From: Gemmatimonadales bacterium
GTDB taxonomy: Bacteria > Gemmatimonadota > Gemmatimonadetes > Longimicrobiales > Gaopeijiaceae
Reading direction: 5' to 3'
Length of the DNA stretch: 33,014 bases
Assembly: GCA_007692665.1 (NCBI GenBank)
Contig: REBP01000206.1
Coordinates: forward strand, 1 to 33,014
Shown here: piece after piece, positions 1 through 33,014 of the stretch
How the letters are laid out: each line of letters begins with the position of its first letter
Numbering within the stretch: position 1 is the first letter of the stretch
Notes under the pieces: model-generated
Database searches by the model: none
What the model saw: only the letters and a program-made list of their open reading frames with translations
What the model was told of the DNA's origin: nothing
Translations under genes and position numbers: made by a program

Positions 1-378
1 GGAACCCTCTTCCCGGAGCTGGTCTCCGGTGACCTGGCGCTTACGGCCAACTTCGTGGGCGGGGCCCGGACACCCGAACGCGCGTCCCTTCCCGACGACG
101 AGATCCTGGCCATGGTCCAGGAGGAACTCGAGGCCCTCCTGGGCACCCGGGGGGCCCCCACGCTGTCCCGGGTCACGCGCTGGCCCGAGGCGATTCCCCA
201 GTACGTGCATGGCCACGGAGTTCGACTGGCCGCGGTCGAGCGTCTCGAGGAACGGGCCCCCGGCCTCCGGCTGGTGGGGAACTGGCGCGGCGGGGTCAGC
301 CTGGGAGCCGCCTGGTCCGGCGGGGTGGCCGCCGGGCGCGCCGCAGCGTCAGCGATGGGGGCCCTCGTCGGCGACTGA
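1..378 (+). CDS. hemG: Protoporphyrinogen/coproporphyrinogen oxidase, C-terminal part (truncated by window edge)
   Basis: The reading frame is open at base 1 and ends at TGA 376-378, so only about the last 125 residues are present. The family is a flavin-dependent oxidase that aromatises a porphyrinogen, late in haem synthesis. The visible part has the typical C-terminal pattern of PPO proteins: a TANFVGGARTPE segment, then RWPEAIPQYVHGHG, then the C-terminal FAD-contact region GLRLVGNWRGGVSLGAAWSGG. The neighbouring gene on the opposite strand is ferrochelatase, the next pathway step, which supports the call. The last 30 bp overlap the ferrochelatase 3' end in antisense. The N-terminal Rossmann motif lies outside the window. 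Whether the substrate is protoporphyrinogen or coproporphyrinogen cannot be told from this piece; other names for the gene are hemY and cgoX. Confidence 0.9.
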   Translation, partial: GTLFPELVSGDLALTANFVGGARTPERASLPDDEILAMVQEELEALLGTRGAPTLSRVTRWPEAIPQYVHGHGVRLAAVERLEERAPGLRLVGNWRGGVSLGAAWSGGVAAGRAAASAMGALVGD

Positions 379-1341
379 AGGGCGGGCTTCCATCGATCCA
401 CGGGCGAGGCAGGCGAGACCCCCGACCAGTTCGGGGTGGGCACCCACACAGGGCACCCGGAGGAAGCTCTTCCCGCCGGCCTCCAGGAACGTGTGCCGGG
501 CCTCCACACCGATCTCTTCCAGCGTCTCCAGGCCCTCGGTGAGAAAGCCCGGCGTGAGTACGGCGACTCGCCCGATTCCCTGCCGGGCCAGGTTTGCCAG
601 CGTCACGTCGGTGGCAGGGCGGAGCCAGGGCTCGGGGCCGAAGCGCGACTGGAAGGTGGTCGTGGCCCGGGTCGGATCCCAGGAGATCCGCTCGAGGAAG
701 GCCCGGGTGGTACGGAGGCACCCGGCCCGGTACGTCCCACCCTCGCGCCGATCGTGTCGCACGGGGATCCCGTGGTACGAGAGGACGAGATGCTCGGGCT
801 CCTCCTCCGCCTCGTCCAGTGCTTCCTCCCATCGGCCGACCAGCCCTTCCACGTAGCCCGGATCGTCGGGCTCGGGGTGGAGGACCTGCACCGCGTGGCC
901 CTTGCCCTCCCGCACCACCTGCTCCACCAGGGCATCGAGGGTCCCGGTGGTGGACGAGGTCCTGTGCGGGAAGAGCGAGATCACCGTGACCGGACCCAGG
1001 GTCCGCGCTTCCCGGACCACCGAGGCCAGCCCCGGCGATCCATAGCGGTACGCCACCTCGACCCGTGTCTCCGGCCCCAGGGTCCCCTGCAGCTGGTCCC
1101 CCAGGCGCTGCGTTTCCACCCGCAGCGGGGGCCCGTCTTCCGACCAGATGGAGGCGTAGAGGCGCGCCACGCGTCGAGGCCGAGTCCGGAGAACCACCCG
1201 TTCAAGCACGGGTTTCCAGATCCATGCCGGCCAGTCCACCACGAGGGGATCACCGAGGAACTCGTGCAGAAAGCTGCGAACGGCATCAGCGGTGGGTGCC
1301 TCGGTCGTGCCGAGGTTGACCAGGATGACGGTAGAAGCCAC
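349..1341 (-). CDS. hemH: Ferrochelatase
   Basis: Inserts ferrous iron into protoporphyrin IX (or coproporphyrin III) as a late haem step. Family marks are clear: ILVNLGTTEAPT at the N-terminus, the active-site stretch LVLSYHGIPVRH with the catalytic His, TTFQSRFGPEPWL, and the C-terminal LTPGFLTEGLETLEEI followed by an LRVPCV motif. The frame stays open upstream to a TTG at 1464, but the extra 41 residues are Pro/Arg-rich and not family-like. GTG at 1341 places the conserved VNLG seven residues from the start and gives 330 aa, the usual family length. No good Shine-Dalgarno is visible for either start, so the start is uncertain. It lies downstream of the FAD oxidase on the same strand with a 235-bp gap, and its 3' end overlaps hemG tail to tail. 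Confidence 0.93.
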   Translation of the reverse strand: MASTVILVNLGTTEAPTADAVRSFLHEFLGDPLVVDWPAWIWKPVLERVVLRTRPRRVARLYASIWSEDGPPLRVETQRLGDQLQGTLGPETRVEVAYRYGSPGLASVVREARTLGPVTVISLFPHRTSSTTGTLDALVEQVVREGKGHAVQVLHPEPDDPGYVEGLVGRWEEALDEAEEEPEHLVLSYHGIPVRHDRREGGTYRAGCLRTTRAFLERISWDPTRATTTFQSRFGPEPWLRPATDVTLANLARQGIGRVAVLTPGFLTEGLETLEEIGVEARHTFLEAGGKSFLRVPCVGAHPELVGGLACLARGSMEARPSVADEGPHR

Positions 1342-1562
1342 GTCGGGACCGGGGGGAGGAAGAGGGAGAGGGGGGACGAACACGCAGGCTGATCTGGCAA
1401 TTCCCGTGCCCCGGGTGGGTCGTACCGCGCGGCACGAGGAGGCCCGCGATTCCGGGCTCTTCAAGGGGGATGCGTGGGTGGTCCGACGCTGACGGCGACG
1501 CGACCGACTGGCCCGAATGGGGCGAAACGTCCGCCGGGGAGGACGATCCGTCCCCGCCCCCC

Positions 1563-1582
1563 CACGTCAGGGCACGTCAGGG
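1563..1582. repeat. 10-bp perfect tandem duplication at the FAD-oxidase stop codon
   Basis: CACGTCAGGG occurs twice head to tail (1563-1572 and 1573-1582). On the minus strand each copy contains a TGA, and the first one read is the stop of the FAD oxidase at 1577-1579. The rest of the 1342-1576 gap before ferrochelatase shows no recognisable gene, hairpin or clear promoter. Confidence 0.6.
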
Positions 1583-3136
1583 GAGGTGCACACCCGGGTT
1601 CAGCGTGCCGGCCGGATCGAACCCCGCCCGAAAGCGCCGGAGCTCCTCCACCCCCTTCACCCCGAACTGGATCGGCAGCAACGCCAGCTTCAGGCGACCG
1701 ATCCCGTGTTCGGCCGTCACCGATCCCCCCAGGCGTACCGCCTCCCGCGCCAGCCCCAGGTGGAGCGCCCGGGCCCTTGCGAGCTCGTCGACGGTCCGGG
1801 GAAGGAAGTTGAGGTGGAGATGGTTTTCGGCGGCGTGTCCGAAGAGAACCGAGGGCATCCCGGCCTCCTTCCTCGCGGCGGCATAGACCTGCCCCATCTG
1901 CGCCGCGGCCTCGTCGGGCACGGCGAGGTCCGTTCCCACCTTGTGGAGCTCGGGGACGGAGCGCCGCAGCCGGGCGACGCGAGCGTTCACCGCTTCGGGA
2001 ACAGCGTGCCGGAGGTGCCGCATCCGCATCCGGTCGGCCGGCTCGAACCCGGCCCAGATGTCGTCGAGAGACCCGCCATGCCCGGAAAGGACCCGTTCCA
2101 GGCACTCGAATCCAGCCTCGACCTCCGCCTCGTCCTCGAAGGCCAGCTCCAGGAAGAAGGCAGCGCCGGCATGATCCGGAAACACGGGAATCTCGCCCCC
2201 TCGCCCTGCCCTGCGCTCCTCCCGAAGAAGGTCCAGGCTGGCGGGATCCAGGTACTCGATGGCCAGCACCGAGAACCCCTCCAGCTCCCGGATCGCCGGC
2301 ACCAGGTCGGGAACGGAGGCCTCCGCGTGCACGAAACAGAAAAGCCCGACAATGAACTTCGGGGCCGGCGCGAGGGCCAGCTCCGCCTCCACCACGACGC
2401 CCAGGGTCCCCTCGGATCCGACGAAGGCGTCCACCAGGTCTCCTCCGGGCGCGATGTCGTACCCGGCGACGCAGCGAACCCGGGGCCGCTTCACCCGGGG
2501 AAGGCCGAGGAGCCCTCCGCCGGCCAGGGCATCCCAGCTCACCGCGTCGTCGGACGCGGTCACGTCGCCGCGGCGGAGCTCCACGAGGGTTCCGTCCGGC
2601 AGGACGACGCGGAGCGCCCGCACCCACGCCGAGGTGGCGCCGTAGTGGTAGCTTCGGCCGCCCGCCGCGTTGGTCGCCACGGTGCCCCCCACCGAGGCGG
2701 ACCACTCCGTGGGATCCACCGGGTAGATCCAGCGTCCCCCCTCCACCTGTGCCAGCCAGCTTCTCACCTCGTCCAGCGAGACCCCGGCCTCCACCCGCAG
2801 GCCCGGGGCCTCTCCGGGGGGACCTGCAACCAGGCCGTGGATCCGCCGGAGGCGCTGCAGTGAGAGGACCCAGGAATCGCCCCCGGGTACCGCGCCCCCC
2901 GAGATCCCGGTTCGCGCCCCGCCGATGGAAAGGGTGGCCCCGCGTCCGGCAGCCTCGCTGACGATCCGGGCGACATCGTCTCCGGATCCCGGCAGGAAGG
3001 CCTTTCCGGCCGAGCCCCCGGAAAGATTGGATTCATCGCGCAGAAGGTCGGGAAAGCGTTCCCGGACCTCGCGGGGACTCGCGGCCTCCGGAGACGGCGG
3101 GGTACCCGGCCCCGTCAAGTGCCGGGAGAAAATCAC
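1577..3136 (-). CDS. FAD-linked oxidase, GlcD / D-lactate dehydrogenase type
   Basis: A PCMH-type FAD-binding oxidoreductase of 519 aa, the usual size for glycolate oxidase subunit GlcD and D-lactate dehydrogenases, which oxidise 2-hydroxy acids. The FAD_binding_4 half shows SIGGARTGISGGAVPGG (near residues 70-86), GGTVATNAAGGRSYHYGAT and FVGSEGTLGVVVEAELALAP. The C-terminal FAD-oxidase half shows FGHAAENHLHLNFLP, GGSVTAEHGIGRLK and the closing FDPAGTLNPGVHLP, all family hallmarks. There is no signal peptide, iron-sulfur cysteine cluster or fused ferredoxin domain, so it is a stand-alone flavoprotein. It starts with GTG at 3136, overlapping by four bases (GTGA) the stop of the beta-barrel fragment upstream. 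The substrate is not determined by the sequence; a D-2-hydroxyacid is the most likely class. Confidence 0.9.
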   Translation of the reverse strand: MIFSRHLTGPGTPPSPEAASPREVRERFPDLLRDESNLSGGSAGKAFLPGSGDDVARIVSEAAGRGATLSIGGARTGISGGAVPGGDSWVLSLQRLRRIHGLVAGPPGEAPGLRVEAGVSLDEVRSWLAQVEGGRWIYPVDPTEWSASVGGTVATNAAGGRSYHYGATSAWVRALRVVLPDGTLVELRRGDVTASDDAVSWDALAGGGLLGLPRVKRPRVRCVAGYDIAPGGDLVDAFVGSEGTLGVVVEAELALAPAPKFIVGLFCFVHAEASVPDLVPAIRELEGFSVLAIEYLDPASLDLLREERRAGRGGEIPVFPDHAGAAFFLELAFEDEAEVEAGFECLERVLSGHGGSLDDIWAGFEPADRMRMRHLRHAVPEAVNARVARLRRSVPELHKVGTDLAVPDEAAAQMGQVYAAARKEAGMPSVLFGHAAENHLHLNFLPRTVDELARARALHLGLAREAVRLGGSVTAEHGIGRLKLALLPIQFGVKGVEELRRFRAGFDPAGTLNPGVHLP

Positions 3137-3399
3137 CGCCCGCCGAAGCGGAGACCCGCTCCGACATACAGGCCGTACCCACCGTGAGGGGCCGATTCCC
3201 AGGATTCGGCCTCCCCCACCTCGGCGAGGGTCGAAAGTCCGAAGCCGTGACGCAGTCCGCCGGAGAGGATCAGAGGCCCGAACCCCATGGTGACACCCGC
3301 CCCGGCAATCCCGCCCACATCCACGGATTTCGTGCTGATGTCCTGCCGGTGGGTGCGGCGGGTGCGGCGGGTGCGGCGGGTGCGGCAGTGGGTGCGCAT
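3133..3399 (-). pseudogene. Probable C-terminal remnant of an outer-membrane beta-barrel protein
   Basis: An 88-codon frame ends in a TGA that overlaps the GTG of the FAD oxidase. From about residue 25 on (3327 to 3133) it reads like the last strands of a small porin-like barrel: VDVGGIAGAGVTMGFGPLIL, GGLRHGFGLSTLAE, then GGYGLYVGAGLRFGG. Alternating hydrophobic residues, glycines and the final aromatic-containing strand resemble the C-terminus of OMP_b-brl_2-type proteins. The first 20 residues are low-complexity Arg/Thr encoded by a 9-bp tandem repeat, and no signal peptide or earlier strands are found in any frame up to the regulator's stop at 3517. I infer a truncated gene whose 5' part was lost near the repeat. 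A short real protein translationally coupled to the oxidase is the alternative. Confidence 0.4.
3351..3387 (+). repeat. 9-bp tandem repeat, four units, with G-quadruplex pattern
   Basis: GGTGCGGCG is repeated at 3352, 3361, 3370 and, as GGTGCGGCA, 3379. On the plus strand this gives four GGG runs separated by identical six-base loops (3351-3380), which satisfies the usual G-quadruplex rule. The repeat sits in the broken 5' part of the beta-barrel remnant. Confidence 0.8.
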
Positions 3400-3473
3400 G
3401 AGGTGACGGGGACAGGGGGTGAAGGTGGCCGTCCGAAACCGGGAACGGGGGGCGGCGAAGCCTCGTTCCGGTA

Positions 3474-3503
3474 CCCGGGGGCTGCGAGGCAGGATCCCCC
3501 GGG
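3474..3503 (-). terminator. GC-rich hairpin downstream of the SARP-type regulator
   Basis: A perfect 8-bp outer stem (CCCGGGGG at 3474-3481 with CCCCCGGG at 3496-3503) encloses an inner stem CTGC/GCAG with a GAG loop. It begins 14 bases past the stop of the regulator gene on the minus strand. No T-run follows, so its role as a terminator is inferred from position and stability only. Confidence 0.4.
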
Positions 3504-3516
3504 AGCCGGAAGCGCG

Positions 3517-6500
3517 CTACCGGGGAGAATCCGCCTGCTGAACCTCACCCCCCGCCGCCAGCTCCTGGTGGAGCCTCACGGTTGACGCCTCGGGATCGGC
3601 CTCGAGGGTTTCCCGCAGGAGCGTCCGCAGCCGGGTGAAGTGCTGGAGGGCCCGATCCCGGGACCCGTTTCCGGCCCAGGCGCGCATGAGCCCCCGGTGG
3701 CCCTCCTCGTTCAGCTCGTCCGCCGCCACCACCCGTCCCCACGCGTCCAGGGCCCCCGCCGGGTCGCCCGCCGCCTCTCGGGTCCGCGCCAGCAGCACCA
3801 GGCCGTCCACGTGGAGCCTGCGGTAGTGGTCCCGGGCATCCTCCAGCCACCGACCTCCGCCGGCACCGTCCAGCAGGAGCCCGCGGTAACGCGCGAGGGA
3901 AGCCTCGAGGCGTACCGGATCCACTGCGTCCCGCGCGCGCAGGAACTGGCGCATCTCCTCCTCGAAGATCTCCGCATCCCACTCGATCCCCCGCTCTCGC
4001 ACCAGCCTGTAGCGCTCTCCCTCCAGCACCACCAGCGAGGGATCGCCCAGCCGCTTCCGCAGGTGGTGAAGCGTGACGTGGTAGGAGTTCTTGACCTGCG
4101 AGGACGTCGAATCGGGCCAGATCGCGTCGCCGATTTCCTGCCGGGTCACCCCGCGCGGGTTCAGCAGGAGGAGGACCAGCACCTCGCGCGGGCGGGCATA
4201 GCTCCATGCACCCGGCTCCACGGTGTCGCCTTCGAGTTCGAAGGTGCCCAGCGTGCGGATGCGGATCCTGCAGTGGCCTGCGGCCGGGGAGATGGCGGGT
4301 TGGGGGGCCGGAGCCGGCGCGGGCGCCACGGCCGGAGCGTGCAGCACAACCGGTTCGTGGACTTCATCTTGCGGACTCCTGGACACCTCCGTCCCGGCGG
4401 TGAGTGGAGAGACCATGGCGAGGGCCAGCGTCTCGTCCAGACCACCGTCCTCCCATCCCTCCAGGAGGTCATCCAGGACCGACTCCCACCGGGCCTTCGT
4501 TCCCTCGGCGAAGGCGGCCTCGAACGCCGCGGGGCCCGCCGCTTCCCGGAGCCGGGGTTCCACCCGCTCCAGGCGTGCTGCATCGGTGCCGAAAGGCTTG
4601 ATCCCGATGCTCGACCGGATGCCGTGGGCCACGCCCAGCAGGCGCGCACCGGCCAGGGGCTCGCCCCGGAGGCCTGCGGCCTCGCCCATGAACGCGAACC
4701 CGCGGGCGATGAACATGTAGGAGTGTTCCTTCCTGAGTTCGGCAAGAGAGGCGACCACGAGTCGCTCCGCCCGTGCGTAGTCTCCCCGGTACGCCCACAG
4801 CAGGGACCAGTTCTGGAGCGTGGCCGCCAGGTCTGCGGGGCCGAAGGCGCGGGCGACCTCGATGGCCCGGGCGCTGAGCTGGTCCGCCCGGGGCCGGTCT
4901 CCCGTGGACTCGGCCGCCAATGCGCTCATGAGGAGCGAGAGCCGGTGACCCGACTCCTCGGGGTGCTCCTCGAACCAGGCGAGGGCACGGGCCGCATGGT
5001 CCACGACCCGGGGGTCGAGTACCTGGGCATAGCTCAGGGCCAGGTAGTTCTGTCCCATGGCCGCCCCGTACTCGTCGCCGGATTCGGCGGCCAGCCGCCC
5101 GGCTTCGTGGAGGAGTGCGCGTCCCTCCTCGACCCGCGTCGCCAGCGTGGACAGCGCGCCGGCGGCCAGGAGGAGGCGGCCCCGGCTTCGGTCCGGCACC
5201 GACGCATCCGAAATGGCCAGGGCGCCCTGGATCCAGCTCCCCGCCTCCTTCCAGAACCTGGTGTAGAACCAGAACCACCAGAGGCACCCGACCATGTCGA
5301 CATGAAGGTCCGGCGCCCGCGATCGGGTCCAGGCCAGCGCCTCGCGCACGTTCTCGAGGTCGGCGAGGAGCCGGTTCACATGCTCCTGGCGGTCGGCCCG
5401 GGTCATGTGGGGCGCCGCGCGGGTCACTTCGGATGCGATGAACCGGGCGTGTCGATCCCGGATCTCGTCGGACTCGCCCGATTCCGCAAGGCGCATGGCA
5501 CCGTACTGGCGGATCGTCTCGAGGGGGGCGTAGCGGACGACACCCTCGGCTTCCGTCGCCTGGAGAAGGGACCGGTCCACGAGGAGGGCCACCCGGTCAA
5601 GTACGTCGAGGGGGTCCTCGCCTTCCTCACGCCCCACGGCCGTCGCCCCGTCCAGCGTGAAGCCGCCCCGGAAGGCGCTGAGCCGCATCAGGAGCCGTCG
5701 GGCGGACTCCGGAAGCAGTTCGTGACTCCAGTCGATGGCGGCGCGGAGCGTGCGGTGCCGGGGAACGGCGCGGCGTCCGCCGGAGGAGAGCAGGGAAAAG
5801 ACATCGTTCAGGCGGTCCCGGATCTGCTCCACGCTCAGGACCCGGACCCTCGCCGCAGCGAGCTCGATGGCGAGCGGGATGCCGTCGAGCCTCCGGCAGA
5901 TCTCGGCGACGACGGGCGTGTTGTCCGGGGTGAGATCGAAGCCCCGCGACACGTCCCTGGCCCGGGCCACGAAGAGCTGCAGGGCTTCGGCCCGTGACAT
6001 CGCTTCCGGGTCGGCGTCGGGATGGGGGGTCGAAAGACCCGGAACGAGCCATGCACGTTCACCGGTCACCCCCAGCGCCTCGCGGCTGGTGGCCAGGATC
6101 GACAGGCGGGGACGGGCCGAGAGAAACTGCTGCGCCGCGTCGGCGCACGCATCCACCAGGTGCTCGCAGTTGTCGAGCACGAGGAGCAGGGGGCCGTCGG
6201 AGAGGAAGGGGAGTGCGGCCTCGGCGCCGCCGCCCCTGAGTTCTTCCCGGATCCCCAGGGCGCGAACGATCTGCTGCGGAAGCATGGCGGGATCCGCCAC
6301 CGCCGCGAGCTCCACCCAGCAGGTGGACGGTTCCCCGTGCTGCGTGCCGGACTCCGTGCCTGCTTCCCCCCCGGCTCCCGCGCGCCGCCGTGCCAGGACT
6401 TCGAGGGCGAGGCGGGTCTTGCCGCTCCCGCCGGCCCCGGTCAGCGTCAGGAGGCGGGTTTCGGAAAGGAGCTCGAGAAGTGCCTGGACCTCCCGCTCGC

Positions 6501-6561
6501 GGCCGATGAGCGGGGTCAGGGGAACGGGCAGCCCGGGAGCCGGGGGCGCGGAGGTAGCCAT
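3517..6561 (-). CDS. Large ATPase transcriptional regulator with C-terminal SARP/BTAD module
   Basis: A 1014-aa STAND-like signalling regulator. The N-terminal ATPase has LIGREREVQALLELL, Walker A TGAGGSGKTRLALEVL (G42-T49), Walker B LLLVLDNCEHL and the sensor ILATSREALGV, as in AfsR/LuxR-type activators. A helical, TPR-like middle (about 380-690) is followed by a low-complexity Ala/Pro linker rich in PAPAP. From residue 765 comes an OmpR-like winged helix (RTLGTFELEGDTVEP, YARPREVLVLLLLNPRGVTR, AIWPDSTSSQVKNSYHVTLH) and then a bacterial transcriptional activation domain to about 1003. In classical actinobacterial SARPs the DNA-binding and BTAD parts come first, so the order here is reversed. 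ATP-driven assembly and transcription activation are inferred from the domains. The next gene upstream on the same strand is a TonB receptor, but a strong hairpin separates the two. The target genes are not evident. Confidence 0.87.
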   Translation of the reverse strand: MATSAPPAPGLPVPLTPLIGREREVQALLELLSETRLLTLTGAGGSGKTRLALEVLARRRAGAGGEAGTESGTQHGEPSTCWVELAAVADPAMLPQQIVRALGIREELRGGGAEAALPFLSDGPLLLVLDNCEHLVDACADAAQQFLSARPRLSILATSREALGVTGERAWLVPGLSTPHPDADPEAMSRAEALQLFVARARDVSRGFDLTPDNTPVVAEICRRLDGIPLAIELAAARVRVLSVEQIRDRLNDVFSLLSSGGRRAVPRHRTLRAAIDWSHELLPESARRLLMRLSAFRGGFTLDGATAVGREEGEDPLDVLDRVALLVDRSLLQATEAEGVVRYAPLETIRQYGAMRLAESGESDEIRDRHARFIASEVTRAAPHMTRADRQEHVNRLLADLENVREALAWTRSRAPDLHVDMVGCLWWFWFYTRFWKEAGSWIQGALAISDASVPDRSRGRLLLAAGALSTLATRVEEGRALLHEAGRLAAESGDEYGAAMGQNYLALSYAQVLDPRVVDHAARALAWFEEHPEESGHRLSLLMSALAAESTGDRPRADQLSARAIEVARAFGPADLAATLQNWSLLWAYRGDYARAERLVVASLAELRKEHSYMFIARGFAFMGEAAGLRGEPLAGARLLGVAHGIRSSIGIKPFGTDAARLERVEPRLREAAGPAAFEAAFAEGTKARWESVLDDLLEGWEDGGLDETLALAMVSPLTAGTEVSRSPQDEVHEPVVLHAPAVAPAPAPAPQPAISPAAGHCRIRIRTLGTFELEGDTVEPGAWSYARPREVLVLLLLNPRGVTRQEIGDAIWPDSTSSQVKNSYHVTLHHLRKRLGDPSLVVLEGERYRLVRERGIEWDAEIFEEEMRQFLRARDAVDPVRLEASLARYRGLLLDGAGGGRWLEDARDHYRRLHVDGLVLLARTREAAGDPAGALDAWGRVVAADELNEEGHRGLMRAWAGNGSRDRALQHFTRLRTLLRETLEADPEASTVRLHQELAAGGEVQQADSPR

Positions 6562-6638
6562 CGGGAGTCGGGGTGCCGGGGACCCGTCCTGTGCCCCCCG
6601 GATCGTGGGCGTCGGACGGGACGGTCAGACATGAGGCG

Positions 6639-6678
6639 AATGTATCACCGTCGCGCCCCGGAGTCAGCAGTTTTTTTT
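6639..6678 (-). promoter_or_regulatory. Candidate promoter for the SARP-type regulator
   Basis: Read on the minus strand: an A8 tract (6671-6678), a -35-like CTGACT (6662-6667), a 17-bp spacer, and a -10-like TACATT (6639-6644), leaving about 70 nt of leader before the ATG at 6561. Each hexamer matches the sigma-70 consensus at four of six positions. The A-tract could act as an UP element in this GC-rich background. This is a prediction from sequence only. Confidence 0.4.
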
Positions 6679-6730
6679 CGCTGCCCGACGGATGCCCACC
6701 TGGCCTCCCGGGAACGGGTCGAGACGACAA

Positions 6731-6768
6731 GGGGGGTGAGGAGCGCCGGACCGGCTTCCTCACCCCCC
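6731..6768 (-). terminator. Strong hairpin between TonB receptor and regulator genes
   Basis: GGGGGGTGAGGA (6731-6742) pairs perfectly with TCCTCACCCCCC (6757-6768), and the loop contains a second stem GCCGG-A-CCGGC. It lies 82 bases beyond the TonB receptor stop and upstream of the regulator's promoter candidate, the position expected for a terminator. The following bases on the minus strand (TTGTCGTCTCG) are only moderately T-rich. Confidence 0.6.
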
Positions 6769-6826
6769 CATGACCCCGCAGGGCCTGCCCCACCCGTCAT
6801 GCCGGGGGGGCGTGAATGCCTCGATG

Positions 6827-6855
6827 CGGGTGCGTCAGAAACGGGTGCGTCAGAA
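6827..6855 (-). repeat. 15-bp-period duplication containing the TonB receptor stop codon
   Basis: CGGGTGCGTCAGAA is present at 6827-6840 and 6842-6855. On the minus strand each copy reads TTC TGA, in the same reading frame, so the gene ends in a Phe-stop that is repeated five codons later. Confidence 0.75.
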
Positions 6856-9672
6856 GGTGAGGCGGAACCCCGCCGTGAGTGCCCGACCGAACTGCTCGAG
6901 CTCATCCACCCTGGACACGACGCCCCGGTAGCGGCGCTGCAGCGAGTCCGTCAGGTTCGTGGCCTCGACGAAGAGCCCCACCCCCTGCGGCAGGTCGTAG
7001 TTCGCGGCGAAGTCCAGCACGCCGCGCCCCGAGATGTACAGGTGCAGGCGCTCGTCCTGGTTCAGCGAGTTCAGGTAGTCGGACTGGTAGTTGTACGAAA
7101 GACGCAGGTTCATGGGCCCACGGTCGAAGTAGCCCGCCATGTTGGCGGAGTGGGTGGCCTGGCTCGCCAGCGTCACCCACTCGCCGCCCACGGGGTTCCG
7201 GGCGCCGGACTGGGTGTAGGTGTAGTTCGTGATGACGCCCAGGTTTCCGAGCGCCCCGGGGAGGAAGTCCAGCGGACGGTCGAGGTTGAGTTCGAAGCCG
7301 TAGATCTCGCCCCGGTCCGAATTCCGTGCCTGGGAGATCCGGTACCCTTCGAGGCTCTGGTCGAGGAAGCGGTCCTCGGCGGTGCCGTCGCGGGTCACGT
7401 TGAAGACCACGTCGCTCAGCTGCTTGTAGAACACGCCGGCCGAGAAGACGCCCAGCGGAACGTAGTACTCGGTCATGAGGTCGAAACCCAGCGAGCGGGT
7501 CGGGAGGATGTCGGGGTTCGAGCCCGAGAAGCTGGGGACGGTGGCCTCCTCGTTGATGGACCCGCTGGGACGCATGTTCGACAGGCGCGGCCGGATGATC
7601 CCGGTGGTCACCGCAGCCCGCACGACCAGGTCCGGGTTCGGGCGGAAGTTGGCGTGGAGACTCGGGAAGAAGTTCGTGTAGTTCCTCCCCGTCGAGGCCT
7701 CCTCGAAGGTGGCCCAGCCGTCGCGGGTCACGAAGCCCTCGCCGGCGACGCGGGTGTGCTCCATCCGGAGGCCGCCCACCAGGCGCACGTTCCCGATGTC
7801 GGTGGTCTGCATCCCGTACAGGGCGAAGACGTCCTCGCTGAGCACCCAGTCGCTGGGATAGGACGAGGCGTTCACGAGCTCCATGTTCCGGGCCAGTGCG
7901 GCCTGCCCCTGGACGAGGTCATTTTCGAATCGAGGTCCGAAGTTGAAGCGGCCGAAGTTGTCGTTGACCCTGCTTCCGAGGAGGGACGAGAGCGTCGGCG
8001 TGGTCTGCTCCGACCGCGACCGGTAGAAGCGGTAGGTCCGATCGCGCTCCGCCAGGTCGGCCTTCACGCCCATCCGGAAGGTGGTCTGAAGCCCCGAGAC
8101 CGTGGTGGGAATCGACAGGTTCGAGGCCAGGGACATCCGGTCGTCCCTCACCAGGTTTTCCCGGGAGTTGAACTCGTAGAAGCTGAAGCGCGTGGGGTCC
8201 TGGACGAGCGATCCGTTGTTCAGGACCGCGCCCGTTCCTGCTTCCACCGGGGTCCAGACGGGGAAGTCCGGGTTCGAATAGTCGTAGCGGAAGGAGCTCC
8301 GATTCGCGTTGGGGGTGCGGAACTCGGCGTAGATGCGCCCCGGCGGCACCTCGGATCGCCCGCGGGAGAAGGCGCCGGTGAAGTCCAGGTTTCCGAAGGA
8401 GAACTGATGAGCGCCCCCGCCGGAGAAGGACTGGGTGCGGGTCTGGGTGCGTCGGTCGTGGTAGCTCCACCGCGTTGTGAATTCCTCGGCCACGCCGGTC
8501 ACCGAGTTGGATCCGGGAGCAAGGCTCCGGGCATCGCCCATGCGGAAGCTCAGGTTGTGCCGTTCCTCCGCATTGTCGAGAAAGGAGTGCGTGCCCGACA
8601 GGAAGAACGTCGTGCGCTCGGAGGGGACCCAGTCGAGGCGGGCCGAGTAGGCCGCACGGGTGCGAACGATGTCATAGGCCTTCGTGGCGACGGTGGTTGG
8701 GCGGAAATCGTTGGCCTCGTCGTTCCAGGTCCAGCCGTTCTCCACGTTGTCCAGCTGCCGGCCGATGCGGGAGCGGGATGCCGATACCAGGAGCCCCACG
8801 TTCCGGTCGGCGCCGAAGACTTCGCCCACCGAGATCGAGCCGTTGTAGTTCCCGACCTCGCCCAGCGCGCTGTAGCCGAAGGCGGGGGTGGCCTGGATGC
8901 GACGCTCACCGGCGGTCAGGGCCCCCTTGGTGCGGATGTTGACCCGCCCACCGATGGAGGAGGCGTCGATGTCGGGGGTCAGCGCCTTGGTGACCTCCAC
9001 CGATCCGACCACGTCGGTGGTGAAGGCGTTCAGGTTCGCCTCGCGTCCCTCGGAGGCGGTGGGCATGGTCACGCCGTTGATGGAGACGCCCGAGAACTCC
9101 GGGGGGGCGCCGCGAATGTTCACGGCCACACCTTCGCCGCGGAAGCGCACGAGGGAGACGCCGGAGAGGCGGTTCAGCGCATCGGCCATGTTCAGGTCGG
9201 GAAAGCGCCCGATCCCGTCGGCCGAGACCACCGACACGATGTTGTCGGCGTTGCGCTGCTCGAGGAGCGCGAGTCCCTGTCCCTGGAGCGCGGCGGACAC
9301 GGTTACGCCGTCGATCTCGATGGCGGCGGTGCGAAGGGTAACCTGGCGATGCGAGGCCTGGTCGGGCGTCACCTGGACCTGGATCTCCTCGAGCGTATGC
9401 CCGATGAGGGAGACCCGAAGGGTGTAGGTCCCGGCGGGGATCCCGCGAAAGGCGAAGTCCCCGGTGTTTCCGGTCATGGCGCCGGTGTTTCGCTCCACGA
9501 GCTGTACGGCGGCACCGGTGAGGGGGCGCTGATCGGGAGCGACCACCCGCCCGGTGATCGAGCCGGTGGGCGCCTGGAGCGCCTCGGCCAGGCCCGGAAG
9601 GGCGAGGAGCGGCAGGACTGCCGCCAGCGAAGTCAGGGCGAACTTCGCGGCTCGAACGGCGAAGGTGTGCAT
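6850..9672 (-). CDS. TonB-dependent outer-membrane receptor with N-terminal carboxypeptidase-like domain
   Basis: A 940-aa outer-membrane transporter that takes up a ligand using energy from TonB-ExbBD. ATG at 9672 is chosen because AGAGGA lies six bases upstream and the protein then opens with a Sec signal peptide (MHTFAVRAAKFAL, cleavage near LAEALQA). Next comes a CarboxypepD_reg-like domain (GSITGRVVAPDQRPLTGAAV and GDFAFRGIPAGTYTLRVSLIG, about residues 35-120). The plug follows, with IGRFPDLNMADALNRLSGVS, FRGEGVAVNIRGAPPEFSG and VEVTKALTPDIDASSIGGRV, the style of the Xanthomonas/Caulobacter TonB family. The rest is a beta barrel ending in GFRLTF, with the terminal Phe that the BAM complex recognises. 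The frame upstream of 9672 has no receptor-like sequence. No ligand-specific partner gene is adjacent; carbohydrate, peptide or siderophore uptake are all possible. Confidence 0.93.
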   Translation of the reverse strand: MHTFAVRAAKFALTSLAAVLPLLALPGLAEALQAPTGSITGRVVAPDQRPLTGAAVQLVERNTGAMTGNTGDFAFRGIPAGTYTLRVSLIGHTLEEIQVQVTPDQASHRQVTLRTAAIEIDGVTVSAALQGQGLALLEQRNADNIVSVVSADGIGRFPDLNMADALNRLSGVSLVRFRGEGVAVNIRGAPPEFSGVSINGVTMPTASEGREANLNAFTTDVVGSVEVTKALTPDIDASSIGGRVNIRTKGALTAGERRIQATPAFGYSALGEVGNYNGSISVGEVFGADRNVGLLVSASRSRIGRQLDNVENGWTWNDEANDFRPTTVATKAYDIVRTRAAYSARLDWVPSERTTFFLSGTHSFLDNAEERHNLSFRMGDARSLAPGSNSVTGVAEEFTTRWSYHDRRTQTRTQSFSGGGAHQFSFGNLDFTGAFSRGRSEVPPGRIYAEFRTPNANRSSFRYDYSNPDFPVWTPVEAGTGAVLNNGSLVQDPTRFSFYEFNSRENLVRDDRMSLASNLSIPTTVSGLQTTFRMGVKADLAERDRTYRFYRSRSEQTTPTLSSLLGSRVNDNFGRFNFGPRFENDLVQGQAALARNMELVNASSYPSDWVLSEDVFALYGMQTTDIGNVRLVGGLRMEHTRVAGEGFVTRDGWATFEEASTGRNYTNFFPSLHANFRPNPDLVVRAAVTTGIIRPRLSNMRPSGSINEEATVPSFSGSNPDILPTRSLGFDLMTEYYVPLGVFSAGVFYKQLSDVVFNVTRDGTAEDRFLDQSLEGYRISQARNSDRGEIYGFELNLDRPLDFLPGALGNLGVITNYTYTQSGARNPVGGEWVTLASQATHSANMAGYFDRGPMNLRLSYNYQSDYLNSLNQDERLHLYISGRGVLDFAANYDLPQGVGLFVEATNLTDSLQRRYRGVVSRVDELEQFGRALTAGFRLTF

Positions 9673-9946
9673 GGGGTCCTCTGGGGCGTGGGGTAGACGG
9701 GTCGTGCATGGATGCCGAGGGCCGGCATTCTGGAAGGCTCTGCAAGTTGGGCCCTCCCGGGGAGCATTCCGGGGCCGTTCCGGTATCGGGGAGGTAAAGG
9801 GATGCGGGACGGGGGGGTCACGGGGGGCCATCGCCCTCGCGCAGGGGGTCACCCGCGGACTCGGTTGCCGCAGGGACCGGGAGACCGCATCATTGCGCTG
9901 GTCGCCGCTGCACCCGCCGCCCCATCGCTCCGACCCGGGCCGCCCC
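9673..9946. other. Divergent intergenic region between TonB receptor and lemA
   Basis: A 274-bp gap carrying the 5' regions of two divergent genes. I see the receptor's ribosome site (AGAGGA on the minus strand, just above 9672) and a short inverted repeat ATGCCG/CGGCAT around 9712-9727. I do not see a convincing -35/-10 pair in either direction or an RNA gene. Confidence 0.4.
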
Positions 9947-10495
9947 ATGACCCTGTTCCTCGTGATCGCCGCCGCCCTCTTCCTCGGGGGAGCCCTTCTC
10001 TTCAATCGGCTGGTGCGACTCCGAAACCAGGTGGAGGCGGCGTGGGCCGATATCGACGTCCAGCTCAACCGGAGGCACGACCTGGTGCCCCAGCTGGTGA
10101 ACGCAGTCCGGGCCTATGCCGGTCACGAGCGCGCCACCCTGGAGGCCGTCACCGAACTCCGGGCTCAGGCGGTGGCCACCGACAGCCCTCGAAAGCTCGG
10201 GCTCGTGGAGTCTGCCCTCGAGCAGGCCCTGGCCCGCATTTTCGCGCTTCGGGAGTCGTATCCCGAGCTCAGGGCGAACGAGAACTTTGCCCAGCTCCAG
10301 CGCGACCTGGTGGAGGTCGAGGACCACCTCCAGTACGCCCGTCGGTTCTACAACGGCGCCGTCCGGGACCTGAACACCGCGGTCCAGCGGGTCCCCGATG
10401 TCGTCGTGGCCCGGGCCTTCGGGGTCCGGCAGGCCGAGTTCTTCCAGGCGGAAACGGAGGCCCGGAGCTCCGCTCGTTTGGAAATCGACCCGTGA
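9947..10495 (+). CDS. lemA: LemA family protein
   Basis: A 182-aa LemA-type protein: one N-terminal transmembrane helix (MTLFLVIAAALFLGGALLF) with the short N-terminus outside, then a long helical bundle. Family motifs are VRLRNQVEAAWADIDVQLNR, RHDLVPQLVNAVRAYAGHE, ESYPELRANENFAQLQRDL and EDHLQYARRFYNGAVRDLN. LemA proteins are widespread envelope proteins without a settled function, often encoded beside DUF2207 or TPM-domain membrane proteins, exactly as here. The ATG at 9947 is the only start that begins directly with the membrane helix; upstream codons in frame are Pro/Arg/Gly-rich. There is no strong Shine-Dalgarno. Its stop TGA overlaps the GTG of the next gene, so the two are probably made together. 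Confidence 0.93.
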   Translation: MTLFLVIAAALFLGGALLFNRLVRLRNQVEAAWADIDVQLNRRHDLVPQLVNAVRAYAGHERATLEAVTELRAQAVATDSPRKLGLVESALEQALARIFALRESYPELRANENFAQLQRDLVEVEDHLQYARRFYNGAVRDLNTAVQRVPDVVVARAFGVRQAEFFQAETEARSSARLEIDP

Positions 10496-12288
10496 GGGCC
10501 CTACGCACCTGGCTCCGTGGAGCCGTCCTCCATCTGGCCGCGGGGTGCCTGGTCGCGCCCGTGGCTCTGGCCGCGCAGGAGAGAATCCTTTCCTATGACA
10601 GCGAGGTGGAGATTCTCATTGACGGCGCCCTGCAGATCACCGAGCACATCAGGGTCCGGGCCGAGGGTCGGCACATCCGCCGGGGGATCTACCGCGACTT
10701 CCCCACCCGCTACCGGGATCGCCACGGGAACCGGGTCCGGGTGGGCTTCGAGATGGTGGACGTGGTGCGAGACGGCGAGCCGGAGGCGTGGTTCACCGAG
10801 CGGAGGCAGAACGGCATCCGCATCAACACCGGGGATGACGACCTCCTCCCGGTGCCGGCTGAGTACACCTTCACCCTCCGGTACCGGACCAGCCGGCAGC
10901 TTGGCTTCTTCGAGGAGCACGATGAGCTGTACTGGAACGCCATTGGTACCGGCTGGGATTTTCCCGTGGAGGCGGGAAGCGTGCGGCTTCAGCTTCCCTC
11001 GCCCGTGCCGATGGACGACATGGGGACGGACGGCTACACCGGACCGCAGGAGGGCGGGGGCACCGCCTTCGCCGCCGAGCTCCCCGAGCCCGGCGTCGCC
11101 GAGTTCCGGCTCACCGAGCCCCTCGAGGCCGGGGAAGGCCTCACCATTGTGCTCACCTTCCCGAAGGGGGTGGCCGAGGAGCCTTCGCGGATGCAGCGGG
11201 CGGGGTGGCTCCTGGCCGACAACCGGGGGGTGCTGGTGGCTCTCCTCGGGCTTCTCGGCCTCCTCCTGTACTGCGTTACCCGGTGGCGAGAGGTGGGGCG
11301 GGGTCCGCGGCCGGGGGTAATCATTCCCCGCTACCGCCCCCCGGAAGGTCACGGCCCGGCGGCCCTCCGGTATCTCCCCAGCCTCGGCGTATCGTACGAC
11401 CCTCGCTGCTTCTCGGGGGACCTTCTTGCCCTCGCGGTGGCCGGGAGGCTCCGCATCGGGAGCCGGAAGAAGCTCCTGGGGGAAGACTGGTGGCTCGAAC
11501 GGTCGACCCACGCCAGCGGAGCGGGTGAGCCCGAGACGGGGGACAGCGGTACCCTCGCCGACGTGCTCCCCGCCCAGGCGACCCTCCTCGAGAAGCTCTT
11601 TCCGGGTGGAAAGGACCGGCTTGACCTCACGAGTTGCAGCGCCTCGACGGTGTCGGCAGCACAGCTGGCCCACAGGAAGGTGCTGGATGCCGAGCTTCAC
11701 CCCCGCTTCTTCCGGAAGAATGTCGGAAGGACGGCAACTGCGGCGGCCATCGGCGTGGGCGCGGCGATCCTAGCCCTGGCCGTGTCCGGCGGGGATGGCA
11801 TTCCCTTCATCATGATCATCATCGTCGCCATGGTTCTGACCCTCCTCGTCTTCGCCCACCAGATTCGGGCGCCGACCACCGAGGGACGCAGCCTCATGGA
11901 CGAGATCGAGGGGCTCAGGCTCTACCTTTCCGTGGCCGAGCGTGACGAACTGGCCGGCATGCCCGGACCAGACCAGCCACCGGCTCTGGACGCGGAACGC
12001 TACGAGTCCCTCCTCCCCTACGCCGTCGCCCTGGACGTGGAGGATGCCTGGACAAGGAAGTTCACCGCTGCCGCGGGGGCAGCTGCGGCCGCCGAGGTAA
12101 ACAGGCGGACGGGCTGGTACGCGGGGCACGTCCCGGTGACGAACCTCGGGAACTTCACGAAGGCAATGGGCTCGACGCTCAGCTCGCAGATCGCCTCGTC
12201 GTCTTCCCCCCCGGGAAGCAGTTCGGGGGCAGGGGGGGGAGGGTCCTCGGGTGGTGGTGGTGGTGGTGGCGGCGGCGGCGGGCGCTGA
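10492..12288 (+). CDS. DUF2207 domain membrane protein with glycine-rich tail
   Basis: A 598-aa protein starting at GTG 10492, which shares GTGA with the lemA stop. An N-terminal signal segment (WLRGAVLHLAAGCLVAPVAL) precedes the exported DUF2207 domain (ERILSYDSEVEILIDGALQI, GIYRDFPTRYRDRHGNRV, EEHDELYWNAIGTGWDFPV). A transmembrane helix near residues 245-265 (VLVALLGLLGLLLYCV) leads to a cytoplasmic region, and a second membrane pair follows (AAAIGVGAAILALAV and IPFIMIIIVAMVLTLLVF). The end is Ser/Gly-rich and closes with an uninterrupted run of glycines and a final Arg. Such Gly-rich tails are usual for this family. The function is unknown; the LemA pairing suggests an envelope complex. 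No regulator is adjacent. Confidence 0.9.
   Translation: MRALRTWLRGAVLHLAAGCLVAPVALAAQERILSYDSEVEILIDGALQITEHIRVRAEGRHIRRGIYRDFPTRYRDRHGNRVRVGFEMVDVVRDGEPEAWFTERRQNGIRINTGDDDLLPVPAEYTFTLRYRTSRQLGFFEEHDELYWNAIGTGWDFPVEAGSVRLQLPSPVPMDDMGTDGYTGPQEGGGTAFAAELPEPGVAEFRLTEPLEAGEGLTIVLTFPKGVAEEPSRMQRAGWLLADNRGVLVALLGLLGLLLYCVTRWREVGRGPRPGVIIPRYRPPEGHGPAALRYLPSLGVSYDPRCFSGDLLALAVAGRLRIGSRKKLLGEDWWLERSTHASGAGEPETGDSGTLADVLPAQATLLEKLFPGGKDRLDLTSCSASTVSAAQLAHRKVLDAELHPRFFRKNVGRTATAAAIGVGAAILALAVSGGDGIPFIMIIIVAMVLTLLVFAHQIRAPTTEGRSLMDEIEGLRLYLSVAERDELAGMPGPDQPPALDAERYESLLPYAVALDVEDAWTRKFTAAAGAAAAAEVNRRTGWYAGHVPVTNLGNFTKAMGSTLSSQIASSSSPPGSSSGAGGGGSSGGGGGGGGGGGR
12250..12282 (+). repeat. GGT/GGC/GGG trinucleotide run encoding the poly-Gly tail
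   Basis: Six GGT, four GGC and one GGG codon in a row, directly before CGC TGA. It is coding low complexity and a likely site of length variation by slippage. Confidence 0.8.
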
Positions 12289-12444
12289 AGTCACTCTTCC
12301 ACCTGCCCACCTCCTCATCCACGCTTCCCGCTTCCCGCGGGAATGCCATGTTGCACGTACTCACCTCCGCGAGGCCGGATTTCCTCGCGGATCTTCCCGA
12401 ACTCCGAGAAAGGAACCAGATGCGAATCGAAAAGAACGGGAACC

Positions 12445-12450
12445 GGGAGG
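12445..12450 (+). promoter_or_regulatory. Ribosome binding site that fixes the amidase start
   Basis: GGGAGG lies five bases before ATG 12456, which is followed at once by a second in-frame ATG. This favours 12456 over the upstream in-frame ATG at 12348, whose extra 36 residues would bury the Tat motif. Confidence 0.6.
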
Positions 12451-12455
12451 ACCGC

Positions 12456-14075
12456 ATGATGCCTGCCATGGAACGACGGGATTTCCTCCGCAGCGCCGTC
12501 GTTGCGGCGACCGCCGGAATCCTGATCCCGGGAGAACTCGGGGCCTTCCTGCCCTCCACGGGCCGGGAACGGGCCATGGCAGCGGCCCGGGAGACCGGAC
12601 TCGGCAACGCCGAATCCCCCGCCCTTCAGTTCCAGGCGTACCCGGGGGGCACCGGGGCACTCCTGGAGAAGCTCTGGAAGGAGTACGGCGGCGATCCCTT
12701 TGCCCGACACACCATCGAGCTCGAACCGTGGACCGGCACCGTGCCGACCGGCGAGGAGGAGATCGCCTTCCTCCCGGCGCACCGTCTCGGCGCCCTGATC
12801 CGGGGAGGTCATCTCTCCTCGGTGGAACTGACGGAACTCTACCTCGAGCGGCTGCGCCGGTACGATCCCCTGCTGCTCTTCGCGGTGAGCATCCTGGAAG
12901 GGCGGGCGCGGGAGGAGGCGCAGCAGGCGGACACCGACCTTCGGGCGGGCACCTGGCGGGGTCCCCTCCACGGCGTCCCGTACGGGATCAAGGACCTCTT
13001 CGCCGTGACCGGGACCCGAACGGCATGGGGCTCCGCCGACTTCGAGGGTCAGGTCATCGACATGGACTCGGAAGTCGTTGTTCGACTTAGGGATGCGGGT
13101 GCCGTTCTGGTCGCCAAGCTGGCCACTGGGGAATTCGCATTGGGGGACCAGTGGTTCCGCGGCCGGACGCTCAACCCCTGGAACCCCGGGGAGGGAGCGA
13201 GCGGTTCCTCGGCGGGGCCGGGCTCTGCCACGGCCGCCGGATGCGTCGGTTTCGCCATCGGGACGGAAACCCAGGGGTCCATCGTCTCTCCCGCCCGGCG
13301 AACCGGCCTCAGTGCGCTCCGGCCGACCTTCGGGCGTGTCAGTCGGCACGGTGGCATGGTCCTGTCCTGGAGCATGGACAAGCCCGGCCCCATGTGCCGC
13401 AGTGCCGAGGACTGCGCCCATGTCTTCAACGCGATCCACGGCTCCGACGAGAAGGATCCCTCAACGCTGACCACCCCCTTCAGGTTCGAGCGCGAACCCG
13501 ATCTGTCCGAGATCACCATCGGGTACGGGGACGACGCCCCCGAGTCCTTCCTCGAGGCGCTCTCGGGCCTCGGTGCCCGCCTCCGGGCCATGCCCCCCCT
13601 CCCCTCCGGGAATTCGAACGCCATCGCGGTGGAAAGCGCGGCCGCCTTCGAATTCCACGTGGCTCCACATGGCGAACCCCAACCCGTCCCCGAGGGCCTG
13701 GACGCCGCCGAGGAGCGGCGGATGACAAGGTTCACCCGCGGCCGCGACATTTCCGGCGTGGACTACCTGCAGTCCCAGCGACAGCGCTACCGGATCATGC
13801 AGGAGATGGCCGAAGCGATGGAGGGATTCGACATGTACGTGAGCGGATCGGGCGACGTGGGACTCACGAACACGACGGGGCACCCCGCCGTCGTGCTTCC
13901 CTACGGGTTCGGGGTCCGGAACCCGGGGGAGGAAAGTCCGACCGAGATGCCGCTCACCACGACGCTTATCGGAAACCTCTTTGCCGACGACAGGCTCCTG
14001 AGCGTGGCGCATCTGTTCCAGTCCTCGACGGACTGGCACCGCCTGCACCCCGTGCTGGAGCAGGGGGACGGCTGA
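12456..14075 (+). CDS. Tat-exported amidase (amidase signature family)
   Basis: A 539-aa amidase signature enzyme, hydrolysing a carboxamide bond with a Ser-cisSer-Lys triad. The N-terminus is a Tat signal, ERRDFLRSAVVAATAG, so the enzyme folds in the cytoplasm and is exported. The triad is visible: Lys179 in VPYGIKDLF, cis-Ser251 in GEGASGSSAGPGSAT and nucleophile Ser275 in GTETQGSIVSPA; the spacings of 72 and 24 residues agree with known members. The sequence around the nucleophile reads TQGSIV where GGSIR is common. The middle of the protein (about 320-480) is divergent, so the substrate cannot be named. It lies 167 bp after the DUF2207 gene and has its own ribosome site, so it may be a separate unit. 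It converges on the photolyase gene across a 91-bp gap. Confidence 0.92.
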   Translation: MMPAMERRDFLRSAVVAATAGILIPGELGAFLPSTGRERAMAAARETGLGNAESPALQFQAYPGGTGALLEKLWKEYGGDPFARHTIELEPWTGTVPTGEEEIAFLPAHRLGALIRGGHLSSVELTELYLERLRRYDPLLLFAVSILEGRAREEAQQADTDLRAGTWRGPLHGVPYGIKDLFAVTGTRTAWGSADFEGQVIDMDSEVVVRLRDAGAVLVAKLATGEFALGDQWFRGRTLNPWNPGEGASGSSAGPGSATAAGCVGFAIGTETQGSIVSPARRTGLSALRPTFGRVSRHGGMVLSWSMDKPGPMCRSAEDCAHVFNAIHGSDEKDPSTLTTPFRFEREPDLSEITIGYGDDAPESFLEALSGLGARLRAMPPLPSGNSNAIAVESAAAFEFHVAPHGEPQPVPEGLDAAEERRMTRFTRGRDISGVDYLQSQRQRYRIMQEMAEAMEGFDMYVSGSGDVGLTNTTGHPAVVLPYGFGVRNPGEESPTEMPLTTTLIGNLFADDRLLSVAHLFQSSTDWHRLHPVLEQGDG

Positions 14076-14166
14076 GGTCGGCTCGAAGGGGCTCGGGGAC
14101 CCCGGCGGCGGGACTTCGCTCGATCGCGTGCGCCTCGTCGTGGGCCAGGATGGCCGCGGTCACAAC

Positions 14167-15804
14167 TCACGGGCTGTCCTCGCGTCCCCTCGCCCCCCGG
14201 ACGACCTCGGGCGTCACCGCCTCACCCGCCGCCAGTCGTTTCCGCACCGCCTCGAAGACCCGCGCATCGGAGGCTTTCCGCGCATCGTCGCGGCGGCGGG
14301 CGGATGCCAGGGGAAGGGCGAGCCTCCGGTTTCCCTCGAGGCGCGTCCGGTGCCGCTCCAGGAATGCCCAGTAGAGATCGGAAACGGGACAGCTGTCCTC
14401 GGGGTCCAGCGCGCAGGCACCGCAGAAATCGCTCATCTTCCGGATGTAGGGCGTGCCCGAGACGTAGGGCTTCGTGGTCATGAGATCCCCCACGGCGAAG
14501 GTCCCCATGGCGAGGACGTTGGGCTCCACCACCCAGTCGAAGGCGTCGGTGTAGGCAACCCAGAACCAGTCCGTGAGCGCCCGGGGATCCACGTCCAGGA
14601 GGGTGGCCAGGTTGGAGATGACCATCAACCGGGTGATGTGGTGCCCGTACCCCTCCTCCCAGACCCCCTCCACCACGTGGTCCAGGCAGTGGAGCCCCGA
14701 CGGCGTCCCCCAGAACGCTTCGGGGAGGGCCTCCTTCGCCCCCAGGAAGGAGGGCGCGGCGCCCCCGTCCCGCTCCGGAACTTCCTCCCACCCCGGGATC
14801 TGCCGGAACCCGTCGGTGGCCCGGTGAACGTGGCGGACGAACTCCCTCCATCCCAGAAGCTGCCTCACGAATCCCTCCCGGCTGGCCAGCGAGATGTCCA
14901 GGGCCAGCACGTCTTCGAGAAGCCGCTGCGGGGTGATCCGCAGGAGGTTGAGGAGTCCCGACACGCGGGTGTGGAAGAGGGTCCGGGAATCCACCGACAT
15001 CGCGTCCTCGAAGGGACCGAACCGGGGAAGGCAGGCCTCGAGGGCCCACTCCCAGAGCGCCTCGACATCCGGAAGGGTGGCCGGGAGCGCGTCCGGCTGA
15101 AGGACGCCGGGGTGGTTTCCGAAGCGTTCCTCCACCAGCGCCACCACCTCCTCCTTTACCGGGTCCAGGGGGAAGATGGGCAGGATGGCCGCCGGGGGAT
15201 CCCCCTTCCAGGCCTCCCGGTTCTCGGCATCGAAGGAATATTTCCCCCCCTCGGGCTTTCCGTTCTCCATGAGAATGCCGGTGCGCTTCCGGACCTGGCG
15301 GTAGAAGGCATCCATGCGCCAGGGCGGCGACGGCCCCGCACCCTTTTCGAAGTCTTCCCGGGTGGTCAGCCACCCCTCGTGGGGAAGAATCTCCAGCCCT
15401 CCCTTCACCACCAGGGGAGCCAGGTCCGCGCGGAGTTCCCGCTCCGCGGCCTCCATCATGCGAAACGGGCCCCGCTCCCGAACCAGCGGGGCCAGGGCAT
15501 CGGCGTACCCCCCGGGGCTCACCACGTGGTGGACCGAAACCCCCCGGGCCGCCTGCTCCAGCGCGAAATGGCGGAGGTTCGCCAGGAGAAGCGCGAGCTT
15601 CTGCCTGTGATACGGTCGACGGGCACCTTTCGAAGGGGACTCCACCACGACGATCCCCAGCTCCTCCGGTGCCTCCCGGGCGAGGGGCCCCACGGAATCC
15701 GAAAGCTGGTCATAGGGGACGAAGAGCCAGCGCCGACCGGCGGGATCGGTCTGGCGGCCTTCGAGTTCCCTGCGAAAGGCGGAGGACGACGAGGAAGATG
15801 ACAT
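14167..15804 (-). CDS. FeS-type bacterial (6-4) photolyase / cryptochrome-related protein
   Basis: A 545-aa protein of the deoxyribodipyrimidine photolyase-related (DPRP, PhrB-like) group, which repairs UV (6-4) photoproducts using FAD and carries a [4Fe-4S] cluster. The N-terminal domain has LFVPYDQLSDSVGPL and VVESPSKGARRPYHRQKLAL; the helical FAD domain has RVSGLLNLLRITP, LLGWREFVRHVH, GYGHHITRLMVISNLA and TDAFDWVVEPNVLAMGTF. Four cysteines fit the cluster: C373 (SGLHCLDHV), C461 and C464 (DFCGAC) and C472 (EDSCPVSDLYW). The C373-C461 interval of 88 equals that of Agrobacterium PhrB, while the last interval (8) is shorter than PhrB's 13. A Ser-rich start (MSSSSSSS) is unusual but is the first ATG. 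It is divergent from the potassium channel gene. Confidence 0.92.
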   Translation of the reverse strand: MSSSSSSSAFRRELEGRQTDPAGRRWLFVPYDQLSDSVGPLAREAPEELGIVVVESPSKGARRPYHRQKLALLLANLRHFALEQAARGVSVHHVVSPGGYADALAPLVRERGPFRMMEAAERELRADLAPLVVKGGLEILPHEGWLTTREDFEKGAGPSPPWRMDAFYRQVRKRTGILMENGKPEGGKYSFDAENREAWKGDPPAAILPIFPLDPVKEEVVALVEERFGNHPGVLQPDALPATLPDVEALWEWALEACLPRFGPFEDAMSVDSRTLFHTRVSGLLNLLRITPQRLLEDVLALDISLASREGFVRQLLGWREFVRHVHRATDGFRQIPGWEEVPERDGGAAPSFLGAKEALPEAFWGTPSGLHCLDHVVEGVWEEGYGHHITRLMVISNLATLLDVDPRALTDWFWVAYTDAFDWVVEPNVLAMGTFAVGDLMTTKPYVSGTPYIRKMSDFCGACALDPEDSCPVSDLYWAFLERHRTRLEGNRRLALPLASARRRDDARKASDARVFEAVRKRLAAGEAVTPEVVRGARGREDSP

Positions 15805-15870
15805 CGGGGCCGCTACCCGATGACGGCCCGGTGGATCCCCGCGTTTCGCCCGGGCGGATCATTCCCTATC

Positions 15871-16791
15871 ATGGTCCTCATGTTCGAACCTGCCCCGTCC
15901 CGCGTCCAGCGGGCCCTTTTCAAGATCATCTTCGAGGCCCGCACCCGGGCGGGCCGGATCTTCGACCTGGTCCTGATCCTGACCATCCTCGCCAGCGTGG
16001 TGGTCGTCCTGCTGGAATCGGTTCCGGGGTTGTCCCGACGGTGGGGCCAGGGCCTCCCCGGGCTCGAGTGGGCCTTCACCCTGCTCTTCACGGTGGAGTA
16101 CCTGGTCCGACTCTGGGTGGTGAGGCGCCCGGGGACGTACGCCCGAAGCTTTTTCGGCATCGTGGATCTGCTGGCCATCCTCCCGACCTACCTGTCCATC
16201 TTCGTCCCCGGGGCCCAGGTGTTCCTGGTCATCCGGCTGGTCAGGCTCCTCCGGGTCTTCCACGTCTTCAACCTCGGGGGGTACCTGGGAGCGGCGGAGA
16301 CACTCAGGTCCGCGCTTCGGGCAACCCGGTTCACCCTCGCCGTCTTCCTCACGGCACTTCTCGCCCTGGTCGTCTTCCTTGGCGCCCTCATGTACCTGGT
16401 CGAAGGGGCCGACTCCGGCTTCTCGAGCATTCCCGTGGGCATCTACTGGGCCGTGGTCACGGTCACCACCCTTGGATACGGAGACCTGGTTCCCGAGACA
16501 CCGCTGGGTCGGGGGATCACCTCCGGGATCGTGCTCATCGGCTACTGGGCGCTGGCCGTTCCGGTGGCCATCGTTTCCGTGGAACTCTCGCGGGCCATGA
16601 ACAGCCCCCGGGAGGAGGTCGGTGGAGAGGAGGCGGAGAGGCGGCGCTCTCCCGGAACGGACGCTCCTCCCTGCCCTGCCTGCGGAGCCGGGGACCACCA
16701 GGCCGATTCGCTGCACTGTCGGCGGTGCGGTGGGCGTCTTTCGTCGACGCCCCCCACCGAGGAAGCTCGAGATGGCGGCACACCCTCCTGA
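15871..16791 (+). CDS. Voltage-gated-type potassium channel with C-terminal zinc-ribbon-like tail
   Basis: A six-helix ion channel, 306 aa from this start. S1 is FDLVLILTILASVVVVLL, S2 WAFTLLFTVEYLVRLWVV, S3 IVDLLAILPTYLSIFV, and S4 carries spaced arginines R122, R125 and R128 in VIRLVRLLRVFHVF. The pore has selectivity filter TTLGYGD (199-205) between S5 and S6, which indicates potassium. The cytoplasmic tail ends in a Cys4 pattern, CPAC (268-271) and CRRC (283-286), resembling a zinc ribbon, which is not a usual part of bacterial Kv channels. Starts at 15820, 15871 and 15880 are in frame and none has a good ribosome site. I chose 15871 because 15820 would leave only 15 bp to the divergent photolyase start. 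Three arginines in S4 suggest, but do not prove, voltage sensing. Confidence 0.9.
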   Translation: MVLMFEPAPSRVQRALFKIIFEARTRAGRIFDLVLILTILASVVVVLLESVPGLSRRWGQGLPGLEWAFTLLFTVEYLVRLWVVRRPGTYARSFFGIVDLLAILPTYLSIFVPGAQVFLVIRLVRLLRVFHVFNLGGYLGAAETLRSALRATRFTLAVFLTALLALVVFLGALMYLVEGADSGFSSIPVGIYWAVVTVTTLGYGDLVPETPLGRGITSGIVLIGYWALAVPVAIVSVELSRAMNSPREEVGGEEAERRRSPGTDAPPCPACGAGDHQADSLHCRRCGGRLSSTPPTEEARDGGTPS

Positions 16792-16809
16792 GCAGGGCGG
16801 CACTCTGCA

Positions 16810-16823
16810 TTGCAAAGTACTTG
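16810..16823. promoter_or_regulatory. Putative operator, copy 1 (TTGCAAAGTACTTG)
   Basis: This 14-mer, with the perfect 8-bp palindrome AAGTACTT at its centre, recurs exactly at 17962-17975. It overlaps the -35 box of the promoter before 16857, so a bound repressor would block RNA polymerase. The winged-helix protein encoded at 17467 is the obvious candidate binder (inference). Confidence 0.6.
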
Positions 16824-16849
16824 ACCTTCAGACGTCCGGAGGATAGAAT
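16821..16849 (+). promoter_or_regulatory. Sigma-70-type promoter, possibly giving a leaderless mRNA
   Basis: TTGACC (16821-16826), a 17-bp spacer and TAGAAT (16844-16849). Each hexamer differs from consensus at one position. A transcript starting seven bases after the -10 box would begin at about 16856, next to the ATG at 16857, so little or no leader is expected. A GGAGGA at 16837-16842 would lie upstream of that start. Confidence 0.65.
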
Positions 16850-16856
16850 CTCCGGC

Positions 16857-17477
16857 ATGCAACCCGTGCACCCCCTGCGACCCCCTCCCCTGACGTCGGA
16901 ACCCGTCGCCCTCGGCGACCGGGCCGTGGACGATCTGCGCTTCATCCGCCGGACCATGGAGCGGGGCGCAGCCTTCACGGCGGTCCCCGGGTGGGGTGGG
17001 GTGGGAATGGGGATCACCGGACTGCTCGCCGCGATTCTCGCAGCCTCCCGATCGACGCCCGAGGCCTGGCTCGCGACCTGGCTGGCCGCAGCCGTCGTGG
17101 CGGTGGGGATCGGGGGCTGGTCCATGCACGGGAAAGCCCGGAAGGCGGGACTTTCCCTCGTCTCCGGTTCGGGCCGGAAGGTCCTCACGGGCTTCCTTCC
17201 CCCGGCACTCGCCGGCGCCATCCTCACGGCAGCGCTGTACCGGGGGGATGCGATTCTTCTCATCCCCGGAACGTGGCTCCTCCTCTACGGTGTCGCGGTT
17301 GCGGCGGCCGGTACGTTTTCGGTGAAGGCCGTCCCGACGATGGGCGCGCTTTTCGTGCTGATGGGAGCCGTCGCCCTCCTCGCACCGGGAAGCTGGGGCG
17401 ATGTCCTTCTCGCCGCCGGGTTCGGGGGCCTGCACGTTGTCTTCGGGGTCTACATTGCGAGGAAACATGGCGGCTGA
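16857..17477 (+). CDS. Small multi-pass membrane protein of unknown function
   Basis: A 206-aa protein with a soluble N-terminus (about 45 residues, including DRAVDDLRFIRRTMERGAAF) and then about five or six hydrophobic helices, for example VGMGITGLLAAILAAS, WLAAAVVAVGIGGWSM, LLIPGTWLLLYGVAVAAAG and MGALFVLMGAVALLAPG. I do not recognise a named family. Proteins of this shape, beginning with an FIRRTME-like segment, are found beside small winged-helix regulators; that association is the best clue to its role. It ends in ARKHGG and overlaps the regulator start by 11 bp, so the two form one operon behind the promoter at 16821-16849. ATG 16857 is supported by that promoter geometry rather than by a ribosome site. 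Confidence 0.8.
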   Translation: MQPVHPLRPPPLTSEPVALGDRAVDDLRFIRRTMERGAAFTAVPGWGGVGMGITGLLAAILAASRSTPEAWLATWLAAAVVAVGIGGWSMHGKARKAGLSLVSGSGRKVLTGFLPPALAGAILTAALYRGDAILLIPGTWLLLYGVAVAAAGTFSVKAVPTMGALFVLMGAVALLAPGSWGDVLLAAGFGGLHVVFGVYIARKHGG

Positions 17478-17859
17478 GCATGCCCGCGCCACTAGTGACG
17501 GCGCAGCCCGTTCCCGCGGCCCGGAGACGGTCGTGGTCGACCTGTCCGAGGATCCGGTGACCAATCTTGCCGAACTCGACCAGCTCATCCACGGGCGGGT
17601 TCGCCTGGGGATCGCCAGTGCGCTCGCCGTGAACGAGAAGCTGAGCTTCACCGAACTCAGGGACATTCTCGAGACTTCGGACGGGAACCTGAGTGCCCAT
17701 GCCCGACGCCTCGAGGAGGGCGGGTACCTCGCCTGCCGGAAATCCTTCGACGGAAGAATTCCCCTCACCGAGTACCGCCTGACCGACCGCGGACGCCGGG
17801 CACTGGAACGGTATCTGGACCACATGGAAGCCCTGATCCAGCGCGTTCGGGAGCCCTGA
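17467..17859 (+). CDS. Winged-helix transcriptional regulator (HTH_34 / MarR-like)
   Basis: A 130-aa DNA-binding protein. The core is a single winged helix: LDQLIHGRVRLGIASALAV, then LSFTELRDILETSDGNLSAH as the helix-turn-helix region, ARRLEEGGYLACRKSF leading into the wing, and the wing itself TEYRLTDRGRRALERYLDHM. The TSDGNLSAH and LEEGGY motifs are typical of the PF13601 group. The first 40 residues are a polar extension. ATG 17467 has a GAGG a few bases upstream and overlaps the preceding membrane protein gene. Two identical 14-bp partly palindromic sites flank the locus, at 16810 (its own operon promoter) and 17962 (before the DUF4173 gene). It is therefore probably an autoregulated repressor of both membrane-protein genes; this is inference. 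No ligand-binding domain is present. Confidence 0.88.
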   Translation: MAAEHARATSDGAARSRGPETVVVDLSEDPVTNLAELDQLIHGRVRLGIASALAVNEKLSFTELRDILETSDGNLSAHARRLEEGGYLACRKSFDGRIPLTEYRLTDRGRRALERYLDHMEALIQRVREP

Positions 17860-17961
17860 GCCGTTGCGGAGGGGGGAGCCCCGTAACCCCGGGAAGGCTG
17901 GCCAGAAGGCCGTGGAATGATCCCGCAGGACCACTCTTTTATTTTTGAGGTTTACTTTATG

Positions 17962-17975
17962 TTGCAAAGTACTTG
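17962..17975. promoter_or_regulatory. Putative operator, copy 2 (TTGCAAAGTACTTG)
   Basis: An exact copy of the site at 16810, within a locally AT-rich stretch (17937-17975) in otherwise GC-rich DNA. It lies 52 bp before the DUF4173 start. As in copy 1, a -35-like TTG follows directly (TTGTTC, 17973-17978), but I see no clear -10 box at the right distance. The rest of the 17860-18027 gap holds no recognisable gene or hairpin. Confidence 0.55.
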
Positions 17976-18027
17976 TTCCTGCGATGTCATCAGTCCAGCA
18001 GCTCTCACGCCGGGGATGGGCTGACCG

Positions 18028-19662
18028 ATGGGAATTCAAGCCGGGAACCGGAGGGCGCGGCCGGCTCCGCACGGGAGCCCCCCCCTTCCCCATCCCCACC
18101 GCGTCGTCATCGGTGCCGGCCTCCTCGTGGGCCTCGCCGGCAACATGGTGCTCCGGAGTCCTGCCGGGCCCGGCCTGGGCATGCTCCTCTTCTTCGTGGC
18201 GCTCGCCGTCGCCATCGCGGCGGCCTGCCGCGGGTTCGGCCGGCTGCCGAGTGGGGAGGCATGGTCGTGGATCGGGGCCGGAATCCTGCTCTCCTCAGTG
18301 TTCGTCTTCCGGGCCTCGCACGCACTCCAGACCTTCGCGTTCATTGCCGCATCCGCAGCCTTCGCCTTTCCCGCGCTCCGGGCCGGCGCGCCATGGATGC
18401 GGGGGAGCGGGGTGGTGGATCATCTGGAGGCGGCGGCCGGTGCGGCGGGGTACGCCGGCCTGGGTGCATTCCGGCTCGGCGCCGTTGCCCGTACCCTGCA
18501 CGTGGGCCCGGGCGGCGTCCCACCCGCCACGTCGCCGACCGCCGGAACCTGGCCGAGTGATGTGCAGGGGCCGCGACCGGCCGTGCTCCCGGCCGTGTTG
18601 CGAGGCCTCCTCCTTTCGGCGCCGCTCCTCTTCGTCTTTGGTGCACTCTTCGTCTCGGCCGACCGCGCCTTCGCCGTGCTCGTCTCGGGTCTTCTGGGTA
18701 CGGCCCTGGACGAATGGGCCTCCCACGTCGTGGTCACGTGCGTCGTGGCCTGGCTGGCGACGGGGTACCTGACCGGGTTCCTCACCGGAACCCGGGTACG
18801 CGACATCGTGGAGGTCAGATTCCGACGGCCCTCCCTGGGAATGGTCGAGATCGGCATTCCGCTGGGCCTCGTGAGCGCACTTTTCGCCGCCTTCGTCGCA
18901 GTCCAGTTCCGCTACCTCTTCGGGGGGGCCGGGCTGGTCGAGGTGACCACGGGACTCACCTACGCCGAATACGCCCGGGAGGGATTCGGCCAGCTGGCGC
19001 TGGCCTCGGCGCTGGTGATTCCCACGCTCCTGGTTTCGGACTGGCTCCTCGGGCGGCCGGGTCCCCGCGCCCGCGCCATCTTTGGCTCGATGGGAGCCCT
19101 GCAGCTCCTCCTGCTCTTCCTTGTCATCGTCTCGGCATTCCAGCGAGTGCGCGCCTACCAGGATGCGTACGGGCTGACCGAGCCCCGCTTCTACGGCGTG
19201 GCCTTCCTGGGTTGGCTGACGCTGGTCGGCGCCTGGTTCGGCGTCACGGTTCTGCGGGGCCGTCGGGAGCAGTTTGCCTTCCCCGCGCTCCTGTCCGCCT
19301 TCGTGCTGGTCATCGCGCTGTTCGCCGTCAACCCCGACGCCTGGATCGCCCGAGCGAACCTGGCGCGCAGCGAGTCAGCCCTCGTGTCCCCAACCCCGGG
19401 CTCCCCGGGCTTCGATGCCGACTACCTCGCCTCCCTCAGCGCGGATGCGGTCCCCACCCTCCTTGACGCCCTCCCACATCTGCCCTCCGACGCACAGTGC
19501 CGGCTCGCCGCCCACCTGCTGGAGCGGTGGGGAAACGGTGCGGCGTCCGACTGGCGCAGCTGGAACCTGGCCACCGCACGGGCCCGAGGCAGGGTGCGGG
19601 CGGAAGGATCGGAACTCCAGCGCCGGATCGGGATGGGGGGTGCCTGCGCCCGGACCCCCTGA
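18028..19662 (+). CDS. DUF4173 multi-pass membrane protein
   Basis: A 544-aa integral membrane protein with about ten to twelve hydrophobic helices, e.g. VVIGAGLLVGLAGNMVL, GMLLFFVALAVAIAAA, LLLSAPLLFVFGALFVSA and LLSAFVLVIALFAVNPDA. The C-terminal half has the DUF4173 marks: TGLTYAEYAREGFGQLALAS, then RVRAYQDAYGLTEPRFYG, then NPDAWIARANLAR, followed by a soluble tail of about 100 residues (SADAVPTLLDALPHL, CRLAAHLLERWG). Its biochemical role is unknown. It follows the winged-helix regulator by 168 bp, and a copy of the shared 14-bp site lies in that gap, so it is probably controlled by that regulator. The ATG at 18028 has only a weak ribosome site, and a later start before VVIGAG is possible. 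Confidence 0.85.
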   Translation: MGIQAGNRRARPAPHGSPPLPHPHRVVIGAGLLVGLAGNMVLRSPAGPGLGMLLFFVALAVAIAAACRGFGRLPSGEAWSWIGAGILLSSVFVFRASHALQTFAFIAASAAFAFPALRAGAPWMRGSGVVDHLEAAAGAAGYAGLGAFRLGAVARTLHVGPGGVPPATSPTAGTWPSDVQGPRPAVLPAVLRGLLLSAPLLFVFGALFVSADRAFAVLVSGLLGTALDEWASHVVVTCVVAWLATGYLTGFLTGTRVRDIVEVRFRRPSLGMVEIGIPLGLVSALFAAFVAVQFRYLFGGAGLVEVTTGLTYAEYAREGFGQLALASALVIPTLLVSDWLLGRPGPRARAIFGSMGALQLLLLFLVIVSAFQRVRAYQDAYGLTEPRFYGVAFLGWLTLVGAWFGVTVLRGRREQFAFPALLSAFVLVIALFAVNPDAWIARANLARSESALVSPTPGSPGFDADYLASLSADAVPTLLDALPHLPSDAQCRLAAHLLERWGNGAASDWRSWNLATARARGRVRAEGSELQRRIGMGGACARTP

Positions 19663-19733
19663 CGAGGTCACGGGTTGAATTCTTCGGACCCCCTCGCTCC
19701 CAGGCTCACTCTTCCAACCCCGGCGACGTCGCC

Positions 19734-20843
19734 ATGAGGCCTCCCCTCCGGAAAACTCGCATCGTCCAGGGCAGCCGGCCTGCCGTCGTCGCGATGGTCG
19801 CGATGGTCGCCCTTTCGGGGTGCCGCGACGAGGAGGCGCGGATGGCGGAGGCCACCGTCCAGGAGGAGCGCGTGACCTCCGTCGCGGTTGTCGAAGTGGT
19901 CCCCCGGGATCTCTCGAGGGAAATCGAACTCTCCGGCTCCATCGAGCCCATTCGGGAGATCCGGGTGGCGGCAAGGATGGGCGGGATCGTCCGGGCGGCC
20001 CCCCACGAGGAGGGGGATCGTGTCACCGGGGGGCAGATCCTGGCCCGGTTCGACGTCTCCGAGGAAGAGGCCGAGCTCCGGAGGGCCCGGGCGATCCTGG
20101 AGGAGGCAGAGCGGAGCTACGACCGCGCCCGGGAACTGGTGGCACAGGAGCTGGTGAGCGCGTCGGAATACGAGTCCGCCCGCGCCTCCCGGGCGGTGGC
20201 GGAAAGCGAAGTCCAGCTCTGGGAAACGAGGGCCGACTTCGGGGTCGTCAGGGCCCCCGCATCCGGGGTCGTGACCGCCCGGTTCGTGGAGGTGGGCGAG
20301 GGCGTCGCCAGCGGCGATGTGCTCTTTCACCTGGCGGACCTGAGCCTCCTGGTGATCCGGGTCGGGGTCTCCGACGTGGATGCACCCCAGCTCTCCGAAG
20401 GGGCTCCGGTCGATGTCCGGATTGACGCGTCTCCCGGTCGGAGCTGGGAGGCGGAAATCCGGAGGGTCTTTCCCAGCGCGGACCCGGACAGCCGCCTCGT
20501 CCCCGTCGAGGTGGCCCTCACCGACCCGGAGCACCGCGTCCTTCGCCCGGGCTCGCTGGCACGCCTCCGCATCTCGGTGGATCCCAGGGCGGGCGTGCTT
20601 GCCGTACCCAACGAGGCGCTTCTCGCCTCCACCCCCGACGACCCTTTCCTCTACGTGATCGACGGGGAGGGGCGACTTCAGCGGCGAGCCGTGGTTCCGG
20701 GGGTGAGCCGGCGGGACTGGACCGAGATCCTGGAGGGCCTCGACGAGGGGGAGCGGGTGGTGGGGTCGAACCCGGCGGTGCTGGCCGAGGGACAGCGTGT
20801 GCAGGTGGCCGGCACCCTGACGCATCCATCGGACGGAAACTGA
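19734..20843 (+). CDS. RND efflux periplasmic adaptor lipoprotein (membrane fusion protein)
   Basis: A 369-aa adaptor linking an inner-membrane RND pump to an outer-membrane channel. ATG 19734 opens a lipoprotein signal with lipobox LSGC (VAMVAMVALSGCRDEE). The adaptor domains follow in order: first lipoyl half and beta-barrel edge (LSREIELSGSIEPIREIRVA, GGIVRAAPHEEGDRVTGGQ), a short alpha-hairpin (RARAILEEAERSYDRAREL, VSASEYESARASRAVAESEV), second lipoyl half (VRAPASGVVTARFVEVGEGV), a beta-barrel domain, and the membrane-proximal part ending in LEGLDEGERVVGSNPAVLAE. The short hairpin is typical of HlyD_D23/AcrA-like adaptors of simple pumps. The permease gene starts 11 bp downstream, forming an operon; no outer-membrane TolC-type gene is in the window. 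The substrate is unknown. Confidence 0.93.
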   Translation: MRPPLRKTRIVQGSRPAVVAMVAMVALSGCRDEEARMAEATVQEERVTSVAVVEVVPRDLSREIELSGSIEPIREIRVAARMGGIVRAAPHEEGDRVTGGQILARFDVSEEEAELRRARAILEEAERSYDRARELVAQELVSASEYESARASRAVAESEVQLWETRADFGVVRAPASGVVTARFVEVGEGVASGDVLFHLADLSLLVIRVGVSDVDAPQLSEGAPVDVRIDASPGRSWEAEIRRVFPSADPDSRLVPVEVALTDPEHRVLRPGSLARLRISVDPRAGVLAVPNEALLASTPDDPFLYVIDGEGRLQRRAVVPGVSRRDWTEILEGLDEGERVVGSNPAVLAEGQRVQVAGTLTHPSDGN

Positions 20844-20854
20844 GGGGAGCGGAG

Positions 20855-23800
20855 ATGCGAGACCGGACACCGGAGGAAAAGGGGGGCATTTCGGCGGCCG
20901 CGATCCGCCGCCCCATCGGCACGCTGGCGCTGATGTCGGTGGTTGTCGTCCTCGGCTTCTTCTTCCTGGACCGGCTGCCGGTGGACCTCCTTCCGGACAT
21001 CGCCTACCCGCAGATCCGGGTCACCGTGAACTACCCGGGTACCGCCCCCGAAGTCATGGAGGAACAGGTCACCCGGGTCCTCGAGCGCAACCTGGCCGCC
21101 ACCGAGGGTCTGATCCGGATCGACAGCCGGGCCTCCGAGGGTCGGACCAACGTGAATCTCAACTTCGAGGTCGGGACGAACCTCGACCTGGCGCTCCAGG
21201 ACGCCTCCCGCCTCCTCGAACTGGCCCGGACCCAGCTCCCTCCGGACATCGACCCCCCGCGCATCTACAAGCAGGATCCGAACGACCAGCCGGTCTACGA
21301 GGCCGGCTTCAGCTCCACCGTCCGGTCCCCGGTGGAGGTGCGGGACTGGCTCGAGAACCAGCTCGCCACGCAGCTCCAGTCGGTGGCCGGGGTGGGGGGA
21401 GTGGAGGTCGCCGGCGGCCAGGTCCGGGAACTCCAGGTCGTCGTCGACCAGGACCGCCTGAGCGCGTATAACCTGACCGTGCAGGACGTCATCGACGCGG
21501 TGGCGGCGCAGAACCGGGACATCGCGGCCGGCAACGTCACCTCCGAGTCCTTCGACGTCATGGCCAAGACCGACGGGCGCTATCGCTCCGCCGAGGACAT
21601 CGGGCAGGTCCTGGTCACGATCCCCGGAAGCCGCAGCCGGGTGCGCATCTCCGACATCGCGGAGGTTCGCGACGGCCACGCCGAGCAGCGCCTCTTCGTG
21701 CGCCTGAACGGTGACCCCGCCATGCGCCTGTCGGTCTTCAAGCTCCCGGAGTCGAATACCGTCCAGGTGGTGGAGGGGGTGGCGGCGCGGATCGACGACC
21801 TCGCCGCCAGCGGCTTCATCCCCGCCGACATCCAGTACCAGGTCACCCGCGACCCGGCCTTCTTCATCCGGAGCTCGGTCCGGGCCGTGAGCACGGCGGC
21901 CCTCCTGGGCGGTGTGCTGGCCATGCTCGTCGTCCTTCTCTTCCTCGGCAGCCTCCGCAAGAGCTTCGTCATCGGGCTCTCCATCCCCATCGCGATCCTG
22001 GCCACCTTTGCCATGATGGGCGTGGGGAACCTCACGCTGAACATCATGAGCCTGGGTGGGCTGGCCCTGGGCGTGGGGCTTCTCCTCGACAACTCCATCG
22101 TCATGCTGGAAAACATTTTCCGGCACCAGGACGAACTCGGGAAGGATCCGGATGCGGCGGCCCGGGACGGGTCCCGGGAGGTCGCCTCGGCCGTGGTGGC
22201 CTCGACGCTCACGAACCTGGCGGCGGTGGTCCCCTTCCTCCTCATCACCGGGATGGCCGCCCTGATCTTCCGGGAGCTGATCCTGACGATCTCCTTCGCC
22301 ATCGTGGCGTCGCTGGGGGTGGCCCTGACCCTGGTTCCCATGCTGGCGGCCCTCCTCGCCCGGCTGCGCTTTCGGAGCGGGCTTTCCGAGTCCCGGCTGA
22401 TCCGGGGATTCGACCGGCTCCTGGACCGGGGCGCCGCCCGGTACCAGGGGGTGATTCGTCGAACCCTCCGCGCCCGGTGGGCCGTGGTGGGGGGCGCGGT
22501 GGCCGTGCTTGCCGGAAGCCTCTGGGTGGCCGGTGACCTGGGCAGGGAATTCCTCCCCACGGTGGACAACGGCCTCGTGAACGTGCGGCTGAACCTCGTT
22601 TCCGGCGCCACCCCGGAGCGGACCGACCAGTACTTCCGCCAGGTGGAGGCGCTGGTCATGGACATGCCCCACGTGGAGACGGTCTTCACCATGGCCGGGG
22701 GCCACCTCTCCGGAGGGGTGATTTCCGAGCGTCCCGGCACCGCCCGCGCCTCGGTGCAGCTCGTGCCCGCCAGCCGGCGTCCGGGGGTGTCCGCCAACAC
22801 CTGGGTGCGGCAGGCGGAGGAGGAGCTCAACGCGCGGCTCGACATCCCCGGCGGCCAGGTTTCGGTGAGCCCCCCCGGGATCCCCGGCATCCAGACCAGC
22901 CTCGCAGGGGCCGACATCTCCATCGGGGTGGTGGGCGACGACATGGCCGAGCTGGACCGGCTCGCCCGGGAGATCGTGGAGCGGGCCGGGGGCGTGGAGG
23001 GGCTCCAGAACTTCGAACTGGCCAGGGACGACCGCACTCCGCTGCTCTCCGTCAACGTGGACCGGGACCGGGCCTCGGCCCTGGGGCTCAACGTGAGCGA
23101 CGTGGGAGAGGGGATCCGGAACGCCCTCTACGGTCATGTCCCCACCCGGTTCAGCACCGGCACGGGGCAGTACGACGTCCGGGTCATGCTCCCCCGGCAG
23201 GACCTGCGCACCTCGGAGGACCTCGGGGGGATCCGCCTCTTCCGGGGGAACGGAGACGCACCGGTCTACGTCCGGGACGTGGCGTCCTTTTCGCTCGGGG
23301 AGAGCCCGGCCCACATCGAGCGGGAGAACCAGGTCCGGGTGGTGCGGATCTCCGGCGAGGTCAACCGCGCGATCTCGGACGTGGGCACCGTCAACCAGCG
23401 GGTCCAGGCCGAGCTCGCCGGCTTCGACCTCCCGCAGGGGTACAGCCTCCTCTACGGGGGCGAGCTGGAGGCGATCGAGGAGACCAACCGGAACCTCCTC
23501 ATCGTCATTCTCCTCTCGGTCTTCCTGGTCTTCGTGGTCATGGCGGTCCAGTACGAACGCCTCTCGAATCCGCTGGTGATCCTCGGCGCCATCCCCCTGG
23601 CCCTCATCGGGGTGGTGGGCATGCTCTGGGTCACCGGCACGAACCTGGGCGCCCCGGTCATGCTGGGGGTGATCCTCCTCGTGGGGATCGTCGTCAACAA
23701 CTCGATTCTCCTGGTGGAGTACATCGAGATCGGCCGCCGCGAGCAGGCGCTGGGGGTGCAGGAGGCCGCCGTGGAAGCGGGCCGGATTCGCTTCCGTCCC

Positions 23801-24115
23801 ATCCTCATGACGACCCTGACCACGGTCCTGGGCATGACGCCGCTGGCGCTGGCCATCGGAGACGGCGCCGAACTCATGCAGCCCCTCGCCCTCGCGGTGA
23901 TCGGCGGACTCCTGGTCTCCATGCTCCTCACCCTCCTGGTGATCCCCTGCCTCTACGTCATCATGGAGGATGCGAAGACCCTGGCCCTGAGGGCGCTCAC
24001 AGGGAGGGAGGCTGGCGCCGCCGGTCGGAGTTCAGCAGGAAAACCGTCTCCAGCAGGCGCCACCCCCGCCGGCGATGCATCGCCCCGACCGGAGCCGCGC
24101 GGGCTTCCCGCCTGA
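20855..24115 (+). CDS. RND efflux permease, HAE-1/AcrB-type
   Basis: A 1086-aa proton-driven exporter of the AcrB/MexB class. TM1 (ALMSVVVVLGFFFLDRLPVD) is followed by the first porter loop (LLPDIAYPQIRVTVNYPGTA, EVMEEQVTRVLERNLAATEG), TM2-6 with IALLR-like GVGLLLDNSIVMLENIFRH, a second porter loop, and TM8-12 with ILLVGIVVNNSILLVEYIE. The TM4 proton-relay position shows D412-N413, the DN variant seen in many HAE relatives, not the DD of AcrB. The C-terminal 45 residues are a polar Ala/Gly/Pro-rich tail with no domain. ATG 20855 has a purine-rich ribosome site (GGGAGCGGAG) and lies 11 bp after the adaptor gene. The substrate (drug, lipid or metabolite) cannot be inferred. The 31-bp gap to the convergent acylase gene contains no obvious terminator. 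Confidence 0.95.
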   Translation: MRDRTPEEKGGISAAAIRRPIGTLALMSVVVVLGFFFLDRLPVDLLPDIAYPQIRVTVNYPGTAPEVMEEQVTRVLERNLAATEGLIRIDSRASEGRTNVNLNFEVGTNLDLALQDASRLLELARTQLPPDIDPPRIYKQDPNDQPVYEAGFSSTVRSPVEVRDWLENQLATQLQSVAGVGGVEVAGGQVRELQVVVDQDRLSAYNLTVQDVIDAVAAQNRDIAAGNVTSESFDVMAKTDGRYRSAEDIGQVLVTIPGSRSRVRISDIAEVRDGHAEQRLFVRLNGDPAMRLSVFKLPESNTVQVVEGVAARIDDLAASGFIPADIQYQVTRDPAFFIRSSVRAVSTAALLGGVLAMLVVLLFLGSLRKSFVIGLSIPIAILATFAMMGVGNLTLNIMSLGGLALGVGLLLDNSIVMLENIFRHQDELGKDPDAAARDGSREVASAVVASTLTNLAAVVPFLLITGMAALIFRELILTISFAIVASLGVALTLVPMLAALLARLRFRSGLSESRLIRGFDRLLDRGAARYQGVIRRTLRARWAVVGGAVAVLAGSLWVAGDLGREFLPTVDNGLVNVRLNLVSGATPERTDQYFRQVEALVMDMPHVETVFTMAGGHLSGGVISERPGTARASVQLVPASRRPGVSANTWVRQAEEELNARLDIPGGQVSVSPPGIPGIQTSLAGADISIGVVGDDMAELDRLAREIVERAGGVEGLQNFELARDDRTPLLSVNVDRDRASALGLNVSDVGEGIRNALYGHVPTRFSTGTGQYDVRVMLPRQDLRTSEDLGGIRLFRGNGDAPVYVRDVASFSLGESPAHIERENQVRVVRISGEVNRAISDVGTVNQRVQAELAGFDLPQGYSLLYGGELEAIEETNRNLLIVILLSVFLVFVVMAVQYERLSNPLVILGAIPLALIGVVGMLWVTGTNLGAPVMLGVILLVGIVVNNSILLVEYIEIGRREQALGVQEAAVEAGRIRFRPILMTTLTTVLGMTPLALAIGDGAELMQPLALAVIGGLLVSMLLTLLVIPCLYVIMEDAKTLALRALTGREAGAAGRSSAGKPSPAGATPAGDASPRPEPRGLPA

Positions 24116-24146
24116 GCGCCCGCGCGTGGCCGTCGGTGCCCGGGGG

Positions 24147-26492
24147 TCAGTCCGGTGACCGCAGGACCATCGTGTACCGGGCCGCGGCATCCACGGCGCC
24201 CGGAGAATGGAGGAGCGGAAAGAACTCGCCCTCTGCCCACAGGGGGAGGAGGTTTCCGTAGAAGGGGCTGCCCGGCTGCATGGACTGCCCGGGCGTGCTC
24301 GTGGCCCGGGACCGGTCCAGGTCGGAGAAGTCGATGATCTCCCGGAAGGTGGCGCCGGTGGCGGCGATCGTCCCGCCGCCCCCGGAGCGCTCCACCGCCG
24401 GCAGGTCGTAGGCGCCCACGAGCCAGTGGGGGAACTCGCTCCGGTGGATCCGGCCCCAGCGCCATTCGCTCCGGTCCGGCCCCAGCCGGTCCTCCAGGTT
24501 GGACAGCACGGCGGCGAGGGCCTCCTCGACCTGCCCCTGGCGCCGGGTCGGGTCCGTACCGGCTTCATCGAGGCCGTCCGGGGCCTCGGCCCGCCACCGG
24601 TTCCAGAGCGCCGGTGCCGCCGCCCCGCGGTCGAAGACCCCGTCCCAGTCGGCGAGCTCGCCCCGGGCCCATTCCACCCCCGGGTCGTCCGAGGTCCACC
24701 CCTGGAAGAGGGGTTGGTCCGCGCGGAACTCCGGGTGCACCGCATCCTGGATCATGACCTCGAAGTCCTCGGCGGTGAGATCCGCAGCGCCGCTGAAGAG
24801 CTCCTGGAGTCGCTCCCACCGGGGAAAGGGGCCGGCCCTGAACATGATGGGCGGCGTGTACCCGGGGGGCTGCACGTCGTTGTTCGCCGTTCCCAGCCAG
24901 CCGCGCTCCGGGTTCATGGACTGGGGCAGCTCGGTGTGCGGCCGAAAGCCGTCCCACGCGTAACCTCCCCATCCGGGCACCGGGAGCTGGCCGTGCCATC
25001 CACCCGCGCGGTTCGGTGTCAGCGCAGCGGCCATCCACGAAATGTTTCCGTCCGCATCCCCGCAGACCATGTTCTCGGAGGGCGCGTGGTACCAGGCCAG
25101 GGCCTCCATGAACTCGAAGCAGTCGTTCACCTCGGCCAGGCGCAGGGCGCCAAGGTATCCACCGGTGCCGGGCTCGTTCGCGGTGGAGCGTACGGCCCAC
25201 GCCACCTGGTTTGCCTGGTCCACGTGAAAGACCGGACCGTTCCGGGTGAAGCGGTGGGTCACCACGCGGGGTTCTTCGCCCAGGACCGCGATGGTGTCCT
25301 GGATCGTCCGGAAGGGCACCCATCGCTCCCCCTCGAGCACCTCTTCGGGGTTTTCCGGATTCAGACGCTCCATGAACACGTCGGCCTGGTCGGTCCCGAC
25401 AATGGTGAGACCCCATCCCACCCGGCCGTTGTGACCGATGGCCACCCCGGGAATGGCCGGCTCCGTGGAGCCGATCACGTTGTACCCGGGCGCATTCAGG
25501 TGTACCAGGTAGCGGAGCGACGGGTTCGTAACGCCCCGGTGGGGGTCGTTGGCCAGGAGCACGTGACCGCTCCGGGTCAGGCCGGGTCCCGCCACCCAGT
25601 TGTTGCTTCCCGGCGAGGTTTCGCGCGCGCCGAGGTTGGCGGAAACCTGCGCGTCGTCCCAGGCCTCGTACTCGGGGAGGAGCGGCGGCCGCGGGAACCC
25701 GCCCCGGAACGCTCCCAGGGCCTCGACCACCTCGGGGGTGACGAGGGCCAGGTCCATCCCCCGGGGCACCTCCAGGTCGATCCAGTTGGAAATCCGCGCC
25801 GCCTCCCTCCGGTTCACCTCGTCAAGCCCCAGGCGGACCACGTCCCGGGCCAGGTTCAGTTCGGAGCGGGCGCCCCCGAGGGGGAGGGCGGTCGCCACCC
25901 GCCCCGTCGAGGCCTCCGGCGTCCAGCGCAGCGGCTCGAGTCCGGTGAGCCGGTATTCCACCGGCAGGGCGTCCCCCGCCGCATCGATCCATGCGTTCAC
26001 CCCGTCCGCGAAGCGCCGGAAGATGGCTTCGCCCTCGGGGTGGTAGGACGTCCACTCCTCCTCCCATGGGCCGCGAAACATGATGAGCCGCGCCAGGCGG
26101 TCATGCTCGAACGCCGTCGGCCCGAGGATCTCGGCCAGGCGGCCCTCGTTGACCCGCCGCCACATGTCCATCTGCCAGAGCCGATCCTGGGCCTGCACGA
26201 ACCCCTGCGCGAAGAAGAGGTCGTCGCGGGATTCGGCGTAGATGTGCGGCACCCCCCACTCGTCACGGACGACCCGGACCTCGCCGTCGAGGCCGGCCAC
26301 CCGGTGTTCGGCGTCGAGGTCGGGAAGGGCCGCCTCCGCCAGCTCCTCGAAGCTCCCCGGTCCGAGGTTTTCGGGCGCACACGAGGAGGAGAGGAGGAGG
26401 GCCCCGGCCACGGCCGCACCCAGGAAGGCCGAGGTGGCGCTGCGCCTGCGGCGGCGTGCGGGGAAGAGGAGTCGGTGCGAAGCAGCGTTCAT
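24147..26492 (-). CDS. Penicillin acylase family protein 1 (lipoprotein Ntn-hydrolase)
   Basis: A 781-aa N-terminal-nucleophile amidohydrolase, made as a precursor that cleaves itself into alpha and beta chains. ATG 26492 gives a lipoprotein signal: Arg-rich ARRRRRSATSAF, a hydrophobic core and lipobox LSSSC (C38). The alpha region has VRDEWGVPHIYAESRDDLF and GFVQAQDRLWQMDMWRRVNE. The autocleavage site is ETSPGSNNWVAGPG, with Ser296 the predicted new N-terminus and nucleophile; LLANDPHRG, PGVAIGHNGRVGWGLTIVGT and YTPPIMFRAG-type beta-chain motifs follow. The family removes acyl groups from amines such as penicillins, N-acyl-homoserine lactones and other amides. It lies 79 bp downstream of a gamma-glutamyltranspeptidase gene on the same strand. 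An in-frame ATG at 26594 would overlap that gene but would bury the lipoprotein signal. The exact substrate is unknown. Confidence 0.92.
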   Translation of the reverse strand: MNAASHRLLFPARRRRRSATSAFLGAAVAGALLLSSSCAPENLGPGSFEELAEAALPDLDAEHRVAGLDGEVRVVRDEWGVPHIYAESRDDLFFAQGFVQAQDRLWQMDMWRRVNEGRLAEILGPTAFEHDRLARLIMFRGPWEEEWTSYHPEGEAIFRRFADGVNAWIDAAGDALPVEYRLTGLEPLRWTPEASTGRVATALPLGGARSELNLARDVVRLGLDEVNRREAARISNWIDLEVPRGMDLALVTPEVVEALGAFRGGFPRPPLLPEYEAWDDAQVSANLGARETSPGSNNWVAGPGLTRSGHVLLANDPHRGVTNPSLRYLVHLNAPGYNVIGSTEPAIPGVAIGHNGRVGWGLTIVGTDQADVFMERLNPENPEEVLEGERWVPFRTIQDTIAVLGEEPRVVTHRFTRNGPVFHVDQANQVAWAVRSTANEPGTGGYLGALRLAEVNDCFEFMEALAWYHAPSENMVCGDADGNISWMAAALTPNRAGGWHGQLPVPGWGGYAWDGFRPHTELPQSMNPERGWLGTANNDVQPPGYTPPIMFRAGPFPRWERLQELFSGAADLTAEDFEVMIQDAVHPEFRADQPLFQGWTSDDPGVEWARGELADWDGVFDRGAAAPALWNRWRAEAPDGLDEAGTDPTRRQGQVEEALAAVLSNLEDRLGPDRSEWRWGRIHRSEFPHWLVGAYDLPAVERSGGGGTIAATGATFREIIDFSDLDRSRATSTPGQSMQPGSPFYGNLLPLWAEGEFFPLLHSPGAVDAAARYTMVLRSPD

Positions 26493-26571
26493 TCGGGTTC
26501 CCGTCGCGGTGGGTTCGGCGGACGCCTTCCGGGTCGAGGCCCCGGCCTGCTCCCGATCCCCGGTCCTGGTT

Positions 26572-28299
26572 TCAGTGTCCAGCGGCCTGTCCATCCTTTC
26601 GTGAATCCGAGCCCGCCACCCAGCCTCTCTCGAGGCGGACCACGGCCTGCCCCCCGCCCACGGCCAGGGGGCCGATCCCGTCGATCTCGTGACCCCGGGC
26701 GCGGAGGGCTGCGCGCACGGATTCGGGGAGCATGGACTCGACCCCCACCCGGAGCCCGGAGTAGTGCCGGAAGCGCGTCGCATCGATGGCCTGCTGCGGA
26801 TCCATGTCGAAGAGGAGCATGTTCAGGAGAAGCTGCACGTGCCCCTGGGGCTGCATGGCGCCCCCCATGACGCCGAAGCTCATCCACGGCTCGTCCTGCC
26901 CGCCGGCTCCGGTGCGCGTCACGAAGGCCGGGATGATCGTGTGGAAGGGGGCCTTTCCCGGGGCGACCTGGTTCGGATGCCCCGCCTCCATGGTGAAACC
27001 CTGCCCCCGGTTCTGGAGGTGGAAACCCGTGCCCGGCACGACCACCCCCGACCCGAAGTAGTTGAAGACCGAGTTGATGAACGAGATCATGTTCCCCTCC
27101 GCATCGGCCACCGCCAGGTAGATCGTCTCGCTCCCTTCGAGGACCGGGTCGGGGTCGGGGCTCTCCATGGCCCGGTAGGGGTCGATGAGGGCTCGCCGCC
27201 GGTCCACGTAGTCGTCCGAGAGGAGTTCCTCGACGCTCACGCGCATGTGCCCCGGGTCGGCCACGTACCGGGAGAGGTCGGCGTAGGCCAGCTTCTTCGC
27301 CTCCACCAGGTGGTGCAGGTATTCGGGGCTGTTGTGCCCCATCTGCTCCAGCGGGAACGGTTCGAGGATGCGGAGCATCTGGAGCGCAGCCACGCCCTGG
27401 CTCGGCGGGGGGATCTGCCACACCCGCACGTCCCGGAAGGGCACGGAGATGGGCTCCACCCACTCGGAGCGGTGGGCCCGCAGATCCTCCAGCGTCAGGA
27501 ATCCGCCCAGGGAGTCGAGCCCCTCCACGACGCGGCGTCCGAGTTCTCCCCCGTACAGCAGCTGGGGTCCTTCCTCGGCGATGTTCCGAAGGGTTCGGGC
27601 GTAGTCCGGATTCCGGAACCACTCTCCGGCACGGGGGGCCCGCTCGCCGTCCACCAGGAAGGTCGCCGCCGACCCTTCGTCGTTCCCGAGGGCGTTCACC
27701 TGCTGGGCCCAGTCCCGGGCCACCACCGGCGACACCGGGAATCCCTCCTCCGCCAGCCGTATGGCCGGCGCCAGGGCCTGGGCCAGGGTGAAGGTGCCGT
27801 AGCGCTCGAGGAGGTCCGCCCACCCCGCCAGCGACCCCGGCACCGTCACCGATGCGGCACCCCGTCCGGGTATGCTCTCGTGCCCCGCCTCCCGGAGCGC
27901 CTCCACCGTCATGCGCGACCCCGCCCGGCCGTGCCCGTTCAGCCCCACCAGGCGTCCCTCGGCCTCCGACCAGTAGAGGGCGAACAGGTCGCCCCCGAGC
28001 CCCGTCATGTGCGGCTCGGTGACCGTGAGCACGATGGCGGCGGTGACCGCCGCATCCACGGCGTTCCCCCCTGCCTCGAGCACGGCCAGGCCGGCACTCG
28101 TGGCCAGGGGCTGGCTCGTGGCGATGGCGCCGTTCGGCGCGTAAACGGCGGAGCGGGGAACCCCGGCGCTTTCCCGCTCCTGGGCAGCAGCGTCACCCGG
28201 GCCTGCCGCGGCGGCGGCAGCGACCAGGACAAGGGCCAGGGCCGAGACCCGCAGGCGGGCATCGGCGGACCGGATCCGAACGAAGAGCGACCTGAGCAT
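26572..28299 (-). CDS. ggt: Gamma-glutamyltranspeptidase family protein 1
   Basis: A 575-aa secreted Ntn-hydrolase that transfers or hydrolyses gamma-glutamyl groups after self-cleavage. ATG 28299 begins a signal peptide (LRVSALALVLVAAAAAAG, cleavage near GDAAAQ); a GTG at 28317 would add six residues. Motifs run in order: ATSQPLATSAGLAVLEAGGN, DAAVTAAIVLTVTEPHMTG, LGGDLFALYW, VTVPGSLAGWADLLERYGTF, IPPPSQGVAALQMLRIL and the cleavage region GSETIYLAVADAEGNMIS. Thr392 in that stretch is the predicted nucleophile; the reading is ETIYL where the classical enzymes have TTHY, as in YwrD-like and other divergent GGTs that lack the second Thr. FGVMGGAMQPQGHVQ and MDPQQAIDATRFR close the small subunit. 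It sits between the jelly-roll protein gene and acylase 1, with short gaps, so probably in one operon. Confidence 0.93.
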   Translation of the reverse strand: MLRSLFVRIRSADARLRVSALALVLVAAAAAAGPGDAAAQERESAGVPRSAVYAPNGAIATSQPLATSAGLAVLEAGGNAVDAAVTAAIVLTVTEPHMTGLGGDLFALYWSEAEGRLVGLNGHGRAGSRMTVEALREAGHESIPGRGAASVTVPGSLAGWADLLERYGTFTLAQALAPAIRLAEEGFPVSPVVARDWAQQVNALGNDEGSAATFLVDGERAPRAGEWFRNPDYARTLRNIAEEGPQLLYGGELGRRVVEGLDSLGGFLTLEDLRAHRSEWVEPISVPFRDVRVWQIPPPSQGVAALQMLRILEPFPLEQMGHNSPEYLHHLVEAKKLAYADLSRYVADPGHMRVSVEELLSDDYVDRRRALIDPYRAMESPDPDPVLEGSETIYLAVADAEGNMISFINSVFNYFGSGVVVPGTGFHLQNRGQGFTMEAGHPNQVAPGKAPFHTIIPAFVTRTGAGGQDEPWMSFGVMGGAMQPQGHVQLLLNMLLFDMDPQQAIDATRFRHYSGLRVGVESMLPESVRAALRARGHEIDGIGPLAVGGGQAVVRLERGWVAGSDSRKDGQAAGH

Positions 28300-28337
28300 C
28301 CGCCGATGGTAGGTCACCGCCCGAGGCTTCGCAACGG

Positions 28338-29114
28338 TCAGCGGCCCGGCGACGCGCTCCCGTTCTCCGCCTCGACCAGCCCCACCCGCGTGACGTGCAG
28401 GTTGAGGTTGTGGTTCACCCGGAGGCCGAAGTGACCGTCAACCGCCACGTCAGCCCGGGGCACCCGCCGGACCTCCTGGCCGTTCACGAGAAAGACCACC
28501 TCCGTCTCCCCGGCCTCGACCCTGAGCACGTTGGGGACGCTCGTGGCCCCCTCGGGCCGGTCGTCCCACCCCTGGACCGCCTCGTGCTCTGTCCAGCCGG
28601 CCACATCCACGAGCTCCGTGCCACGCCGCTCGCGGATCATGAAGCTCCCGTCCCGACGCACCAGGAAGTAGGCGTAGCGGCGGGTTTCGGGGTCATGCAG
28701 CGCGCTGCCGCCGAAGAATACGCCGAAGGACTCCCGGCGCTCACCCGGGTCGAAGAGGTGAATCTCGCTCTCGAGGGCAAAGGTCCCCTGGCCCCGGAAC
28801 TCGTGACGGTAGAAGATCCCCGAGGGGCCGGTCTCGATGTGCCAGCCCGGGGCCATGTCCGCGAACGAGAGTTCCTGAGCCGCGGCATGGGCTGCGTGCT
28901 CGCCGCCCCCCGCCGCCGCATCGAAGTGGGCCATCCATCCATCGGGGAGACCGGGAACCGGGGTGGCGTGATGCGCCGCATGGTCCTGGGCCGCCACCGG
29001 TGCGGGCGAAAGCCCTGCGAAGAGCGCCACCCCCAGCAGGGTGGAGCAGGCGAAAGCACCGGCGGCAGCAACGGTCCGCCCGGGGCGGACAGCGGGGAAC
29101 GGGAAGTCGGACAT
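28338..29114 (-). CDS. Secreted concanavalin/laminin-G-like jelly-roll protein
   Basis: A 258-aa exported protein. The start is well set: GGAGG lies a few bases before ATG 29114 on the minus strand, and a signal peptide follows with cleavage near PAPVAAQ. The mature N-terminus is His/Ala-rich (DHAAHHATP, then GEHAAHAAA), which could bind a metal. The rest looks like a beta-sandwich of the laminin-G/DUF1080 style: GTFALESEIHLFDPGERRE, FGVFFGGSALHDPETRRYAY, LVRRDGSFMIRERRG, NVLRVEAGETEVVFLVNGQE and DGHFGLRVNHNLNLHV. Proteins of this fold often bind or cleave glycans, but no catalytic residues can be assigned here. It is the first gene of the minus-strand run into GGT 1 and acylase 1, 38 bp before the GGT ATG, which suggests a shared role in the envelope. 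Confidence 0.7.
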   Translation of the reverse strand: MSDFPFPAVRPGRTVAAAGAFACSTLLGVALFAGLSPAPVAAQDHAAHHATPVPGLPDGWMAHFDAAAGGGEHAAHAAAQELSFADMAPGWHIETGPSGIFYRHEFRGQGTFALESEIHLFDPGERRESFGVFFGGSALHDPETRRYAYFLVRRDGSFMIRERRGTELVDVAGWTEHEAVQGWDDRPEGATSVPNVLRVEAGETEVVFLVNGQEVRRVPRADVAVDGHFGLRVNHNLNLHVTRVGLVEAENGSASPGR

Positions 29115-29269
29115 GAAGCCTCCGTTTCGGGGGTGTTCGGGCGAGCGGGGCGAGCGCGGCCCGCGCTGGCGCCGGTTTCAACTCCGTGGCTACACCGGGC
29201 GGCGGCGGCGCGGTCCATGCCCACCGAACCCGCTCGACCGTCCCGGTGTCGCGATCCCGGCAGGCGCCG

Positions 29270-29275
29270 TATACT
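29270..29275 (+). promoter_or_regulatory. Candidate -10 box for the acylase 2 / GGT 2 operon
   Basis: TATACT, a near-consensus -10 hexamer in GC-rich DNA, lies about 85 bases before ATG 29360. At 17 bp upstream the sequence is TGTCGC, a poor -35, so the promoter may need an activator. The whole 29115-29359 region is the divergent control region of the two acylase/GGT arms. Otherwise it shows only GC-rich low-complexity sequence and the minus-strand ribosome site near 29115-29125. Confidence 0.4.
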
Positions 29276-29359
29276 GCGCCTGATTCCTCCATTTTCCCCC
29301 CATGTCCCGCCGCGCCCCCCCACGGGGCGACCCGCGGCGCCACTTCAGGGACCGAGTCC

Positions 29360-31660
29360 ATGCGCGCATCCTCCCGTTTCCCCCTCTTCCTCGTGCTCCT
29401 CCTTCTTCCCTGGGGACCGGCCGCATGCACCTCGGGCGACCAGGGGGCCACCCCCGACCGCGCCGGGGGCTCGGGCGAAGTCGCGACCTGGGAATCGAGA
29501 GCCGAACGGGTGACGATCTACCGCGACGAGTGGGGGATCCCCCACATCTACGGCCCCACCGACGCGGACGCCGTCTTCGGGCTCATGTACGCCCAGGCGG
29601 AAGACGACTTCCCCCGCATCGAGCGGAACTTCCTCGTCTCGCAGGGGAGGCTCGCCGAGGCCGAGGGCGAGTCCGCACTCTGGCAGGACCTGCGCATGCA
29701 GCTCTTCATCGACCCGGAAGAGATGCAGGCGATCTACGCCGAGAGCCCGGTGTGGCTCCGCGACCTCATGGACGCCTGGGCCGACGGGCTCAACTTCTTC
29801 CTCCACACGCACCCGGAGGTGGAGCCCCAGGTTCTCACCCGCTTCGAGCCCTGGATGGCGCTGACCTTCAGCGAAGGAAGCATCGGCGGGGACATCGAAC
29901 GGGTGAACCTGCGCCAGCTCGAGGCGTTCTACGGCGACCCCGAAGCGCATCGCATCGCCCAGGGCCCGCCATCCGCCGGTACCCAGCCCGGTCAGGTGGC
30001 GCCTGCCGCCCCGACCCGCGTCGCCAGCGCCCTCCTCGTCCCCGACCCCGAGCTCGAGCCCACCGGCTCCAACGGCTTCGCCATCGCCCCGGAGAACACC
30101 CGCGACGGAAACGCCCTTCTCCTCATCAACCCCCACACCTCCTTCTACTTCCGTCACGAGGCCCACGTGGTGAGCGAGGAAGGCCTGAACGTCTATGGCG
30201 CGCTGACGTGGGGGCAGTTCTTCGTCTACCAGGGGTTCAACGCCACCGCCGGCTGGATGCACACCTCGAGTTCCGTGGACAACATCGACGAGTTCCTGGA
30301 GACGGTGGTGAACCGGGACGGCGCCCTCCACTACGTCTTCGGTGACGAGGAACGCCCCCTCCGGGCCCGTGACGTGACCCTTCGCTACCGGAACGACGAT
30401 GGCGTTCTCGAATCCCGGACCTTCACCACCTGGCGCACCCACCGCGGTCCCGTGGTCCGGGCCGCCGATGGCCGCTGGGTGAGCGTGGCCCTGATGGAGG
30501 AGCCCATGCGCGCCCTCGTCCAGTCCTGGAGTCGCACGAAGGCCGCCAACCTCGCCGAGTACCTCGAGGTCATGGAGACCCACACGAATTCTTCGAACAA
30601 CACCCTTTTCGCGGATGCGGAGGGGAACATCGCCTACCTCCACTCGAACTTCATCCCCGTCCGCGACCCGCGCTTCGATTACGGGGACCCGGTGGACGGG
30701 AGCGACCCCGCCACCGACTGGCAGGGGATCCACACGCTGAACGAGTCTCCCAACGCCATCAACCCGGGCACGGGCTTCGCCTATTGCACCAACAACTGGG
30801 CGTATTCCTCCGCCGGAAGGGACAGCCCGAACCGCGCGGATTTCCCGGCCTACATGGACACGGGCTCGGAGAACCCCCGCGGCATCCATGCCCTTCGGGT
30901 CCTCGACGGGCAGCGCGATTTCACGCTCGAAGGCCTCCGCGACGCCGCCTATTCCCCGGACCTCCCGGCCTTTGACGTCATGGTGCCGCCCCTCGTGGCA
31001 GGGTGGGAAACGCTTGAGGAGGGGGATGCGGACCGGTCCAGGACCGCCGAGGCGATCCAGCTCCTGGGTGCGTGGGACCGGCGGTGGAGTGTCTCGTCGG
31101 TGCCCACCACGCTGGCGGTGTTCTGGGGCACGGAGATCCTGTCGCGCACCCAGGCCGAGGCCCGGAGCGCAGGCATGGACATCTACGACTACGTGGCCAC
31201 CCGAACCACCCCGGGCGAACGCATCGATGCCCTCGTGGCCGCCATGGACCGGCTCGAGGACGAGTTCGGCGACTGGCGGACGCCCTGGGGCGAGGTCAAC
31301 CGGTTCCAGCGCCTGAGCGGCGACATCGCGCTTCGCTTCGACGACGAGGCGCACTCGATCCCGGTGGGCTTCACCTCGGCCCGCTGGGGCTCCCTCGCCT
31401 CCTTCGGTGCGGCGCCCCGAAACGGGACCCACCGGTGGTACGGCACGAGCGGAAACAGCTTCGTGGCCGTCGTCGAGTTCGGCGACCGCGTCCGTGCCCT
31501 GGCCGTCACCGCCGGCGGGCTCCACCGCGACCCCGACTCCCCCCACTTCAATGACCAGGCCGAGCGCTACGCCGCCGGCGATCTCCGACCCATCCACTTC
31601 CATCGGGAGGACGTGGAAGCCGCGGCGCAGACCATCTACCGGCCGGGAGACGCCCGGTGA
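29360..31660 (+). CDS. Penicillin acylase family protein 2 (lipoprotein Ntn-hydrolase)
   Basis: A 766-aa amidohydrolase of the penicillin/AHL/aculeacin acylase group. ATG 29360 starts a lipoprotein signal (FPLFLVLLLLPWGPAAC, C23). The alpha region has VTIYRDEWGIPHIYGPTDAD and FGLMYAQAEDDFPRIERN. The autocleavage site is LEPTGSNGFAIAPENT, with Ser237 predicted as the new N-terminus and nucleophile; LLLINPHTSFYF, GWMHTSSSVDNIDEFLE, TFTTWRTHRGPVV and ETHTNSSNNTLFADAEGNIA follow. It differs widely from acylase 1: GSNGF in place of GSNNW, an inserted Pro/Ala-rich spacer before the site (PPSAGTQPGQVAPAAP), and a different C-terminal half. The two are therefore not a recent duplication. The overall pattern is closer to the cephalosporin/AHL-acylase branch. 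Its stop overlaps the GTG of the GGT 2 gene (GTGA), indicating co-translation. Confidence 0.92.
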   Translation: MRASSRFPLFLVLLLLPWGPAACTSGDQGATPDRAGGSGEVATWESRAERVTIYRDEWGIPHIYGPTDADAVFGLMYAQAEDDFPRIERNFLVSQGRLAEAEGESALWQDLRMQLFIDPEEMQAIYAESPVWLRDLMDAWADGLNFFLHTHPEVEPQVLTRFEPWMALTFSEGSIGGDIERVNLRQLEAFYGDPEAHRIAQGPPSAGTQPGQVAPAAPTRVASALLVPDPELEPTGSNGFAIAPENTRDGNALLLINPHTSFYFRHEAHVVSEEGLNVYGALTWGQFFVYQGFNATAGWMHTSSSVDNIDEFLETVVNRDGALHYVFGDEERPLRARDVTLRYRNDDGVLESRTFTTWRTHRGPVVRAADGRWVSVALMEEPMRALVQSWSRTKAANLAEYLEVMETHTNSSNNTLFADAEGNIAYLHSNFIPVRDPRFDYGDPVDGSDPATDWQGIHTLNESPNAINPGTGFAYCTNNWAYSSAGRDSPNRADFPAYMDTGSENPRGIHALRVLDGQRDFTLEGLRDAAYSPDLPAFDVMVPPLVAGWETLEEGDADRSRTAEAIQLLGAWDRRWSVSSVPTTLAVFWGTEILSRTQAEARSAGMDIYDYVATRTTPGERIDALVAAMDRLEDEFGDWRTPWGEVNRFQRLSGDIALRFDDEAHSIPVGFTSARWGSLASFGAAPRNGTHRWYGTSGNSFVAVVEFGDRVRALAVTAGGLHRDPDSPHFNDQAERYAAGDLRPIHFHREDVEAAAQTIYRPGDAR

Positions 31661-33014
31661 CGGGGGCGACAGGAGTGAGCGGAGTGAGCGGAGTGGCCGG
31701 AGTGCCCGGAGTCCGCGGAACCGGGGCACGACGCCGCGCCACCGGATTCCTTTTCCTGCTCTGCCCGGTGTTTCTCGCCGCGTGCGGGCCGGCGCCGCTC
31801 GCCCAGGGACCGGCCCCGGCAGCGGAGGAGCGCTCCCGCTGGGCGGTCCCCCTGGAGCTGGAGAATCTCGAGGAGATTCGCCCGGAGGTCGCGGGACTCC
31901 ACGGGGCCGTGGTGGCGGGGCATCCCCTGGCGGCGGCGGCCGGGTACGAGGTGCTCCGGGCGGGGGGCAATGCCGCCGACGCCGCCGTCACCATGGCCGC
32001 CGTCCTCGCCGTCGTTCGCCCGCACATGAACGGGGTCGGCGGAGACGCCTTCGCCCTCTTCCTCGATGCCGGCGGCACCGGAGCCCGAGGGGCGGGGGTG
32101 AGGGTTCTGAACGGCTCCGGAAGGGCGGGCGCCCTGGCCGACCCCGCCTTCTTCCAGGCCGCAGGGCGAGAGACGATGCCGGGATCCGGGGCACTTTCGG
32201 TGACCGTCCCCGGGGCCGTTTCGGCATGGGCCGAGGCCCTGGCCGAACACGGCACCTTCACGCTGGCGCAGGCCCTCGCCCCTGCCATCCGGCTCGCCGA
32301 GGAGGGCTTCGTGGTGTCGCCCACGCTGGCCGCCGACCTGTCGGGCGCCACCCGGCTGAACCGGCCCGGCCAGGACCTTTATGCACCCGGGGGGGAACCC
32401 CTCCGGGCCGGAGCCGTGCTCCGGAACCCCGCCCTGGCCCGGACGCTTCGCGCCGTGGCCGACGAAGGTCCGCAGGCCATGTACGGGGGATCGGTCGGGG
32501 CGGCCCTCGCGACGTTCCTCGAGACCGAGGGGAGTCCGCTCCGGCTGGCGGACTTCGGGGCCCACCGGGCGACATGGGAAGCCCCGGTCTCCATGGAGTT
32601 CCTGGGGCGAACCGTTCACACCACGGGGCCCAACAGCCAGGGCTTCGTCCTCCTCCAGACCCTCGGAATCGTCGACGCGCTGGGGCTCGAGGGAAAGCAT
32701 TCCCTCTCGCCCGGGCTTCTCCACGAACTGGTGGAGGCCAGGAAGCTCGCCTTCGCCGACCGGGACCGCTGGCTGGCGGACGCGGACCACGCCCCCGCCC
32801 CCATGGCCCGGCTCCTGGACAGGGAGTACCTGGCCGGCCGCGCCGCCCTCATCGGGGACTCCGCCGCCACCTCCCGGGGGGCCGGCTTCGGTGACCCGCT
32901 CCCCGGCCAGGGACAGGAGGCGGCGGACGGCGACGGCGACACCGTCTACCTCATGGCCGTGGACGCCGACGGCAACGCCGTGAGCTGGATCCAGAGCCTC
33001 TTCTCGAGCTTCGG
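31657..33014 (+). CDS. ggt: Gamma-glutamyltranspeptidase family protein 2 (lipoprotein, truncated by window edge)
   Basis: The frame runs from GTG 31657 to the end of the window without a stop, 452 codons. After a repetitive start (VSG, VSG, VAG, VPG, VRG) comes an Arg-rich lipoprotein signal, GARRRATGFLFLLCPVFLAAC, with lipobox LAAC (C43). The large-subunit motifs match GGT 1 in order: VVAGHPLAAAAGYEVLRAGG, NAADAAVTMAAVLAVVRPHM, NGVGGDAFALFL, VTVPGAVSAWAEALAEHGTF, TTGPNSQGFVLLQTLGIVDA and LLHELVEARKLAFADRDRW. Cleavage occurs before Thr429 in GDGDTVYLMAVDADGNAVS, the predicted nucleophile. In-frame GTG codons at 31675, 31684, 31693 and 31702 are alternative starts. It is co-translated with acylase 2. 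The small subunit beyond Ser-Phe lies outside the window. Confidence 0.92.
   Translation, partial: MTGATGVSGVSGVAGVPGVRGTGARRRATGFLFLLCPVFLAACGPAPLAQGPAPAAEERSRWAVPLELENLEEIRPEVAGLHGAVVAGHPLAAAAGYEVLRAGGNAADAAVTMAAVLAVVRPHMNGVGGDAFALFLDAGGTGARGAGVRVLNGSGRAGALADPAFFQAAGRETMPGSGALSVTVPGAVSAWAEALAEHGTFTLAQALAPAIRLAEEGFVVSPTLAADLSGATRLNRPGQDLYAPGGEPLRAGAVLRNPALARTLRAVADEGPQAMYGGSVGAALATFLETEGSPLRLADFGAHRATWEAPVSMEFLGRTVHTTGPNSQGFVLLQTLGIVDALGLEGKHSLSPGLLHELVEARKLAFADRDRWLADADHAPAPMARLLDREYLAGRAALIGDSAATSRGAGFGDPLPGQGQEAADGDGDTVYLMAVDADGNAVSWIQSLFSSF
31672..31716 (+). repeat. 9-bp tandem repeat creating repeated SD-plus-GTG start units
   Basis: Five units: GGAGTGAGC (31672), GGAGTGAGC (31681), GGAGTGGCC (31690), GGAGTGCCC (31699) and GGAGTCCGC (31708). 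The first four each contain an in-frame GTG, and each GGAG lies eight bases before the GTG of the next unit but one start position. The stretch therefore offers several stacked ribosome-site/start combinations at the head of the GGT 2 gene. Confidence 0.75.

Follow-up and report, generated by a model that had tools for sequence, protein, structure and literature searches.

Autoregulated repressors of the MarR, ArsR and PadR types act at palindromic operators lying over core promoters, and auxiliary operators of the lac type lie inside coding sequence. The locus described here resembles the first kind in its small winged-helix protein, its inverted-repeat operator over a -35 element, and the combination of the regulator's own operon with a neighbouring membrane-protein gene. 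It differs in that the regulator reaches those families only with weak matches below the curated cut-offs (MarR_2, 24.3 bits against 27; MarR, 13.6 against about 24.4-24.9; the ArsR-type HTH_5, 18.6 against 22; NCBIfam ArsR/SmtB, 22.8 against 55; PadR, 19.4 against 27), in an extra half-site that adjoins the palindrome, and in a co-encoded six-helix membrane protein without a family. With the lac-type auxiliary operators it shares a second operator that lies, in relatives, within the first uppS codons, about 1.1 kb from operator 1; it differs from them in that the spacing includes the regulator gene and looping here is hypothetical. The regulator belongs to the HTH_34 family (PF13601), matching the full model (positions 1-80 of 80) with 89.3 bits against a cut-off of 27, and its nearest solved relative by sequence similarity is PH1061 (PDB 1ub9, E 4.4e-08). 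In the open-licence literature we found no paper naming HTH_34 or PF13601, an absence that is no proof of novelty, and two that mention DUF4153, neither of them in its title or abstract; a literature search with the motif string returned unrelated primer-type matches only. An autoregulated winged-helix repressor is a familiar kind of system; the operator, its targets and the location of an operator within a start region seem not to have been described before.

The window is the whole stretch of DNA that was analysed, 33,014 nucleotides long, and its features are shown in Table 1. An earlier note on this DNA had reported a 14-mer, TTGCAAAGTACTTG, at 16810-16823 and again at 17962-17975, with a regulator gene between the copies and each copy ahead of a membrane-protein gene. 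We found both copies at these positions on the forward strand, 1152 bp apart, and the HTH_34 gene in between. The second membrane-protein gene had been named DUF4173, which was not borne out: DUF4153 (PF13687) was its sole Pfam family at E <= 0.1, with 220.1 bits against a cut-off of 27.

Table 1. Features of the window (positions 1 to 33,014)
Feature	Position	Strand	Remarks
1014-aa frame	3517-6561	-	BTAD domain; weak AAA/STAND match
Photolyase-related protein (DPRP) gene	14167-15804	-	
Ion-channel gene (Ion_trans, Ion_trans_2)	15820-16791		Weak zinc-ribbon match at the C-terminus; immediately precedes operator 1
Operator 1 (ACTCTGCATTGCAAAGTACTTG)	16802-16823	+	Holds copy 1 of the 14-mer; ahead of the gene for the small membrane protein
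-35 element TTGACC	16821-16826	+	Operator 1 ends with its TTG
-10 element TAGAAT	16844-16849	+	
Small membrane protein gene, 206 aa	16857-17477	+	N-terminal helix (18-37) and six predicted membrane helices
HTH_34 winged-helix regulator gene, 130 aa	17467-17859	+	PF13601, E 1.9e-25
T-rich tract, then GAGG (Shine-Dalgarno-like)	17937-17950	+	8 bp ahead of the ATG of the 21-codon frame
Operator 2 (ACTTTATGTTGCAAAGTACTTG)	17954-17975	+	Holds copy 2 of the 14-mer
21-codon open frame, MLQSTCSCDVISPAALTPGMG then stop	17959-18024	+	First five codons match the uppS-like gene start in relatives
DUF4153 membrane protein gene, 544 aa	18028-19662	+	PF13687, E 6.8e-65; presumed regulated gene
HlyD-type and AcrB-type efflux genes	19734-24115		Downstream of DUF4153
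Penicillin amidase-family gene	29186-31660		

The first 11 bp of the HTH_34 gene, the only one of its family in the genome, are also the last 11 bp of the small membrane protein gene. The small membrane protein had no Pfam or NCBIfam match in profile searches, and a structure search with its model (pLDDT 90) gave no PDB match at E <= 0.001. Its homologues were present in all aligned relatives, distant ones in Caulobacterales, and were conserved together with the regulator. The DUF4153 protein likewise gave no PDB match at E <= 0.001, from a weak structure model (pLDDT 74).

The 14-mer is the shared part of both sites; it is not the repeated unit. Because the sequence around each copy extends to ACTTT-N7-AAAGTACTT, the real unit is an inverted-repeat operator of 21-22 bp, whose 21-bp consensus is ACTTTR-N6-AAAGTACTT. 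Positions 17954-17974 match this consensus exactly and positions 16802-16822 with one mismatch. The window held no further match to TTGCAAAGTACTTG at <=3 mismatches; shuffled windows had a mean of 0.17 such inexact matches, and at least two occurred in 3 of 100 shuffles. Genome-wide (4,234,508 bp), there were just two exact copies of the 13-mer core, both at this locus, and one copy with one mismatch, and a search for ACTTT-N7-AAAGTACTT at <=2 mismatches recovered the two window sites (0 and 1 mismatch) and one match with two. Genome-wide scatter of the 14-mer had been named beforehand as the observation that would speak against a regulatory role; our search found the site to be unique to the HTH_34 locus. 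The two 14-mers are almost certainly the invariant part of two candidate operators for the HTH_34 protein encoded between them.

The earlier note had also proposed comparing the upstream regions in relatives. Related loci were taken from scans of named genomes and of the phylum (Gemmatimonadota, Acidobacteriota, Rhodothermia, Hydrogenedentes and others); only non-identical loci were counted, and a match allowed <=2 mismatches in 14. The comparison showed that the site is conserved at both positions and tracks the regulator across genomes. Genomes of the same family retained the gene order and the sites. Of 61 related loci, 57 had the motif ahead of the membrane-protein gene, at the promoter of the regulator's own operon and fused to the -35, and none of 1220 shuffles did; downstream of the HTH_34 gene it stood in 47 of 64 loci and in about 0.1% of shuffles. 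A search of 198 genomes from the class at <=1 mismatch gave 234 sites, and a reversed control pattern gave 46. Where a close HTH_34 homologue was present, 89 of 99 genomes carried a site; where it was absent, 13 of 80 did (Fisher 6.5e-25, which is descriptive and not a literal p-value, since the genomes are related); the genome classes for this test were typed in from printed scan tables.

Copy 1 does lie over the -35 box of a near-consensus promoter, as had been claimed (TTGACC, 17 bp, TAGAAT, 7 bp, ATG). In relatives, TTGAC was kept at the -35 position (alignment columns 19-23), and the A and T of the -10 were conserved. With only 7 bp from the -10 to the ATG, the mRNA of the small membrane protein and HTH_34 is probably leaderless or nearly so. 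A geometry scan of 81 sites placed the 3' end of the operator within the -35 at 28 of them and the operator in the -35/-10 spacer at 5; one site fitted both geometries and 47 fitted neither. The promoter-fitting sites point to repression through covered promoter sequence.

Copy 2 marks a membrane-protein gene as had been proposed; it is not an ordinary -35 box, and overlaps the start codon of what we read as the relic of a lost uppS-like gene. This frame opens ATG TTG CAA AGT ACT (MLQST, the peptide with which one related locus, L046, also begins) and ends three bases ahead of DUF4153. In relatives, operator 2 is usually followed by an uppS-like gene (PF01255), with which it was in frame in 35 of 37 loci (M-x-Q-S-T), supplying the uppS ATG in 20 of those. 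The only uppS-like match elsewhere in the genome was on contig C246. The relic frame is possibly a leader peptide, coupled to the translation of DUF4153. The T-rich tract and GAGG keep their position ahead of operator 2, at a fixed distance, in relatives. An intrinsic terminator was considered for this tract and rejected; since no consistent hairpin preceded it in the loci folded, we tentatively place it in the translation start region. That operator 2 has a promoter of its own was likewise rejected for the window, where neither inspection by eye nor the geometry scan gave a convincing -10/-35 pair.

Away from the regulator, 24 of 28 DUF4153 genes (families f4 and f5) had a site on the same strand within about 480 bp upstream. 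This count comes from site and gene position lists joined by hand; the exceptions were in genomes G185, G118, G161 and G141 (one gene between). The members checked of a longer DUF4153 subclass had no sites. Besides DUF4153, unlinked sites in relatives preceded genes matching CreD, a TonB plug, Wzz and polysaccharide export (single examples each), which suggests that the target genes share an envelope theme. One contig of genome G110 carries three operator variants ending AAAGTACAT (L168, L169 and L170); the genes that follow L168 and L170 match polysaccharide export and Wzz, respectively. The Caulobacter site lies ahead of an operon in which the first long frame looks acyltransferase-like, by eye only.

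In Caulobacter, the sequence of the operator changes with that of the protein. Proteins with [S/T]DGNLS in the recognition segment accompany ACTTT operators, and 16 of 17 Caulobacter loci with TQGNLS had AGTTT-N7-AAAC[T/A], with ACTTT in none. The one other TQGN protein (L097) showed neither motif, and the covariation is essentially that of one clade. The change from SDGN to TQGN with that from ACTTT to AGTTT is suggestive of direct recognition by HTH_34.

Several other explanations were weighed. A chance repeat or a recent local duplication would account for the bare repeat and for nothing beyond it, and we give it practically no weight, as the flanks of the two copies differ and the motif is kept at both places in relatives from several phyla. 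It is also very improbable that conservation concerns merely the -35 sequence at copy 1 and the uppS codons Q-S-T at copy 2, and not binding sites. The TTG of the -35 is indeed inside copy 1 and the frame of uppS is shared at copy 2, but the inverted half ACTTT upstream of the -35 is equally conserved, the nucleotides of copy 2 are kept while the peptide varies (MVSST, MIRST, MKQST), copy 2 was retained in the window despite the loss of uppS, and unlinked DUF4153 genes bear the site at non-coding positions.

The sites might be real operators of another, perhaps global, regulator, with the HTH_34 gene merely one of its targets. We infer the binding by HTH_34, and genomes without a close homologue do have some sites, both of which leave room for such a regulator. 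We consider it unlikely, however, because this genome has such sites nowhere but around the HTH_34 gene, because their presence follows the homologue and genomes that lack it have sites at a rate close to the background of the reversed pattern (about 0.23 per genome), and because the changes in recognition segment and operator coincide in Caulobacter. A less remote alternative, possible though rather doubtful, accepts HTH_34 as the binding protein and has it activate at some sites, or makes operator 2 a loop partner or a roadblock for read-through from promoter 1, with no promoter of its own. Many relatives have only some 15-45 bp between the HTH_34 stop codon and operator 2, and with the operator inside the first uppS codons this leaves little non-coding room for a promoter; in the window, operator 2 has no clear promoter hexamers. 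On the other side, DUF4153 genes elsewhere in relatives have their own operator with promoter-like elements, and operator 1 overlaps the -35, the usual position for repression.

The reading that we prefer, and consider quite likely, is that HTH_34 represses its own operon and controls DUF4153 through two operators, with the membrane partner relieving repression. An HTH_34 dimer would most likely sit on ACTTT-N7-AAAGT, an inverted repeat next to which ACTT forms an additional half-site. Bound at operator 1, HTH_34 would cover the -35 of the leaderless promoter and so repress the small membrane protein and HTH_34 operon; at operator 2, it would control the downstream DUF4153 gene, with an uppS-like prenyltransferase gene in between in most relatives. 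That this control is repression we infer from the position of the operators only. Repression is probably relieved, on an envelope signal, by the co-encoded membrane protein, as its linkage to the regulator suggests. The compact autoregulated circuit of regulator, small membrane protein and DUF protein that the earlier note had put forward is therefore supported with corrections: its DUF4173 name falls, and binding by the protein is the conditional step.

More tentatively, HTH_34 and the six-helix membrane protein might together act as a membrane-signal switch that is widespread, occurring in Gemmatimonadota, Acidobacteriota and Caulobacterales. The membrane protein would hold or release the regulator, and the prenyltransferase gene would contain one operator within its first codons. 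The cargo of such a switch would change between lineages and would include the uppS-like prenyltransferase, DUF4153, CreD, the acyltransferase-like gene and polysaccharide-export genes.

These results give a concrete operator and target list for a widespread and apparently uncharacterised regulator. They also connect the membrane family DUF4153, whose function is unknown, with genes of the envelope, which in relatives are uppS-like, CreD, Wzz and polysaccharide-export genes. Should the co-encoded membrane protein prove to be the sensor, this locus would be a simple way into envelope signalling in phyla where hardly any regulators have been studied.
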